Origin: Microbulbifer sediminum
GTDB lineage: Bacteria; Pseudomonadota; Gammaproteobacteria; Pseudomonadales; Cellvibrionaceae
DNA: 64,000 nt
Reading direction: 5' to 3'
NCBI RefSeq assembly: GCF_021729035.1
Contig: NZ_JAJSAP010000006.1
Location: 124,001 to 188,000, forward strand
Part shown: positions 1 through 64,000 of the stretch, one piece after another
Layout of the letters: every line of letters begins with the position of its first letter
Numbering within the stretch: position 1 is the first letter of the stretch
Program-made: the position numbers and the translations under genes
Notes under the pieces: generated by a model
The model's input: the letters and a program-made list of their open reading frames with translations, nothing else
Database searches by the model: none
What the model was told of the DNA's origin: nothing

Positions 1-1
1 G

Positions 2-265
2 ACCCTGCTGGGCGGCTTTGTACTGATCCTCTGCTGTGTATTCTGGCTTGTTGATACCCGGAGCAGGCAACTACTTGCCCTGGCCAAGCCGGGGCTGAAA
101 CTGGTGGAGCAGGAGCTGCCGCCGGCGGCCAGGATCTTTACCCGGGATAGTGAGGAACGGGGTCCACTGGTGCGGTTCACCTTTGCAATACGCGCGTTGC
201 TGGCCGCGCAGTTTATTTTCGGCGCCGGAGTGGCCATATACGGTCTCTGGCAGTGGCTGGTGTAA
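2..265 (+). CDS. C-terminal part of an unidentified membrane protein (partial)
   Basis: The frame is open from the window edge to a TAA at 263-265 and gives 87 residues. It starts inside a hydrophobic segment (LLGGFVLILCCVFWLV), followed by a charged stretch of about 40 residues and a second hydrophobic segment (AIRALLAAQFIFGAGVAIYGLW) just before the stop. This two-helix layout with a cytoplasmic-looking middle marks the tail of an inner-membrane protein. The family cannot be named because the N-terminal part lies outside the window. The next gene starts 16 bases downstream, so the two may be co-transcribed. Confidence 0.6.
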   Translation, partial: TLLGGFVLILCCVFWLVDTRSRQLLALAKPGLKLVEQELPPAARIFTRDSEERGPLVRFTFAIRALLAAQFIFGAGVAIYGLWQWLV

Positions 266-281
266 ATCGGGGGGAATCACC

Positions 282-872
282 TTGAATCCGGATGGCTTTC
301 ACTCCCGGCTGCCCACATTGCACGGGGACGGTGTGCGTTTGCGCTGGCTGAAACCCGCCGATCTTCCCGCGCTGCAGCGGCTCTTTGGGAACCCCGAGGT
401 AGTGCGATTTATGGCGCTGTCGCAACTGGAGACGCGCGCGGATACCGAGCAATTCCTGGAATCCATAGTTGAGGGGTTTCTCGAGGGAAGCCTGTACCAG
501 TGGGGGCTGGATGTGGAAGGGCAGCTTGTGGGGACCTGCACCCTGGCGGCTATAGATCGCGCCAACGGGCATGGGGAAATCGGCTTTGCCCTGGCGCGCG
601 CCTACCGCGGGCAGGGGATTATGGCTCGCGCGGTTAGGGCCCTGCTTGAGTTCGCCTTTGGGCCGCTTGGGATGCATCGCGTCGAGGCCGACGTGGATCC
701 CCGCAATACCGCCTCGATCCGCCTGCTGGAAAGGCAGGGATTCACGCGCGAGGGCCTTCTGCGGGAACGCTACCGGGAGGAGGGTGGCTTTCAGGATGCC
801 CTGATCTATGGCCTGCTGCGGCGGGATTGGATGCCCCTTTCCCCCCGGGCAGGCAGGATTGGCGAAGGGTGA
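282..872 (+). CDS. GNAT family N-acetyltransferase, RimJ/RimL type
   Basis: A 196-residue single-domain acetyltransferase. The start is taken as TTG 282, which follows a purine-rich run (GGGGGGAA) at ribosome-binding distance; frames further upstream overlap the previous gene. It begins with the usual first strand (GVRLRWLKPADLPAL), has the acetyl-CoA loop in ARAYRGQGIMARAVRALL (R/Q-x-x-G-x-G/A form) and ends with NTASIRLLERQGFTREGLL and a short-chain tail typical of the RimJ/RimL subgroup. Such enzymes acetylate protein N-termini, amino acids or small amines; the substrate here is not evident. GTG 333 is a shorter possible start but would remove the first conserved strand. Confidence 0.85.
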   Translation: MNPDGFHSRLPTLHGDGVRLRWLKPADLPALQRLFGNPEVVRFMALSQLETRADTEQFLESIVEGFLEGSLYQWGLDVEGQLVGTCTLAAIDRANGHGEIGFALARAYRGQGIMARAVRALLEFAFGPLGMHRVEADVDPRNTASIRLLERQGFTREGLLRERYREEGGFQDALIYGLLRRDWMPLSPRAGRIGEG

Positions 873-1044
873 ATGTCGTCGCTTTCACTCCCGTGGCCAC
901 CGTGCGTCATTCAGCTTCCTCCCGGGCCGCCATTTGATCCGGTTCTCCCGTGATACCTCCCATTCTCTCCGGGACTCATTGGCTACACTTCGGTCGTGTC
1001 ACCCGGTATGTGTGGCTGATCTTCCCAACCCGAGGAGTCTCTCA

Positions 1045-1422
1045 GTGCTCGATCACGTTGGCATGCATGTGCACAGTTATGAACGCAGCAAGGAGTTTTT
1101 CCGCCTGGCCCTGGCCCCCCTGGATTACGAGCTGATTCTGGAGTATTCCGGCTGGGCCGGCTTCGGCTGGGCCGACCGGCCCAGCCTGTGGATCAGGGGG
1201 GGTACCAGCGTAACCCCGGCATTGCACCTGGCTTTCCGGGCGGAAGATCGCGACACTGTACGGGAGTTTCATCGCGTAGCGTTGCAGGCGGGTGGCAAGG
1301 ACAATGGTGAGCCCGGTCTGCGGCCGGAATACCATGCGGACTATTACGCGGCTTACGTGCTCGACCCGGATGGAAATAACGTCGAAGTCGTGTGTCACCT
1401 GCCGGAGCTGGCCGAACCCTGA
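1045..1422 (+). CDS. VOC (glyoxalase/bleomycin-resistance fold) family protein
   Basis: A 125-residue protein with one vicinal-oxygen-chelate domain. The GTG start at 1045 has GAGGAG ten bases upstream and makes the protein begin exactly at the conserved LDHVGMHVHSYERSKEFF strand-helix unit, so it is preferred over longer frames. The C-terminal half has YAAYVLDPDGNNVEVVCH, the usual end of these small bacterial VOC proteins. Candidate metal ligands are His4 in the first strand and the Glu in the last strand. Members of this subfamily are mostly uncharacterised; substrate is unknown. Confidence 0.8.
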   Translation: MLDHVGMHVHSYERSKEFFRLALAPLDYELILEYSGWAGFGWADRPSLWIRGGTSVTPALHLAFRAEDRDTVREFHRVALQAGGKDNGEPGLRPEYHADYYAAYVLDPDGNNVEVVCHLPELAEP

Positions 1423-1549
1423 AACGCCTACCCTGCAGGCGTCCAGGTCACACGCAATCCCCGGGGCCGGGTGGCCCTATCCGGGCAGCTCCCCTCCTTT
1501 TCCGGTATGCTGGCCGGGACTTACAGTAATAATAAATATCCAGCTACAT

Positions 1550-2677
1550 ATGCATGATGTCTTTGTTACCGGCAGTGGCAGCTTCCTGCCGGGGACTCCG
1601 GTGGATAACCGGGAAATGGAAGGGCGGATTGGCCTGCTCGGGCCTCACAGCCGGCGTCTGAAAGCTGCCACCCTGCGCCAGAATGGGATTCAATCGCGGC
1701 ACTATGCAATAGACGCGGGTGGAAACCACCTCTTTACCAATGCGGCAATGGCTGCGCGGGCCGTCGAAGCCGCATGCGACCGGGCGCGGGTGGACTGTAA
1801 CAGCCTGGATTATCTCGCCGCCAGCACTACCCAGGGTGACATGTTGGTGCCCGGCCACGCCAGCGCCGTCCATGGGGAATTGGGGCGGGGGCAGCTCGAA
1901 CTGGGCTCCTTCCAGAGTGTTTGCGGCAGCAGCATGATGGCGATCAAGTCCGCCTACCTGAACCTCAGGGCCGGGGAGCACCGGTGCGCCGCCGCCTGTG
2001 GCAGCGAGTTCTCGAGCCGGTGGTTCCAGCCAGGTTTCTACGATGCCGTCGACTTTGTATCCATGGGCACCGAAGATGCTTTCCGGTATGAGTTCCTGCG
2101 CTGGACCCTGTCCGATGGTGCCGGCGCCCTGTTGCTGGAGACCGAGGCGCAGCCCGGCCCGCCCTGCCTGCGCATTGACTGGATTGAGCAGAAATCCTTT
2201 GCCGATCGTTTTCCCGCCTGCATGTCCGCTGGCAGTTCCCGGCTTCCCGATGGTGGAGAGCGGCCCTGGTCCCATTTCGGTTCCCCGGTCGGTGCCGCTG
2301 AGGGAGGCGCTTTCCCGCTACGCCAGGACTTTCACCTGCTGGAGCGGATGTTCCCGGTGTGGGTGGGGTATTACCTGGAGGTGCTGGAGCGGAGGGGACT
2401 GGACCCCGCCAGGGTCAGGTATTTCTTGCCCCACTACTCGGCACGCGCCCTGGGACAGCGGATGCAACGACTACTGGAAAAGGCCGGTGCAATGATCCCG
2501 GAGGATCGCTGGCGCAATCATCAGGATCGGGTGGGCAATGTTGGCAGTGCCTCAATCTTCCTGCTGCTCGACCGGTTGTTAAGGGAAGAGGAGTTGCGGG
2601 AGGGCGACCGGGTCCTTTGCTTTGTTCCGGAGAGCGGTCGCTGCCTGGCCGCGTTTATGTGCCTGACGGTGGTATGA
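1550..2677 (+). CDS. Beta-ketoacyl synthase III-type condensing enzyme (StlD/DarB-like)
   Basis: A 375-residue thiolase-fold condensing enzyme that would join an acyl starter to a malonyl-type extender. The catalytic triad is visible: Cys125 in VCGSSMMAIKSAYL, His295 in LPHYSARALG, and Asn330 in VGNVGSASIF. The opening MHDVFVTGSGSFLPGTPVDN is typical of the KSIII branch used in specialised metabolism rather than housekeeping FabH, and a separate FabH-like gene exists at 31733-32878. Start ATG 1550 fits the family N-terminus, but its ribosome-binding site is weak. It is the first gene of a tight operon (4 bases to the next gene). Product is unknown; DarB-like resorcinol chemistry is only one possibility. 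Confidence 0.82.
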   Translation: MHDVFVTGSGSFLPGTPVDNREMEGRIGLLGPHSRRLKAATLRQNGIQSRHYAIDAGGNHLFTNAAMAARAVEAACDRARVDCNSLDYLAASTTQGDMLVPGHASAVHGELGRGQLELGSFQSVCGSSMMAIKSAYLNLRAGEHRCAAACGSEFSSRWFQPGFYDAVDFVSMGTEDAFRYEFLRWTLSDGAGALLLETEAQPGPPCLRIDWIEQKSFADRFPACMSAGSSRLPDGGERPWSHFGSPVGAAEGGAFPLRQDFHLLERMFPVWVGYYLEVLERRGLDPARVRYFLPHYSARALGQRMQRLLEKAGAMIPEDRWRNHQDRVGNVGSASIFLLLDRLLREEELREGDRVLCFVPESGRCLAAFMCLTVV

Positions 2678-2681
2678 AACG

Positions 2682-3362
2682 ATGCAGCATGAATTGAGCG
2701 AGGGCCAGAGGCTGGTCCGGGAACTGGGGCGAACCTGGGCGGAATTTGAGAGCCGGCTGGTAAAGGTGCCAATTATTGCACGGGCACTGCGTGGTGCCAT
2801 CCGCCTGGAGGATTACCGGCTGTTACTGCACGATCACTACCAACAGGTTATCGATGGTGCCTGCTGGATATCACGGGCCGCTTCTTCAATCGGCCGCGAC
2901 CATCTCGAGCTCCGCTCGCAGTTCCTGCGCCATGCGGGTACCGAGCACCGGGATTACCGCATGCTGGAACAGGATTACCGACGGGTCGGAGGAGACGTGC
3001 AGCAATTGCGCCTGGGACAGAAAAATATTGGTGCCAGCGCCCTGTCAGCCTGGATGATGCAGCGGGCTTCCCGGCCGGATCCCCTCGACCTGCTGGGGGC
3101 CATGTTCATGATCGAGGGGCTGGGTAAGCACTTTGCCGGTATGTTTGCCGGCGCCCTGCAGCAGCACCTGGAGCTGCAGGATGACCAGGTGAGTTTCTAC
3201 CTTTACCACGCCGAGCACGATGAAGACCACCTGCAGCAGCTACACGAACTGTTCGACTCCGGCCTGTTGCAGGAGCCCGGGCTTGCGAGTCGCATCGCGC
3301 ACACCGCGCGTGTCACCGGTCGCCTTTACCTGTTGCAGCTGGAAGAGCTGGGGAGTTACTGA
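2682..3362 (+). CDS. Haem-oxygenase-fold (HDO/TenA-like) iron-containing redox enzyme
   Basis: A 226-residue all-helical protein of the haem-oxygenase-like di-iron oxidase superfamily, whose known members include UndA (alkene-forming), CADD and SznF. The C-terminal ligand motif H-x3-D-x2-H is present as His176, Asp180 and His183; Glu145 lies in FMIEGLGKH; and the first helix pair carries His84, Glu88 and His89, where the usual E-x2-H spacing is altered. Iron binding is therefore likely but inferred. It lies 4 bases after the ketosynthase and overlaps the next gene by one base (TGATG), so translation is coupled. A role in oxidising the ketosynthase product is the natural inference. Confidence 0.75.
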   Translation: MQHELSEGQRLVRELGRTWAEFESRLVKVPIIARALRGAIRLEDYRLLLHDHYQQVIDGACWISRAASSIGRDHLELRSQFLRHAGTEHRDYRMLEQDYRRVGGDVQQLRLGQKNIGASALSAWMMQRASRPDPLDLLGAMFMIEGLGKHFAGMFAGALQQHLELQDDQVSFYLYHAEHDEDHLQQLHELFDSGLLQEPGLASRIAHTARVTGRLYLLQLEELGSY

Positions 3363-4297
3363 TGGGCTGGAACAGCGACTTCGAGCAGTCGAGCCTCAAC
3401 CACACGGACCCCAACCCCTGGCTGGTGCTCTACCTGGATCGCAGCCTGCCTATCCATGACCGGGCCAAGCGCGCCCTGCTGGCCGGGCATAATACCTGGT
3501 CACGCCGGTTGCTGCTGCCACTGGTGCGACCGTTGGCCCGACTCTCGATTGTGCTGGTGCAGTTGTTGCGGCTGTTGATTCCTGAGCGCTGGCATTCATC
3601 GTGGGTGCTGCACCGGACTATCTACTGGGGGCTGCGGTACTTTGTGCGCGCGGACGCCAACTACCTGATCCTGCGCCATTTCAATATCGGCACGGAGCTG
3701 TTGCAGTTTATCGCCGACAACGTGGGAGGCGTTGCGATCAGCAGCACCCGCCCGTTGCGGCCGCGGAAGCTGGAAGACCTCCTGGACGATACGTTCCTGA
3801 TTCACGACCTCAATATTTACAATTTCATCGGTGAGCTGAGCCAGCAGCTGGCCGACCAGGGGCGTGAAATCCAACCCCCCGCCAGCCTGGACTTTAGTGC
3901 CATTTCCGATGGTGATTTTGACCTGGAACCGGGAGGCCGGTATGCGACCAGTGTCCTCGACCTGCAGACAGCGATCGAACTCTACACTCCCCTTTATGCC
4001 CTTTTCCTCTCCGATCACGATTTCTGGCGGGCCAGTAATTCCCTGCAGCTCGATGAAACCATTTCCATCTATATTGGTAAGTTGCTGAATGACCCAACTG
4101 CCCTGTCGTTGGTCAGTAACCGTCACCCAATGGTCCCGCACACGACACTGCAGGCGGGTTTCCGCCTGATGCTGCATGGGTTGGACGCGGAAATCCTGCA
4201 CGGCTACCTGCGCGAGCTCAAGCGCGCAGGCCGGCAACAGGTGGCGCAGGAGCCGGCGCCCGCTGAACGCCGGGAGCAGGGCGTTGCCGAGGCCTGA
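3362..4297 (+). CDS. Uncharacterised 311-aa protein of ketosynthase/oxidase operon
   Basis: I cannot assign a function. The protein starts with a DPNPWLVLYLDRSLPIHDRAK segment, then a strongly hydrophobic/basic helix region (about residues 45-75, SRRLLLPLVRPLARLSIVLVQLLRLL) that could lie in or on the membrane. The middle has ANYLILRHFNIGTELLQFIADN and DDTFLIHDLNIYNF, rich in His, Asn and Asp, with several invariant-looking polar residues. I have a weak recollection of similar proteins (possibly DUF6999) in Bacteroidetes beside the same two enzymes, not verifiable here. Its start codon overlaps the stop of the preceding oxidase gene by one base, so it very likely acts with it. Confidence 0.7.
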   Translation: MGWNSDFEQSSLNHTDPNPWLVLYLDRSLPIHDRAKRALLAGHNTWSRRLLLPLVRPLARLSIVLVQLLRLLIPERWHSSWVLHRTIYWGLRYFVRADANYLILRHFNIGTELLQFIADNVGGVAISSTRPLRPRKLEDLLDDTFLIHDLNIYNFIGELSQQLADQGREIQPPASLDFSAISDGDFDLEPGGRYATSVLDLQTAIELYTPLYALFLSDHDFWRASNSLQLDETISIYIGKLLNDPTALSLVSNRHPMVPHTTLQAGFRLMLHGLDAEILHGYLRELKRAGRQQVAQEPAPAERREQGVAEA

Positions 4298-4468
4298 GCC
4301 ATCGGCGGGATAGTGCCGGGGGTTGTTTCTCGCGCGGCCCGCTGGCACGGCACAGGCTGGGTCGAGGGGCGGCTCTGCTCACGGCGAGTATGATCAGCCG
4401 CCGGATGGCCTGCCGTATACCTGAGAAGGAATAGCCGGGCCGTCACCACCAACCTGAAGGAGGCCGTC

Positions 4469-4861
4469 ATGGGACCTAAAGCCGCCGTCAGCTGCCTGAG
4501 AGTTGTCCTGGTTGTTTTCGGGCTGTTTTTCATTTTCGGCATCTACGCCATGATGATGTGGGTCTGGCCTGAGGGCTGGGGCTGGACTCCGCGGCAGTAT
4601 GAATACGAACAAATGATCATGGGCGTTTACGCCACCCTGGGCGTGTTCCTGATCCGGGCTGCGCGGGATCCGCTGGGCAACGCCAGCCTGATCTGGTTTA
4701 CCGTCTGGTCCAGCGTCGTGCATGGCCTGATCATGCTGGTACAGGCGCTTGTCGACAGCACCGAACGGCACAACCTGCTCGGGGACGTGCCGGCCCTGTT
4801 GATACTGGCCGCGGTGCTGGGCTACCTGATGCAACGGGCCACACGGTCACCGGCCAGCTGA
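4469..4861 (+). CDS. Small inner-membrane protein, DUF6632-like
   Basis: A 130-residue protein with about four membrane segments (residues 9-32, 50-63, 71-91 and 104-120). It starts at ATG 4469, eight bases after a strong AAGGAGG. The pattern YAMMMWVWPEGWGW followed by YEQMIMGVYATLGVFLIRAARDPLGN-SLI resembles the DUF6632 family of small bacterial membrane proteins. No catalytic residues can be recognised and no function is known for the family. It stands alone between the ketosynthase operon and srkA. Confidence 0.7.
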   Translation: MGPKAAVSCLRVVLVVFGLFFIFGIYAMMMWVWPEGWGWTPRQYEYEQMIMGVYATLGVFLIRAARDPLGNASLIWFTVWSSVVHGLIMLVQALVDSTERHNLLGDVPALLILAAVLGYLMQRATRSPAS

Positions 4862-4941
4862 GGGAATGGTTCTTCGGCGGGTTTGTGCGCCCCCCGGGGC
4901 GCGCGTTAGCATAGCCGGCCATCATCCAGCCGGTTGCCGTT

Positions 4942-5928
4942 ATGTCCGCGAGCCCACACCCCTACGATGCCCTGACCCCCGACGTGGTTATCGACTGCGT
5001 GGAAACCACCGGGCTGCTCTCCGACGCGCGTATCTTCCCGCTGAACAGCTATGAGAACCGCGTCTACCAGGTGGGGGTCGAGGACGGTGAGCCGCTTATC
5101 GCCAAATTCTACCGACCGGGTCGCTGGACCGATGCGCAGATTCTGGAGGAGCACGCCTTCTCCCTCGAGCTGGCCGAGGCCGAGATCCCGGTCGTTGCGC
5201 CGCTGGTGTTCGATGGCCGCACCCTGATGGAGGCGCACGGGTTCCGCTTTGCGCTGTTCCCCCGCCGCGGCGGCCGTCAGGTGGAACTGGATAATTTTGA
5301 GCACCTGGAGCAGGTGGGCACCATGCTCGGCCGTATCCATGCCATCGGCCGTGCGCGGCCGTTCGAACACCGCCCGGCGCTGACGCTGCAGCATTTCGCC
5401 ATCGACAGCCGGGAGTTTATCCTTGCCGGTGATTTCCTGCCGGCGGAAAACCGCGAGGCTTATGCCTCGGTGACCGCCCATATCATCGAGCAGATCGCGC
5501 CGCTCTTTGAGCAACAGTGGTCAACCCTGCGCCTGCACGGCGACTGCCACGCGGGCAACTTCCTGTGGCGGAACGAGACGCCCTGGTTTGTGGATTTCGA
5601 CGATTGCCTGAGCGGGCCCGCGATCCAGGATATCTGGATGCTGCTGTCCGGCAGTCGGGCGGACCAGACCGCCTACCTGGATACGGTGATCGAGGGTTAT
5701 GAAACTTTTTGCCGTTTCAACCCTCAAGAATTGCAACTGGTTGAGCCACTGCGCTGCCTGCGGCAGATGCACCATGCGGCGTGGCTGGCACGACGCTGGG
5801 AAGACCCGGCTTTCCCGCAGGCCTTCCCCTGGTTCAACACACCGCGCTACTGGGCGGAACATATACTGGCATTGCGCGAGCAGCAGTCGGCTCTGCTGGA
5901 GCCGACCCTGACGCTCGGCGCGGTCTGA
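4942..5928 (+). CDS. srkA: Stress response serine/threonine protein kinase SrkA (YihE/RdoA)
   Basis: A 328-residue aminoglycoside-phosphotransferase-fold protein kinase. The N-terminal lobe holds ENRVYQVGVEDGEPLIAKFYRP with the ATP-contacting Lys; the catalytic loop is LRLHGDCHAGNFLW and the metal-binding segment FVDFDDCLSGPAIQDIWML. Length and the start segment YDALTPDVVIDCVE match the SrkA family (about 325-330 residues). In E. coli SrkA counters programmed cell death and works with the Cpx envelope-stress system and DsbA; that role is carried over by homology. It appears monocistronic, followed after 56 bases by cysE. Confidence 0.93.
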   Translation: MSASPHPYDALTPDVVIDCVETTGLLSDARIFPLNSYENRVYQVGVEDGEPLIAKFYRPGRWTDAQILEEHAFSLELAEAEIPVVAPLVFDGRTLMEAHGFRFALFPRRGGRQVELDNFEHLEQVGTMLGRIHAIGRARPFEHRPALTLQHFAIDSREFILAGDFLPAENREAYASVTAHIIEQIAPLFEQQWSTLRLHGDCHAGNFLWRNETPWFVDFDDCLSGPAIQDIWMLLSGSRADQTAYLDTVIEGYETFCRFNPQELQLVEPLRCLRQMHHAAWLARRWEDPAFPQAFPWFNTPRYWAEHILALREQQSALLEPTLTLGAV

Positions 5929-5984
5929 TACAGCACACAACGGCCACGGCGTAGTTAGCGGCGCCGGTGAAGGAGCGATACCCG

Positions 5985-6815
5985 ATGGCAGTCCATCAGC
6001 TCAATACCCTCGACCAGCAGGCTGACCCACTATGGCAGCAAATCCGCGCCGACGTGGCACAACAGGCGGAGCACGAGCCAATCCTGGCCAGTTTCCTGCA
6101 CGCAACGATCCTCAACCATGGGACCCTGGAATCGGCGCTCAGCTTCCATCTCGCCAACAAGCTTGATAGCCCGGTAGCCCAGGCATTGTTGATCCGCGAG
6201 GTGATCGACGAAGCGCTGGACAGCGATCCCGCCATCGGCCATGCCGTGCGCGCCGACCTGAGGGCCGTGCAGCAGCGCGATTCGGCCTGCTCCTCACTGT
6301 ATGAGCCCTTCCTGTACTTCAAGGGCTTTCACGCCCTGCAGGCCTGGCGCGTGGCGCATTGGCTCTGGCAGCAGCAGCGCCGCTCGCTGGCACTGTTCCT
6401 GCAGCACCGTATCTCGGTGGTATTCAGCGTGGACATTCACCCGGCCGCGACCCTGGGCGAGGGCATATTGCTGGACCACGCCACCGGTATCGTGATCGGC
6501 GAGACCGCGGTGGTGGAAAACAATGTCTCCATCATGCAGTCAGTGACCCTGGGCGGTACCGGCAAGGAAAGTGGTGACCGCCACCCCAAGGTACGGGAAG
6601 GGGTGCTGATCGGGGCCGGCAGCAAGGTGCTGGGCAATATCGAAATCGGGCGCTGTGCACAGGTGGCGTCGGGCAGCGTGGTGCTCAAGTCGGTGCCGGC
6701 GAAGAAGCTGGTGGCCGGCGTGCCGGCGCGGGTTATCTGTGACGCCAGCTGTGATGCGCCGGCCCTGTCCATGGATCACTGCGCCCTGACCCAGGTAGAC
6801 CGTCAGCTACCCTGA
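5985..6815 (+). CDS. cysE: Serine O-acetyltransferase
   Basis: A 276-residue enzyme making O-acetylserine from serine and acetyl-CoA, the first step of cysteine synthesis. The N-terminal helical domain (to about residue 140) is followed by a left-handed beta-helix with hexapeptide repeats (DIHPAATLGEGILLDHATGIVIGETAVV), the catalytic-site signature SVTLGGTGKESGDRHPKV and the end loop VLKSVPAKKLVAGVPARVI. ATG 5985 has AAGGAG eight bases upstream, so it is preferred to GTG 5967. The extra C-terminal tail (about 20 residues past the beta-helix) is where cysteine feedback and CysK docking occur in homologues; this one ends in QLP and lacks the CysK-docking Ile. Confidence 0.93.
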   Translation: MAVHQLNTLDQQADPLWQQIRADVAQQAEHEPILASFLHATILNHGTLESALSFHLANKLDSPVAQALLIREVIDEALDSDPAIGHAVRADLRAVQQRDSACSSLYEPFLYFKGFHALQAWRVAHWLWQQQRRSLALFLQHRISVVFSVDIHPAATLGEGILLDHATGIVIGETAVVENNVSIMQSVTLGGTGKESGDRHPKVREGVLIGAGSKVLGNIEIGRCAQVASGSVVLKSVPAKKLVAGVPARVICDASCDAPALSMDHCALTQVDRQLP

Positions 6816-6975
6816 CCGGCAGGTCCGGGTGACCCGCCTGGATCATTTGTTCTCATTTGTGGTCGGAATTGCTTTCCCCGGTGCCTAGACTTAGCGCAAC
6901 GGCAGTCCAGCCGGGGGCCAGCGGGCAGAATGCCGGTGGCCCGTTGGACCGGTAAACACAACTATCCTGAAAGCC

Positions 6976-7776
6976 ATGAAATACAGTCTCAGCGCCAAGA
7001 ACCTTGTCTGCCGCAACCTGGAGTCCCGGGCCAGCTATTGCGCCGGGTTGATCAACCCGGACCAGACCAGGGAGATCACCAGCATTGTGCGCAGCGACAG
7101 TGGCCTGTTGTCGCACACGTTCAACCAGGCGGTGACCAATGCGGTCGTTCCGGCGATGATCCTGAAGCGATTCGTGGTGGACTATTTTGCCGAGCGCCAC
7201 AGCCCCTTCACCCTGTGGCACTGTGCCAGCAAGCCCATGGATGAGGCGGAAATGGCGGAGCTCAAGCTGACCCATCGCGACACCCTGGTGGCCATGGCCA
7301 TCGAAGTTCAGCGGCTTGCGGCGGATGAAAAACTGCCAGGGGAGCTGCGTGAGCGGCTGGAGATCGTGGCCGTGGGCGCAGAACAGCTCGGGGAATACGG
7401 CGAGCTGCAGGCGCAGGCTTTCGATGGTACCCGCGAAGCACCGCAGATTCGCAAGTTCTACCAGAAGCTGGCGGAGATTCCCGAGCAGAAGCGCAGCCGC
7501 CTGAAGTTTTACCTGGCCCGGCTGGATGGAGAGGCAGTGGCTTCGGGCTGTCTGTTCGCCTCCGCCGATGCGCTGGGCATATACGACCTGCAAACGCTAG
7601 AGGCCCAGCGGGGCAAGGGCATCGGCCGGGCATTGTTCCATCACCTGCTGGCACAGGCGGTCCACAGCCACCACAAATACGTTGTCGCTCTCACCGCGGA
7701 AGACCGCCAGAGCGCCTACCTGGATGCGGGCTTTTTCGCCGTGGGCCAGGTGAGCCGCTATCTGTTCGAGCCCTGA
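6976..7776 (+). CDS. GNAT family N-acetyltransferase with N-terminal extension
   Basis: A 266-residue protein. The C-terminal half (about residues 125-266) is a GNAT fold with the acetyl-CoA loop EAQRGKGIGRALFHHLLAQA and the final YLDAGFFAVGQVSRYLF strand. The N-terminal 120 residues (helical, LVCRNLESRASYCAGLINPDQTREI) match no domain I recognise. Substrate unknown. The gene converges on epmA with only 16 bases between stops, within which a short inverted repeat (CCTGAG and CTCAGG) is visible but no clear terminator. Confidence 0.75.
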   Translation: MKYSLSAKNLVCRNLESRASYCAGLINPDQTREITSIVRSDSGLLSHTFNQAVTNAVVPAMILKRFVVDYFAERHSPFTLWHCASKPMDEAEMAELKLTHRDTLVAMAIEVQRLAADEKLPGELRERLEIVAVGAEQLGEYGELQAQAFDGTREAPQIRKFYQKLAEIPEQKRSRLKFYLARLDGEAVASGCLFASADALGIYDLQTLEAQRGKGIGRALFHHLLAQAVHSHHKYVVALTAEDRQSAYLDAGFFAVGQVSRYLFEP

Positions 7777-7792
7777 GCCCCGGGCACACGCC

Positions 7793-8746
7793 TCAGGCGC
7801 GGCCGATGGGAAAGGCGATGACGTCCTCGATCCTGTCGTAATCCCCCGCCAGCATCAGCAGACGATCGATACCCAGTGCCACGCCGGCACATTCAGGCAT
7901 TCCGGCCGCCAACGCGTCGACCAGGCGTTCCTCGAAAGGGTAGACGTGCAGCTTGTGTGTCCCGCGGTAACGGTGGTCTGCCTGGAAGCGGCGCAGCTGC
8001 TCTGCCGGGTCGGTCAGCTCCCAGTAGCCATTCGCGATCTCCAGGCCGCCCACGTAGGCCTCGAAGCGCCGCGCCACGGGAGTGCCACTGTCGTCGGGCA
8101 GCACCTTGGCCAGGGCCGCCTGGCTGGCGGGGAAGTCGTACAGCAGAGTGATGCCGCTGCCCATGCGCGGCTCGAGGTGGTGGCTCATCAACAGGTCCAG
8201 GCACTCGTCGCGATCCGCGGGCGCAAATGACAGCTCCAGGTGTCGTGCGGTACATGCGCGCAATTGCTCCTCGGTGGCCGTGTGGGGGTCCAGCTCCAGG
8301 TGCCGCAAAAACAGTTCCCGATAACTCAGGGACTCCATCCTGGCGATGCCCAGTACTTCGCCCAGCAGGTCGCCCACCTCACGCATCAGCGCGCGGTCGT
8401 CCCAGTCACAGCGGTACCACTCGAGCATGGTGAATTCGGGGTTGTGCCGGCCGCCGGCCTCCCCATCCCGAAAAGCCTTGCCCAGGTAGTAGCAGTCTCC
8501 CAGGCCGGCTGCCAGCAGCCGTTTGAGGCCGAATTCCGGGCTGGTGGCAAGGTAGGCGGCCTCCCCCTTGCACAGTGCGGTGATGGAGTCGATATGGGGA
8601 TCGCTGGTGGCGCGCCGGGAAAGCACCGGCACCTCCACTTCCAGCACCTCCCGGGCGGTGAAAAACTGCCTGACCCGGGCCAGCAGGGCGGCGCGTTGGC
8701 GCAATGCCGCGATGGAGGCGGTGGGTTGCCAGCTGGTATCAGTCAT
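7793..8746 (-). CDS. epmA: EF-P--(R)-beta-lysine ligase EpmA (PoxA/GenX)
   Basis: A 317-residue class II lysyl-tRNA-synthetase-like enzyme with no anticodon-binding domain, the hallmark of EpmA. Motif 2 region is seen in EFTMLEWYRCDWDD and motif 3 in GVALGIDRLLMLAG; length matches the E. coli enzyme (325 residues). It ligates (R)-beta-lysine to Lys34 of EF-P. It lies downstream of efp on the same strand (108-base gap with a palindrome), and epmB is divergent from efp, so writer enzymes and target form one locus. Confidence 0.95.
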   Translation of the reverse strand: MTDTSWQPTASIAALRQRAALLARVRQFFTAREVLEVEVPVLSRRATSDPHIDSITALCKGEAAYLATSPEFGLKRLLAAGLGDCYYLGKAFRDGEAGGRHNPEFTMLEWYRCDWDDRALMREVGDLLGEVLGIARMESLSYRELFLRHLELDPHTATEEQLRACTARHLELSFAPADRDECLDLLMSHHLEPRMGSGITLLYDFPASQAALAKVLPDDSGTPVARRFEAYVGGLEIANGYWELTDPAEQLRRFQADHRYRGTHKLHVYPFEERLVDALAAGMPECAGVALGIDRLLMLAGDYDRIEDVIAFPIGRA

Positions 8747-8817
8747 TGTGCGGGAGCCTCAAGCGCCGGCGGCCGCGGGCCGCGATCACCAGCGGGGCTC
8801 TCCCGCGCTCGATCGCG

Positions 8818-8833
8818 ACCGGCGGCCGCCGGT
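8818..8833. repeat. 16-bp perfect palindrome between efp and epmA
   Basis: ACCGGCGGCCGCCGGT is fully self-complementary and lies in the 108-base gap between the efp stop and the epmA start. In RNA it could form a very GC-rich hairpin, perhaps reducing read-through from highly expressed efp into epmA. On the efp strand a TTTT run precedes rather than follows it, so it is not a standard intrinsic terminator for efp. Confidence 0.45.
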
Positions 8834-8854
8834 AAAACAATTGGAACGCGGGGA

Positions 8855-9427
8855 TCAGTCTTCCTTGGCGCGCCCCAGGTATTCGCCGGTGCGGGTGTCG
8901 ACCTTGATTGTCTCGCCGATCTCCAGGAACAGCGGTACCTTGACCACGGCGCCGGTGGACAGGGTAGCAGGCTTGTTGCCACCCTGGGCAGTGTCGCCGC
9001 GCAGGCCCGGATCGGTGTCGGTAATCTCCAGGATTACATGGTTGGGCGGGGTTACGGCCAGCGGTGTGCCGTTGTACAGGGTGACGGTGCACATGTCCTG
9101 CTCTTTCAGCCACTTGGCGGCATCGCCAACGGCCTCGACGCTGGCGGGGTGCTGCTCGAAGGTGTCCGGTTCCATGAAATGATAGAACTCACCGTCGTTG
9201 TACAGGTACTCCATTTCCCGGTCCATAACGTCGGCTGCCTCCAGGCTCTCGCCGGAGCGGAAAGTGCGCTCCCAGACCCGGCCGGTCTTGAGGTTGCGCA
9301 GCTTGACCCGGTTGAATGCCTGGCCCTTGCCGGGTTTGACGAATTCGTTCTCCACGATGGAGCAGGGATCGCCGTCCAGCATTACTTTCAGACCGCCCTT
9401 GAATTCGTTGGTGGAATAACTAGCCAT
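8855..9427 (-). CDS. efp: Elongation factor P
   Basis: A 190-residue EF-P, which relieves ribosome stalling at consecutive prolines. The KOW-like domain I carries the modification loop VKPGKGQAF with Lys34 exactly at the E. coli position, matching the presence of epmA and epmB. The OB-type domains follow, ending in [15 protein letters not shown]. The start MASYSTNEF (ATG 9427) is chosen over a frame seven codons longer because AGAGGA lies just upstream of it. Divergent from epmB, with 114 bases between starts. Confidence 0.96.
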
Positions 9428-9541
9428 GAGTTCCTCTGAATCAGACAAGCGTGGCGGCCTGAATAAAAAACGCCGCCCGCTCTTTAAATTTCACTGTAAC
9501 TGCTTAAAATTTGCGCGCTTTGCGCCACAGAATAGCCACCT

Positions 9542-10570
9542 ATGATACAGCACGTCCCAGCCGCCAGTGAAATCATTGCCCGGGAGGAAGCCTCCGGCCG
9601 CCGCTGGCAGGACGAGATGGCCGACCTGGTCACGGATCCCGCCGAGCTCGTGCGCCTGCTCGGGCTGGACCCGAAACAGCTGCCCGACGCCCTGCGCGCC
9701 GCTGGCGGCTTTGCCCTGCGGGTGCCGCGGCCGTACCTGCGCCGTATGCGCCCCGGTGACCCTCAGGACCCGTTATTGCTGCAGGTGCTCCCGGGGGCGC
9801 CGGAACTCGAGCCGGCGGCGGGGTTCAGCGGCGACCCGCTGGGCGAGGCGCACGCCAACCCGGTACCAGGGGTCGTGCACAAGTATCGCGGGCGGCTGCT
9901 GTTGATTGCCGCGGGCCAGTGTGCCATCAACTGCCGTTACTGTTTCCGGCGGGAATTCCCCTATGGGGACAATCACCTGAGCCGCACGCAGTGGCAGGGG
10001 GCACTCGAGTACATTCGTGGCCAGGACGGCCTGCGCGAAGTCATCCTGAGTGGTGGCGACCCGCTGGTCCTGAATGACCGCCAGCTGGCGCGGCTGGCGG
10101 GAGAGCTGGCCGCGGTCCCGCACCTGGATAAGTTGCGGGTACACACCCGTCTGCCGGTGGTGGCGCCCAGCCGCATTACCGATGAACTGCTGGCCTGGCT
10201 GGCCGGCACGCGCCTCAAGCCTGTGCTGGTACTGCACTGTAACCACGCCAACGAAATCGACGGTGAGGTACGTGCGGGGCTGCAGAGGCTGCGCGCCGCC
10301 GGGGTGACCCTGCTAAACCAGGCTGTCCTGCTGCGGGGGGTCAACGACTCAGTGGCCGCCCTGTCGGCACTGGGTGAGGCGCTGTTCGACAGCGGCGTAT
10401 TGCCGTACTACCTGCACCAGCTGGACCGGGTGCGGGGCGCGGCGCACTTTGAGGTGGATGACGAGACAGCCCTGGAGTTGGTTCGCGGGGTGCGTGAGCA
10501 ACTACCGGGGTACCTGGTCCCGCGGCTGGTGCGGGAGATTCCGGGGGAGCGCTCAAAAACACCCCTTTGA
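9542..10570 (+). CDS. epmB: EF-P beta-lysylation protein EpmB (lysine 2,3-aminomutase-like)
   Basis: A 342-residue radical-SAM enzyme converting lysine to (R)-beta-lysine for EF-P modification. The iron-sulfur motif C-x3-C-x2-C is present at Cys127, Cys131 and Cys134 (CAINCRYCFRREFPYG), followed by VILSGGDPLVLND and LRVHTRLPVVAPSRIT, both shared with the KamA family; the C-terminal extension of true catabolic KamA is missing, which fits EpmB. Transcribed divergently from efp; the AT-richer intergenic 9428-9541 should hold promoters for both directions. Confidence 0.94.
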   Translation: MIQHVPAASEIIAREEASGRRWQDEMADLVTDPAELVRLLGLDPKQLPDALRAAGGFALRVPRPYLRRMRPGDPQDPLLLQVLPGAPELEPAAGFSGDPLGEAHANPVPGVVHKYRGRLLLIAAGQCAINCRYCFRREFPYGDNHLSRTQWQGALEYIRGQDGLREVILSGGDPLVLNDRQLARLAGELAAVPHLDKLRVHTRLPVVAPSRITDELLAWLAGTRLKPVLVLHCNHANEIDGEVRAGLQRLRAAGVTLLNQAVLLRGVNDSVAALSALGEALFDSGVLPYYLHQLDRVRGAAHFEVDDETALELVRGVREQLPGYLVPRLVREIPGERSKTPL

Positions 10571-10629
10571 AATTGCCGGCCCCCCGGCGCCAGCAGCCAA
10601 AGGGTGATGCCGGGTTAGACTTGTTTGGC

Positions 10630-10670
10630 GCTTTTGGCGTGATCCTTGTCGCAATATCGGCGCCAAAAGC
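10630..10670 (+). terminator. Inverted repeat after epmB, possible terminator
   Basis: A 10-bp perfect inverted repeat (GCTTTTGGCG at 10630-10639 and CGCCAAAAGC at 10661-10670) with a 21-base loop, followed by ATCTTTTAAG. It could end epmB transcription, but the loop is long and the T-run short, so a protein-binding operator upstream of the next gene is an alternative. Confidence 0.4.
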
Positions 10671-10742
10671 ATCTTTTAAGGCTTGTTCGGTCAAATTGGC
10701 TGTTCATATACTGCTGTAGCCCAATGGATGGTTACAGACAGA

Positions 10743-12446
10743 ATGAAGGACGATATCAAGGGTTCCGCCCGCAGCCGGATGGCCCCCGCCAGTTTCGCGA
10801 TTGAGCTCGGATTACCATCACGCGCGCTGCCAGCGCTGAGCTGCGGTTGTGCCAGCGAAAGCCAGCTGGACCGGTGGTTGAGCCAGTATGAACTCCACCC
10901 TTTCCATCCCTCGGACCAGCAGAGGCTGGTCACGCTGCTGTCGGGGTTGCTCGAAGAGCTCGGCCAGTGGCGCGCGCCGGCGGCCACCCGCCTGCCCATG
11001 CTGGAGCTGCTGCGCCAGTACGTCATCTCCTGTAACGACGCCATCGTCACCCAACGCAGTGCAATCAGTGGCACACAGCTGGACAAGTTGCGCCGCAGCC
11101 TGCAGCCCGTGGTGGGCGTGTTGCAAAAGCTGTTTGTTGCCTACGCCGGCCTGTGGGTACAGCTGGAAGATACCGCCGGGGTTCCCTTCGTGCTGCGGCA
11201 GAAGCGCGCCCGCGTGCTGCACCGGGCGGTGGATGCCTGCGGCCGGTTGCTGCGGGTGGCCTCCCGGTTTGGCCTGGCTCCGCCGGAGCGCTGCTGGCGC
11301 AATATGCAATTACTCCTGCAGCGGGGGTTTCCGCAGCAGGTTGCCTGGCGCCGTGTGGCGGATCCGCTGGATTCACGCGGGCGTGCCAGCGCCATAGATG
11401 CCTATATGCAGGCGGCGCTGTTTTTCAGTGCCAACCCCGGCCAGCTGGATTACGAGCAGCAGGATGGGCTCTGGCGCAGGACCCGGGAGTGGTGCCGCCT
11501 GGCAACACTGGAGGAAACCTGGTCCGCCCCGGGCCAGGGCCTGATGGCGACCACTGCCGTCGACCGGGCGCCGCTGCCCGCGGGTCGACTGGCTGAAGAA
11601 GAGCTCACCAGTGGCCGGTTTTCCGCGCCCCGCGGATGGAAGGTAAACCTGACCGGGATCCTGCAGCGGCTGGACAAGCACCTGGAGAGGAATTTTGATC
11701 CGCTGGTGGAACGAGTTCGCTCTGTATGGGGCGGTGCAGTCGGTCGCGGTGACAACCGACGGCCCGAACGGGGAGATTGCCTGGTCACCGTCGGTCTGGG
11801 ATCCACCTGTTTCAACCTGCGGGAAGGGGGCAGTGGCAGCCCCGGGGGAGATGTATCTGCCTGGCTGGGTGCGGTGGAGGAACGCGTGTGTCTGGAGGCG
11901 GAGTCCGTGGACTACCAGTCCGGTCGCACCCTGAGTGATTACGATGTCAGCCTGCCCAATGCCCCCAGCCTGAGGAGCGAGCGGCGGGTGCAGGCCAGTG
12001 GTGCCGCCCGTCACTACCAGACTGAGGTGGCGGAAGTTTTCAATCGCAGTGCCAGCGGCCTGGGATTGAAGTTGCCGTCTGCCGCCAGCGAACGCCTGCG
12101 GGTCGGTGAGCTGGTGGGGGTGCGGATGCCCGATGGCTGGCAGGTGGGCGTGATTCGCTGGCACCTGAGCCGTATGGATCACAGCCGCGCCGGGGTGGAG
12201 ATACTGGCGCGCCACGTGGTGCCGGTGGAGGTGCGCCGGCGCTGTTCCGGCGGGCGCTCTTCGGCCCCGATTCCTGCCCTGCTGACACGGGACGGCAACA
12301 ACAACGGTGTAGCCCTGATCCTGCCGGTGCCCCTGTTCAAGGCCTATGACGAAGTCGAGGTGGTTACAGCCAGTGTCACAAGATCCGTGAGCCTGCAACG
12401 CCAGACAGTAGCGACTGCTAACATTGCCCGGTTCGATTTTGTGTGA
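10743..12446 (+). CDS. PilZ-domain-like protein upstream of fimX-like gene
   Basis: A 567-residue cytoplasmic protein. The first 300 residues are mostly helical (QLDRWLSQYELHPFHPSDQQRLVTLLSGLLEEL and similar) without a domain I recognise. The C-terminal part (about residues 420-490) has a PilZ-like core: NRSASGLGLKL matching the N/D-x-S-x2-G motif, followed by LRVGELVGVRMPDGWQVGVIRW. An Arg-rich RSERR lies just before it, where the c-di-GMP-binding RxxxR is expected. Start is uncertain; ATG 10743 is chosen, with ATG 10728 and 10779 possible. It lies 159 bases before a FimX-like gene on the same strand, suggesting a shared c-di-GMP or type IV pilus role. Confidence 0.6.
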   Translation: MKDDIKGSARSRMAPASFAIELGLPSRALPALSCGCASESQLDRWLSQYELHPFHPSDQQRLVTLLSGLLEELGQWRAPAATRLPMLELLRQYVISCNDAIVTQRSAISGTQLDKLRRSLQPVVGVLQKLFVAYAGLWVQLEDTAGVPFVLRQKRARVLHRAVDACGRLLRVASRFGLAPPERCWRNMQLLLQRGFPQQVAWRRVADPLDSRGRASAIDAYMQAALFFSANPGQLDYEQQDGLWRRTREWCRLATLEETWSAPGQGLMATTAVDRAPLPAGRLAEEELTSGRFSAPRGWKVNLTGILQRLDKHLERNFDPLVERVRSVWGGAVGRGDNRRPERGDCLVTVGLGSTCFNLREGGSGSPGGDVSAWLGAVEERVCLEAESVDYQSGRTLSDYDVSLPNAPSLRSERRVQASGAARHYQTEVAEVFNRSASGLGLKLPSAASERLRVGELVGVRMPDGWQVGVIRWHLSRMDHSRAGVEILARHVVPVEVRRRCSGGRSSAPIPALLTRDGNNNGVALILPVPLFKAYDEVEVVTASVTRSVSLQRQTVATANIARFDFV

Positions 12447-12524
12447 GGTCCATCGCATACCCGCCTCTGGCGGCTGCCCGCCCTTGTAAGCGACCGATAG
12501 CGCGACCTACACTTAGCGCTCTTG

Positions 12525-12543
12525 CGCCGCTGTCCCAGCGGCG
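12525..12543 (+). repeat. GC hairpin upstream of fimX-like gene
   Basis: CGCCGCTG and CAGCGGCG pair perfectly around a TCC loop. There is no T-run, so it is more likely a leader-RNA structure or weak terminator of the preceding gene than a full intrinsic terminator. It ends 62 bases before the ATG of the FimX-like gene. Confidence 0.35.
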
Positions 12544-12605
12544 GCGCACTGACGGCCTGTGCCCCTGTATGCAGGCCGCAGATGTAAGTATCAAGAGCAT
12601 AATAA

Positions 12606-14693
12606 ATGAGCAGCAACGACACGATTCGTCTCCTTCTAATTCACGACACACCCTCTGAAGCCCAGCGCCTGGTCAGCATGCTGCACAATGCCGGCCGCCC
12701 CAATCGCGCCCAGCACGTGCCCAGCGAGCCGGCACTGACCAAACTGCTCCAGGACAATACCTGGGACCTCCTGATAGCCGCAGAGACCAGCAAGCAGCTG
12801 CCCCCGGCGGTGGCATTGCGTACCATCAGCAAGCTGCAGAAAGACGTCCCCGTCCTGTTGCTGACCGAGCGCAGTGGCGCCCAGCCGGTAGTGGAGGGCC
12901 TCAAGCTGGGAGCTCGTGATGTAGTGACCGTGGATGAGGACCAGCACCTCCTGCTGGTTATCCAGAGGGAGATCACTGCGCTGCGCAACCGGCGCCAGGC
13001 GCGCATGCACGATCGCCGTTATCACGCCAGCCTGGCCCGCTCGCAGGAATTGCTCGACAGTTCCAAGGATGCCATCGCCTACATTTCTGACGGCCTGATT
13101 GTCTACGCCAACCAGTCCCTGGCCGAACGCCTCGGCCACAAGGACAAGGATGACGTCGAATACCAGCCGTTGATTGACATGGTGACCGAGGGTGAGCAGG
13201 AGGATGCCCGGGCCTTCCTCCGGCAATGTGCAATCGACAATAACGATGTCGAGGCTCAGGAATGGAAATTCACTGCCAGGTCGGCATCCGGTCGGCCTGT
13301 ACCGGTGCGGGCCGAGGTCCTCTCCACCGTATACGATGAGGAGCGCTGTCTGCAGGTGCGCATCGCCGCCAGTTCCGGCAATACTGAGGAACTGGAGGCC
13401 CAGCTCAGTGACATCAAGAGCCGCGACCCGCTGACCGGCCTCTACAACCGGCAGCACTTCCTGCGCATGCTGGATGCCGCCATCAAGGCCGCCGCCAGCA
13501 CCCAGCGTACCGGCGGCCTGATGTATATCGAGGTGGACCGTTTCGAGGAAACGGTGCAGAAGGTTGTGGGTGTTGCCGGTGCCGATGCACTACAGAAGAA
13601 GATGGCGGAGCTGCTGCAGTCGAGTGTGCGCCGCGGCGACGTGGTGGCCCGCTACGGAGAGGAGAGTTTCTGCCTGATGATGGCGGAGACCACGCCTGAC
13701 AGTGCCGAGCACCGGGCCCGGGAGCTGATGCGAAAAATTGCTGACACGATTTTTGATGCGGCCGGCAAGACATTACAGATCACCGTATCCATCGGTGTTT
13801 CGCTGCTGAGCGAGGCCTCCGGCAATGCCCAGAAGGTGATCGACCAGGCCCTCCAGGCCCATGACCAGGCTCGGCAGGACAGTGACCAGGGCAATGGTTT
13901 CGCACTGTTCGAACCGGGCGCAGACCAGGAGGGCGATGCCGATACCTATCACCGCGCGCGCGTGGTCCAGGCGCTGGAGGCCGGCAACCTCAAATTGCTG
14001 TACCAGCCGGTACTGAGTCTGCAGGGCACCGGCGAGCAGATGTACGAGGTGCTGGTGCGCATGGTGGATGGCAAGGAGGAGCTTTCACCGCTGTCTTTCC
14101 TGGAGGGGCTGGGCGATGACAGCCTGGCAGTGAAGATGGATCGCTGGGTAATACTGACGGCGATCAAGGCGGCGGCCGTACAGCGCGCGAAAGGGAAGGA
14201 TGTCTCCCTGCTGCTGCATATCTCCGCAGCCTCGCTGAAGGATACCGGTCTGCCAGCCTGGTTGAAAGTGGCCTTCAAGGCGGCCAAGGTGGCGCCGAAA
14301 TCGGTGTCCTTCCAGGTCAGTCAGGGGGATATCAACAGCAACCTCCACGCCGCCCGGGACTTTTGCCTGCAGGTGCGGGAGTTCGGTAGCCGGGTGGTGG
14401 TCAGTCGCTTCGGTGCGGGCCTCAACCCGTTCAAGACCCTGGAGCATGTCACCTTCGATATCGCCAAGGTGGATCCGTCCTTCGTCCGTGAAGTGCAGGA
14501 TGAAGGGGAGAGCAGCGATACCCTGGTCAACATGGTGCAACAGCTGGCCGAAGCGGATACCCGCGTGATCGTGCCCCACGTGGAGCAGGCCAGTATGCTT
14601 CCGACCCTCTGGCAGAGCGGTACCGACTACATTCAGGGCTACTATGTACAGGCGCCCGCCGAGCACATGGATTTCGATTTCAGTCTCGATTGA
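12606..14693 (+). CDS. fimX: FimX-like degenerate GGDEF/EAL c-di-GMP effector
   Basis: A 695-residue protein with the FimX order: receiver-like domain (about 1-125), PAS (about 150-260), GGDEF (about 270-430) and EAL (about 450-690). All signatures are degenerate in the way expected of FimX. The receiver has WDLLIAAE with no phospho-acceptor Asp, the GGDEF motif is GEESF (351-355) and the EAL motif is EVL (481-483, in MYEVLVRM). It should therefore bind c-di-GMP without making or cleaving it. In Pseudomonas, FimX controls type IV pilus assembly and twitching and is near serB, as here. No pilus genes are in this window. Confidence 0.85.
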   Translation: MSSNDTIRLLLIHDTPSEAQRLVSMLHNAGRPNRAQHVPSEPALTKLLQDNTWDLLIAAETSKQLPPAVALRTISKLQKDVPVLLLTERSGAQPVVEGLKLGARDVVTVDEDQHLLLVIQREITALRNRRQARMHDRRYHASLARSQELLDSSKDAIAYISDGLIVYANQSLAERLGHKDKDDVEYQPLIDMVTEGEQEDARAFLRQCAIDNNDVEAQEWKFTARSASGRPVPVRAEVLSTVYDEERCLQVRIAASSGNTEELEAQLSDIKSRDPLTGLYNRQHFLRMLDAAIKAAASTQRTGGLMYIEVDRFEETVQKVVGVAGADALQKKMAELLQSSVRRGDVVARYGEESFCLMMAETTPDSAEHRARELMRKIADTIFDAAGKTLQITVSIGVSLLSEASGNAQKVIDQALQAHDQARQDSDQGNGFALFEPGADQEGDADTYHRARVVQALEAGNLKLLYQPVLSLQGTGEQMYEVLVRMVDGKEELSPLSFLEGLGDDSLAVKMDRWVILTAIKAAAVQRAKGKDVSLLLHISAASLKDTGLPAWLKVAFKAAKVAPKSVSFQVSQGDINSNLHAARDFCLQVREFGSRVVVSRFGAGLNPFKTLEHVTFDIAKVDPSFVREVQDEGESSDTLVNMVQQLAEADTRVIVPHVEQASMLPTLWQSGTDYIQGYYVQAPAEHMDFDFSLD

Positions 14694-14850
14694 CCCGTCG
14701 CGGCGGCCCTGCAGGCACCGCAGAGCCGCCAGTGAAGCCCCGGCTGAGCGGTCCGCGGGCTAATGATTTCCCGGCAGGGGGCCATTTGGGTATGCTTTGC
14801 CGGATTTCCCCTTACAGCACCAATAAGCAGAATTGACCTGGAGCCATATT

Positions 14851-16833
14851 ATGTTGCCCCGCATACTCTGTAGCAGTTTGCTATGCAGCGCCCTCGTTCT
14901 CGCGGGCGGTTGTTCCAAGCCTGAATCCGACGGCGCCGCGGGCAAGCCCGCCAGCCCCGAGACTGAGACCACCCAACCCGCGGCGAATGGCGCCGACACC
15001 GGATCATCCTCTGAGCGACAGGCGGACTCGCCGGCACCGGAATCCGGTGTGGATTATCACTCCTTTGCCAACACCGACGACTACCGGGTGAAGCACCTGG
15101 ATCTCGACCTGACCGTGGATTTCGAGCGCAAGGTGCTCGAGGGTGAGGCGATACTGGACTTCAAGCGCCAGACCGGAAAGAACCCGGCCATGGTGCTGGA
15201 TACCCGCGACATCAAGGTTGAAGAGGTGCGGGCCGGCCATGGGGAGGAGCTGAAGCCGGTGAAGTTCTCCATGGGTGAGACCGACCCGGACCTGGGCACC
15301 CCGCTGAACATCCAGCTGCCCAAAAACGCCACCCGCGTTGCCATCCGCTACCAGACTTCGCCCGGCGCCTCCGGCGTGCAATGGCTGGAGCCGCAGCAGA
15401 CTGCAGGCGGTGAGCACCCTTTCCTGTTCACCCAGGCACAGGCCATCCATGCACGCAGTTTCGTGCCGCTGCAGGATTCGCCCCAGGTACGCATCACCTA
15501 TAACGCCACTATTCGCACCCCGGAAGAGCTGTTGGCGGTGATGAGCGCGAACAATGACCCGCAGACGGAAAAGGACGGCGTCTACGAATTCGAGATGCCG
15601 CAGCCGATTCCCTCATACCTGCTGGCGCTGGCTGTGGGCGACCTGGAGTTCAAGCCCATGGGCGAGCGCACCGGTGTCTATGCCGAGCCTGAACTGCTCG
15701 ATGCCGCAGCCGCAGAATTCGAGGACACCGAGTCGATGCTCGAGGCCACCGAGGAGGTTTACGGGCCCTATCGCTGGGACCGCTATGACCTGCTGATCCT
15801 GCCGCCCAGTTTCCCCTTCGGTGGGATGGAAAACCCGCGCCTGAGCTTCATCACCCCGACCGTAATCGCCGGTGACAAGAGCCTGGTGGCCCTGATTGCC
15901 CATGAGCTGGCGCACTCCTGGTCCGGCAACCTGGTGACCAATGCCAGCTGGCGAGACCTGTGGCTCAATGAGGGATTCACTACCTACCTCACCAACCGCA
16001 TCATGCAGAACATCTATGGCGACCGGCGTTACCGCATGGAAATGGCGCTGGGCTATGACGACCTGCAGGCGGACCTGGAAGATCTGGATGCCCGCGACGA
16101 GATCATGGCCATCGACCTGCGCGGCCGTGACCCGGACAAGGTGTTCTCCAACATCCCCTATGAGAAGGGCTCCCTGTTCCTGTACGAGCTGGAGCAAAAG
16201 ATTGGCCGCGAGGCTTTCGACCAGTTCCTGCTGGACTACTTCAATAACTTTGCCTTTGAGAGCATTACCACCGAGGACTTCGTCGAGTACCTGCAGAAGA
16301 CCCTGCTCAAGCAGTACCCGGAAAAGCTCGATGAGGCGCGTATCCGTGAGTGGATTTTCGAGCCGGGTATTCCCGAAGGCGCACCCCATCCGCAATCCGA
16401 CGCCTTCAGCAAGATCGATCCCGTGCGCCAGCAGTGGCTGGACGGAGAGGTCGCGGCTACAGACATCGATACCGGCGACTGGACCTATCACCAGTGGAAG
16501 TACTTCCTCGACGGTATGCCGGAAGAGCTCAGCGACGAGCAGCTTGAGGAGCTGGATAGCGCCTTCGACCTGACCGAGTCGACGAACAACGAGATTGCCT
16601 TCAGCTGGCTGATGATCGCCGTGCGTAACGATTACCAGCCGGCATTCGGGCGCCTCAAAAGCTTCCTCACTGAAATTGGCCGCAACAAATTCCTGCGCCC
16701 GCTGTACCGCAACCTGGTGGAGAGTGGCAAGCAGGAGATGGCTGCCGAGATTTTCGAGGAGGCCAAGCCCGGCTACCACCCGCTGACCGTCAAGGTGAAC
16801 AGCCGCATTATCTACGGTGACGACGCCGGTTAA
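14851..16833 (+). CDS. M1 family zinc metallo-aminopeptidase, lipoprotein
   Basis: A 660-residue aminopeptidase of the leukotriene A4 hydrolase/cold-active aminopeptidase branch. Zinc site: H351-E-L-A-H355 and, 18 residues on, Glu374 in LNEGFT; the exopeptidase motif GGMEN is at 324-328. Starting at ATG 14851 gives a lipoprotein signal (MLPRILCSSLLCSALVLAGGC), then a low-complexity Ser/Ala/Glu linker to residue 65. It is probably anchored in the envelope and trims peptides in the periplasm. Homologues lacking the signal are cytoplasmic, so the lipoprotein form deserves note. The C-terminal ARM-like region follows from about residue 480. Confidence 0.9.
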   Translation: MLPRILCSSLLCSALVLAGGCSKPESDGAAGKPASPETETTQPAANGADTGSSSERQADSPAPESGVDYHSFANTDDYRVKHLDLDLTVDFERKVLEGEAILDFKRQTGKNPAMVLDTRDIKVEEVRAGHGEELKPVKFSMGETDPDLGTPLNIQLPKNATRVAIRYQTSPGASGVQWLEPQQTAGGEHPFLFTQAQAIHARSFVPLQDSPQVRITYNATIRTPEELLAVMSANNDPQTEKDGVYEFEMPQPIPSYLLALAVGDLEFKPMGERTGVYAEPELLDAAAAEFEDTESMLEATEEVYGPYRWDRYDLLILPPSFPFGGMENPRLSFITPTVIAGDKSLVALIAHELAHSWSGNLVTNASWRDLWLNEGFTTYLTNRIMQNIYGDRRYRMEMALGYDDLQADLEDLDARDEIMAIDLRGRDPDKVFSNIPYEKGSLFLYELEQKIGREAFDQFLLDYFNNFAFESITTEDFVEYLQKTLLKQYPEKLDEARIREWIFEPGIPEGAPHPQSDAFSKIDPVRQQWLDGEVAATDIDTGDWTYHQWKYFLDGMPEELSDEQLEELDSAFDLTESTNNEIAFSWLMIAVRNDYQPAFGRLKSFLTEIGRNKFLRPLYRNLVESGKQEMAAEIFEEAKPGYHPLTVKVNSRIIYGDDAG

Positions 16834-16847
16834 GCGCCGCAGCACCT

Positions 16848-16872
16848 GCCGGCCCGCCCCTGCGGGTCCGGC
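16848..16872 (+). terminator. GC hairpin after aminopeptidase gene
   Basis: GCCGGCCCGC and GCGGGTCCGGC pair around a four-base CCCT loop with one bulge, 15 bases after the aminopeptidase stop. No T-run follows, so any termination would be inefficient or Rho-assisted. Confidence 0.4.
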
Positions 16873-17106
16873 ATGGGGGGCTGAGGCAGCATCCGGGCGC
16901 GCCTGGAATACCGTTCACAGCGACTGACAACGCTGTTGAATAAGCCGCCTGGTGGCGCCGTCCAAGGCTATCCGGGGAACCCGGAAGTGCAGTAAAGTGG
17001 TCTGATTAATTGGCGGGGATGGGGTATATTCGACCTCTCCCGCGGGTAGCCAGCCCCGTTCAGGGATGAGCGATTCAGAACAAGAGCAGACAGGAGGCGC
17101 GGGGTC

Positions 17107-17235
17107 ATGCGCTGGATAAAAGTACTCGGTTTATTGGCACTGCTGGCGTTTGCCGGTTGCAGCGAGCAGCAGGCCTGCTTCGAGCGCGGCAAGCCGCCGT
17201 CGCTGCCACTCCCGCACGCCTTCGCCGCCGGCTGA
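17107..17235 (+). CDS. Predicted 42-aa lipoprotein
   Basis: A short gene ending directly against serB. ATG 17107 is preceded by AGGAGG at good distance. The protein has a lipoprotein signal: a basic start (MRWIKV), a hydrophobic run (LGLLALLAFA) and the lipobox FAGC with Cys18; the mature part is only 25 residues and has a second Cys (Cys24) and a Pro-rich end. Size and layout resemble the LptM/YifL-type minimal lipoproteins often missed in annotation, but I see no specific homology. Its stop codon sits inside a perfect palindrome shared with the serB stop. Confidence 0.65.
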   Translation: MRWIKVLGLLALLAFAGCSEQQACFERGKPPSLPLPHAFAAG

Positions 17236-17244
17236 TCAGCCGGC
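17227..17244. terminator. Perfect palindrome containing both convergent stop codons
   Basis: GCCGGCTGATCAGCCGGC is an 18-base perfect palindrome; its central TGATCA is the TGA of the small lipoprotein gene on the plus strand directly abutting the TGA of serB on the minus strand. It can form the same hairpin in either transcript and may act as a weak bidirectional terminator, though no T-run follows in either direction. Confidence 0.5.
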
Positions 17245-18348
17245 CCGCAGTGCGGCGATCTGTCTGTCGTTGAGGCCAAACAGGTAGAGGGCCGCGTCCA
17301 GCCCGAAGTGGGTGATGGCCTGCGGGGCCTCGAGTCTGACCTTGGGCTTGGGATGGATGGCGATACCCAGGGCCCCGAGGTTCAGCATGGGGATATCGTT
17401 GGCCCCGTCTCCCACCGCAATTACGCTTTCCAGCCCCAGACCGTGTTCCTCGGCCATCTGGCCCAGCAGGACGCGTTTGCGCTGGCCGTCCACGATCGGT
17501 TCAATCACCTCGCCGGTGAGTACCCCGTCTGCGAACTCCAGTTCATTGGCATGGATAAAGTCCACCGCCAGCTTCTCCCGCTGCAGGTAGTCGGCGAAAT
17601 AGGTGAAGCCGCCGGACAGGATTGTCGTCTTGCAGCCCAGTGCCCGAAGGGATTGCAACAGCTCCCGGGCGCCTTCCTTGATGGGCAGTTGCGGTGCGAT
17701 TTCTGCCAGGCGCTGCTCGGAAAAACCACGCAGCAGGGCCATCCGTTTCTTGAAGCTCTGGCGAAAATCCAGCTCCCCACGCATGGCGGCCTCGGTAATG
17801 GCGGCGACGCGGTCGCCGATACCGGTAATCTTGGCCAGTTCGTCGATAACCTCTGCATCGATCAGGGTCGAATCCATGTCGAAGCCCGCCAGCCTTGGGG
17901 GGCGTTGCGTGGGGCCGGCCTGCAGTACCAGGTCAACACCGATCTTTTCTGCCAGTTGTAGGCAGGCATGCCGGGCCGGGTTGAATTCCAGCTCCGCCTC
18001 CAGCTGGAAACGCAGGACGGTGCGCTCACGCGCCCGTGACAGTGTGTCCACGGCGTGCAGCGCCCACCCCCGTTCACGGAAGAAAGCCAGCAGTGTCTGG
18101 AGCTGGTCCAGCGTTGCCGCCGGCGAAAGAAGGGTGACGCACCAGGGCGCAGAGACCGCAGGCGCTTCCCGGGGCATCTCGGATGGGGCGGTGGACGGGC
18201 CTTCAAACGGGGCGGCCTCGCGGTACTCAATGCCGATCTGCGCCCTGCCGGAGCGGTAATCCAGGTAGCGCAGCGTCGCGTCCGCTGCCCGTTGCATCAA
18301 TGTTTCCAGCGACGGCTGGAATTCCCGGTAGTCTGGCGTCGAGCCCAT
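17236..18348 (-). CDS. serB: Phosphoserine phosphatase
   Basis: A 370-residue HAD-family phosphatase that releases serine from phosphoserine. Motif I is LAGFDMDSTLID with the nucleophile Asp, motif II is TTILSGGFTYFAD, and motif III/IV is VIAVGDGANDIPML. The first 150 residues form the ACT-like regulatory region seen in the longer proteobacterial SerB proteins, here with a Pro/Ala-rich insert (EGPSTAPSEMPREAPA). Divergent from ytjB/ahpA, the same arrangement as in E. coli. Confidence 0.94.
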   Translation of the reverse strand: MGSTPDYREFQPSLETLMQRAADATLRYLDYRSGRAQIGIEYREAAPFEGPSTAPSEMPREAPAVSAPWCVTLLSPAATLDQLQTLLAFFRERGWALHAVDTLSRARERTVLRFQLEAELEFNPARHACLQLAEKIGVDLVLQAGPTQRPPRLAGFDMDSTLIDAEVIDELAKITGIGDRVAAITEAAMRGELDFRQSFKKRMALLRGFSEQRLAEIAPQLPIKEGARELLQSLRALGCKTTILSGGFTYFADYLQREKLAVDFIHANELEFADGVLTGEVIEPIVDGQRKRVLLGQMAEEHGLGLESVIAVGDGANDIPMLNLGALGIAIHPKPKVRLEAPQAITHFGLDAALYLFGLNDRQIAALRAG

Positions 18349-18449
18349 GGTGCCCTTCCGTGTTGTGATTTTGCGGGGCAGGCATTATAGCCCCGGGGGC
18401 AATATTCGCTAAAATCCACCGCAACAGAACCAGAAAAATGTGTGCGCCC

Positions 18450-19517
18450 ATGAGCACCCTGAAAAAAGAAATCCAGCGAATCTACGCGCAGATGCCCCGG
18501 TACCTTCGCCAGCAGCTGATTGCCGCCGGCATCTGGCTGGTGCTGGCGTGTTTCTGCGCGGTGGCGCTCAGCAACTACTATGCGGGCCAGCGCGACGCGG
18601 CGATCGACCGCGACCGGGCGACGGCGGAGGTGGCCGCATCCGTGCTGGCCAGCCAGAGCCTCGAGAGTATCGTCGCCGGGGACCGTATCAGCTTGCAGCT
18701 GCTGGCAAAAAACATGCTGGAGCTGCCGGTAATTTCGGGCATCGCCATCCAGGACGTGGAGTCCAATGCCCTGGCCCAGGCAGGCGATCTGGACAGCGGA
18801 GAGGCCGTCAGTGCGCCGGTGGTATTGCATGACAGTATCGCCGGCAACGTGATTGTCCACCTGCACCCCGGTGCCGGCGTGCGCTATCCGTGGGCCAGCC
18901 TGCTGTTGAGCCTGGTGTTCGCGCTGCCGGTGAGTGCCGCCGCGGCCCTGGCCGTCGGCAGCCTGGCCGCCCGGCGCACGCCGGTGGTGGCGGCCCGCCC
19001 TGTGCCGGCGCCGGAACCGGAACCCGAGGTGGAGGTGGGCCTTTACCTGCGTCCGCTGAACTGGAGCCAGTTGGGCAACCAGCTTAGCCGGTCGGCGCTG
19101 GAGCGCTTGCAGGCGGAGCTGCGCGAGCGCCTGCAGTTGCTGGGCAGGATCTATGACGCCCGTACGCTGAAGCATGCCGGTCCCCAGCAGGGCCTGGGCT
19201 TCTGCGGCGCCGATGCCGCCTTCCGGGCGGTGTGCTGCGGCCTGCTTCTGCGCGAGCTGCAGGCAGCTGGCCGCTCCAGTGGCCTGCAGCTGGCCACTGC
19301 GGTGTTACCGGCGGCGCTCGAAACCGCAGACTTCGCTGGCGAGCCGCTGCTGGGGCAGGCCCGGGACCTGGCATTGCACGAGGACCTGCTCTCATCGCCA
19401 TCCCTGGAGGGGCGCATCGCGGTGCACTCCGCCAACTGGGGGGCTGCGGTAACCGGGCTGAACGACACCTACCAAAAGCTGCTGGATAACCAGCTGAGGC
19501 AGCTGCAGGGCGCCTGA
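18450..19517 (+). CDS. AhpA/YtjB (Smp) family membrane protein
   Basis: A 355-residue inner-membrane protein. A membrane segment at about residues 22-42 is followed by a periplasmic domain of about 95 residues (AVALSNYYAGQRDAA...ISGIAIQDVES), a second membrane segment near 150-175, then a Pro/Glu-rich linker and a cytoplasmic domain of about 170 residues. The layout and the position divergent from serB match E. coli ytjB (smp), although this protein is longer. The cytoplasmic domain (LRERLQLLGRIYDARTLKHAG) looks like a degenerate nucleotidyl-cyclase-type fold, an inference only. ATG 18438 is an alternative start. Function unknown. Confidence 0.7.
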   Translation: MSTLKKEIQRIYAQMPRYLRQQLIAAGIWLVLACFCAVALSNYYAGQRDAAIDRDRATAEVAASVLASQSLESIVAGDRISLQLLAKNMLELPVISGIAIQDVESNALAQAGDLDSGEAVSAPVVLHDSIAGNVIVHLHPGAGVRYPWASLLLSLVFALPVSAAAALAVGSLAARRTPVVAARPVPAPEPEPEVEVGLYLRPLNWSQLGNQLSRSALERLQAELRERLQLLGRIYDARTLKHAGPQQGLGFCGADAAFRAVCCGLLLRELQAAGRSSGLQLATAVLPAALETADFAGEPLLGQARDLALHEDLLSSPSLEGRIAVHSANWGAAVTGLNDTYQKLLDNQLRQLQGA

Positions 19518-19593
19518 TTCCCTCCTGATCCCCGACCTGCTCCAGTTGTGACCGGCTTGCGGGCAAGGGTCGGCCTCACCTTCAGCCTTTACG

Positions 19594-19609
19594 TTTACGT
19601 TAACGTAAA
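19594..19609. promoter_or_regulatory. Palindromic operator for LiuR (MerR family)
   Basis: TTTACGTTAACGTAAA is a perfect 16-base palindrome 39 bases upstream of the liuR start, with a further TTTACG copy directly before it (19588-19593). MerR regulators bind such dyads inside promoters with long spacers, and published LiuR motifs are ACGT-containing palindromes of this kind. The inference is autoregulated control of the whole liu operon by isovaleryl-type CoA signals. Confidence 0.7.
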
Positions 19610-19647
19610 GCTCTGCTAGTCTCCCGGCATTCTTCCAGGAAACCGAT

Positions 19648-20079
19648 ATGAAGTCCGAGCAGCGCAAATCCGAAGCGGATCCCCGGGGAGGGGCCGAGCC
19701 CGCCAGCTACAGCATCTCCGATCTGGCAAAAGAGTTCGGGATTACCACCCGTGCCATCCGCTTCTATGAGGACAAGGGCCTGATCAGCCCGGCCCGCCGG
19801 GGCCAGACGCGCATCTACCGCCCCGAGGACCGGGTGCGCCTGATGCTGATCCTGCGCGGCAAGCGGCTCGGGTTCTCCCTGGACGAGAGCCGCGAGATCA
19901 TCGACATGTACGACCCGGAGCACGGCAATGTCGAGCAGCTACAGCGCCTGCTGCAACACATCGAACAAAAACGCACGCAACTGCAGCAGCAGCTGCGCGA
20001 TATCCAGAGCCTGATGGGTGAACTGGATGAGGCGGAGGCCCGCACCCGGGCCTCGCTGGCAAAAAACAAAGAACATTGA
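19648..20079 (+). CDS. liuR: MerR-family regulator of leucine degradation
   Basis: A 143-residue MerR-type regulator. The winged helix is [39 protein letters not shown] (about residues 25-63), followed by a long dimerisation coiled coil ([31 protein letters not shown]). No cysteine metal ligands are present, which fits the organic-effector LiuR group. The first 22 residues are polar and probably disordered. It is the first gene of the liu operon, 25 bases before liuA, with a perfect palindromic operator in its promoter. Confidence 0.9.
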
Positions 20080-20104
20080 TGAGAGATATACATACGGAGT
20101 CGCT

Positions 20105-21274
20105 ATGAATACCGCCTATCGCACCCTCAACTTCGGCCTCGGTGAAGATGTCGATATGCTGCGTGACATGGTCTACAAGTTCTGCCAGGCAGAACTGGCA
20201 CCGCGGGCAGCACAGATTGATGAGGACAACCAGTTTCCAGCCGACATGTGGAAAAAATTCGGCGAGCTGGGCCTGCTGGGCATGACAGTCGAGGAGGAGT
20301 TCGGCGGTTCCAACATGGGTTACCTGGCCCATGCGGTGGCGATGGAGGAAATCTCCCGGGCTTCCGCCTCGGTGGGCCTGTCCTACGGTGCGCACTCCAA
20401 CCTGTGCGTCAACCAGATTCGCAAGAACGGCAGTCAGGCGCAGAAAGAAAAATATCTACCGAAACTCTGTTCCGGCGAGCACGTCGGCGCCCTGGCGATG
20501 AGCGAGCCCAACAGCGGTTCCGATGTCGTCAGCCTGCAGCTGCGTGCGGAGAAAAAAGGCGACCGCTTTATTCTCAACGGCAACAAGATGTGGATCACCA
20601 ACGGCCCCGATGCAGACACTTATGTGATCTACGCGCGCACCGAGCCCGGCATCAGCTCGGGTGGGATCACCGCCTTTATCGTCGAGCGCGGTTTCAAGGG
20701 CTTTTCCCAGGCGCAGAAACTCGACAAGCTGGGCATGCGGGGCTCCAACACCTGCGAGCTGGTATTCGAGGACTGTGAGGTCCCGGAGGAGAATATCCTC
20801 GGCGAGCTGAACGGCGGGGTTCGGGTACTGATGAGCGGCCTCGATTATGAACGCACCATCCTCTCTGGCGGGCCGGTAGGTATCATGCAGGCCTGCCTGG
20901 ATGTGGTGGTGCCCTACGTGCATGAGCGCAAGCAGTTCGGCAAGGCCATCGGCGAATTCCAGCTGATGCAGGGCAAGCTGGCGGATATGTACGCCGACCT
21001 CAATGCCAGCCGTGCTTACCTCTACGCGGTGGCACAGGCCTGTGATCGCGGTGAGGACTCACGCAAGGATGCTGCTGCGGTCATCCTGTTTACCGCCGAG
21101 CGCGCTACCCAGATGGCCCTGCAGGCGATCCAGACCCTGGGCGGCAACGGTTACATCAATGAGTATGCCACCGGACGCCTGTTGCGTGATGCCAAGTTGT
21201 ATGAAATCGGAGCCGGCACCTCCGAGGTGCGCCGTATGCTGATCGGTCGTGAGCTGTTCAACGAAACCCGTTGA
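20105..21274 (+). CDS. liuA: Isovaleryl-CoA dehydrogenase
   Basis: A 389-residue FAD-dependent acyl-CoA dehydrogenase converting isovaleryl-CoA to 3-methylcrotonyl-CoA. The catalytic base is Glu249 in [19 protein letters not shown], the position used by isovaleryl-CoA dehydrogenases rather than the C-terminal Glu of other family members. FAD-contact segments [15 protein letters not shown] and [12 protein letters not shown] are present. ATG 20105, after GGAG, gives the family N-terminus; a longer frame would overlap liuR. Confidence 0.94.
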
Positions 21275-21408
21275 TTCCCGGCCGCCGTGTTTTGGGTGGG
21301 AGCAGCGATTTGCCGAGCCCGATGCAGCATTGCCTGCATGAATTAGCGCGGCCAACGGTCGCTCCCGCAGATCAGACAAGGTTTCCCTGTAAAGGTGAAT
21401 CAGAGTTT

Positions 21409-23016
21409 ATGAACCAGCTACAGAGCAAAATTAATCCCCGCGATCCCAGCTTTGCCGATAATCGCGCCAAGATGGAAGAACTGGTCGCGGACCTGCGCGA
21501 TAAGGTGGAAACCATCGCCCGCGGTGGTGGTGAGCGGGCCAGGGAAAAGCACCTCTCACGCGGCAAACTTTTGCCCCGGGACCGTATCGATGCACTGCTG
21601 GATCCCGGCTGTCCTTTCCTGGAGTTTTCCCAGCTGGCGGCGCACGAGGTCTACGGTGAGGAGGTGCCGGCAGCCGGTATTATTACCGGGATCGGCACTG
21701 TTTCCGGACAGCCCTGTGTCATCGTCGCCAATGATGCGACTGTGAAGGGTGGCACCTATTACCCGCTGACCGTGAAAAAACACCTGCGTGCACAGGCCAT
21801 CGCCGAGCAGAACAACCTTCCCTGTATCTACCTGGTGGATTCCGGTGGCGCCAACCTGCCGCGCCAGGATGATGTGTTCCCGGACCGGGAGCACTTCGGC
21901 CGCATCTTCTACAACCAGGCCAACCTGTCTGCGAAGAATATCCCGCAGATCGCGGTGGTGATGGGCAGCTGTACCGCCGGTGGTGCCTATGTGCCGGCGA
22001 TGGCGGATGAGTCGATCATGGTGAAAGAGCAGGCCACCATTTTCCTGGCCGGCCCGCCGCTGGTGAAGGCTGCCACCGGTGAGGTGGTGTCTGCGGAGGA
22101 GCTCGGCGGGGCCGAGGTGCACTGCCGCACGTCAGGGGTATCCGACCACTACGCCAACAATGACGTCCACGCACTGGAGCTCGCACGCCGCTCGGTCAGC
22201 CGCCTCAACCGGATGAAAAACCCGGGTCTCGACGTTCAGCGCCCGGTAGAGCCGATCTACCCGCCCGAGGAAATTTACGGTGTGGTGCCGGCAGATTCAC
22301 GCCAGCCCTATGATGTACGCGAAATTATCGCGCGCGTGGTGGACGGTTCTGAGTTTGACGAGTTCAAGGCCCTGTATGGCACCACTCTGGTAACCGGGTT
22401 TGCCCGGATCCATGGTTACCCCGTGGGCATTGTCGCCAATAACGGCATTCTGTTCGCCGAGAGCGCGCAGAAAGGTGCACACTTCATCGAGCTCTGTGCC
22501 CAGCGCAAGATCCCGCTGGTATTCCTGCAGAACATCACCGGCTTTATGGTGGGCAAACAGTACGAGGCGGGCGGAATCGCCAAGCACGGTGCCAAGATGG
22601 TGACCGCGGTGGCCACCGCGAAGGTTCCGAAGATCACCATCCTGATCGGCGGCTCCTTCGGTGCGGGCAACTATGGCATGTGCGGCCGGGCCTACGATCC
22701 CAACTTCCTCTTTATGTGGCCCAATGCCCGTATTTCGGTGATGGGTGGTGAGCAGGCCGCCGGCGTGCTGGCCCAGGTGAAGCGGGACCAGATGGAGGCG
22801 CGCGGTGAGCAGTGGAGTGCCGACGAGGAGCAGGCATTCCGCCAGCCGATCGTTGACAACTACGAACACCAGGGGCACCCCTATTATGCGTCGGCGCGCC
22901 TGTGGGACGATGGCGTAATCGATCCCGCAGACACCCGCCGGGTGCTCGGCCTCTGCCTGGCGGCCGCAACACATCGCGAGCCGGAAGAGACGAAGTTCGG
23001 CGTATTCCGCATGTAA
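21409..23016 (+). CDS. liuB: Methylcrotonoyl-CoA carboxylase beta subunit (carboxyltransferase)
   Basis: A 535-residue carboxyltransferase that moves CO2 from biotin on LiuD to 3-methylcrotonyl-CoA. The two crotonase-like halves show the oxyanion-hole segments [18 protein letters not shown] and [46 protein letters not shown] 21409 gives [12 protein letters not shown], matching family starts; the 134 bases between liuA and this gene show no promoter or terminator I can support. Confidence 0.94.
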
Positions 23017-23076
23017 CTGCCGCAAGGCCGCTGCCATAAGAACCACTGAAACACGCCCGAATACAAGGACCTGAAC

Positions 23077-23874
23077 ATGACAGACAAGCTGCTGAGCGAA
23101 GTCGACAGCGAAGGTGTGGCTACGGTTACCCTCAACCGCCCGGAAATCCACAATGCCTTTGACGATGACCTCATCCAACAGCTGGGCGAGACATTCGACC
23201 GGCTGGCGAAGCAGCCCGGAGTGCGCGCCCTGGTGCTGGCGTCGGAGGGCAAGAACTTCTCCGCCGGTGCCGACCTCAACTGGATGAAGCGCATGGCGAA
23301 CTACTCGGAAGAGGACAATCGCCGCGATGCCGCGGGTCTGGCGGCGATGCTGCATAAACTGGATAACTTCCCTGCACCTACGATCGCGCGGGTACAGGGC
23401 GCAGCATTTGGTGGGGCCGTTGGCCTGGTGAGCTGTTGTGATATCGCGGTGGCGAGCGAGAGAGCCAGCTTTTGCCTGTCCGAGGTGAAAATCGGCCTGC
23501 TGCCGGCCACCATCAGCCCCTATGTGATCAATGCCATCGGTGCCCGCCAGGCTCGTCGCTATTTCGTCACCGCCGAGCGTTTTTCTGCGGAGCGCGCACG
23601 GGAGATCGGCCTGGTTTCGGAAGTCTGTCCCGAGGGCGAGGTGGACCTGACGGTACAGAAACTGGTGAACACCATTACCGACAACGGCCCCCGCGCGGTG
23701 GCCATGGCCAAGCAGCTGGCCATGTCCATGTCCAACCGGGTGGTCAACGAGGAATTACAGGGCCAGACCAGTGCCCTGATCGCTGCAGTGCGGGTATCCC
23801 CGGAGGGGCAGGAGGGCCTGCAGGCGTTTCTCGACAAGCGCGCCCCGGCGTGGATGAAGGGCAGCGACGACTAA
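23077..23874 (+). CDS. liuC: Methylglutaconyl-CoA hydratase
   Basis: A 265-residue enoyl-CoA hydratase/isomerase-fold enzyme that hydrates 3-methylglutaconyl-CoA to HMG-CoA. CoA and oxyanion-hole segments are SAGADLNWMKRMANYSEEDN and VQGAAFGGAVGLVSCCDIAVAS; the catalytic-Glu helix lies in SFCLSEVKIGLLPATISPYV. SAGADLNWM is typical of LiuC/AUH-type hydratases. Fourth gene in the operon, between the two carboxylase subunits, the usual liu order. Confidence 0.93.
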   Translation: MTDKLLSEVDSEGVATVTLNRPEIHNAFDDDLIQQLGETFDRLAKQPGVRALVLASEGKNFSAGADLNWMKRMANYSEEDNRRDAAGLAAMLHKLDNFPAPTIARVQGAAFGGAVGLVSCCDIAVASERASFCLSEVKIGLLPATISPYVINAIGARQARRYFVTAERFSAERAREIGLVSEVCPEGEVDLTVQKLVNTITDNGPRAVAMAKQLAMSMSNRVVNEELQGQTSALIAAVRVSPEGQEGLQAFLDKRAPAWMKGSDD

Positions 23875-23948
23875 GCGCCTTTCTTACAGCAAGACCGAGC
23901 TGCCGCCGAGGCTTGTGGCCGGCAGCCCCAGTGAATGAAGAGCAAAGC

Positions 23949-25946
23949 ATGATTCGCAAATTGTTGATTGCCAATCGCGGCGAAATTGCCTGCCGCGTCA
24001 TCCGTACTGCGCGCCGCCTGGGTGTGGCGACCGTCGCCGTGTACTCGGACGCGGATGCCAATGCATTGCACGTGCAGCTGGCTGACGAGGCGGTACGCCT
24101 GGGGCCGGCGCCCGCTCGTGAATCTTACCTGGACATCGACAAGGTGATTGCCGCTGCCCGGCAAACCGGTGCCGATGCCATCCATCCCGGCTACGGCTTC
24201 CTGTCCGAGAATGCCGGCTTCTGTCGCGCTTGTGCAGAAGCGGACGTTATCTTTGTCGGCCCGCCCGCCAGCGCCATCGAGGCTATGGGGTCCAAGTCCG
24301 CGGCCAAGCGGATCATGGAGGAGGCCAATGTGCCGCTGGTACCGGGCTATCACGGCAATGACCAGGATGCCGATACGCTGGCCGCGCACGCAGAGCGCAT
24401 CGGCTATCCGGTGTTGCTGAAGGCCGCTGCCGGTGGCGGTGGCAAGGGGATGCGACGGGTGGATAGTCCCGCGGATTTCCATGAAGCCCTGGAGGCTGCC
24501 AAGCGCGAGGCGAAGAACGCATTTGGCGATGACCTGATGCTGGTAGAGCGTTACGTACTGGGCCCGCGCCATGTGGAAATCCAGGTGTTCTGCGACGGCC
24601 AGGGAAATGGCGTTTACCTGTTCGAGCGCGATTGCTCCGTACAGCGCCGTCACCAGAAGGTGGTCGAGGAGGCGCCCGCACCGGGCCTGGGCGAGGACCT
24701 GCGGCGCGAAATGGGCGAGGCGGGCCTGCGCGCGGCCCACGCCATTGGCTATGTGGGGGCCGGTACAGTGGAGTTCCTGCTCGATGCCAGTGGCGACTTC
24801 TACTTTATGGAAATGAATACCCGCCTGCAGGTGGAGCACCCGGTGACCGAGATGATCACCGGCCAGGACCTGGTGGCCTGGCAGCTGGCGGTTGCTGCCG
24901 GCGAAGCGCTGCCGATGAAGCAGGATGACCTCCGCATCGACGGGCACGCCATGGAAGTGCGGATTTATGCCGAGGACCCGGACAGCGATTTCCTGCCGGC
25001 TACCGGCACCCTGCTGCGCCATCGACCGCCGCGGGAGACCGATTCGGTGCGCGTGGATACCGGTGTGCGCGACGGTGACGAAATCAGCGTGCACTACGAC
25101 CCGATGATCGCAAAGCTGATCTGCCATGGCCGCAGCCGCCGCGAGGCGCTCGCGAAGCTGGACCGCGCTCTGGGCGAATACCAGATTGCCGGTGTACGAC
25201 ACAATATCGAGTTCCTGCGTCGGGTGATCAACCAGCCGGACTTTGCCGAGGGGCGCGTCACCACGCACTTTATCGACGATCACTCGGGTGAAGTGTTACA
25301 GCCCCAGCGAAAACTCACGGCACTCAAGTGCGCTGCCATGGCGGTGGCCATCTACCGCCGGGAGATGCGCGAGATGCGTGAGCGGGCGCCAGCCGGCGAC
25401 CAGTATTCGCCCTGGCATGCCGGGGATAACTGGCGCAGTAACCTGACCAGCCAGCGGAATCATGTAGTCGATTACCACGGCCTGCATGCACAGCTCAGTT
25501 TCTCGGTGGTGGGCGATCGCCTGCAGTGGAACTGCTCTGCCGGCGACGAGGAAATGCTGGACGGCCAGCTGCGCCTGTTGCCGGGTGAGGATATTTCACT
25601 GCCCGACGGTCGCCGCATGGCGTTATCCAGTGTGGATACTGCGGGAGGCGGTTCAGTGTTTTTCGATGGCCAGCAGGTGGAGTTCCGCCTGCTGCCGCCA
25701 GATATCGGTGAGGGCGGTGACCATGCGCTGGGCCTGGAAGCGCCCATGAATGGGACTATTGTCTCCCTGCTGGTGGAGGCTGGCAGCACGGTGGAAAAAG
25801 ACCAGCCGCTGCTGGTGATGGAGGCAATGAAAATGGAACACACCCTGCGCGCCCCTGCGGCCGGTACCGTCCAACAGTATTTCTGTGCTGCCGGCGAACT
25901 GGTAGATGGCGGCAGCCTGTTGATTGATTTTGTAGCGGAGGATTAA
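23949..25946 (+). CDS. liuD: Methylcrotonoyl-CoA carboxylase alpha subunit (biotin carboxylase/BCCP)
   Basis: A 665-residue biotin-dependent subunit. The biotin carboxylase domain (about 1-450) starts [23 protein letters not shown], with the ATP-grasp glycine loop [12 protein letters not shown] and the signature [19 protein letters not shown]. The C-terminal biotinyl domain has EAMKME with Lys628 as the biotin-acceptor residue. ATG 23949 is chosen; longer upstream frames read through liuC in another frame and are spurious. It needs biotin, whose synthesis genes lie 8 kb further on. Confidence 0.95.
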
Positions 25947-25948
25947 GC

Positions 25949-26845
25949 GTGTCCCTGCCAGCTAGAGTAAAAATGGTTGAAGTGGGTCCCCGCGACGGCC
26001 TGCAGAATGAGAAACAGGAAATTTCCGTCGCCACACGTGTGGCACTGATAGACCGCTTGAGCGCCGCTGGCCTGCCGGTGATCGAGGCGGGTAGCTTTGT
26101 CAGCCCGAAATGGGTACCGCAGATGGCGGCCAGCGAAGAGGTGCTGGCCGGCATCCAGCGCCGCCCGGGTGTTACCTACAGCGCCCTGACCCCGAATATG
26201 AAAGGTTACGAGCGGGCGCTACAGGCCCGTGCCGACGAGGTGGCGGTGTTCGGTGCTGCCTCCGAGTCCTTCACGCAAAAAAATATCAACTGCTCCATTG
26301 CCGAAAGCCTGGAGCGTTTCCGTCCATTGCTGCAGCAGGCCCGGACTGACGGGATTCCCGTGCGCGGCTATGTATCCTGCGTGCTCGGCTGTCCCTACGA
26401 GGGCGATATTGCGCCGGAGAAAGTTGCAGAGGTGAGTGCCGAGCTGCTGGAGATGGGCTGCTACGAAATCTCCCTGGGGGACACCATCGGCGTGGGCACA
26501 CCGGAGGCCGCGCGGCGGATGATCGAGACTGTGGCGTCCCGGGTGCCGATGGAGAGGCTGGCGGTGCATTTCCACGATACCTATGGCCAGGCCCTGGCAA
26601 ATATCTATGCGGCGCTACAGGCCGGCGTGGCGGTAGTGGACTCCGCGGTGGCCGGACTGGGAGGCTGTCCCTATGCCCGCGGCGCTTCCGGTAATGTCGC
26701 CAGCGAGGATGTGCTGTATATGCTCGACGGGCTGGGTATCGAGACCGGCGTCGACCTCAAGCGGCTGGTGGCGGCAGGCGATTTCATCTCGGCAGAACTG
26801 GGCCGCGAGAGCAATTCCCGCGTGGCCAGGGCACTTGGTGGCTGA
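25949..26845 (+). CDS. liuE: Hydroxymethylglutaryl-CoA lyase
   Basis: A 298-residue HMG-CoA lyase cleaving HMG-CoA into acetoacetate and acetyl-CoA, the last step of leucine breakdown. It begins at GTG 25949 (GGAGGA upstream, 2 bases after the liuD stop). Motifs: [10 protein letters not shown] at the barrel start, [13 protein letters not shown] with two metal-binding His, and [19 protein letters not shown] with the catalytic Cys. It completes liuRABCDE on one transcript. Confidence 0.95.
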
Positions 26846-26932
26846 CTTGCTGCCGGGGGAGCCTGCCCGGTCCCCGGGCGCTCCCTGCCATGCAGAATCT
26901 GCTAACATCGGCGCAAAGCCACAGATATTGCC

Positions 26933-28189
26933 ATGCCGATGAAACTGCTGAAGATTTCCCTCCTCGCCTTAACGTTCCTGCTGGTCATTGTTGCCCTCGC
27001 TGCCCCGGGATTCATCGGTCCCCAGGTTGAACAGCAGTGGCAGCAGCAGTTCGCGCGGCTGCAGGGGATGGAGAACACTGGCTACCGGCGCGGCTGGTTT
27101 GGCGCCGCGGCCGAGACCCGGGTCAGTGGCCGTGAGGGTGATACCCGCCTGCGGAGTGAGATCCAGCACGGCCCGGTTGTGTTCACGTCGGCGGGTCCCC
27201 GTGTGGGCCTGCTGTACAGCGAAACCCGGCTGGCGGTGGAGCAGCTGGCCCCATCGCTGCGGGGCCAGCTGGAGAAAATCTACGGCCGCCTCGACCACAG
27301 CCCAGCGGTGCTGGAGTCGCTGGTCGGCGCCGACAACAAAGTGCGCAATGTACTCAGGCTGGAACCATTCAGCCGCAGTGACAATGGTGGAGAGCTGACT
27401 TTCGGTGGTGCCGAGATCGTGCTGGAGAGCGACTATGCCGGCACTGCTCTCGCCGGTACGCTGGAGATTGGCGCGGTGGAGCGGCGCCAGTTTGCCCTGG
27501 ATAAATTCTCGTCCGCGGTGGTGTCGGGCAAGTTTCACTTCGTGCCCGGTGACTCCGGTCAGTTGTCCCTGTCCCTGCCGCAATTCAGGGCCGACTCCGA
27601 CGCGGGGCCCCTGGAGGTCCGCGACGCCACCCTGCAGCTACAGGCCCGGCTGCTCGACAACGGCAACCTGAGTGTCCACTCCGACCTGCAGGTTCCACAG
27701 GTCCAATCCGCCACCCCGGTCACTTCACTACAGCAGCAGTTAACCCTGCCGGATATCTCGCTGGCGGACCTGGGGCACTTCCTGCACGCCCTTCTGCTGG
27801 TCCCGGCTGTAGAGCGCGATTGGCCAGAGATAATGCGCCGGCCGCTGCAGCTGCAGCAGCAGGCGGCGATCCAGTCGGCTAACGGCCCCATGCTGATGGA
27901 TCTGGAGATGGACTGGCTCGGCATGCCCGCGGGTATGCGTCCAGCAAAGCAGGCACCGGGACAGTGGCTGCAACCAATGGTGGGGACCATGACCTTCACC
28001 TCTGCTGAGCAGGCGCTGATGCAGTCGCCCCTGGTGGGGCAGGCGATCACACTGCGGGAATATGGCCTGTTGTTACAGAACGGAGAAGAGCTGCAGATGC
28101 ATATGGAGGTGAATCGCGGTGACCTGCGCGTGAACGGCCAGCAACTGCCGCCGGATCTGTTTATGCTGGCACTGGCCGGGGGCTTCTGA
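26933..28189 (+). CDS. DUF945 (YdgA-type) family protein
   Basis: A 418-residue protein with one N-terminal membrane segment or uncleaved signal (residues 4-25, LLKISLLALTFLLVIVALAAPGF) and a long periplasmic beta-rich part. The GYRRGWFGAAAETRVSG segment and HGPVVF are the recognisable marks of the DUF945 family. Function is not established; repeated beta strands suggest a lipid- or envelope-related, bridge-like or AsmA-like role, which is inference. It is transcribed alone, 87 bases after liuE. Confidence 0.8.
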   Translation: MPMKLLKISLLALTFLLVIVALAAPGFIGPQVEQQWQQQFARLQGMENTGYRRGWFGAAAETRVSGREGDTRLRSEIQHGPVVFTSAGPRVGLLYSETRLAVEQLAPSLRGQLEKIYGRLDHSPAVLESLVGADNKVRNVLRLEPFSRSDNGGELTFGGAEIVLESDYAGTALAGTLEIGAVERRQFALDKFSSAVVSGKFHFVPGDSGQLSLSLPQFRADSDAGPLEVRDATLQLQARLLDNGNLSVHSDLQVPQVQSATPVTSLQQQLTLPDISLADLGHFLHALLLVPAVERDWPEIMRRPLQLQQQAAIQSANGPMLMDLEMDWLGMPAGMRPAKQAPGQWLQPMVGTMTFTSAEQALMQSPLVGQAITLREYGLLLQNGEELQMHMEVNRGDLRVNGQQLPPDLFMLALAGGF

Positions 28190-28214
28190 CGGGAGTGAAG
28201 CTGTGGGGGCCGGA

Positions 28215-28237
28215 CCCGCCGGCAATGATGCGGCGGG
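28215..28237. terminator. Hairpin between convergent genes
   Basis: CCCGCCG and CGGCGGG pair perfectly around a nine-base loop between the DUF945 stop and the convergent small membrane protein gene. No T-run, so only weak termination can be claimed. Confidence 0.35.
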
Positions 28238-28254
28238 CCGACTCCTGGAAACGA

Positions 28255-28608
28255 TCAGTAGGCGGGCCGGTTGTCTGCCAGCGTCAGCCAGCCGCGTACC
28301 ACGCGGTAGACCACCCACACCCAGCTGATTCCCAGGATCAGGAAGCCGAGGCCGAAGATCCACCACGTCAGCGAACCGATGACAAACCACAGCAAGCTGA
28401 ACCAGAAAGTGCGAATCTGCCAGCGGAAATGCGATTCGGCCATGGTGCCGCGCACTTCACTGCGTTTGACGTAGTTGATCAGCACCCCGACGAAGAAGGG
28501 GACTGCAGTGAACAGGCTGATGGCCTGGATCAGGTAAACGAGGGTCGCGAGGTCACGCCCGGCCTGCTCGCGTGCTTCCTGGCTCTTGATCGGGTATTGC
28601 TCGGTCAT
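28255..28608 (-). CDS. Small membrane protein, DUF4870/Tic20-like
   Basis: A 117-residue protein with three likely membrane segments (about 20-42, 68-83 and 84-105). The HFRWQIRTFWFSLLWFVIGSLTWW core after a conserved NYVKRSEVRGT loop resembles the uncharacterised gammaproteobacterial membrane proteins related to DUF4870. Start at 28608 (MTEQYP) is preferred; a four-codon longer frame exists. No role is known. Confidence 0.65.
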   Translation of the reverse strand: MTEQYPIKSQEAREQAGRDLATLVYLIQAISLFTAVPFFVGVLINYVKRSEVRGTMAESHFRWQIRTFWFSLLWFVIGSLTWWIFGLGFLILGISWVWVVYRVVRGWLTLADNRPAY

Positions 28609-28699
28609 AGGTTCTCTCACAAGGGGTTCGCTGAATTATAATGCGGTCCTGCTGCCGCCTTTCAAGCCAACCCCCGTGTCGCATTGCCGCACTCGCGGC

Positions 28700-30064
28700 T
28701 CACTTCAGCGCCCAGGCCGTGTGTACGTTGCGTTCCCGCCAGGTTTTCAGTTGCTGCACGGACGCGCGCATCATGTTCAGTATTTCCGTGCGCTGGTGAC
28801 GGCAGTGCTCGCGCTCGCTGTCGATGCCGAGTGAGTCTGCCAGGGTGCGCAGGCGCGCGGCAATGGCTTCCAGGCCCACCTCCTCGGAGCTTGCGGCAGC
28901 CGACCGCGCCTGCTGTTCGGCGTCGAGCCAGTGTCGACCGGTCAGGGCGCTGGTCAGGGAGGTGATCCGCTTGGGCAGGATGGAGATACGGCTGCTGAGC
29001 AGCTCAGCAAATGCCAGGTGCCCAAGTGTGTCCCGTTGGCGCTCCAGGGTGGCGGTGTTGACCATGCGAGTGCTATTTCCCCCGGCCGGGCGGCGGGGCT
29101 GCTGCCGGGTCCGCCGGGAGACCCAGTTGAGCAACTGCTGCAGCTGGGTCTCCATTACCGGTCGGGCGAGCACCCCGGTCAGGCCCTCTGCCTGGTAGCG
29201 TTCCTTTTCGCCGCCGAGCAGCCCATTGACCAGGGCGAAGATCGGCAGGTCACGCCCGCAATTCCGGCGAATCTTGCCCGTAACCTCGATACAGTCCAGT
29301 TGGCGCAGGTCGCAGTCGATCAGGACCAGATCGAATTTGTCCCTGGCGGCGGCGTCTGCACCGTCGATGCCGCTGGTGGTGCGCAGGACGCGATGGCCGC
29401 GCTGTTCCAGCGCGCCGAGGAGGGTATCCTGCTCCTCGTTCTCCACCAGCAGCACGGCCAGGCTGCCTGGTGAGCGGGCCGGTTGGATGCTGGCAGGCTC
29501 GGCAGCGGTGTCTGTCCCGCTCCGGCGGTGCAGCTGGGCCAGGGCCTGCATGGCCGCTTCCAGCTGTCTCTGGGCCATTTCGGCCAGCCCTGCGGATTCC
29601 GGGTCACCGCCCCGCAGTAGCAGGTTCAGTGTGCCCTGTACGGCTTCCAGGGGCCGCTGTAACCGGTGATTCAGGGTTGCGTGGAGGTCATTCCGCTCTT
29701 GCCGGAGCAGCTCAATGCTGTCGCGAGTCTCACTGAGCTGGGCATCGCGACGGCCGATTTCGTTGTTGGCTGCCTGTACGCGCCGGTAGAGCTTGTTGAT
29801 GTCGGCTTTCAGACGCTCGGTCGTTGAGCGCGACTCCAGTGCCAGCCGACCGGCTCTGAGCCAGAAGACCATGGCCATCGCGGCGCTGATCACCATGCCA
29901 ATGGCGAGCAGTGTCGGCCAGATCAGGGCGACCTGGTAATGGGTGAGCACTTCGGGCAGTGGGGCGGCAGAGGCCGGCGCGGCACCCGCCAGGCAGGACG
30001 CCACGAGCGTGGCGCGCGCGCGACTGCCAGCGCGATCGATGGTAGTTATCATCCTTGTAACCAT
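28700..30064 (-). CDS. Degenerate hybrid histidine-kinase-like protein
   Basis: About 454 residues. The order is a cleavable-looking signal (to about 34), a membrane segment (45-68), a coiled coil (75-130), an H-box-like helix (HRLQRPL, His133), no ATPase domain, a receiver-like domain (202-312) and a C-terminal HPt-like four-helix region (about 335-445). The receiver keeps the phospho-acceptor Asp250 (VLIDCDLRQLDC) but the conserved Lys of KP is Arg301, and the HPt position expected to be His is Arg387. It cannot autophosphorylate, so it may be a scaffold or decoy in another sensor's relay. Start is uncertain: ATG 30064 or 30052. Confidence 0.6.
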   Translation of the reverse strand: MVTRMITTIDRAGSRARATLVASCLAGAAPASAAPLPEVLTHYQVALIWPTLLAIGMVISAAMAMVFWLRAGRLALESRSTTERLKADINKLYRRVQAANNEIGRRDAQLSETRDSIELLRQERNDLHATLNHRLQRPLEAVQGTLNLLLRGGDPESAGLAEMAQRQLEAAMQALAQLHRRSGTDTAAEPASIQPARSPGSLAVLLVENEEQDTLLGALEQRGHRVLRTTSGIDGADAAARDKFDLVLIDCDLRQLDCIEVTGKIRRNCGRDLPIFALVNGLLGGEKERYQAEGLTGVLARPVMETQLQQLLNWVSRRTRQQPRRPAGGNSTRMVNTATLERQRDTLGHLAFAELLSSRISILPKRITSLTSALTGRHWLDAEQQARSAAASSEEVGLEAIAARLRTLADSLGIDSEREHCRHQRTEILNMMRASVQQLKTWRERNVHTAWALK

Positions 30065-30230
30065 TCGCTTCAGAGCGGACCAATTCCTGCGGTCCGGGAG
30101 TTTCCGGCGGACACAGCCGCCATAGGGTTCAATCCTCCCTACTAGATAATGCAAAACTCTGCACTATACAAGGCTGGTCGGGTGATAAACCGGCCAGTTT
30201 GGGGTACGTAGGTACTGACTGCGGTGGTGC

Positions 30231-30923
30231 TCAGGCCACCTGGGGTAAGCGTCCGCGCAGCAGTTCCAGCATGCGCTCGGAGGGCAGGAACAGGTGGATG
30301 CCCTCGCAGTGCCGCAGCAGCTCCGGGTAAAAGTAATCGAAGTGGGTGCATCCCAGGATCAGGATCTGTACCCCACTTTTGACCAGCGCCGAGGCCAGGT
30401 CATCCAGGGCGTGCTGTCGCACGATCGCTTCGGGTGGTACAGCGTCCTCAATGTCCTCGACGATCTGCAGGTTGCCGATGCCGATGACTTTTGCGGTGTT
30501 GTTGCGCGCCAGGATCTCCCGCTCGATGTTGGCGCAACTCTGGCAGTTGGCCGCCAGCAAGCCAAAGTTGCGATAGCGGTTGGTAAGCTCGGCGTAGACA
30601 TCCAGTGGGGAGATGACCTCGATTGGGGACGAGGCCCGCACCTGGTCCAGGTTCACGGCGCCGGACAGTGAATTGCAGTAAATCATGGCGGCCCGTGCCC
30701 CGGCCCGGTGCAGCTCCATGATTGCGTCGACCAACTGCGTGGTCAGGGCGTTACGATCCAGAGCCTGGAGGTTGGTCTGGGCCTGGGGGGAGGCGGACAG
30801 TGAAAGGCCGATCCCCCGGACCTGGCGTGCGGCCAGGAAATTGAGCCCGAACCGGGTATCCGTGGCTGTGCCGGCAACGATGCCAATGGTCAGGTCACTG
30901 TTTTTAATGTTGTTTTCCAGCAC
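30231..30923 (-). CDS. Aspartate/glutamate racemase family protein
   Basis: A 230-residue PLP-independent racemase-fold protein. Both catalytic cysteines are in place: Cys83 (MIYCNSLSGAV) and Cys192 (ILGCTHFDYF), with the N-terminal GIVAGTATDTRFG loop. It starts at GTG 30923; its ribosome-binding site GAGGTG overlaps the alaE stop codon, so the pair is translationally coupled. It would interconvert L and D forms of an amino acid (Asp, Glu or another), or act as a related isomerase; the substrate cannot be read from sequence. Confidence 0.82.
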   Translation of the reverse strand: MLENNIKNSDLTIGIVAGTATDTRFGLNFLAARQVRGIGLSLSASPQAQTNLQALDRNALTTQLVDAIMELHRAGARAAMIYCNSLSGAVNLDQVRASSPIEVISPLDVYAELTNRYRNFGLLAANCQSCANIEREILARNNTAKVIGIGNLQIVEDIEDAVPPEAIVRQHALDDLASALVKSGVQILILGCTHFDYFYPELLRHCEGIHLFLPSERMLELLRGRLPQVA

Positions 30924-30931
30924 GGTTCACC

Positions 30932-31447
30932 TCACTGAGGATTCAGGGTCATGGCGGTGTCGCTACCCCGGGACCGCCAGTTGATCCACGCCCGGCGCAG
31001 CCAGTCGAGATACATTCCATAGGGGCGCCCCAGGGCGCCGGCAATCAGCAGGAAGGTGGCGCTGGCCGTGGCAATCTCGGCCCAGCTGGCTCCGCCCAGC
31101 AGCATATTCCCCACGTAAAGGGGGAACTGGAAGCTCAGGAATACAAAGGTATCCACCAGATAGGCGTTGAGCGGGCCGCGGCCACCGAAGCGGTTCGCCA
31201 CCAACGTGCGATACACCCCGAACGGGCGAGCGATCAGTGTGTTGAACACGACAGCCATCAGGCGCACCTGGATATGCTCCTGCAGGCTCAGGCCGGCCAG
31301 CAGGAGCTCAATCGGGATGGCGATCGCCCAGGAGAAGCTGTTCATGGCAAAGATGTCGAGCAGCAGTTCCCGGCGACGGCACAGTGAGTGGGGCGCAGGG
31401 TCCACGGTGGGTATTGCCGGCGGCGTGATGGTGGTGGCAGATGACAT
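30932..31447 (-). CDS. alaE: L-alanine exporter AlaE family protein
   Basis: A 171-residue inner-membrane protein with about four membrane segments. After a 30-residue polar N-terminal tail it follows the AlaE pattern: DIFAMNSFSWAIAIPIELLLAGLS, RLMAVVFNTLIARPFGVYRTLV, YLVDTFVFLSFQFPLYVGNMLL and GALGRPYGMYLDWLRR. E. coli AlaE (149 residues) exports L-alanine. First gene of a two-gene operon with the racemase, eight bases apart. Confidence 0.85.
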   Translation of the reverse strand: MSSATTITPPAIPTVDPAPHSLCRRRELLLDIFAMNSFSWAIAIPIELLLAGLSLQEHIQVRLMAVVFNTLIARPFGVYRTLVANRFGGRGPLNAYLVDTFVFLSFQFPLYVGNMLLGGASWAEIATASATFLLIAGALGRPYGMYLDWLRRAWINWRSRGSDTAMTLNPQ

Positions 31448-31512
31448 GGGACTTCTGGGGAGTTGGGGCCGTAAACCGGGCCATTACGGGTCAAGAGATC
31501 AGTGAGGTGGCG

Positions 31513-31518
31513 ATTATA
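31513..31518 (-). promoter_or_regulatory. Candidate -10 element for alaE operon
   Basis: Read on the minus strand, this is a perfect TATAAT 66 bases upstream of the alaE start, in the only AT-rich stretch of the neighbourhood (31505-31570). No good -35 lies at the right spacing, so an activator may be needed. Confidence 0.4.
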
Positions 31519-31671
31519 TCTACAGTTGGGATAAAATCTAGTCTGTATATATTAAAAACCTGCAAATGTCGGACTGTGCATCCGCCTAGAAAAGGATTTT
31601 GCGCGTTTTTATCATAGTCAGCGCCATTAGTGCCGGATGGTCAGTACTTCCTGCACGTTAATGTGCTGGCA

Positions 31672-31696
31672 CAAAAAAGGCGGCCCTGCGGCCGCC
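31672..31696 (-). terminator. Intrinsic terminator of the fabH-like gene
   Basis: On the minus strand, GGCGGCC and GGCCGCC pair around a GCAG loop and are followed by TTTTTT, 37 bases past the stop of the condensing-enzyme gene. This is a standard Rho-independent terminator and separates that gene from the alaE operon downstream. Confidence 0.9.
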
Positions 31697-31732
31697 CTTG
31701 TGTCTATCTGGTTATTCTTTACAGGGGCTGCT

Positions 31733-32878
31733 TCAGGCCCGGATTTTCTCCACCACCAGGCTGCCGATGGAGTAACCCGCGCCAAAAGAGCAGATCACAC
31801 CGCGATCGCCCGGCTGCAGGTCCTCACGATGGAGATGGAAGGCGATCACGGAGCCGGCACAGCCGGTGTTGGCGTAGCGGTCCAGGACCACCGGCGCGCG
31901 CTCGGCGCTGGCAGCATCGCCCATCAGCTTTTTCGCGATCAGGTTGTTCATGTTGATATTGGCCTGGTGCAGCCAGTAGCGGGGCAGTTCTGCCGGCTCA
32001 CCCCCGGTATCGCGCACGTGTTCCTCGATATGGGCCGCCGCCATGGGGCAGACTTCCTTGAACACCTTGCGCCCGTTCTGGCGAAACAGCTTGCCATCAC
32101 CGAACGGGTCCACATCCGCGGCGCGCGCCGTGTAGCCGAAGTTGGAACGGATATTGTTGGAGAATACGGTTTTCGCGCGGGTGCCGAGGATCTCCCAGGC
32201 ATCGCTGCTGGTGCAGGTCTCACGGCGTTCCACCACGGTTGCGACTGCCACGTCACCGAAAATGAAGTGGCTGTCGCGGTCGGTGAAGTCGATCTGCGGC
32301 GAGGCCAGCTCCGGGTTCACCACCAGCACGGCCCCTGCCGAGCCCGAGCATATGGCATCCACTGCCCGTTGCAGGGCGAAGGTGGCGGAGGAACAGGCCA
32401 CTTCCATATCAAAGGCAAAGCCGTCGATGCCCAGTGCATCCTGGATCTCGATAGCAATCGCCGGGTAGGCCCGCTGCAGGTAGGATGCGCCCACGATGAC
32501 TGCGTCGATATCCCCTGGCTTCTTGCCCGCGGCAGCGAGGGCGTCCTTCGCCGCGGTGACACCCATTTCCGCCTGCAGGCACAACTCGTCGTCGGCGCGT
32601 TCCGGCAGGAAGGGGCGCATACGCTGCGGGTCGAGGATGCCCTCGGGGCTGACCACGTAGCGGCTCTTGATTCCCGAGGCCTTCTCGATAAATTCCGCCG
32701 ATGACAGCGGCTTGGCTGCCACCTCTCCGGCCTCGATCGCCGCAGCGTGCTCGGTATTGAACTGCTCGGCAAAACGATTGTAGGCCTCGACCAGCTCTTC
32801 ATTGCTGATCGAATGGGGCGGTGTCCAGAGGCCGGTGCCGCTGATCACCACGCTGTGCGGCAACTTGTTGTCACTCAT
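31733..32878 (-). CDS. FabH-like beta-ketoacyl-ACP synthase III (Pseudomonas FabH2 type)
   Basis: A 381-residue KSIII enzyme. Catalytic Cys162 lies in EVACSSATFAL; the His is in YWLHQANINM and the Asn in YANTGCAGSV. The start HSVVISGTGLWTPPHSISNEELV and insert EHAAAIEAGEVAA match the group that includes Pseudomonas aeruginosa PA3286 (FabH2), which condenses octanoyl-CoA from beta-oxidation with malonyl-ACP; by homology this gene may shunt degradation intermediates to synthesis. MSDNKL at 32878 is the chosen start. It is monocistronic with a strong terminator. Confidence 0.85.
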   Translation of the reverse strand: MSDNKLPHSVVISGTGLWTPPHSISNEELVEAYNRFAEQFNTEHAAAIEAGEVAAKPLSSAEFIEKASGIKSRYVVSPEGILDPQRMRPFLPERADDELCLQAEMGVTAAKDALAAAGKKPGDIDAVIVGASYLQRAYPAIAIEIQDALGIDGFAFDMEVACSSATFALQRAVDAICSGSAGAVLVVNPELASPQIDFTDRDSHFIFGDVAVATVVERRETCTSSDAWEILGTRAKTVFSNNIRSNFGYTARAADVDPFGDGKLFRQNGRKVFKEVCPMAAAHIEEHVRDTGGEPAELPRYWLHQANINMNNLIAKKLMGDAASAERAPVVLDRYANTGCAGSVIAFHLHREDLQPGDRGVICSFGAGYSIGSLVVEKIRA

Positions 32879-33039
32879 CGCTGGAATTCCCGTCTGGCGC
32901 TCGACGGCATGCGAGCGGCTGGTCACTAGGTATAACGTTAGCAGCGCTGGTCATGGTTGAGACTCTGGTACCAGACTGGCGCGGGGCGCTATTGTGACGG
33001 GATGTCGCTATCGGGTCTATTTCCGATGAGGACGAAGTG

Positions 33040-33726
33040 TCACGGGGTTCTGGCCATTGCGAAGGTGCAAATGGACAGGGCGCCGGCCTGTCGCAGGCTC
33101 CGTGCGGCGGCCTCGAGGGTGGCGCCGGTGGTCATGACATCATCCACCAGTCCGATGCGCAGCCCCTCGACCCGGCGGTGCGCCGCAAAGCAGCCCTCCA
33201 GGTTGCGCAGCCGCTGACTGCGGTTGAGCTGTTGCTGGCTGGGGCCGGACCTCAGTCGTCGCAACGCGCCCGTATCAACAGGCAGCTGCCAGTGGTGTCC
33301 CAGCCTTGCGGCGATGACCTGGGCCTGGTTGAAACCGCGCTGCCAGTAGCGGCGCCAGTGCAGCGGGACCGGCACCAGGATGTCAGGCGGGACGTCGGGC
33401 CGCAGTCGTTCTGCCGCGAGCAGGGTGAGGCTGTGGGCGGCTGCCATATCCCCGTGGTCCTTCAGGCGTCGCACAAGCTGCGCCACGGGGTAAGCGTAGT
33501 GCCAGGCACAGTGGGCAGCGTCAAACGCCGGGGGGTGGCGCAGGCACTGCGGGCAAGTGGCCGTTACCGGCAGGGGGCGGGCGCAGCGGGGACAGGTGCA
33601 GCCCAGCTGCGGCAACTCTGCCGCACAGCTTGTGCAGATCCCCGCCGCATTGCCTGCGGGCGCCTGGCACAACAGGCACAGTGCCAGCCGGCGTGACAAA
33701 AAGTGTGAAATCAGTCTGTAAACCAT
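33040..33726 (-). CDS. comF: ComF family protein (phosphoribosyltransferase fold)
   Basis: A 228-residue protein with a zinc-finger-like N-terminal part (Cys pairs in LCLLCQ, ICTSC, CTCPRCARP and CPQC) and a type I phosphoribosyltransferase domain with the PRPP loop IGLVDDVMTTGATLEAAA. ComF proteins are needed for natural DNA uptake in several bacteria; gammaproteobacterial homologues (GntX/YhgH) lie beside biotin genes (bioH), as here. Its start codon lies within the BirA-type operator shared with bioB, so it may be biotin-regulated. Confidence 0.9.
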   Translation of the reverse strand: MVYRLISHFLSRRLALCLLCQAPAGNAAGICTSCAAELPQLGCTCPRCARPLPVTATCPQCLRHPPAFDAAHCAWHYAYPVAQLVRRLKDHGDMAAAHSLTLLAAERLRPDVPPDILVPVPLHWRRYWQRGFNQAQVIAARLGHHWQLPVDTGALRRLRSGPSQQQLNRSQRLRNLEGCFAAHRRVEGLRIGLVDDVMTTGATLEAAARSLRQAGALSICTFAMARTP

Positions 33727-33748
33727 TCCCTGGCCATCTGGTTGACAG
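33716..33748. promoter_or_regulatory. BirA operator (biotin repressor site)
   Basis: CTGTAAACC (33716-33724) and GGTTGACAG (33740-33748) form an imperfect palindrome with a 15-base spacer, matching the known BirA operator TTGTAAACC-N14-16-GGTTTACAA. The left half overlaps the comF start codon, and the right half contains the bioB -35 hexamer. Biotin-bound BirA should therefore repress the bio operon and perhaps comF. Confidence 0.85.
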
Positions 33749-33769
33749 CGTACCGGTCACCGCTACACT
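33742..33769 (+). promoter_or_regulatory. bioB sigma-70 promoter
   Basis: A perfect -35 TTGACA (33742-33747) is followed after 16 bases by a -10 TACACT (33764-33769), about 64 bases before the bioB start. The -35 is embedded in the right half of the BirA operator, giving simple repression by occlusion. Confidence 0.65.
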
Positions 33770-33832
33770 GGCGGCTTAACCTGTGCCATCCATAACAAAC
33801 CGTCAGCAATAACCGATGGGAGACTACCCCCT

Positions 33833-34900
33833 GTGACTGCCGCCCAGCAAATGCCGGTCGCCGAAGTGCGCCACGACTGGACTCGCCAGCAGGTCCTGGA
33901 CCTGTTTGCGCTGCCGTTCAATGACCTGCTGTTTACCGCCCAGCAGGTTCATCGCACGCATTTCGACCCCAACCGGGTTCAGGTGAGTACCCTGTGTTCC
34001 ATCAAGACCGGTGCCTGCCCCGAGGACTGTGCCTACTGCCCCCAGAGCGCCCGTTACGACACCGGCCTGGAGCGGGAGCAATTGATGAAGGTTGAGAAGG
34101 TGGTTGAGGAAGCGCGTGCGGCCAAGGCCAGTGGCGCGACCCGGTTCTGTATGGGCGCGGCCTGGCGCTCGCCCAAGAAGAAGGACATGCCCTATGTCAC
34201 CCGCATGGTGCGGGAGGTGAAGGCCCTGGGGCTGGAGACCTGCATGACCCTTGGCATGCTGAAGGGCGATCAGGCGAAAGAGCTGGCCGAGGCCGGCCTG
34301 GATTATTACAACCACAACCTGGATACCTCGCCGGAGTACTACGGCGAAATTATCACCACCCGCACCTACCAGGATCGCCTCGAGACCCTGGACCAGGTGC
34401 GCGCCGCGGGTATGAAGGTCTGTGCCGGTGGCATTGTCGGCCTGGGGGAGGGAGAGAAGGATCGCGCCGGGCTGTTGATGCAGCTGGCCAACCTGCCGGA
34501 GCACCCGGAATCCGTGCCCATCAATATGCTGGTAAAGGTGGCCGGTACACCGCTTGAGGATGAAAAGGACCTCGATCCGTTCGAATTTATCCGCTGCATC
34601 GCCGTGGCCCGCATCATGATGCCGAAGTCCCATGTGCGCCTGTCCGCCGGGCGTGAGGCCATGAGCGACGAGATGCAGTCGCTGGCCTTCCTGGCCGGAG
34701 CCAACTCGATCTTCTACGGAGAGAAACTGCTCACCACCGGCAACCCCGAGGCCAACGAGGATATGCAGCTGTTCGCGCGCCTGGGCATCAAACCGGAGGA
34801 GTACCAGCAGTATGCTGACGAGGCCGAGGTGGAGGCGGAACTGTCGGCGCGTATCAGTGAACAGGAAAGCGATCCCTTCTTCTACGACGCGGCAAAATGA
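33833..34900 (+). CDS. bioB: Biotin synthase
   Basis: A 355-residue radical-SAM enzyme inserting sulfur into dethiobiotin. The iron-sulfur motif is at Cys62, Cys66 and Cys69 ([13 protein letters not shown]); [12 protein letters not shown] and the C-terminal [17 protein letters not shown] complete the signature. The start is GTG 33833, after GGGAG. The bioF start overlaps its stop by four bases. Confidence 0.96.
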
Positions 34901-36120
34901 CCTCCACCGCACCGCTGGCGGAAGTGCTCCGCCAGCGCCTCGCCGAGCGCCGCGAGCGCAATCTCTACCGGGACCTGAAAACCCTGGCCGCGGCTCCCGG
35001 ACCGCAGGCCGAGGTGGACGGCGTGCCGCTGGTGACCTTCAGCAGCAATGATTATCTCGGGCTTGCCACCCACCCCGCGGTGATCGCCGCGCAGCAGGCC
35101 GGTGCAGAACTGGGGGCGGGGGCTACCGCGTCGCACCTGGTCAACGGCCACCTGGAAGTGCATGAGCGGCTGCAGGACAAGATCGCCGGGCTGACCGGGC
35201 GGCAAGCGGCACTGGTGTTCTCCAGCGGCTATATGGCCAATGTGGGCACCATCTGTGCCCTGGTGGGCCGCGGCGACAACATTATTTCCGACAAGCTGAA
35301 CCACGCCTCGCTGATCGACGGTGCGCGCCTGTGCCGTGCGGAGAGCCTGCGCTTTGCACACAGTGACCTGGCCGCACTGGAGCGGCAGCTGCAACGGGCG
35401 CAGCGCAATGGCGGCAACATCCTGGTGGCGGTGGACGGCGTCTACAGCATGGACGGCGACTGTGCGCCCCTGCGTGAGGCGGCGCAACTGTGCCGCGAGT
35501 ACGGAGCCTGGTTGATGGTCGACGAGGCCCATGGCTTCGGGGTTATGGGCAGCGCGCAGCTCCCCGCCGCCGGCAGTGCCGCGGCCGCGGGACTGGGACA
35601 GGACGAGGTGCCGGTGCTGATGGGCACGCTGGGCAAGGCGGCCGGCAATGCCGGGGCCTTTGTGGCCGGCTCCCGCGAGCTGGTCGATTACCTGGTGCAA
35701 TTCGCCCGCCCCTATATCTATACCACCGGCATGCCACCGGCCATTGCCGCCGGCAACATCGCGGCGCTGGACATCATGCAGGACGACCCGGACCACCGGC
35801 GCCGGCTCCATGACCGCATCGGGCAGTTCCGCCGCCGCGCTGTCGAGCTCGGGCTGCCGTTGATGCCCTCCGCCACTGCCATCCAGCCGGTGCTGCTGGG
35901 GGAGGAGGAGGCAGTGGTGCGGGTTGCCGGCCGCCTGCAGGAGCGGGGCTTCCTGGTGGGAGCCATCCGCCCGCCGACGGTGCCCGCCGGCACGGCGCGG
36001 CTGCGGATCACCCTCTCTGCCGCCCACAGTGAGAACCAGATCGAGGACCTGCTGCTGGTCCTGACTGACGCCTTGGCCGAATACGGCATCAACGGCGAAA
36101 GCCCGGGGGGTCGCTCGTGA
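34897..36120 (+). CDS. bioF: 8-amino-7-oxononanoate synthase
   Basis: A 407-residue PLP enzyme condensing pimeloyl-ACP with alanine. The PLP lysine is Lys247 in [14 protein letters not shown], with [11 protein letters not shown] holding the cofactor-contacting Asp and His and [14 protein letters not shown] near the start. ATG overlaps bioB by four bases and its TGA overlaps the GTG of bioHC, so all three are co-translated. Confidence 0.95.
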
Positions 36121-37721
36121 ACGACTCCCTGGCGCTGGTATTCCTGCATGGCTGGGGCGGCGACGGCCGTCTCTGGGAGCCGCTGTGCACGGAGCTGCGC
36201 GCACGCACGGACCTGCCGCTGGTCACCATTGACCTGCCCGGGTTCGGCGAGCGGGCCGGCGAACCCTGGCCCGATGACGACACCCTGCTCGCCGATATCG
36301 CCGGCCGGCTGCCGGGCCCCTGTGTCCTGGTGGGGCACTCGCTCGGCGGCATGCTGGCACTGCGACTGGCAGCACGGGACCGGCGCCTGGGGCAAAACGT
36401 CATCCGCGGCCTGTGCACCATCGGGGCCAACGCCACCTTCGTGCGGCGCGGGGACTGGCCGGGGATGGAGCCGGGTGTCTTCGAGGAATTCTGCCGCTCG
36501 TTTGCCGCCGACCCCGCGGCGACACAGGCCCAGTTCTGCGGCCTGCAGGCGCGCGGTGACCGCTCCATGCGCGCGGTAATGAAACAGTTGAGGCAGTGGG
36601 CCGCGCCTGTTTGCGCCGATGATTGGCGCGAGGCGCTGGCAGCGCTGGGGCGCTGGGACAACCGCAGGCTGGTCGCCGGGGCGGGGGATGGCGATGTGCC
36701 GGCACTGCACCTGTTTGGCGACGGCGATGCGCTGGTACCTGCCGCAGCGGCCGGTGAATTCCGCCGGCTGGGCGCCGCTACCGAGGTTATTGCCGGTGCG
36801 GGGCATGTGCCGCAGCTTTCCCGCCCGGAACGGGTGGCGGAGAAAGTCTGTTCGCTACTGCGGCGGTGTCATGAACCCGGTAGTGGTGCCACCCCCTTCG
36901 ACAAAAGCGCGGTAGCGCGCTCCTTCGGCCGGGCAGCCGAAAGTTACGACGGTGCGGCCCACCTGCAACGGGCGGTATGCCGCCAGCTGCTGGGAGGCGT
37001 GGAAACGGCGTTCGCCCCGCGGCGCATCCTCGACCTGGGCAGTGGCACCGGCTACGGCAGCGAGCTGTTGCGCCGGCGCTTTCCCGATGCGGAGATTATC
37101 GCGCTGGACCTGGCCGAGGGCATGCTGGAGTACGCGCGCCGCGAGCGGCCGGTGGCGGACCACTATATTGCCGCCGATGCGGAGCAACTGCCGCTGGCGG
37201 ACGGCAGCGTCGACCTGGTGTTTTCCAGTATGGCGCTGCAGTGGTGCTACCGGTTGCCACTGCTGTTCGGGGAGCTGCAGCGGGTACTGGCCGGCAACGG
37301 CCGCTGCCTGGTGGCCACGCTGGGGCCGGGTACCCTGGCGGAGCTGCGCTGCAGCTGGGCCGAGGTGGACGGCGCGGTGCACGTGAATCGCTTCCTGCCG
37401 TCGCGGGACTGGCTCGGCGCGGCCTCTGCTGCGGGCCTCGCCGGGTCCCTGCAGGCGGAGCAGCGGGTGCTGCACTTCGAAACCGCGATGCAGCTGATGC
37501 GGGAGCTGAAGACAATAGGCGCCCACAACGTCAACCGGGCCGCGGGCCGGGGGCTTACCGGCCGGGCCCGGTTGCGGGCCCTGGCCGGGGCTTACGAGCG
37601 GTGGCGGACGCCCGCGGGGCTGCCGGCTAGCTATGAGTTGCTGTACCTGGACCTGGAGGCAGGGGAAGGGCTAAACAAAACGGGCGCCGGCTGTACAGCG
37701 GGCGCCCGTGGCGTGATCTGA
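36117..37721 (+). CDS. bioHC: Fused BioH-BioC: pimeloyl-ACP methyl ester esterase / malonyl-ACP methyltransferase
   Basis: A 534-residue two-domain protein. Residues 1-250 are BioH: nucleophile Ser75 in VGHSLGGM, Asp204 in GDGDALVP and His230 in GAGHVPQLSRPE. Residues about 262-515 are BioC: FDKSAVARSFGRAAESYD, the SAM site ILDLGSGTGYG (304-314) and SSMALQWCY. BioC methylates malonyl-ACP to start pimelate synthesis and BioH removes the methyl at the end, so one polypeptide opens and closes the same pathway. Such fusions are known in a few marine gammaproteobacteria. GTG start, overlapping bioF. The last 17 codons lie in the terminator hairpin of the convergent gene, giving an odd Gly/Ala tail. 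Confidence 0.93.
   Translation: MNDSLALVFLHGWGGDGRLWEPLCTELRARTDLPLVTIDLPGFGERAGEPWPDDDTLLADIAGRLPGPCVLVGHSLGGMLALRLAARDRRLGQNVIRGLCTIGANATFVRRGDWPGMEPGVFEEFCRSFAADPAATQAQFCGLQARGDRSMRAVMKQLRQWAAPVCADDWREALAALGRWDNRRLVAGAGDGDVPALHLFGDGDALVPAAAAGEFRRLGAATEVIAGAGHVPQLSRPERVAEKVCSLLRRCHEPGSGATPFDKSAVARSFGRAAESYDGAAHLQRAVCRQLLGGVETAFAPRRILDLGSGTGYGSELLRRRFPDAEIIALDLAEGMLEYARRERPVADHYIAADAEQLPLADGSVDLVFSSMALQWCYRLPLLFGELQRVLAGNGRCLVATLGPGTLAELRCSWAEVDGAVHVNRFLPSRDWLGAASAAGLAGSLQAEQRVLHFETAMQLMRELKTIGAHNVNRAAGRGLTGRARLRALAGAYERWRTPAGLPASYELLYLDLEAGEGLNKTGAGCTAGARGVI
37673..37709 (-). terminator. Terminator of the L,D-transpeptidase gene inside bioHC
   Basis: A near-perfect 30-base dyad (37680-37709) with arms ACGGGCGCC and GGCGCCCGT, an inner GCTGTACAGC and a TTTTGTTT run on the minus strand. 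It fits an intrinsic terminator for the minus-strand transpeptidase gene, yet it lies wholly within the bioHC reading frame, which stops at 37721. Confidence 0.8.
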
Positions 37722-37752
37722 GCGTCCCCCGGAAACCGGGGGAAGGCGGGAA

Positions 37753-38238
37753 TCAGGGATAGATGGAGATGGGAGTGGGGGTGTCCACCATGGCCCAGAT
37801 TTCGTCCATCTCGCGGTTGTTGACCGCGATACAGCCGTCGGTCCAGTTCATCTTCTTCAGGTAATCTGCCATACCGGTCCACTGGGGCTTGATACCGTGG
37901 ATCATGATGTCGCCGCCGGGATTGACCCCCAGGCGCCGCGCGCGGGCCTTGTCCCGCTTGTCGGGGTAGGAGATATGGATCGAGCGGTAGAAGCGGCTGT
38001 TCGGATTCTTCCAGTCGAGGGTATAGCGGCCTTCCGGCGTGCGCTCGTCCCCCTGCTGCACCTTGTGGCCGCGGGGATTGTCGCCGAAGGAAACCTTGTA
38101 GCTCTTGAGCACCCGGCCATTCTTCTTCAGCTGCATCAGTGACTTGGATTTATAAACCACGACCTCGTCCGCCTTGGTAATGGCAGCGGAGGCGAAGAAC
38201 GGGGCAAGCATCAACAGGGCAAAAGCTATGTATCGCAT
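37753..38238 (-). CDS. L,D-transpeptidase (YkuD family)
   Basis: A 161-residue secreted enzyme: signal peptide to about Ala19 (MRYIAFALLMLAPFFASA), then a YkuD catalytic domain with His114 (IMIHGIK) and Cys136 in WTDGCIAV, the HG...S/T-x-G-C motif. It would form 3-3 crosslinks or attach proteins to peptidoglycan. It is short, with no LysM domain, like the YafK/ErfK-type minimal enzymes. It sits on the opposite strand between bioHC and bioD, interrupting an otherwise continuous biotin operon. Confidence 0.92.
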   Translation of the reverse strand: MRYIAFALLMLAPFFASAAITKADEVVVYKSKSLMQLKKNGRVLKSYKVSFGDNPRGHKVQQGDERTPEGRYTLDWKNPNSRFYRSIHISYPDKRDKARARRLGVNPGGDIMIHGIKPQWTGMADYLKKMNWTDGCIAVNNREMDEIWAMVDTPTPISIYP

Positions 38239-38555
38239 AATCTCGGTAACGCGTCTGGTTGGTCAAGGTTCCGGTTGTGTCAGCTTCCCTGCTGTCGCAT
38301 GGGGGCAGGCTGGCAGGGCCCGAGGTCCTGGCAGTACAGCGCATGCGGTGCGACTTTAATGGCAATGCTGGTTGACAGCGCTGTCCCTGGTTGCCAGCCC
38401 GGGCGTGCCCGGGACTTTATTGGAGCGATTATCCTAACACCGGGCTATATAAAGCTTTGGCTTGATCAATAATTGCTCTATGTGGGTAATTTATCAGCAA
38501 GTAGACGGCGTTTAAAGAGGCGTCAAGAAAAAACTGCGAATCCAGGAGTGAACCA
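38239..38555 (+). other. Intergenic region upstream of bioD
   Basis: A 317-base region between the divergent transpeptidase and bioD starts. The first 160 bases are GC-rich with no convincing open frame; 38440-38510 is AT-rich (ATATAAAG, TTGATCAATAATT) and is the likely promoter zone, with a weak TTGATC at 38463. I see no BirA-type operator here, in contrast to bioB, and no terminator. Confidence 0.5.
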
Positions 38556-39239
38556 GTGGCCAGATCTTATTTTGTCGCCGGCACCGATACCGAGGTGGGC
38601 AAGACCCATGTGACTGCAGCGCTGCTGGCGGCGGCTGCCGCCCGCGGGCTCAAAACCGCCGCCGTAAAGCCGGTGGCCTCCGGCTGCGAGTGCACCCATG
38701 AGGGCCTGCGAAATGCCGATGCGCTGCTGCTGCAGGAAGCCATGACCATGGAGTTGCCCTACCAGCAGGTCAACCCGATCGCCCTGGAGCCGGCTATTGC
38801 CCCCCATATTGCCGCAATGGAGGCGGGAAAACGGTTGGATGCAGGTCGCATGGCCGGCGTTTGCCGGGGTGTGATCAGTGGCGGCGCTGACCTGGTGCTG
38901 ATTGAGGGGGCGGGGGGCTGGCGCACCCCCCTGGGGCCTCGGGCCTTCCTCTCAGACCTGCCGCGGGAGCTGGATATTCCGGTGATCCTGGTGGTGGGGA
39001 TGCAGCTGGGCTGTATCAATCACGCATTGCTCACTGCTGAGTCCATCCGGCGCGATGGCCTGCAACTTGCGGGCTGGGTGGCCAACTTTGCCCGTGAGGG
39101 TATGGCGCGCCCGGAGGAAAACCTGGCCACGCTGCACCATCTCCTGCCGGCCCCGCTGCTCGGCGTGGTGCCGTTTGACGAGGCGGCCGATTACCGTAGC
39201 GCTGCCGCGTACCTGAACCTGGATCCGCTACTGGCCTGA
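38556..39239 (+). CDS. bioD: Dethiobiotin synthetase
   Basis: A 227-residue ATP-dependent enzyme closing the ureido ring of dethiobiotin. The P-loop is GTDTEVGKTHV (residues 9-19) with AVKPVASGC and the IEGAGGWRTPL loop. GTG start with AGGAG eight bases upstream. It is separated from bioBF-HC by the antisense transpeptidase gene and has its own promoter region. Confidence 0.95.
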   Translation: MARSYFVAGTDTEVGKTHVTAALLAAAAARGLKTAAVKPVASGCECTHEGLRNADALLLQEAMTMELPYQQVNPIALEPAIAPHIAAMEAGKRLDAGRMAGVCRGVISGGADLVLIEGAGGWRTPLGPRAFLSDLPRELDIPVILVVGMQLGCINHALLTAESIRRDGLQLAGWVANFAREGMARPEENLATLHHLLPAPLLGVVPFDEAADYRSAAAYLNLDPLLA

Positions 39240-39619
39240 CCGCGCTCTTTGCCCCCGGGGCGACCATACGGCTCGACCCGGGGTTCTTTCCCGACCAGGC
39301 GGTTCTCCTGTGGGATACGGCAACACGTGAGCCCCGGTATCCGTCAGTGAGCGCTGCCGCCCCGATTGCAGTGTGAGTGCCTGTCCTGCCAGGAAAGGGA
39401 GGGGCGTACCAGCAGCGTCTGCTGCCAAGTCACACGCCTGGAACCAGCATCTGCACGCACATTTTTTGTCCTGCAGTCATCCCGCCCGGTTCCCGGCGAC
39501 ACTGGGCCCCCCTTCCGCACATACTCTCCCGGCGCCGGGGTGCCGCTCGACCCGGGTATGAACAGCCAGTCGGGTTGGCTCGTTACCACTCCCACCAGAG
39601 TGTGGCGGGATAATCGCGG
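39240..39619. other. Intergenic region without a supported gene
   Basis: A 380-base GC-rich stretch. Three overlapping plus-strand frames (39366-39623) and a long minus-strand frame running from the next gene are open, but all have frame-shadow composition, lack ribosome-binding sites and overlap each other. I see no RNA gene, repeat or terminator. Confidence 0.5.
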
Positions 39620-39648
39620 TTGACAGGGGGAGGGCGCAGGCATAAATT
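39620..39648 (+). promoter_or_regulatory. Sigma-70 promoter of fadE-like gene
   Basis: A perfect -35 TTGACA (39620-39625) is separated by 17 bases from TAAATT (39643-39648). The start site would fall inside the PsrA-type operator next to it, 40 bases before the ATG. Confidence 0.65.
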
Positions 39649-39664
39649 CAAACACATGTTTGAA
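39647..39664. promoter_or_regulatory. PsrA-type operator
   Basis: TTCAAACA-CA-TGTTTGAA is a perfect dyad containing CAAAC-N4-GTTTG, the core of the Pseudomonas PsrA site (G/CAAAC-N2-4-GTTTG/C). It directly overlaps the end of the -10 element, so a TetR-type long-chain fatty-acid sensor is expected to repress this acyl-CoA dehydrogenase until fatty acids are present. No psrA gene is in this window. Confidence 0.75.
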
Positions 39665-39688
39665 ACAACTGAATGAGGCACACGGAGC

Positions 39689-41470
39689 ATGGCAGACTAT
39701 AAGGCCCCCTTGCGGGAGATGAACTTCCTGCTGCACGAAGTTTTCGCTGCGGATGAGCTGTGGGCGCGCCTGCCCGGGCTGGCCGGCGCTGTGGATCGCG
39801 AGACCGCGGATGCGATTCTCGAGGAGATGGCCAAGCTCGCCGCCAACACCCTGGATCCCATCAACCGCTCCGGCGATGAAGAGGGCTGCCAGTGGAACGA
39901 CGGCGTTGTCACCACGCCGGAGGGCTTCAAGGAGGCTTATGCCACTTTCTGTGAAGGTGGCTGGGGCGCCCTGCTGGGTAACCCGGAGTATGGTGGCATG
40001 GGCATGCCCAAGATGCTGGGCGCCCAGGTGGAGGAAATGATCAACGCCGCCAATATTTCCTTTGCCCTGTACCCGGTGCTGACTGCCGGTGCCTGCCTGG
40101 CGCTGGATGCCCACGGCAGCGAGGAGCTGAAGCAGAAGTACCTGCCGAAGATGTACGAGGGCACCTGGTCCGGCGCCATGGACCTGACTGAACCCCACGC
40201 GGGTACCGACCTGGGCATCATCCGCACCAAGGCGGAGCCGCAGGAAGACGGCAGCTACACCATCACGGGTAGCAAGATTTTTATTACCGGCGGCGACCAG
40301 GACCTGTCCGAGAATATCATCCACCTGGTGCTGGCCAAGCTGCCCGACGCCCCCAAGGGCCCCAAGGGCATCTCCCTGTTCCTGGTGCCGAAGTTCCTGG
40401 TGAACGAGGATGGCAGCGTGGGCGAGCGCAACGCGGTCAACTGTGGTTCCATCGAGCACAAGATGGGTATCAAGGCCTCCGCCACCTGCGCGATGAATTT
40501 TGACGGTGCCAAAGGCTGGCTGGTGGGCGAGGTGAACAAGGGCCTGGCGGCCATGTTTACCATGATGAATTACGAGCGCCTGGGTGTGGGCATCCAGGGC
40601 CTGGGAGCCTCCGAGCGCTCCTACCAGAACGCGCTGGACTACGCCCGTGAGCGTATCCAGAGTCGTTCCCCGGCGGGTCCCCAGCAGGCCGACAAGGCGG
40701 CGGACCCGATTACCGTACACCCGGATGTGCGCCGCATGTTGCTCACCCAGAAAGCGCTGATTGGTGGCGCGCGCGCCCTGTCCACCTATGTGGCGCAGTG
40801 GCTGGATATCGCCAAGTTCGGCGAGGGTGAGGAAAAGAAAAACGCCGAGGCCATGGTGGCCCTGCTGACACCGGTAGCCAAGGCCTTCTTCACCGATATG
40901 GGCCTGGACTGCACCGTGATCGGCCAGCAGGTCTTCGGTGGCCACGGCTATATCCGCGAATGGGGCCAGGAGCAGCTGGTACGTGACGTGCGCATTACCC
41001 AGATCTACGAGGGTACCAACGGTATCCAGGCCCTGGACCTGGTGGGCCGCAAGACGGTCGCCAACGGCGGCGCCTTCTTCAATCTGTTTGCCGACGACGT
41101 ACAGGCGTTTATCGATGCGCACATCGATCACGAGCCGCTGGCGGAGTTCGTGCAGCCGCTGGCCGAAGAGCTGCAGCGCCTGCGCGACGTGACCGCGCGG
41201 ATGATCGAGGCCGCCAGGGAGGATCCCCATGCGTCGGGCGCCGCCTCGGTGGAGTACCTGCACCTGTTTGGCTATGTAGCCTACGCCTTCATGTGGGCGA
41301 AGGCGGCTGCAGCGGCCCTGCCCAAGGTGGAACAGGACAGCTTCTACAAGGGCCAGGTCAAGACCGCACGTTTCTACTACCAGCGCCTGTTGACGCGCAC
41401 CCGCGCACTGGCGGCCAGCGTCGACGCCGGCAGCCACAGCCTGATGGATATCGAGGAGGAGCTGCTGTAG
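39689..41470 (+). CDS. Acyl-CoA dehydrogenase, PsrA-controlled FadE type
   Basis: A 593-residue flavin dehydrogenase of the long (about 600-residue) bacterial branch that performs the first step of fatty-acid beta-oxidation, like Pseudomonas PA0506/PA0508. N-terminal extension (MNFLLHEVF), FAD segments [16 protein letters not shown] and FITGG, a [15 protein letters not shown] helix, [13 protein letters not shown] and [21 protein letters not shown], then a C-terminal helical extension ([19 protein letters not shown]) typical of this branch. It has its own promoter with PsrA-type operator and a strong terminator. Confidence 0.92.
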
Positions 41471-41521
41471 GCAGCCCCGCTGTAAGCGGCCTCCCCCGCC
41501 CGTATCCCAAGCAGCCTTGTC

Positions 41522-41547
41522 AGCCCCGCCCTGCGGGGCTTTTTTTT
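41522..41547 (+). terminator. Intrinsic terminator of the acyl-CoA dehydrogenase gene
   Basis: AGCCCCGC and GCGGGGCT pair around a CCT loop and run into eight T residues, about 50 bases after the stop: a textbook Rho-independent terminator. Confidence 0.93.
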
Positions 41548-41637
41548 GCCCTGCGGCCGCGCCGCATCGTCGACGCTTTATCCGCCGGCGCCTTTCTCCT
41601 AAACTCGGTGCGATAACAACAACACGAATCGAGTGCC

Positions 41638-41823
41638 ATGAGCGACAAGAAAAAACTCTCCGACGAGGACCAGGCCCGGGTCGACCAGTTCCTGCGTTCG
41701 GGTGTCAACGAAACCGAGCGCAAGCCGTTCCGCCCGCTGTTGCTGCTGGCGGTGATCGTGGCCGTACTCACCTTCCTGTCACTGCTCAGCCTCTTTATTG
41801 CCAGTACCAAAGGGGTGGTCTGA
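41638..41823 (+). CDS. DUF3094 family small membrane protein
   Basis: A 61-residue protein with a charged N-terminal half ([26 protein letters not shown]) and one membrane segment ([21 protein letters not shown]). This matches the DUF3094 family of small gammaproteobacterial proteins, function unknown. Its TGA overlaps the ATG of the nitroreductase gene by one base, so they are co-translated. Confidence 0.8.
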
Positions 41824-42488
41824 TGGCCGGGAAAGACTTTGCCCCGCTGGAGTTCGAGCCGCTGGAAGAGGCGGAAATGTGCCGCCGGGCCAGTGGCTTT
41901 TACCAGCTGATGCGCCGGCGACGCACCGTGCGGGATTTCAGCGCCGCGCCGGTGCCGCGGGCCGTGATCGAGGATGCCATCCGCACCGCCGGCAGCGCCC
42001 CCAGCGGCGCCAATATGCAACCCTGGCATTTCGTGGTGGTGGAAAGTGCGGAGATCAAGCGCAGGATCCGGCTGGCGGCCGAGGAGGAAGAGCGCGAGTT
42101 TTACCAGCGCCGCGCCTCCGAGGAGTGGCTGGAGGCCCTGGAGCCACTGGGCACCGATGCCCACAAGCCGTTCCTGGAAACCGCACCCTACCTGATCGTG
42201 GTGTTCCTGAAGAAGTTCAGTAGTGGCGAGGCCGGCGAGCGGCGCAAGAACTACTACACCTCGGAATCCGTCGGTATCGCCACCGGCATGCTGATCGCGG
42301 CCCTGCACAATGCCGGGGTGGCGACACTGACCCACACACCGAGCCCGATGAAGTTCCTGAATGAAATCCTCGGCCGGCCGGCGACGGAAAAGCCCTACAT
42401 GATCCTGGTGGCAGGGTTGCCAGTGAATGGCGCCGAGGTGCCGGCCATCGACAAGAAGCCATTGGAGGCGATTGCGGAATTTATCTAG
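41823..42488 (+). CDS. Nitroreductase family protein
   Basis: A 221-residue FMN-dependent oxidoreductase-fold protein. The FMN-binding start is [15 protein letters not shown], followed by [20 protein letters not shown] and the C-terminal helix-loop [20 protein letters not shown]. The APSGAN signature and length bring it close to the iodotyrosine-deiodinase-like/BluB-like group. The physiological substrate is unknown. Confidence 0.88.
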
Positions 42489-42576
42489 CCGGCCCCAGGG
42501 AGATACTATGGCCCCTCCCGCCAGCAGCCCGCGCCGGGGGATGTTACCGGGTTCAATTGAGCTGCCAGAGAGCCAG

Positions 42577-43038
42577 TCAGCCCCGCCCGAGTTCCAGCAG
42601 GTGCCGCCACTGGCCCGGCGTCACCGGCTGCACCGACAGCCGTCCCTGCTTCACCAGCACCATTTCCTGCAGTTCGGGGTCGGCCTTGATTTCCGCCAGC
42701 GGTACCGGCCGCGCGAATTCATCCTGCCAGCGGATATCCACGCAGAACCAGCGCGGCTCGCCAGCGGTTGATTTGGGGTCGAAATAGGGTGATTCAGGGT
42801 CGAACTGCGCCGGGTCCGGGTAAGCGGGCCTTACCACCTCCGCCGTACCCACCACTGCCGGCAGCCGGCAGGCACTGTGATAGAAAAGTACCCCGTCCCC
42901 CTCCTGCACCCGGTCGCGCAGGAAATTCCGCGCCTGGTAGTTGCGGATTCCGTCCCAGCGACCCGTGCGGCCCGGCTCCGCGGCCAGGTCCCGGAGACTG
43001 TATTCGTCGGGCTCGGACTTGAAAAGCCAGTAATTCAA
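42577..43038 (-). CDS. EVE domain-containing protein
   Basis: A 153-residue single EVE/PUA-like domain, the family named after human thymocyte nuclear protein 1. It starts MNYWLFKSEPDEYSLRDL, with WDGIRNYQARNFLRD and GDGVLFYHSA, all signatures of the family. EVE domains bind modified bases in DNA or RNA. TTG start at 43038, preceded by AGGAG. Divergent from the sensor kinase gene and apparently monocistronic. Confidence 0.92.
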   Translation of the reverse strand: MNYWLFKSEPDEYSLRDLAAEPGRTGRWDGIRNYQARNFLRDRVQEGDGVLFYHSACRLPAVVGTAEVVRPAYPDPAQFDPESPYFDPKSTAGEPRWFCVDIRWQDEFARPVPLAEIKADPELQEMVLVKQGRLSVQPVTPGQWRHLLELGRG

Positions 43039-43216
43039 GGGGGCTCCTGCGGCAGTCTGTTGTGCTGCTGCGCCCGGTGGTATTTCGCCCGGCGCAGAGG
43101 CGAATTAGTATGTTTGACCAGAGTGGGAAGGTCCCCCGGCGCCCAGAGGGGCGGTTGGCGGCTTCCCGACAGTGAATTCTGCGCGGATCGCGGTCCGTGC
43201 GCAATCGCGGAACCAT

Positions 43217-44350
43217 ATGGGCAACAATGTCTTTCACTGGCTGGCCGAGCGGCTGGCCACGCACCGCTGGCAATACCGGGCGCTGCAACTGTCCGGCTGG
43301 GGCGGTTACACGCTGCTCACGTTCGTGGGCAGCTTCTTCTGGGTGGAAAACCACTGGCTGCACACCGGTTACATCGTCGCGGCCACCGCGACCGGCGTCC
43401 TGCTGTCCGAGGTTATGCGGCGGGGTTTCCAGCGCCTGTGGAACAGGCCCCCAGCGGTGCGGCTGTTCGGATCCCTCGGCGTGGTGGTGCTGGCCGCGAC
43501 CATCTGGGCCGCAATCAAGTTCGCCGGCTCGGCCTGGCTCTACGGTACAGAGAAAGGCGAGCACCCGGCGGTACTGGCGGTTTACTGGTTCTCATACTCA
43601 TTCCTGATCCTGATGACCTGGGCGGCGCTCTACTACGGCATCAAGTACTACCAGACTTCGCTGGCACAGCAGGCCAAGGCCCTGCGTGCAGAGTCCATGG
43701 CACACCAGGCCCAGCTCAAGATGCTGCGTTACCAGCTTAACCCGCATTTTCTCTTCAATACGCTGAACGCCATCTCCACGCTGATCCTGGACAGCCAGGG
43801 GCGCACGGCCAACGACATGGTGTCGCGGCTGTCACAGTTCCTGCGCCACTCGCTGGATAATGACCCGATGCAGAAGGTCACGCTGGCGAAGGAGGTGGAG
43901 GCCCTGATGCTGTACCTGGACATCGAGAAGGTACGCTTCGATGACCGGCTGACGGTGAACGTCGACCTGGATGGTGACTCGCCCCGGGCACTGGTTCCCA
44001 GCCTGTTGCTGCAACCGCTGGTGGAAAATGCCATCAAATACGGTATCTCGCAGCGGGAATGGGGCGGCGAGATCAATATCAAGGCACGGGTATTTGCCGG
44101 TGAGCTGTTGCTGGAGGTGAGCGACAATGGTCCCGGTGTATCCGAGGAGGTTCTGGCCGGGCTGGGATCGGGCCAGGGCGTCGGGATCCGCAATACCTGC
44201 GAGCGGCTACGAGCGCTCTACGGCCCCGAGCAAAAAGTGCGCTTCCGCAACCGCAGCGAGGGAGGGCTGGCGGTACATATAAGAATTCCCTACGAACAGG
44301 AATCGAGACATGAGTGGCAACCGAGACAGACTGAGAGCCATCGTAATTGA
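43217..44350 (+). CDS. LytS/AlgZ-type sensor histidine kinase
   Basis: A 377-residue inner-membrane kinase. Four hydrophobic segments (about 20-150) precede the His_kinase domain with phospho-acceptor His in RYQLNPHFLFNTLNAIS; the ATPase part has LLLQPLVENAIKYGI, VSDNGPGV and the glycine loop GQGVGIRNTCERL. It matches the AlgZ/FimS group that pairs with AlgR. The 3-prime end overlaps the regulator gene by 41 bases. GTG 43172 is an alternative start. Confidence 0.88.
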   Translation: MGNNVFHWLAERLATHRWQYRALQLSGWGGYTLLTFVGSFFWVENHWLHTGYIVAATATGVLLSEVMRRGFQRLWNRPPAVRLFGSLGVVVLAATIWAAIKFAGSAWLYGTEKGEHPAVLAVYWFSYSFLILMTWAALYYGIKYYQTSLAQQAKALRAESMAHQAQLKMLRYQLNPHFLFNTLNAISTLILDSQGRTANDMVSRLSQFLRHSLDNDPMQKVTLAKEVEALMLYLDIEKVRFDDRLTVNVDLDGDSPRALVPSLLLQPLVENAIKYGISQREWGGEINIKARVFAGELLLEVSDNGPGVSEEVLAGLGSGQGVGIRNTCERLRALYGPEQKVRFRNRSEGGLAVHIRIPYEQESRHEWQPRQTESHRN

Positions 44351-45140
44351 CGACGAACCCCTGGCCCGGAAGGGCCTGCGCCTGCGGCTGGAGGCGCTCG
44401 GGGATGTGGAGGTGATCGCCGAGTGCAGCAATGGCCGCGAGGCGCTGGAGCAGGTGCCCGCGCACCGGCCGGATGTGCTATTCGTGGACATCCAGATGCC
44501 GGGCATCGACGGCCTGCATATGGTGCAGCAATTGCCGAGGGAGGAGATCCCCCAGGTAGTTTTTGTCACCGCCTATGACCAGTATGCGGTTGAGGCCTTC
44601 GAGGTCAACGCCGTGGATTACGTGCTCAAGCCCATCGAGGAGGAGCGGCTGCGGATCGCCATGGAGCGGGTGCGGGAAAAAATCGCCAGTGCCGATATTG
44701 CCAGCCAGCGTGAGCAGCTGCTGGAAGCCGTGGCAGATCTCACCCGCGAGTCGCCGGATGTGCTGGAACAGAAGCTGGCAGCCGGGGCTTTTCAAGGTGA
44801 GTTGGGCGGCAGTCGCTTCCCGGAAAAAATTGCCATCAAGGACGCCGGCAGGATCACCCTGGTACCCGCTGCCGACATCGACTGGATCGATGCCGCCGGC
44901 GATTACATGTGTGTCCATGCCAGCGGCGAGACCCATGTCATGCGCATCACCATGAAAGAGCTGGAGCAACAACTGGACCCGGCAAAATTCCAGCGCATTC
45001 ATCGCTCCACGATCGTGAACCTGGGCCGCGTGCGCGAGATCTGCGCACACATCAACGGTGAGTACCACCTGGTACTGAACAATGGTGAGCGGCTGAAGAT
45101 GAGCCGCAGCTACAAGAGCAAGGTCCAGCACTTCCTCTGA
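44310..45140 (+). CDS. LytTR-family response regulator (AlgR-like)
   Basis: A 276-residue regulator with a receiver (DDE motif at 14-16, phospho-acceptor Asp60 in VLFVDIQMPGIDG, KP in VLKPIEEER) and a C-terminal LytTR DNA-binding domain (residues about 165-275, ADIDWIDAAGDYMCVHA, FQRIHRSTIVNLGRV). A 50-residue linker between them is longer than in AlgR. It is translated in overlap with its kinase. AlgR homologues control pili, exopolysaccharide and virulence, which would link with the FimX-like gene; target genes cannot be read here. Confidence 0.9.
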   Translation: MSGNRDRLRAIVIDDEPLARKGLRLRLEALGDVEVIAECSNGREALEQVPAHRPDVLFVDIQMPGIDGLHMVQQLPREEIPQVVFVTAYDQYAVEAFEVNAVDYVLKPIEEERLRIAMERVREKIASADIASQREQLLEAVADLTRESPDVLEQKLAAGAFQGELGGSRFPEKIAIKDAGRITLVPAADIDWIDAAGDYMCVHASGETHVMRITMKELEQQLDPAKFQRIHRSTIVNLGRVREICAHINGEYHLVLNNGERLKMSRSYKSKVQHFL

Positions 45141-45175
45141 GGTAGCTGGGCGGTGGACGCGATGCACTGACCATG

Positions 45176-45200
45176 CGGGTTGCAGAGCGACTGCAACCCG
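45176..45200 (+). terminator. Hairpin after the response-regulator gene
   Basis: A perfect 10-base inverted repeat (CGGGTTGCAG and CTGCAACCCG) with an AGCGA loop, 35 bases after the regulator stop. There is no T-run, so termination may be Rho-dependent. Confidence 0.5.
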
Positions 45201-45313
45201 GCCGGCGCACTGTCCAACCCCTGTCCCCTCCCGCGGTCACCCACATTGACTGCGGGGTTCTGCCTCTATTGCAGAGACTTAAGCAGAGACCCAGCCAGTT
45301 GTGAGGGCCGCCC

Positions 45314-45622
45314 ATGCGCCTTGTCGTCGCTCTGTCCTGCCTCGTCTGTGCTCTGCCGCTTGCGGTCGTCGGCCAGGAGAGCATCCAGAACCTGCCCTCC
45401 GGTGCCGAGGAACTGACGGCACGTGGACCGACCTGTTACTACGCCGGCGGCTATTTCTATCGTCAGGAAGACCGTGTCGACAGTGAGGATTTCCTGCGCG
45501 TGAAGCCGCCACCCTATAACTGGCGCAACTATTACCGTGACCATGAGGCTCCACTGGTTCCGGTCTACCCGAAAGCCGCGCCGCGGAACTGGCCAGCGTC
45601 GATCCTGATACCGGGGACATGA
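45314..45622 (+). CDS. Small secreted protein, probably interrupted by a frameshift
   Basis: A 102-residue frame with a clear signal peptide (MRLVVALSCLVCALPLAVVGQ) and a Tyr/Pro-rich mature part (CYYAGGYFYRQEDRVDS, KPPPYNWRNYYRDHEAP). The last 30 residues (PKAAPRNWPASILIPGT) look like out-of-frame sequence. The other frame over the same bases reads ESRAAELASVDPDTGDMN and continues into the next small frame without a stop. One secreted protein of about 150 residues broken by an indel near 45547-45600 is therefore likely. Function unknown. Confidence 0.55.
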   Translation: MRLVVALSCLVCALPLAVVGQESIQNLPSGAEELTARGPTCYYAGGYFYRQEDRVDSEDFLRVKPPPYNWRNYYRDHEAPLVPVYPKAAPRNWPASILIPGT

Positions 45623-45765
45623 ACCGGCGCCAGCAGCGCAGCTACCGCGATGCCTACCGGCGCTGTATTCGCCAGAGTAGCCCCCTGGACCCGGACTACC
45701 GCAGCCGGGAATATCGCGACCGGGTCAGCCGCCACCGCTCCGCCCCGGCACGCATCTATCGCTGA
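45619..45765 (+). CDS. 48-aa Arg/Tyr-rich frame, likely 3-prime part of the preceding gene
   Basis: ATG 45619 overlaps the preceding TGA by four bases. The 48 residues (MNRRQQRSYRDAYRRCIRQS and on to SREYRDRVSRHR) share the Tyr/Arg-rich style of the upstream protein and contain one Cys. The frame is open upstream to 45547, with coding-like sequence before this ATG and no good ribosome-binding site. It is best explained as the C-terminal part of the upstream gene after a frameshift. A genuine coupled small gene cannot be excluded. Confidence 0.4.
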   Translation: MNRRQQRSYRDAYRRCIRQSSPLDPDYRSREYRDRVSRHRSAPARIYR

Positions 45766-45878
45766 CGGCCGGCGACAAAACCGCTCAACTACACTGAGAG
45801 GTATGTCTGCGGATGCGCACTGCATCTGCGTGCTGCTGCATATTTTGCCGCCAGGTTTTTCATGGACTGAGTCAGGCT

Positions 45879-48053
45879 ATGGTGGGTGATCCGGGAACTT
45901 CCCCTCCGTGCGCGCGTGGCGCAAATCCATTCCTGCCCGCCTGGGTGGCAGTACTGTCTCTCGCGTTGCTGTTCTCCCTGTTTTCCTGCCAGGCGCTGGC
46001 GCAATTGCCGGGAACCAAGAAACCCGAGGAATTCTCCCCGGTCATCCCCGAATTCGACAATCTTTCCCCCGACTGGTGGACCCCCTGGCCAGATGCCACC
46101 CACGACCAGCGGGAGGAATGGCTCAAGGCGCTTGAGGAAGCCTGGCAGGAACGACGCGAGAAACTGCCCGACAGTGAACCGGTGCAGGAGCTGGCAAAGT
46201 CAATTGGTACGGCGCTGGATGACATTGAGAGCACCTGGGCGCGAAACCGGGAATACGCCAAGACCCCCTTCCTGCCGGATATCAAGTACCCGCAGGATCC
46301 CAATGTCCTGCAGTGGGCCGAAACCGATGCCATCGTCACCAAGTCCCGCCGGCGCCTGTCCAGTTTGAAACTGGAAGAACAGAACCTGGATGAAGCGCTT
46401 GCTGCCTCCCTCGACCAGTTGCGCCAGCAGGTAGTGGCGCTGCGGGATGCCAGCGGCGACCCCACCGCAATCCAGGTGGCCACATTGAACCTGCTGCTGG
46501 CCCAGCTGAGGCACCTCGATACCATTGAGCGCCGCAAGATGATCGAGGAGCGCAGTGCCGCCTGGCAGGAGGAAATCCGCCTTGCCGAGCAGCAACTGGC
46601 GCGTATGCAGGCAGAGCTCCAGTACAGCGAGGCTGCGGGCAAGCGACTGCAGCAGGATCTCGACAAGAAAGAACAGGCGATCAGTGAGCTTGCCGGGCAA
46701 AGGAAGCAGCTGGCGGAAACGAAGCTACGTTCGACCGACCAGAGCCTGCGGATGGAGCGACAGTTGAGGTTGATGGAGCTGGCCCTGCAGGAAACCGAGG
46801 AAACGCTGCGCCGGCACAAACTCGAACAGCTGCAGGCCATGAACACGGTCCTGGATCCGGAAGCGGAAGATGTGAAGCTGGTGCAGAGCCGCAAGCTGGT
46901 GGAGAGTGCCCGCGAGCGGGTGGACTCGACGTTACGGGAACTCAATGTCCGCCAGCGCCAGGTCGCAAGCTGGATACGGGATGACAGTGAGGTCATGAAC
47001 CGCTGGTGGAATTCCTTTGAGCGGGTCAGTAACTCGGTCACCCAGATCGATGAGCTGATTGAGGATGTGCTGCGTTATGAGGCCGCAGCGCTCAAGGTAT
47101 TCCAGCAGCGCCAGGGCTGGTGGCGGACAGTCAGCGAGCGCGCCGGCTACCTGGGCAACATGGTGACCAACAGTTGGCGCACACTGGCCAACTACAAGCT
47201 GTTCTCCATTGCCGAAAACCCGATTTCGCTGCGGGATATCGCCAAGATCCTGCTGGTGTTGATAGGCGCCTTCTTGGTTTCCAAGCTCACGCGGCGATTC
47301 CTCGGCCGGCTGGTGGCAAAAAACAAGGCCAGTGAATCCTCCATGTACAACCTGGGGCGGGTGCTGCACTACAGCCTCGTCGCCATTGGCCTGTTGGTAG
47401 CCCTGGTCATGCTGGGACTTGATACCTCGAAGCTGGCCCTGGTCGCAGGTGCCCTCTCCGTGGGTATCGGTTTTGGCCTGCAGGCGATATTTTCCAATTT
47501 CATTTCCGGGCTGATCCTGCTGTTTGAGCAGCCCCTGCGTGTCGGCGACCTGGTGGAGCTGGAGTCGGGGGTGTTCGGCCGCATCCGGGATATCAATGTC
47601 CGCTCCACCCGTATCACCACCCGTGACAACATCGACATCCTGGTACCGAATACCGAGTTTGTCGCCGGGCGGGTGATCAACCATACCCTCGACGATCCGG
47701 TGCGGCGTATCCATGTGCCATTCGGGGTGGCTTATGGCTCGGATCCGGATGCCGTGCGGGAAGCGGCCCTGGAAGCGGCTGAACGCGTGAACATCACCCA
47801 CACCGACTGGCAGCGCAAGACCGAGGTATGGCTGATGGAGTTCGGTGACAACGCACTGAATTTCAAGCTGGTGGTGTGGGTCAACAGCAATATGGTGTCG
47901 CCGCTCGGTGATCCCTATGCCCTGTACAACCTGGAGCTGCTGCGCGAGTTCAACCAGCGGGGTATCGAAGTGCCTTTCCCGCAACGCGACGTGCATGTGC
48001 GCAGCTGGGAGCCGCCTGTACCTCTGAACCTGCGAAGGGACAGGCCCCGGTAA
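45879..48053 (+). CDS. MscS-family mechanosensitive channel with large periplasmic coiled-coil domain
   Basis: A protein of about 724 residues (start uncertain: ATG 45879, or 45813 for 746). A signal or membrane anchor (VAVLSLALLFSLFSCQALAQ) is followed by about 400 residues that are largely coiled coil (DLDKKEQAISELAGQRKQLAETK). Then come two or three membrane helices and the MscS core (LVAGALSVGIGFGLQAIFSNFISGLILLFEQPLRVGDLVEL, then the beta domain VFGRIRDINVRSTRITTRDNIDILVPNTEF). The layout resembles MscK/YbdG-type long channels but with fewer helices before the pore. It would open under membrane tension during osmotic downshock. Confidence 0.88.
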   Translation: MVGDPGTSPPCARGANPFLPAWVAVLSLALLFSLFSCQALAQLPGTKKPEEFSPVIPEFDNLSPDWWTPWPDATHDQREEWLKALEEAWQERREKLPDSEPVQELAKSIGTALDDIESTWARNREYAKTPFLPDIKYPQDPNVLQWAETDAIVTKSRRRLSSLKLEEQNLDEALAASLDQLRQQVVALRDASGDPTAIQVATLNLLLAQLRHLDTIERRKMIEERSAAWQEEIRLAEQQLARMQAELQYSEAAGKRLQQDLDKKEQAISELAGQRKQLAETKLRSTDQSLRMERQLRLMELALQETEETLRRHKLEQLQAMNTVLDPEAEDVKLVQSRKLVESARERVDSTLRELNVRQRQVASWIRDDSEVMNRWWNSFERVSNSVTQIDELIEDVLRYEAAALKVFQQRQGWWRTVSERAGYLGNMVTNSWRTLANYKLFSIAENPISLRDIAKILLVLIGAFLVSKLTRRFLGRLVAKNKASESSMYNLGRVLHYSLVAIGLLVALVMLGLDTSKLALVAGALSVGIGFGLQAIFSNFISGLILLFEQPLRVGDLVELESGVFGRIRDINVRSTRITTRDNIDILVPNTEFVAGRVINHTLDDPVRRIHVPFGVAYGSDPDAVREAALEAAERVNITHTDWQRKTEVWLMEFGDNALNFKLVVWVNSNMVSPLGDPYALYNLELLREFNQRGIEVPFPQRDVHVRSWEPPVPLNLRRDRPR

Positions 48054-48317
48054 CGCGGCGTGCCCGTGACCGATGCGTACCGGCTTGCCTGGCGCTAAAC
48101 GTTTGCCTCCGGGTCTGGTAATGTTGGATTTGGCGCAGTGTGCCGGTTTGCGCGAGCCTGACCGGGTGGATGCCGGGAGTCTCGAAAGTTATTTGACGAC
48201 CAGTGCTGAATGAGACATTTTTTGCGCTAAGGGAAACGAAAGTAGCACCCGGTTTTGCAATCGGGCCCAGACGATGCCCGACACTGGCACCATGATGCGA
48301 CCTGCAAGGAACTTCCA

Positions 48318-49736
48318 TTGCTGATAATCCCCGTCCAGAACAAGCCCGACTGGCGGCGTCCACCGTTGATGTGCTTCGTGCTGATCGCGATCAACCTGCT
48401 GATGTTCGTCTTCTACCAGGGTGGCGATGAAGAGCGCTGGCAGAAAGCCGAGAATTACTATTTCTCCAGTGACCTGCCGGTCCTGGAGGAGCAGCGTTTC
48501 CTGATCTACGTGAATGAGGAGCACCCCGAGTGGCGCGTACAGATGGACGCCATGGGGGAGGACTTTGTCTATCGCGAGCTGCTGTGGAATGTCGAGTTTC
48601 ACCAGTGGTTGCTGCCCCGGCTCCGCAGCGAGGGCGAGACCGAATGGCTGGAGCAGCGGCAGCACTTTGCCGGGCTGCGGGACCGGGTGAGCACGCTGGC
48701 GCTGGGGCTGGTGCCGGCGGATCCCGACGTGAAAGGCCTGTTCGGGCATATGTTCCTGCACGGCAGCTGGGATCACCTGATTGGCAATATGCTGTTCCTG
48801 CTGTTATTCGGGCTGTCGGTGGAGCTGGCCCTCGGGGGGATCTGGTTTGCCTCCCTCTACCTCCTCGGTGGCCTGGCTGCGGCCGGCCTGCATATGCTGG
48901 TGGAGGCGGGCAGTGCGGTGCCCATGGTCGGGGCGTCCGGTGCAGTGTCGTCGGTCATGGGTATGTTTGTGGCCGTCTACGGTGTGCGGCGCCTGCGGTT
49001 TTTCTACACCGTGGGCTTCATGTTCGGTGAGTTCAGTGCGCCGGCCCTGGTGGTATTGCCCCTGTGGCTGGGCAAGGAAGTATTTGGCTATGTCTATGGC
49101 GATGCCGGGATTGCCTACTGGGCCCACTTCGGCGGGCTGGTAGCGGGGTTTGTCACCGCCCTGGCCCTGGTTTCTGTCCGCGGTGGTGTGCATGCGCTGC
49201 CGATGGAGGGAGCGGAAGACGAAGCGGAGTTGCCTTCCGGTGAGCGCCATGCGCTGGAGCGTATCCGCCACCTGCGTGAGGAGGGTCGGCTCGACGAGGC
49301 CGCCCGGGCGGCACTGGCCGCGTTGCGCCAGTTTCCCCGTTCCGTGGACCTGATCGAGCTGGCCATCCAGCTGAACGCAGTGGCGCCGGAGAGCGAAGCC
49401 TACCACCGGGCCAACCTGGCCCTGTTCGGGCTGGCTGACGATGCATCGGTAGACGGGCACATTGTTGCTGACGGCTACTACCGTTACCTGCAGATGAGCG
49501 ATAACCCCCGGGCCCTGACCGGGCGGGTGAACCTGTTACTGGCGCGCCGCGCCGCGCGAGATCGCAACTGGGACTGGCTCGAGGAGCTGTTGCACAGACT
49601 TAACCGGCAGCAGGTCCAGCACCCCCTGTTGCCGCGCCTGGGGATGGCGCTGGTGGAGCACTACCGCCGGCTGGGCGAGGAGGTGCGGGCGAGGGAAATC
49701 CTGCAGCTGACACAGCCCGCCGGGGCAGCTGACTGA
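48318..49736 (+). CDS. Rhomboid family intramembrane serine protease with TPR-like tail
   Basis: About 472 residues from TTG 48318 (AAGGA seven bases upstream). The rhomboid core has GHMFLHGSWDHLIGNMLFL with the oxyanion His and Asn, the nucleophile Ser207 in GASGAVSSVMG and His270 in WAHFGGLVAGF. A loop of about 110 residues after the first helix is mostly extracytoplasmic. The C-terminal 170 residues carry helical repeats (RHLREEGRLDEAARAALAALRQFPRSVDLIELAIQLN) like TPRs. The next two genes are membrane proteins that also end in TPR repeats. Confidence 0.87.
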   Translation: MLIIPVQNKPDWRRPPLMCFVLIAINLLMFVFYQGGDEERWQKAENYYFSSDLPVLEEQRFLIYVNEEHPEWRVQMDAMGEDFVYRELLWNVEFHQWLLPRLRSEGETEWLEQRQHFAGLRDRVSTLALGLVPADPDVKGLFGHMFLHGSWDHLIGNMLFLLLFGLSVELALGGIWFASLYLLGGLAAAGLHMLVEAGSAVPMVGASGAVSSVMGMFVAVYGVRRLRFFYTVGFMFGEFSAPALVVLPLWLGKEVFGYVYGDAGIAYWAHFGGLVAGFVTALALVSVRGGVHALPMEGAEDEAELPSGERHALERIRHLREEGRLDEAARAALAALRQFPRSVDLIELAIQLNAVAPESEAYHRANLALFGLADDASVDGHIVADGYYRYLQMSDNPRALTGRVNLLLARRAARDRNWDWLEELLHRLNRQQVQHPLLPRLGMALVEHYRRLGEEVRAREILQLTQPAGAAD

Positions 49737-51140
49737 TCAGTGGGCCAGGATTCCCTGCAGTGTGGTGATCTCGTCCCGCAACTTGCTGTCCGGGAAGTGC
49801 TTGCGGATAAAGGTCAGCAGTTTTTGGGCCATGTCCTCGCGATTGAAGCCGTCCACGTAAACCCTGGCTAGCAACAGGTAAGCGGCGTCAAGGTTTCCGT
49901 AGCCCGGATCGTCGCGGTGCAGGTTGTTCAGCAGCCGCGCCGCTGCGCGGAATTTCTGCTGCCGGTAGAGCGCCTCGGCAAGGGCGTGGCGCAGGCGGGA
50001 ATTGTCGATCACCGGGGGCGGATCGGTGGCTATATAGAGCTCCGCGGCCTTGTAGGCGCGGTCCTGGCGCACGAACTTCTCCAGCAGGTGCGGTGCCAGT
50101 TCCCGCAGGGCCCCGGTGTCGTGCTGCGCGAGTAGCAGCCGATAGTAGCGCTCGTTAAGCGCCGGGTCCTCGCTGTAGCGACGCAGGGTCTGGACCAGGG
50201 CCTGCCGCGCCCCCTGGTAATCCCCCTCGCTGAGGAGGATGTGGGTTTCCGCCAGCGTCCGCGCCCGCTCGAATTCCCCCTCGTCCATCAACTCGGAGTC
50301 ATCTTCCATGTCGGGCGTGATGCCCAGTTGCTTTTGCCGGGTGAGGCAGATGTAGCCCATCATGGCGCTGGTGACGATATAGAAATACCCGGTGCTGGCG
50401 GCGATGGCCGGCAGGATCGCCCACCGGGGCAGTTCATCGCCGATGGCCAGGATCAGGTAACCCGGCGCCGAGGATACGGCACCGGTGGCGAGCCACAACA
50501 GCCAGTAGGGCCAGCCGATCACCACGGTGAAATAGAACAATTTCAACGGATTGATGGCCGCCCGCAGGCTGCCCTCCACGGCCAGCACGATCATGGCCGC
50601 CGGGGCCAGCAGGGACAGCGCAATCGAGTAGAGTTGCAGCGTGCGCTCGCCCAGGGGAATCAGCTTGTAGCCCACGAAACCGGCGACCAACATCATGGCG
50701 ATCACTTTCAGGAACATCGGCGCGCTGCGCCCGTCCAGGGCTTCGCCCAATGGTGGTGCCGTCAGGCGCCCGCGGGCCAGGGTCTCAATCACCAGCAGGT
50801 TGTAGCGGGTGACCAGAGCCATGGCGCCCACCAGCATCGCCAGGGATACCAGGTTAAGGCCGGAAATCAGCAGGCTTGCGAGGGCGCTGAGCCCAATGAC
50901 CGTCAACGGGCCCGGTTGCAGGGCGTAACGGAAAAAGAATGGGCCCATCTGCCAGAACGGCCGGGCACTGTTGCTGGCACCGGTATATTCGAGTGCTTGG
51001 CGGCAGAGCGGGCAATCGGGCTGGCCGCCTGGGTAATTGGCTGCTGCGCCGGGGATGCAGCTGCGGCACAAATCCCTGCTACAGGACGCACAGTGCCATT
51101 CGGCCGTCGCACGGCGGTGGTAATTACAGGACTGCGCCAT
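49737..51140 (-). CDS. B-box-like zinc finger / multi-pass membrane / TPR protein
   Basis: A 467-residue protein from ATG 51140. Residues 4-48 carry a zinc-finger-like pattern (CNYHRRATAEWHCASCSRDLCRSC, later CPLCRQAL), residues about 70-270 contain five or six membrane segments, and residues 290-465 are TPR-like helices (GDYQGARQALVQTLRRYSEDPALNERYYRLLLA). It shares clear similarity at both ends with the next upstream gene (51281-52249). It converges on the rhomboid gene, stop against stop with zero gap. Function unknown; similar proteins in marine gammaproteobacteria are uncharacterised. Confidence 0.7.
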   Translation of the reverse strand: MAQSCNYHRRATAEWHCASCSRDLCRSCIPGAAANYPGGQPDCPLCRQALEYTGASNSARPFWQMGPFFFRYALQPGPLTVIGLSALASLLISGLNLVSLAMLVGAMALVTRYNLLVIETLARGRLTAPPLGEALDGRSAPMFLKVIAMMLVAGFVGYKLIPLGERTLQLYSIALSLLAPAAMIVLAVEGSLRAAINPLKLFYFTVVIGWPYWLLWLATGAVSSAPGYLILAIGDELPRWAILPAIAASTGYFYIVTSAMMGYICLTRQKQLGITPDMEDDSELMDEGEFERARTLAETHILLSEGDYQGARQALVQTLRRYSEDPALNERYYRLLLAQHDTGALRELAPHLLEKFVRQDRAYKAAELYIATDPPPVIDNSRLRHALAEALYRQQKFRAAARLLNNLHRDDPGYGNLDAAYLLLARVYVDGFNREDMAQKLLTFIRKHFPDSKLRDEITTLQGILAH

Positions 51141-51280
51141 TGTTCTTTCCCTAGACCAGGCAGAATTTCCTTTTCGCTGGCGCGATTGTAAACGTCGCAC
51201 TCCGTGACGGGCAATTTCAACGGATTACACGGTCGTGGATAGTGGCGCGCAGGTGGTGACCCGGGGGCACGGCCGGAATT

Positions 51281-52249
51281 TCAGGCTGGTCGTTGCGTAT
51301 TGGCTATGCACTTCTGCAATGACTGCACCTGGCGGGTCAGGCGTCCCTGGGGAAATTCCCGGCGCAGGTAGAGCAGTAGCCTGGAGGCGTCTTCCGGGCG
51401 CTTGAGTCCCTCGAGATAGATGCGTGCCAGCAGCAGGTAGGCGGCCTCGAGTTGTCGGTAGTGGCTGTCCTCGCGGTGCAGGTTCTTCAGCAGGCGTGCC
51501 GCCTCATGGAATTTGCGCTGTTGGAACAGCGCCTCCGCCAGTGCGTGGCGCAGGTGGGATTTGTCGATGGCTGGCCGGGGTGTAGTGGCCAGGTAGAGCT
51601 TTGCCGCCTTGTGCCCCCGGTTGAGCCGCACCAGCTTCTCCAGCAGGTGCGGGGCCAGTTCCCGCAATGAGCGGGTGTCCTTCGACACCAGTAACAGGCG
51701 GTAGTAACGCTCATTTAATTCCGGATCGTTGTTGTATCGCCGCATGGCGTCCATCAGTACCCGCCGGGCCCCGTTGTAATCCCCCTCGATGGAAAGGTTT
51801 TTTACCCGGGCCAGGGCGTCCTCGCGATCCCTGCCCCCCGTTGATTGAGTGGCCTGGCGACCGGTCTTGTTCGGTTGGGAAAGCGCTTTTGCGGCGGCTG
51901 TCCGGGATCTCCGCTTGAGGAAAAAAAGCAGTATGAGGACTGCCACCAGTCCCCAGGTCACCGGCAGCAGCCACTGCGGCCCGGCCGGCAGAAAAATGCT
52001 GACGGCCGCTGCCAGAGCCAGCAGGATCAGGGGAATAGGGTGGAGCAACACCGCAGGGAGGGCACGGAACCAGCGGCCTGTGCCATTGCCGGCGATGGGC
52101 GACAGGGCCCTGCGGCACCGTGGACAGCGATGTGACTGGCCGGGGGTGGCAGTGGTGCCGGGGAAACAGTGCGCACAAAAGCCGCGCGCGCAGTGCTCGC
52201 AGGAGAATGCGGCCCGGTTGGCCGGATGGTAATGACAGGCAGTTGCCAT
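51281..52249 (-). CDS. Shorter paralogue: zinc finger / two membrane segments / TPR
   Basis: A 322-residue tandem paralogue of the gene at 49737-51140. The same N-terminal finger (CHYHPANRAAFSCEHCARGFCAHCF, CPRCRRAL) and C-terminal repeats (GDYNGARRVLMDAMRRYNNDPELNERYYRLLLV, LRELAPHLLEKLVRLNRGHKAAKLYLAT) are present, but the middle keeps only two membrane segments (about 68-85 and 90-110) instead of the multi-pass region. Starts at 52249 with AGGAAG upstream. Same strand, 140 bases before the longer copy, so probably one operon. Function unknown. Confidence 0.7.
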   Translation of the reverse strand: MATACHYHPANRAAFSCEHCARGFCAHCFPGTTATPGQSHRCPRCRRALSPIAGNGTGRWFRALPAVLLHPIPLILLALAAAVSIFLPAGPQWLLPVTWGLVAVLILLFFLKRRSRTAAAKALSQPNKTGRQATQSTGGRDREDALARVKNLSIEGDYNGARRVLMDAMRRYNNDPELNERYYRLLLVSKDTRSLRELAPHLLEKLVRLNRGHKAAKLYLATTPRPAIDKSHLRHALAEALFQQRKFHEAARLLKNLHREDSHYRQLEAAYLLLARIYLEGLKRPEDASRLLLYLRREFPQGRLTRQVQSLQKCIANTQRPA

Positions 52250-52395
52250 AATGACTTCCTGGAATCACTCGCGATGGCGAACAAGGCTGATTTGTGGCGC
52301 CGGGACGGTCCGGACCGGCATTGCTGTCCGCGCCTGTTAGAATATTGCGCAAATCGATGGAACAAACTGTAAGCCAATTCACAACAAGGTGGACT

Positions 52396-53685
52396 ATGAC
52401 GAAAGCAATGCAGGTCAAGCTGGATCAGAACCCCGCGGCAGAGGCCTGGGGCGACAAGGCACTGCTGAGTTTCTCCGGCGCCGCAGCCACGGTGCATACA
52501 ACCGGAACCAACGGCGATGCCAACCTGGCCGCGCAGCGGGCCGCGCGGCGCCTGGATGGCATGGGGGTGCCGGCAGTGGCGCTGGCCGGCGACGGCTGGG
52601 ACCTGGAGAGTCGCTGGGCCTTCTGGGCCGGTTACTACAACCCGCTGAAGGACAACCGGCTGGATTGGGGCCTGTCGTCCGGCAGGCAGCTGAAGGAGCT
52701 GGAGGCCCGCGAGGCCGCGGCGCGCTGGGTGCGGGAAGTAACCAATGGTACGCCGGAGGATGTGTCCCCGCGGGTACTGGCAGAGAGTGCGGCAAACATG
52801 CTGCAGAAACTGGCCCCGGATGCGATCAATTACCAGATCATTGCCGGCGATTCCCTGCTAGAGCAGGGGTTCGCCGGTATCCACAATGTGGGCCGCGGCA
52901 GTGTGCGCGAGCCGGCCATGCTGCAACTCGACTATAACCCCGGCGGTGATCCGGATGCGCCGGTGGATGTCTGCCTGGTGGGCAAGGGCATCACCTTCGA
53001 TTCCGGTGGCTACAGCATCAAGCCCTCCAACAACATGGCGGCGATGAAATCGGACATGGGGGGCGCGGCCATGGTCAGTGGCGGCCTGGCACTGGCGATC
53101 GCGCGCGGCCTGAAGAAGCGGGTCAAGTTGTACCTGTGCTGTGCGGAAAACCTGATTTCGGGGCACGCTTACAAGCTGGGGGATATTATCCGCTACAAGA
53201 ACGGCGTTACGGTGGAAATCCTCAACACCGATGCCGAGGGACGGCTGGTACTGGCGGATGGGTTGATCGCTGCCTCGGAGGAAGAGCCGCGCTGGATCCT
53301 GGATGCGGCCACCCTGACCGGTGCCGCCAAGATGGCAGTAGGTCGCGATTACAATTCCGTGATGAGCTTCGAGGATGACAGTGCCCAGCGTGTACTGGAC
53401 GCTGCAGCGGCGGAACACGAAAAGGCCTGGCGCCTGCCGCTGGACAGCCTCCACCTGGAGCAGATTCCCTCCGGCTTTGCGGAGATCGCCAATGTCGGCA
53501 TCGATGGCAGTCCCGGTGCTTCCACCGCGGCGGCGTTCCTGGCGCGCTTCGTGCGCGATACCGGGCGCAACTGGGTGCATATGGACCTGTCCGGTTCCTA
53601 CCTGCCGTCGGCCAATGACCAGTGGGCCCAGGGCGCCAAGGGCCATGGCCTGCGCACCATCGCCCGCTTCCTGCAGGACAGCTGA
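52396..53685 (+). CDS. pepB: Peptidase B / leucyl aminopeptidase family (M17)
   Basis: A 429-residue M17 aminopeptidase. The metal and active-site motifs VGKGITFDSGGYSIKPSNNMAAMKSDMGGAA and NTDAEGRLVLADG are present. Length and the short N-terminal domain match PepB (about 427 residues) rather than PepA (about 500). ATG 52396 has AGGTGG upstream; longer frames enter the divergent promoter region. It degrades cytoplasmic peptides. Divergent from the zinc finger/TPR genes. Confidence 0.9.
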   Translation: MTKAMQVKLDQNPAAEAWGDKALLSFSGAAATVHTTGTNGDANLAAQRAARRLDGMGVPAVALAGDGWDLESRWAFWAGYYNPLKDNRLDWGLSSGRQLKELEAREAAARWVREVTNGTPEDVSPRVLAESAANMLQKLAPDAINYQIIAGDSLLEQGFAGIHNVGRGSVREPAMLQLDYNPGGDPDAPVDVCLVGKGITFDSGGYSIKPSNNMAAMKSDMGGAAMVSGGLALAIARGLKKRVKLYLCCAENLISGHAYKLGDIIRYKNGVTVEILNTDAEGRLVLADGLIAASEEEPRWILDAATLTGAAKMAVGRDYNSVMSFEDDSAQRVLDAAAAEHEKAWRLPLDSLHLEQIPSGFAEIANVGIDGSPGASTAAAFLARFVRDTGRNWVHMDLSGSYLPSANDQWAQGAKGHGLRTIARFLQDS

Positions 53686-53783
53686 CGGCGGACTGCCACC
53701 AGCCGGCCTCGTCCCGCGATTGCGGGGCGAGGGTTGGCGGGCGTGGATATAATCCAAGAATAAAAACAGAAAAGGCACAAGCC

Positions 53784-54986
53784 ATGCACGCTGATAGCGC
53801 GATTGCCGATGCGGCCGGGGCCGGGGCCGGGGACACAGGGCGCCCGGTTCAGGGGGAGCCCACGACCGAAAACGGTACAGACACACCGCAAACCTGCGCC
53901 AACTGCCATACCTCGCTGCTCGGCCCGCACTGTCACCAGTGCGGCCAGCCGGTAAAGGGGCTGGTGCGGCATTTCTCCAGTGTAATCGGTGACCTTTTCG
54001 ATACCCTGCTGGCCCTGGATTCCCGGATCTGGCGTACGCTGGTGCCGCTATTATTGCGGCCGGGCTACCTGACCAGGGAATATCTTGACGGGCGGCGGGT
54101 GCGCTACGTCAGTCCCGTGCGCTTGTTCATCTTCCTGTGCCTGACCACCTTTTTTGTGATGCGCCTGACCACCGACTGGGGCACCGGGCTGGATACCGAC
54201 AAGCTGACCGGAAACTTTGCCGGGGCGGAGACGGTGGAGGAAGTCGAGCGAATTCGCCGGGAAGCGCTGGACGGTCTCGACAGCGCCATCGTGGAAGGTG
54301 AGGACGAAAATGTCCCCGGCGTGGTGACCGGTGGCCTCGAAGTCGCGCGAGAGGAAGTCAACCGGCAGGCGGACCGGCGCCTTGCGCAGCTGGGCGGGGA
54401 AGCAGCCGATGCCGCCCCCCCTGCGGACGCCGGGTCCGTCGACGAAGATGCCGCGGTCTCCGGTGAACCCCACTGGACCAGCGTCGAAGCCTTCAGTCCG
54501 GGGCTGAACGAGTGGCTGAGCACGCGACTGCAGCGGGTTGATAAAAACGCGCGCCTGATCCGGGAGGACCCCAACCTGTTCCGGGAGGCCCTGTTCGGTG
54601 CCATCCCTTCCATGCTGCTGGTGCTGTTGCCGCTTTTTTCCCTGATGCTGTGGGTCCTCTATGTGTTCCGACGCCGGCTGTATATGGAACACCTGATTGT
54701 GGCCCTGCACAGTCATGCATTCCTGTGCCTGGCCCTGCTGCTGGTTGAACTGTTGAGCGAGGCGGAAGACTGGCTGGCCCCCGGCCTGGTGCGGTCTGCG
54801 CTGGGCTGGGCAGGGGCGCTGCTGGTGGCCTGGATGCCGCTTTACCTGCTGCTGATGCAGAAACGGGTTTATGGCCAGGGTTGGGGCATGACCCTGTTCA
54901 AATACAGCCTGCTGGGGCTCCTCTACAGCCTGCTGGTAGGCCTTGCTACCTCGATTACCGCGCTGGCAACCCTCGCCAGCCTGTGA
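53784..54986 (+). CDS. DUF3667 family membrane protein
   Basis: A 400-residue protein. The N-terminal zinc ribbon is CANCHTSLLGPHCHQCGQ (residues about 37-55), then the family block LLLRPGYLTREYLDGRRVRYVSPVRLFIFLCLTTF, a soluble Glu/Ala-rich domain of about 130 residues and three or four C-terminal membrane segments. Matches DUF3667, function unknown. ATG 53784 follows AAAGG. Confidence 0.82.
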   Translation: MHADSAIADAAGAGAGDTGRPVQGEPTTENGTDTPQTCANCHTSLLGPHCHQCGQPVKGLVRHFSSVIGDLFDTLLALDSRIWRTLVPLLLRPGYLTREYLDGRRVRYVSPVRLFIFLCLTTFFVMRLTTDWGTGLDTDKLTGNFAGAETVEEVERIRREALDGLDSAIVEGEDENVPGVVTGGLEVAREEVNRQADRRLAQLGGEAADAAPPADAGSVDEDAAVSGEPHWTSVEAFSPGLNEWLSTRLQRVDKNARLIREDPNLFREALFGAIPSMLLVLLPLFSLMLWVLYVFRRRLYMEHLIVALHSHAFLCLALLLVELLSEAEDWLAPGLVRSALGWAGALLVAWMPLYLLLMQKRVYGQGWGMTLFKYSLLGLLYSLLVGLATSITALATLASL

Positions 54987-55272
54987 CGGCCGGCAAGGGG
55001 CGTGCCTGATCAACGGGAGGCGGGACCGACGGGAGTTTCTCGAGGGGGCTGATCCCGGGTTTCACCTTCCCGCAGCAAACGCAGCGCGGCTAATCACCGT
55101 TGACAGAGCCATGATGCCCGTACAAGTCGGCTGCCGGACCAGGCGGTATGCCATGCCCGTTTCCTGTGAAAACGGCTCCCTTCCTGTATCATATTGATCT
55201 CGATCGCGAGAGGCCGAAGTAAAATTCTCGATAAATATAAAATAGTTGTTAAGCCGGTTGTCGGGACTGACC

Positions 55273-56106
55273 ATGCATAGTGCCCTGGAGTACGAAAATG
55301 TCGACCTGCCTGTGGGGCAGTCGGTCCGGGTGGCGCACTACCGTTTCCCCGCGGGCCATGCGCTGGAAATCGCACCGCATTTTCACGGGTTGCTGGAAGT
55401 GATGGTGTTCGTGCGCGCCCGTGGCCACGCAATGCTGGACGGCGAGCGCTATGAAATTGAGCCCGGCAGTGTGTTGTTCCTGCCCTCGCTGGCGGTCCAT
55501 GAACTCAGCCTGGAGGGCGTCGACCAGGACTTTTTCCTGCTCCAGTTCAGACCCGGCCTGCTGGACGGGGAGGAACCGGAGGCCGACCTGCAGAGGTTTG
55601 CTCCCTTCCTGGGCCGGGTGGATGACCAGAACCTGGGCCGCCTGGCGGTACTTCTGGACTGGTGCTGCGACATCAACGAGGAGCCGTCCCAGTTGGCCCT
55701 GTGTGACCGGGTGATGCAGCTACTGCTGCACAACCTGGCACAGCTACTGGCCGACCGCGGCACCGGCCGCCCGCCGGTGGCAGGGCGGCTGGAGCCCGTA
55801 CTGCAGCACTTCAAGGACAGCAGGCAGCTGTCGCTGCCACTGGACGCCGCCGCCACGCTCTGCGGTATCTCCCGCAGCCATTTCTCGCGCCTGTTCCACC
55901 AGACCCTGAACCTGCGTTACCAGGACTTTGTTCTCAAGCGCAAGCTGCAGCATGCGGTCTACCTGCTAATAAACACGCGACTGCGCATCGCCGATATCGC
56001 CTGCCAGTGCGAGTTCAGTGACAGCGCCCACTTCTGCAGCAAGTTCAAGCGGCTGTTCTCGGTTACCCCGCAACAGTTCCGCAAGGCTGCGGCGGAAAAC
56101 CGGTAA
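55273..56106 (+). CDS. AraC-family transcriptional regulator with cupin sensor
   Basis: A 277-residue regulator. The N-terminal cupin (about 20-100: HYRFPAGHALEIAPHFHGLLEVMVFV...GSVLFLPSLAVHEL) keeps the His-rich metal or ligand pocket, and the C-terminal AraC domain has two helix-turn-helix units (LDAAATLCGISRSHFSRLFHQTLNLRYQDFV, RIADIACQCEFSDSAHFCSKFKRLFSVTPQQFR). Ligand and targets unknown. An AT-rich stretch with no clear operator lies just upstream (55225-55250). Convergent with the DUF805 gene. Confidence 0.88.
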   Translation: MHSALEYENVDLPVGQSVRVAHYRFPAGHALEIAPHFHGLLEVMVFVRARGHAMLDGERYEIEPGSVLFLPSLAVHELSLEGVDQDFFLLQFRPGLLDGEEPEADLQRFAPFLGRVDDQNLGRLAVLLDWCCDINEEPSQLALCDRVMQLLLHNLAQLLADRGTGRPPVAGRLEPVLQHFKDSRQLSLPLDAAATLCGISRSHFSRLFHQTLNLRYQDFVLKRKLQHAVYLLINTRLRIADIACQCEFSDSAHFCSKFKRLFSVTPQQFRKAAAENR

Positions 56107-56124
56107 GAAAACCGGCGCGGCCGC

Positions 56125-56508
56125 TCAGTCCAGGGTGTTCTGCAGGCCGGTCTTGGGGTTGGGGCCGTACTCGTTCCTGCCCGCCTCACTGTCCAGCAGC
56201 ATAAACACGAGCAACACGATGGTGCCCAGCACCGGGATCAACGCCAGCAGGAACCACCAGCCGCTGCGGCCGGTATCGTGCAGCCGGCGCACCGTGACGG
56301 CGATGGAGGGAATCAGCACCAGCAGCCCGTAGATACCGCTGACCACACCCAGCCCGGTTTCGGGGTGGAAGTTGCCGGTGGCGCTGTCGACCGCGCCCAG
56401 CACCAGGCTGATCAGGATGTTGAACAGCACGAAGTACCAGTATTCCTTGCGCCGGGCCCGGCCGCGGAATACCGCATATTTACGCAGGACTGCCAGGTAC
56501 CAGTTCAT
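56125..56508 (-). CDS. DUF805 family membrane protein
   Basis: A 127-residue protein with three to four membrane segments. The start MNWYLAVLRKYAVFRGRARRKEYWYFVLFNILI and the block VRRLHDTGRSGWWFLLALIPVLG are exact marks of DUF805 (YhaH/YhaI type). Start at 56508 is preferred because GGAGATATCCC precedes it. Function unknown. Confidence 0.85.
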   Translation of the reverse strand: MNWYLAVLRKYAVFRGRARRKEYWYFVLFNILISLVLGAVDSATGNFHPETGLGVVSGIYGLLVLIPSIAVTVRRLHDTGRSGWWFLLALIPVLGTIVLLVFMLLDSEAGRNEYGPNPKTGLQNTLD

Positions 56509-56596
56509 CGGGATATCTCCGCTGCCTTTCACGCCAGTTGCCCGGTCGCGGCCACGGGGCCGCATCCTAACCAGAGGTTAGACCAGTCCCGGGCGG

Positions 56597-58132
56597 TCAG
56601 GCACCGGGGAGCGGCCTGCGGTAGGCAGCGGATTCCACTTGCAGCGCCGGTCTGGCCAGGGGCGGTGCCAGCAGGAACTGCCGGCGCAGGCGTCGCGACA
56701 ACCAGTCGGCCGCGAGGATCAGAGCGGCGTTGACGCCGATCAGCAGGATGGCCACGTCGAAGCGCATGAACTGGAAGGCCGAGTCGATATAAAAGCCCAG
56801 CGTGGGGATGCCCAGCACACCCAGCACGGCAGTCTCGCGAATGATGATCTCCCAGCGATAAAAGCAGTAGGCCAGGAAACGCTGGTACAGGGTGGGCACA
56901 TAGAAGTACGCAAAGCGCCCCAATGGGCCCGCCGGTACCGGTGGCGCTGGCATCTCGTCGCTGTGCCGGCCCAGCAGGTGGCCGATGATGGCGCCATTGT
57001 GCAGGGTCATGGCCAGTGCGGCCGGCAGCATCGACGGGCCCAGTACGATCAGGAAAATAAAGTTCAGCAGGTACTCCGGCAGCGAGCGCAGCACCAGCAG
57101 CACGCCATCGCCGGCGCGACGTGCCCAGCCACTGACAAAATGGGAGGAGTTGAGCGGCGAAGCCAGCAGTGCGAACAGGGCGGTCAGGACCAGGGCAACC
57201 TGGGCCAGCAGCACCGTGTTCCAGGTTCCCGCCAGCACCTGCTCCCCCAGCCAACCCAGCCAGCGCTGGGTTTTCTCCAGCGGCCAGTCCTGGCGCAGCG
57301 GTGCCGGCACACACTCCCACAGGAAGCGCATCAGGTTGGCACCATGCCACTCCGCCGCAACCGGCCTGGCGATAAATGCCGTCGGTACCAGCACCAGCAG
57401 CCAGCGGGTGCGGAACCAGAAACGCAGGGAATACACCAGTGCCAGTACCGTCAGCAGCAGGGCGCTGGCAGCGCTGTACTCGCCGGTGCGCAAAGCGGTT
57501 TCCAGGTGAAAGCCGATGGTGGGCAGGCCAATAAATCCCAGCACTACCGATGAGCGAATCGCACACTCCATGCGGTAGGCGGTGTAGTTGCGCATGGCGT
57601 GCAGGGCCAGCGGCAGCCGGGTGTAGCAGAAATGGCTGATACCGCCGCGCCCGGGCGAAACGGCGCTGGCGGGACGCTGGTCGATCTCTTCCAGCTGCTC
57701 GCCGAAAACCTTGGCGATGGTGCCACAGAAGGGCAGGGTGATGGCCAGGACACCGGTCAGGGCAGTAAAGCCGAACACCTGGATAAAAATCAGCGCCCAG
57801 AAAACCTCATGCACCGAGCGCAGGCCCGCGGCCAGCCGGCGGGCCCAGGGCCGCTGGTAGAAGGCAGACAGCACCAGTCCCAGTGCCGCGGCCAGGGTAA
57901 CGCCCTGCAGCGCGAAGGCCACGGTGGTCAGGGTGGCATCCAGCCACTGGGTCAGGTCGGCAATGCGCGGGCTGAACAGGCCCGCCAGCATCAGCCGCAG
58001 TTCGCGGCCCGGGTCTGGCGCACTGATCTCGATATCCGCCAGCGCCAGGCACAGCAGCGCCGATAGCGCGAAGTAAAAACTGAGCCGGCGCAGGCTGCGG
58101 CGCTGGCTGAAAAAGCGCAGCGTTCCGCTCAC
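56597..58132 (-). CDS. ABC transporter permease, fused double PhnE-type (putative selenate/phosphonate uptake)
   Basis: A 511-residue permease made of two PhnE-like halves in one chain. Each half holds a BPD-type domain with the ATPase-contact loop: YTRLPLALHAMRNYTAYRMECAIRSSVVLGFIGLPTIGFHLE in the first, and YFYVPTLYQRFLAYCFYRWEIIIRETAVLGVLGIPTLGFYID in the second. Classical PhnE works as a homodimer of one such unit, so this chain supplies the full pore. GTG start overlapping the ATPase stop (GTGA). Substrate inferred from the binding protein. Confidence 0.85.
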   Translation of the reverse strand: MSGTLRFFSQRRSLRRLSFYFALSALLCLALADIEISAPDPGRELRLMLAGLFSPRIADLTQWLDATLTTVAFALQGVTLAAALGLVLSAFYQRPWARRLAAGLRSVHEVFWALIFIQVFGFTALTGVLAITLPFCGTIAKVFGEQLEEIDQRPASAVSPGRGGISHFCYTRLPLALHAMRNYTAYRMECAIRSSVVLGFIGLPTIGFHLETALRTGEYSAASALLLTVLALVYSLRFWFRTRWLLVLVPTAFIARPVAAEWHGANLMRFLWECVPAPLRQDWPLEKTQRWLGWLGEQVLAGTWNTVLLAQVALVLTALFALLASPLNSSHFVSGWARRAGDGVLLVLRSLPEYLLNFIFLIVLGPSMLPAALAMTLHNGAIIGHLLGRHSDEMPAPPVPAGPLGRFAYFYVPTLYQRFLAYCFYRWEIIIRETAVLGVLGIPTLGFYIDSAFQFMRFDVAILLIGVNAALILAADWLSRRLRRQFLLAPPLARPALQVESAAYRRPLPGA

Positions 58133-58806
58133 TGGTAGAGCCGCCGCAGGGCGTCCTCGTGCAGCTGATCCACCGGGGTATCGAACTGGATTTGCCGGTC
58201 CTTCAGGCCAATCACGCGGTTGCAGGTGCGCAGCCCCAGGTCGGCATGGTGCAGCGCCACCACCGCGGTTGTGTGCTGGCCGAGCAGGTGCGTGAGCACC
58301 TGCTCACCCTGCTGGCGGTCCAGGGCAGACACCGGTTCGTCGGCGAGCAGGAGAGGTTTCCGTTGGTACAGGGCGCGGGCGACGGCCACACGCTGCTGCT
58401 GGCCGCCGGACAGTTCATCGGTCTTGCGCCAGAGCAGTTCGTCGATGCCCAGGGCCGTGGCAATCTCACCGATCTCTGCCTTGCGCCCGGCGGAGGGCAG
58501 GAACAACGTTTTCAGGTTGGCGAGCCCGGAATAGCGGTCCAGGCCACCGGCATAAATATTGTGGAACGCCTTGAGCTGCGGCACCAGGGAGCTCTCCTGC
58601 GGGCACCAGCTGGCGGCGTAGGGGAGCTGGCTGCGCAGGTGACGCAGCAGGGTGCTCTTGCCGGAACCGCTCCTGCCCAGCAGGGCGATGTGGTCCCCCT
58701 CACGGATGGCCAGGTGCCCGATATGCAGGGCCAGCTGCTCCGGCTGATCCGTATGCGGGGCCGGGTAGGACAGGTCGCAGTCTCGCAGTTCAATCGCGAT
58801 CGTCAT
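58129..58806 (-). CDS. ABC transporter ATP-binding protein, PhnC-like
   Basis: A 225-residue ATPase with Walker A (LLGRSGSGKSTLL), a Q-loop in SWCPQESSLVPQLKAFHNIYAGGL, signature LSGGQQQRVAVARAL, Walker B (LLLADEPVSALD) and an H-loop (VALHHADLG). It overlaps the substrate-binding protein gene by one base and the permease gene by three, so the three are one translational unit transcribed right to left. Confidence 0.92.
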   Translation of the reverse strand: MTIAIELRDCDLSYPAPHTDQPEQLALHIGHLAIREGDHIALLGRSGSGKSTLLRHLRSQLPYAASWCPQESSLVPQLKAFHNIYAGGLDRYSGLANLKTLFLPSAGRKAEIGEIATALGIDELLWRKTDELSGGQQQRVAVARALYQRKPLLLADEPVSALDRQQGEQVLTHLLGQHTTAVVALHHADLGLRTCNRVIGLKDRQIQFDTPVDQLHEDALRRLYQ

Positions 58807-59675
58807 CAGAACTCGTCGAGCAGGCCGATGGCAGTGGCGGTTTCCTCGATCGCCCGGTAAACGCTGTTATCGGCGGGCACGAAGCGGGAGCGCGGAAACG
58901 CCTGCAGGATGGAGTCGTTCTCGAGTTGCAGCAGCGCACGGGTGAGGCGCTGCTTGAAGCCGGCGCCCAGTTGCCGGTCGATATCGCCGCGCACGGTCCA
59001 CTGGTAGTCGGCGTAGGGGGGGGTGGTCCAGATCACGGATACCTGGTCCGGATTCACTTCACCGTTGTCCACCGCCTTTTCCCATACCGCGTAATTCACC
59101 GCGCCCACCTGGTAGGCACCGGACTGCACCAGCGCAATGGTGCGGCTGTGGTCACCGCTGAAGCCCACCCGGGAGAAAATTTCGCCGGGGGCTTTACCGA
59201 AGGCTTCACGCAGGTGGAACTCGGGCATCAGCCGCCCGGAGGTGGAACCCTTGGAACCGAAGGTAAAGGTCTTGCCGCGCAGGGTATCGGTCAGGGCCTC
59301 GGCTGGTTGCAGGCCGGCGCTTGCGTGGGCGATAAAGTAGGTCTTGAAGAACTGGTCCTCGTATCCCTGGGCAATGGCCTCGGAACCGGGCACGGCACGC
59401 CGGGCCTGCACCCCGGACAGGCCGCCGAACCAGGCCAGCTGCACCTGGTTGTTGCGGAACGCGGTAATGGCGGCCGGATAGCTCTTCACCGGCATATAGT
59501 TCACGTCCACATCCAGTTCCGCGGAGAGGTAATCGGCCACCTGCTGGAAGCGCCGTACCAGCTCGGCCTCGTTCTGGTCGGGGATGGCGGTGAAGGTAAA
59601 TTGCGGGCGCTGGTTATCGGCAGCGATGCTGCCCAGGGACACCAGCATTGCCAGCAGGGCAAACAGGTAGCGCAT
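58806..59675 (-). CDS. ABC transporter substrate-binding protein, putative selenate type (PhnD/PtxB family)
   Basis: A 289-residue periplasmic protein with signal peptide (MRYLFALLAMLVSLGSIAA) and a PhnD/PtxB-like fold. FTFTAIPDQNEAELVRRFQQVADYLSAELDVDVNYMPVKSYPAAITAFRNNQVQLAWFGGLSGVQAR and GSKGSTSGRLMP fit the subgroup annotated as putative selenate transporters, a function assigned mainly from genome context, not biochemistry. No selD or other selenium gene is in this window. An oxyanion (selenate, phosphite, phosphonate) is the likely ligand class. Confidence 0.85.
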   Translation of the reverse strand: MRYLFALLAMLVSLGSIAADNQRPQFTFTAIPDQNEAELVRRFQQVADYLSAELDVDVNYMPVKSYPAAITAFRNNQVQLAWFGGLSGVQARRAVPGSEAIAQGYEDQFFKTYFIAHASAGLQPAEALTDTLRGKTFTFGSKGSTSGRLMPEFHLREAFGKAPGEIFSRVGFSGDHSRTIALVQSGAYQVGAVNYAVWEKAVDNGEVNPDQVSVIWTTPPYADYQWTVRGDIDRQLGAGFKQRLTRALLQLENDSILQAFPRSRFVPADNSVYRAIEETATAIGLLDEF

Positions 59676-59893
59676 GTTGTGGGCCTTGTTGTAAAGCAGG
59701 GAGAACGGGTTGCGGGCGCCGTTTTAGCCCAGGGGGGGGCGATTATACAAGTGATCTGCGCTGCCAGCGCCGTGGCGGCTTGGCCCGGGAACAGGCTGGC
59801 GCTAGGACTGCAACCAATACAGGCTGCCGCTGACGCTTGAACACGTGGCACCGCATCACTAAGGTTTGTGAGTCGCACCGCAATGGAATCCCC

Positions 59894-60577
59894 ATGAAAC
59901 TGCTGCTCCTCGCCAGCCTCTGCGCGCTGGTTCTCTCTGTCGCAAGCCCTGTCTCTGCCGGCCCGGCCTCGTCGGCGGGGGATGTCCATCCCGGTCTGTG
60001 CCTGGACGGGGATGCCTGCCCGGAGGTGCCGCTGCACAACGCGGTGCGCAAGCAGCTGAACCGCGGCCAGCTGCCCAACAGTCCCAGGCCCCTGCCGCCG
60101 GTGGACATGCTGGTGCACGATTCGGCGCTGAGCCTGACCGCCTTCAACTGGGCCCGGCAGATGTGCGAGCGCGACGCCATGAAGCACAACCGCAATCGGG
60201 TGCGGGACTTCCACGCCAACGGTGGCAACCCCCACTACCGGCATATAGGCGAGAACCTGGCCGTGTTCTCCTCCACCCGGCCGGATATTTTCCCGGTGGG
60301 GGAGGGTGCCATTCGCCGGGCGGTGGATTACTGGCGGTCCGAGGCCGGTGACTACCGTTTCCGTCCCTTTACTTCCCGCGGACCGGTGGTGGGGCACTAC
60401 ACCCAGCTGGTGTGGAATGCCACCGAGGTATTCGACAGTGCGGGCAACCGGCTGCCCAAGGCGGTGGGTTGCGGTTCTTACCAGTGCCGGTCGGGCAAGT
60501 GGTACAAGACCTACATTGCCTGCAACTACGCGCCGGGTGGCAACTATAAAGGGCAGCTTCCCTACCGGCCGGAATAA
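59894..60577 (+). CDS. CAP/SCP domain secreted protein
   Basis: A 227-residue secreted protein: signal peptide to about Ala22, then a CAP domain like plant PR-1, with DFHANGGNPHYRHIGENLAVF, AVDYWRSEAGDY and the signature VVGHYTQLVWNATEVF, followed by ACNYAPGGNYKGQLPY. Several Cys (CLDGDAC, MCERD, GCGSYQC, ACNY) suggest disulfides. Bacterial CAP proteins have unclear roles, possibly lipid binding or cell-wall-linked. It ends two bases before the ABC ATPase gene and may be the operon's first gene. Confidence 0.9.
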   Translation: MKLLLLASLCALVLSVASPVSAGPASSAGDVHPGLCLDGDACPEVPLHNAVRKQLNRGQLPNSPRPLPPVDMLVHDSALSLTAFNWARQMCERDAMKHNRNRVRDFHANGGNPHYRHIGENLAVFSSTRPDIFPVGEGAIRRAVDYWRSEAGDYRFRPFTSRGPVVGHYTQLVWNATEVFDSAGNRLPKAVGCGSYQCRSGKWYKTYIACNYAPGGNYKGQLPYRPE

Positions 60578-60579
60578 CC

Positions 60580-61266
60580 ATGAATGACATCCTGATACAG
60601 GCGCGGGGTCTGTGCGTGTCCTACCGCAATGGCCGCGAGCGGATTAATGTGCTGCGCGACCTGTCGCTGGAATTACGGCGCGGGGAGGCGGTGGCGATTA
60701 TCGGGCCTTCCGGCTCCGGCAAGAGCACGCTGCTGAACCTGCTCAACGGCCTGCTGCAAGCCGACAGCGGCAGCCTGCGGGTGCTCGACCGGGACGCGGC
60801 CGGACTGGCAGAGAACGACTGGGCCCGGCTACGCCGCACGCGCATTGCCACTCTATTCCAGGATGGCAACCTGGTTCCCACGCTGACGGTGGAGCGCAAT
60901 ATTGCCTTTCGCGCCGGACTCGCCGGCCTGCAGCGGCACACTGGCCAGGCATTGCTCGAGCGGCTGGGCATCGCCGATATCGCCCGGCGCTATCCTGACC
61001 AGGTTTCCGGCGGCCAGCGGCAGCGGGCGGCACTGGCCTGTGCCTTCGCCATGGAGCCGGAAATCATCCTGGCGGACGAGCCCACCGGCAGCCTGGACCA
61101 GGCCACCGCCCGGCGGGTAACGCCGCTGTTCTTCGACGCCATCCGCGAACGGGCGCTGGGCGCCCTGATCGTCACCCACAATACCGAGCTTGCCCGGCGC
61201 TGTGACCGGGTGCTGGAACTGCGGCAGGGAGCCCTGGAGCCATGGGACTCGGCACTGTCTTCCTGA
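60580..61266 (+). CDS. ABC transporter ATP-binding protein, LolD/MacB type
   Basis: A 228-residue ATPase: Walker A (IIGPSGSGKSTLLNLLNGLLQ), signature VSGGQRQRAALACAF and Walker B (IILADEPTGSLD), with the LolD/MacB-type end VTHNTELARRCDRVLEL. It overlaps the permease gene by 25 bases. With the FtsX permease and the lipocalin-like lipoprotein it forms an AttEFGH-like set. Confidence 0.92.
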   Translation: MNDILIQARGLCVSYRNGRERINVLRDLSLELRRGEAVAIIGPSGSGKSTLLNLLNGLLQADSGSLRVLDRDAAGLAENDWARLRRTRIATLFQDGNLVPTLTVERNIAFRAGLAGLQRHTGQALLERLGIADIARRYPDQVSGGQRQRAALACAFAMEPEIILADEPTGSLDQATARRVTPLFFDAIRERALGALIVTHNTELARRCDRVLELRQGALEPWDSALSS

Positions 61267-63611
61267 GCCACTACCGGCGCCATCCAGGGCAGCTGGCCGG
61301 CCTGCTGCTGATCCTGGCCTGCGCCGCCACCCTGTGGAGCGGGGTCCGCTCCCTGACCGGTCGCGCGGAGGACGCCGTGGCCCAGTCCCGGGCGGCGCTG
61401 GAGCCACGCCTGAGTGTGTTGCGCGCCGACGGTCATGCCGTGGGGGTGGAGGATTTCGCCCGCCTGCGCCGGGCGGGGCTCTGCGCCTCGCCGCGGCTGC
61501 AGGTGTATTTACCGGCGAGCGAGGCGCCCGAAATCGTGGGCATCGATCCGTTCACGGCCGCTTGCCTGCGCCAGTACAGCGGCGGGGCAGCGGTGGTCGA
61601 GGAGCTGCTGGCCGGGCCCGGGCGGCCACTGTTGCTCGGCAATGCGCGGGACCTGGCGCGCTGGCGGCAACTCTCCCTGCCGGGCAGCGGCGATTACCGG
61701 CTGCAACCGGCCGAGGGGGTGCCGCCGGGCCTGTTGCTGGCGGATATCGCCGTCGCCGCGGAGCTGGCTTCCAGCGGGCGTGCCGAGCTCGAGATCCTGC
61801 TGCCGGCGGCTGAATTACAGGGGCGGGCGCTGCCGCCGGGCTATACCACCCGGGTCGAGGACTACGGCGTGGAACCGGAGTCGCTGGTGGAAGCTTTCCT
61901 GTTGAACCTGGATGCCCTCGGGGCGCTGGCACTGTTGGTGGCCGCGCTACTGGTGCGCAGCATCTACCGCTTCGCGCTGGAGCAGCGACGCCGCAGCCTC
62001 GAGATCCTGGTGCGCCTGGGCGTGCCGGTGGCCCGGTTACGGCTGGTGCTGGCGGCGGAGGTACTGCTGCTGGCGGTGGCGGGCGGCACCCTCGGTGTCT
62101 GGCTGGGGGGCATGCTGGCATCCGCACTGGCCGGTGGTTTCCAGTCCACACTGAGCGGGCTTTTCAGTGTGGACACCCTGGCGCAAAGCCCGCCCGCGCT
62201 GGAGACCTGGCTCGGCATGGTGCTGATCCTGGCGCTGGTGGTGGGCTGGGCCTGTATCGACCTGCTGCTACTGCGCCGTGGGCAGCGGGACACGGCGCCC
62301 GAGGGCGGCCGGCGGCAGCTGGTCCCGGTCCTGGTGGCGCTGGTGCTGGTGGCGGTATCCCTGCTGGTATTGCTGGCGACGGAAAAGCTGTGGCTGGTAT
62401 TCCTCGCCGCCAGCGGCTGCCTGGTGGGCGCCGGCCTGTTGTTGCCCGCGCTGCTGGATCGGCTGCTGGCGGGGGCCGAACGGCGCAGCCGCGCGGCCGG
62501 CAAGGCGTCACTATGGGAGTGGTCCTGCTCCGAGATGCGCGCACTGTGCCGGCTGCTGCAGTTGCCGCTGGTGGCGCTGGCATTCGCCATCGCGGCGTCC
62601 ATCGGGGTGCAGGCGATGGTCACCGGCTTCGAGTCCACTTTCGGGCGCTGGCTCGACCAGCGCCTGCAGGGCGATCTCTACCTGGATCCCGGCCGGCCCG
62701 TGGCGACCGCCACCTGGAATAAACAACTGCAGCGATTGCCTGGGGTAAAAACAGTGCTGCCCATGGTGCGCGGTCGGGGCCTGCTCGACGGCCAGGCGGT
62801 GGATGTCATGGCTGTGGACCCGGCTTCGCCGCTGGTGCAGGACTGGCCATTGCTGGCTGCGGTTCCCGAGCCCTGGGCCGCACTTGCTGCACAGGGAGTG
62901 ATGGTCAACGAGCAGCTGGCGCGGCGACAGTCGCTGGCGGTCGGGGACCGGGTCCGGTTCCGGCTTGGCAGTGATTCACTGTCACGGCAAGTGATTGGTA
63001 TCTATGCCGACTACGGCAGGCCCGAGGGCGAACTGCTGCTACCGCTGGCGCTGGTGCCGGACTCCCTGCCTGGCCGCTACACCACCTATGTGCTGGGGGT
63101 GAGCGACACAGCCACTCCGGGCTGGCAGGACTGGCCGGAGCAATATCCCTGGCTGGCGGGCGGCCGCCTGCGGGACCAGCCGGGCCTGAAGCGCGCCGCC
63201 AACGCCGCCTTCGCGCGGACTTTTCGTATGACCCGGCTGCTGAATATCCTGACGCTGGCCCTCGCCGGCACGGCGCTGGCATTGATGGGGCTGGTGATAT
63301 TCCGCCTGCGGCAACGCAGTTATACGCTGCTGCATGTATATGGCGTGCCGCGGCGGCAGCTGCGCTGGCGGCTGGTGGCCCACAGCATGCTGGTCACCGG
63401 CTTGCTGGCAATCGTGGCAACGCCACTGGGAGTTTTCCTCAGCTGGGTGCTGGTGGCGCGGATCAATCCGGTTGCCTTTGGCTGGTCCCTGCCACTGGAA
63501 CTCTACCCGGGTTTCTGGCTGCAGGTGTGGCTGGCCAGCCTGCTGATCGGTGCCCTGGTGGGCCTGCTGATGCGCAACCCGGTGCGACTGGAGACCCTGA
63601 AAAATGAATAG
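61242..63611 (+). CDS. FtsX/MacB-type ABC permease
   Basis: A 789-residue permease in two halves: an N-terminal membrane helix and periplasmic domain, three membrane segments (about 220-350), two central helices near 370-400, a second periplasmic domain (about 440-640), and three C-terminal helices. The second half contains RGLLDGQAVDVMAVDP and the FtsX end RLRQRSYTLLHVYGVPRRQLRWRLVAHSMLVTG. Such permeases do mechanical work on envelope substrates rather than channel-type import. Overlaps the lipoprotein gene by eight bases. Confidence 0.88.
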   Translation: MGLGTVFLSHYRRHPGQLAGLLLILACAATLWSGVRSLTGRAEDAVAQSRAALEPRLSVLRADGHAVGVEDFARLRRAGLCASPRLQVYLPASEAPEIVGIDPFTAACLRQYSGGAAVVEELLAGPGRPLLLGNARDLARWRQLSLPGSGDYRLQPAEGVPPGLLLADIAVAAELASSGRAELEILLPAAELQGRALPPGYTTRVEDYGVEPESLVEAFLLNLDALGALALLVAALLVRSIYRFALEQRRRSLEILVRLGVPVARLRLVLAAEVLLLAVAGGTLGVWLGGMLASALAGGFQSTLSGLFSVDTLAQSPPALETWLGMVLILALVVGWACIDLLLLRRGQRDTAPEGGRRQLVPVLVALVLVAVSLLVLLATEKLWLVFLAASGCLVGAGLLLPALLDRLLAGAERRSRAAGKASLWEWSCSEMRALCRLLQLPLVALAFAIAASIGVQAMVTGFESTFGRWLDQRLQGDLYLDPGRPVATATWNKQLQRLPGVKTVLPMVRGRGLLDGQAVDVMAVDPASPLVQDWPLLAAVPEPWAALAAQGVMVNEQLARRQSLAVGDRVRFRLGSDSLSRQVIGIYADYGRPEGELLLPLALVPDSLPGRYTTYVLGVSDTATPGWQDWPEQYPWLAGGRLRDQPGLKRAANAAFARTFRMTRLLNILTLALAGTALALMGLVIFRLRQRSYTLLHVYGVPRRQLRWRLVAHSMLVTGLLAIVATPLGVFLSWVLVARINPVAFGWSLPLELYPGFWLQVWLASLLIGALVGLLMRNPVRLETLKNE

Positions 63612-64000
63612 CCTGCTCCGGCTCGCACTGCTTGCTCTGATACTGGCCGGTTGTGGCGAGCGCGCCGGTAACAACGAGGGAGGGGAATCCCTCGGCGCCC
63701 TGAGCGACGCCCCCGGGCAGTTTCGGCAGGCGCTACCGGGTATGACCGTCCGCCTGCCGGAGGATATGGGGGCGCACCGGCAATACCGCCTCGAGTGGTG
63801 GTACCTGACCGCCAACCTGCAGGGCGCCGGTGGCGAGCGCTTCGGTGTGCAGTGGACACTGTTCCGGTTTGGTCTGGAGCCCGGGCCCTTTGAAAACCCT
63901 GAGCCCGGCTGGCACCGCAATGAGGTCTGGCTCGCCCACGCGGCACTCAGCCGCCCGGGTGATCACCGGTTTGCCGCCCGCAGTGCCCGCGGCGGCACCG
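63604..64000 (+). CDS. AttH/CrtC-like lipocalin-fold lipoprotein (partial, cut by window end)
   Basis: A 132-residue N-terminal fragment. The lipoprotein signal (MNSLLRLALLALILAGCGE, Cys17 in LAGC) is followed by a Gly/Glu-rich linker and the start of an AttH-type domain (carotenoid 1,2-hydratase/svf1-like), with YRLEWWYLTANLQG and ERFGVQWTLFRFGLEPG. It starts inside the permease gene (ATG 63604, overlap of eight bases). Homologous proteins are encoded beside LolD/FtsX-type transporters; the transported substrate is unknown. Confidence 0.85.
   Translation, partial: MNSLLRLALLALILAGCGERAGNNEGGESLGALSDAPGQFRQALPGMTVRLPEDMGAHRQYRLEWWYLTANLQGAGGERFGVQWTLFRFGLEPGPFENPEPGWHRNEVWLAHAALSRPGDHRFAARSARGGT

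Follow-up and report, generated by a model that had tools for sequence, protein, structure and literature searches.

A three-gene cassette of a StlD/DarB-related ketosynthase, a haem-oxygenase-like dimetal oxidase and a DUF6999 protein recurs across bacterial phyla and is a candidate pathway to an oxidised lipid

Three tightly coupled genes of a Microbulbifer genome, at positions 1550-4297 of the window (the whole stretch of 64,000 nucleotides analysed here), encode a ketosynthase (KS), a haem-oxygenase-like dimetal oxidase (HDO) and a protein of the family DUF6999. We proposed that they very probably act in a common pathway whose product is oxidised and derived from fatty acids; the best explanation of the whole, which we put forward tentatively and at a little under an even chance, is a self-contained unit making a phenolic or otherwise oxidised lipid. 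The KS gene (1550..2677, plus strand, ATG at 1550 and stop codon to 2677) specifies a 375-aa protein of KAS III type, related to StlD/DarB, with a C125/H295/N330 triad and the glutamate E153. It is followed by the HDO gene (2682..3362, plus strand; 226 aa), whose product matches PF14518 with 39.4 bits (cut-off 28.9), and by the DUF6999 gene (3362..4297, plus strand; 311 aa), whose product is predicted to be all-helical. Four bases separate the KS and HDO genes, and the HDO and DUF6999 genes overlap by one base; this coupling had been described in the original prediction, and the coordinates agreed when re-read. The third protein, which had been considered unassignable, in fact matched PF22523 (DUF6999) over residues 13-287 with 388 bits against a cut-off of 27.

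Judged by the ORF list and Pfam, the cassette is flanked most closely by a glyoxalase-fold gene upstream and, downstream, by a DUF6632 gene (4469-4861), which marks the cassette site in Microbulbifer, and an APH-type kinase gene; as previously noted from the sequence, no carrier protein, thioesterase or transporter gene adjoins the cassette in the window. A separate FabH-like gene had also been reported there. A second KAS III-like gene was indeed present at 31733-32926 on the minus strand, but with 161.6 bits to NF006829 it fell below the cut-off of 249 for that family. The source genome, assembled in 15 contigs, holds another HDO-family gene (G000:C9:52874-53476, L149), which scored 101 bits against the cassette HDO profile and sits directly downstream of a 722-aa ORF.

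The conservation of the arrangement was addressed in two sets of loci. The first consisted of 30 loci, namely the window, 28 genome loci and one Pseudoalteromonas plasmid (a 31st locus, L054, was a weak hit with none of the three genes and was left out), and in all 30 the KS, HDO and DUF6999 genes lay in this order on one strand. The second consisted of the best 80 of at least 534 relatives among at least 594 pattern stretches in a scan of GTDB contigs, and is skewed to closer relatives because only these 80 were examined. Here, 76 of the 80 loci had all three genes in order on one strand, including L072 and L104, in which the KS was cut by the contig end; in the other four the match lay near a contig end, and L066 and L091 were without the KS, and L081 and L084 without both KS and HDO. 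Six records were common to both sets, and the 110 rows therefore represent 104 distinct loci (the best 80 of at least 534 relatives included), in all of which order and strand were kept save for the four at a contig edge. The search for the same three genes in order across genomes, suggested in the original prediction as a check, was thus borne out, and recurrence in both sets indicated that the arrangement is not a product of chance. Among viral contigs, 15 pattern stretches were found and no relative was among them.

The occurrence of the genes was also correlated. With the source genome counted each time, DUF6999 was detected in 12 of 48 genomes of the genus, 10 of 244 genomes of the order and 9 of 398 genomes in a sample of the phylum Pseudomonadota; a thirteenth genus match (G640, E 4e-4) was dropped because the cassette genes were not found there. 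In the reverse search, with an E limit of 1e-35, the HDO profile matched exactly the same 9 of the 398 genomes. Of the 244 order genomes, 79 contained some HDO match with E no higher than 1e-10, but a match above 200 bits (the next being 101 bits) was confined to 11, which were the 10 DUF6999 genomes and G033. In G033 a KS-HDO pair (L139, 632-2582) was observed without DUF6999, which may be an early or reduced form of the cassette. A 961-aa ORF, with a start that appeared ATP-binding-like by eye, follows this pair.

Labels in the second set (the best 80 of at least 534 relatives) covered Alpha-, Beta- and Gammaproteobacteria, Acidobacteria, Myxococcota, Planctomycetes and Paenibacillus/Cohnella. 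The MAG labels of L063, L066, L099 and L134 (Acaryochloris, Rickettsiales and Chlorobiales) fitted the cassette tree badly or stood alone, and mis-binning is a possible explanation for them. The DUF6999 protein of Microbulbifer sp. YPW16 was 89% identical to that of the window. In Pseudoalteromonas sp. THAF3, the cassette (L058, 10000-12618) is located on an 801-kb replicon recorded as a plasmid.

In many of these loci the first two genes have become one. KS and HDO shared a reading frame in 6 of the 30 first-set loci and 50 of the 76 second-set loci (from the best 80 of at least 534 relatives), that is, in 56 of 106 rows or 55 of the 100 distinct loci in which both were seen, across five phyla. 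A KS tree of 114 rows was built by a quick method and given a midpoint root; the partial sequence L103 and the contig-truncated L104 were excluded. On this tree, the fused state requires at least four changes, one of which depends on the doubtful L136, a MAG with KS and HDO in different frames. That fusion or fission has recurred strongly indicates that the KS and HDO steps are consecutive. Together, gene order kept across phyla, repeated fusion and matching occurrence supported the joint pathway claimed in the original prediction, and the three genes probably constitute one pathway, as firmly as sequence can establish.

The nearest solved relative of the KS was StlD (5gk0, E 3.3e-70), which was far closer than FabH; a generic FabH identity was therefore rejected in favour of a relationship to StlD/DarB. 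The predicted triad was present and conserved: among 106 KS rows (including the best 80 of at least 534 relatives), C125 and E153 were invariant in all 103 that cover them, and H295 and N330 in all 105. E153 aligns with a Glu of StlD; many KAS III enzymes may share a Glu of this kind, and E153 is thus no proof of cyclisation. Against NF005293, the StlD/DarB family, the window KS scored 334 bits, under the cut-off of 450, and four other cassette or KS-HDO proteins scored 322, 322, 331 and 444; the DarB-type control L145 reached 570 bits, and 457 against the stricter DarB model NF053539 (cut-off 550). With 334 of the 450 bits, the cassette KS may have changed chemistry relative to StlD/DarB.

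In the order sample, a similar KS at E up to 1e-30 was found in 20 of the 244 genomes, comprising ten cassettes, G033 and nine other contexts. Where the contig was long enough, these nine resembled the published dar cluster in ORF order and size, for which the available text gives darA, darB, darD, darE and an ABC transporter, with DarA named a DAR aromatase (PMC3949708). Their KSs formed one clade with a support of 99, and 102 cassette KSs (the best 80 of at least 534 relatives included) lay on the opposite side of the tree; the cassette KSs of L019 and L020 and the KS of G033 fell nearer the nine, on long branches of this midpoint-rooted tree. The ORF before the KS of L145, named DarA-like by position only, was used as a query and had no match in NCBIfam. 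The DarA-like protein was present in all five tested genomes of the nine (the source of the query among them), and was absent from G033 and from 17 of 18 cassette genomes tested, including that of the window; the sole exception, G595, carries it on another contig. These results indicated that the cassette for the most part forms a branch of its own, one that has HDO and DUF6999 but lacks DarA. Thus, the cassette shares with StlD and the DarA-DarB dialkylresorcinol pathway the KS branch, the catalytic triad and the Glu, and acyl-derived substrates are expected; however, its KS scores under the family cut-off and mostly belongs to a clade of its own, the DarA-like protein is generally missing from its genomes, and HDO and DUF6999 replace darA, darD and darE beside the KS. 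A DarB-type KS and a separate dimetal enzyme also share a cluster in cyanobacteria, where the available text describes bartoloside-type clusters with DarA/DarB and a dimetal halogenase of the CylC type (PMC8406957). Unlike the cassette, those clusters keep DarA. To our knowledge, CylC is not an HDO.

For the HDO, the model (pLDDT 94.0, 21-row alignment) predicted a haem-oxygenase-like helical fold, with 3dde (TM 0.84) and CtCADD (TM about 0.80) as the best matches and UndA at rank 13; 31 PDB chains matched at E up to 0.001, with TenA thiaminases and true haem oxygenases among them. Seven residues, H84, E88, D91, E145, H176, D180 and H183, were invariant in all 108 rows (including the best 80 of at least 534 relatives). 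They contain the iron motif H176-x3-D180-x2-H183 recognised in the original prediction, and conservation of the expected kinds of ligand residue is consistent with a metal-type HDO, as had been claimed. According to the available text of a review, the HDO ligand set usually comprises three His and three carboxylates, with a fourth carboxylate in about a quarter (PMC13108848). Judged by sequence, the ligand-type composition of the cassette HDO, three His and four acids, agrees with this, but the invariant His of the first ligand helix, H84, precedes rather than follows E88. In the profile alignment, D91 stands opposite a His of 3dde, and the UndA His, following an insertion of two residues, aligns with H89, a position that holds Gln in 32 of the 108 rows (the best 80 of at least 534 relatives included). 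No invariant His follows E88, and the metal site may therefore differ. In summary, the cassette HDO shares with UndA, CtCADD and other HDOs the predicted fold, the H-x3-D-x2-H helix and invariant Glu on other helices, whereas its first ligand helix carries an invariant H-x3-E-x2-D in place of the H-x3-E-x2-H of 3dde, and it is often fused to a ketosynthase, which was not found described for known HDOs in a limited literature search.

The possibility that this HDO-fold protein is not an oxidase, and instead resembles a hydrolase, has a structural role or buffers metals or oxidants, so that the KS product is final or goes to DUF6999, was considered very unlikely. TenA thiaminases share the fold, and there is a precedent in DtpC, an HDO-like protein that protects against oxidative stress according to the available text (PMC13232832); however, the three His and four carboxylates are invariant in every row (the best 80 of at least 534 relatives included), and the protein is fused to a KS with an intact triad. 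Another reading concerns the intermediate: the KS might make a linear product by a head-to-head or single Claisen condensation, and an UndA-like HDO might decarboxylate the acid to an alkene or cleave it to a ketone. UndA, a fatty acid decarboxylase by the available review text (PMC13108848), is among the HDO relatives by profile and by fold, and the lipid-enzyme context of the cassette relatives described below also agrees. However, the profile relationship to UndA is weak (E 0.0012), and 3dde and CtCADD fit the HDO model better. In addition, StlD, the closest solved KS, cyclises, and the KS family matches are not led by any head-to-head synthase. Thus, we regarded a linear product as rather unlikely. 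The alkene formation and N-oxygenation mentioned in the original prediction are conjectural, and the KS family suggests instead a condensation of the StlD/DarB type.

The DUF6999 protein is strongly conserved: D26, L83, R105, H106, F116, N120, H148, D149, D200 and L216 were invariant in all 110 rows, and D231 and H272 in all 109 that cover them (both counts with the best 80 of at least 534 relatives). The original prediction had proposed modelling its structure and looking for a pocket. A confident all-helical model was indeed obtained (pLDDT 88.4, pTM 0.86, 23 rows), but no Foldseek match reached an E of 0.001, the best values being 0.66 in PDB and 0.43 in BFVD. In a PDB sequence search, the best E was 0.04, to an acetyltransferase subunit over 46 residues. 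A relationship to HDOs was rejected by profile comparison (probability 0.1%), and UndA and PolF among the weak PDB fold matches were discounted, with E above 1 and TM under 0.2. The H...HD...D spacing resembles what we take to be the HD-domain enzyme pattern; no such fold was among the best 50 matches of either Foldseek search, and this reading is not claimed. In the model, the invariant His and Asp residues are distributed among several helices, as might suit a site for metal binding or acid-base catalysis, and DUF6999 is possibly a membrane-associated metalloprotein.

The neighbourhood of the relatives indicated the nature of the product. In 43 of 110 rows, representing 42 of the 104 distinct loci, a gene for an FA_desaturase, an FA_hydroxylase or a His-box membrane protein lay either inside the cassette or no more than 2 kb away on the same strand, and one row only had such a gene farther out, on the opposite strand; both counts include the best 80 of at least 534 relatives, the comparison being of 0.41 Mb of 2-kb flanks with a 1.32-Mb remainder that includes the cassettes themselves. 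ORFs around the cassettes were called by a simple script and are rough; Pfam confirmed the FA_desaturase and FA_hydroxylase families in seven scanned examples. A hydroxylase and a desaturase lie upstream of the cassette mainly in Burkholderiales, a desaturase lies between HDO and DUF6999 in Myxococcota and Acidobacteria, and the His-box gene is upstream in Gammaproteobacteria and downstream in Planctomycetes and in L099 (labelled Rickettsiales). The protein of about 185 aa with a His-rich motif was seen upstream in L015, L016, L017, L018, L045 and L058 and downstream in L087, L089, L090 and L099; the one His-box protein scanned had no Pfam or NCBIfam match. Among the 110 rows (the best 80 of at least 534 relatives included), four have within 1 kb a gene presumed to encode an Aas-like acyl-ACP synthetase, and three have within 100 bp of the cassette a gene that we take to be lipase-like. 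No carrier-protein or electron-donor gene was consistently adjacent. A Cupin_8/JmjC-like gene (L080, 4250-5128) was observed just upstream of a Corallococcus cassette. Since lipid-enzyme genes adjoin 42 of the 104 loci, a lipid-like product is indicated, in agreement with the lipid leaning of the original prediction, and it is plausible that the cassette borrows from fatty-acid synthesis. These desaturase, hydroxylase and synthetase genes would also suit a membrane-lipid unit, in which the HDO desaturates or hydroxylates a special acyl chain that the KS has primed or elongated, and DUF6999 together with membrane desaturases completes an unusual membrane lipid. However, no desaturase, hydroxylase or His-box gene was found within 2 kb in the window or the other Microbulbifer rows, and the patchy presence within the genus (12 of 48 genomes, own genome included) is more like that of a secondary product; we therefore considered such a unit improbable.

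In the window and its nearest kin, L046 and L047, the cassette lies between the glyoxalase-fold gene and the DUF6632 gene. Eight cassette-lacking Microbulbifer genomes were compared, of 33 with the glyoxalase gene, and in seven of them the two flanking genes are neighbours, their aligned parts being 47-126 bp apart in six and about 840 in one; the eighth shows the glyoxalase-fold gene only. Thus, at this site the genomes differ by the presence of just these three genes, and the cassette comes or goes as one module. In L052, also from Microbulbifer, the cassette occurs without any of these flanking genes. No shared motif upstream of the KS was evident by eye in 12 Microbulbifer loci.

For the phenolic or otherwise oxidised lipid that we prefer, the following route is proposed. 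The KS would draw acyl chains from fatty-acid synthesis and join two of them as StlD/DarB do, giving a cyclohexane-1,3-dione or a related beta-dicarbonyl, maybe still bearing a carboxylate. This product would be handed directly to the HDO and oxidised there by the metal pair and O2, either through desaturation and aromatisation, which might release CO2 as in UndA, or through hydroxylation, so that the HDO would take the role of the aromatase DarA in dialkylresorcinol pathways. DUF6999 would perform a third step, and membrane desaturases and hydroxylases would modify the resulting phenolic or otherwise oxidised lipid further in some lineages. The central pair of steps, DarB-like cyclisation by the KS and oxidation by the HDO, is proposed by analogy and as a tentative reading, somewhat short of an even chance.

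In a limited literature search, we found no description of the KS-HDO-DUF6999 cassette and no paper on DUF6999. The word 'ketosynthase' does not occur in the available part of the HDO review (PMC13108848) or in PMC13185094. One paper links 'heme-oxygenase-like', diiron and ketosynthase; in its available part, the ketosynthase is a type I PKS domain, and it was set aside. The cassette is carried by cultured Microbulbifer, Myxococcus and Paenibacillus species and the Caulobacter vibrioides control genome also matches DUF6999, so that the molecule can be sought directly. The cassette gives DUF6999 a functional setting, and the fusion of KS to HDO suggests that a single polypeptide both forms C-C bonds and carries out an oxidation driven by O2. 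In a broader and more doubtful form of our proposal, KS and HDO would work as a single enzyme that condenses and oxidises, and DUF6999 would act next, as a helical metalloprotein with a new fold, in an undescribed cross-phylum pathway to a phenolic lipid or quinone-like molecule that may be of general use to aerobic bacteria.
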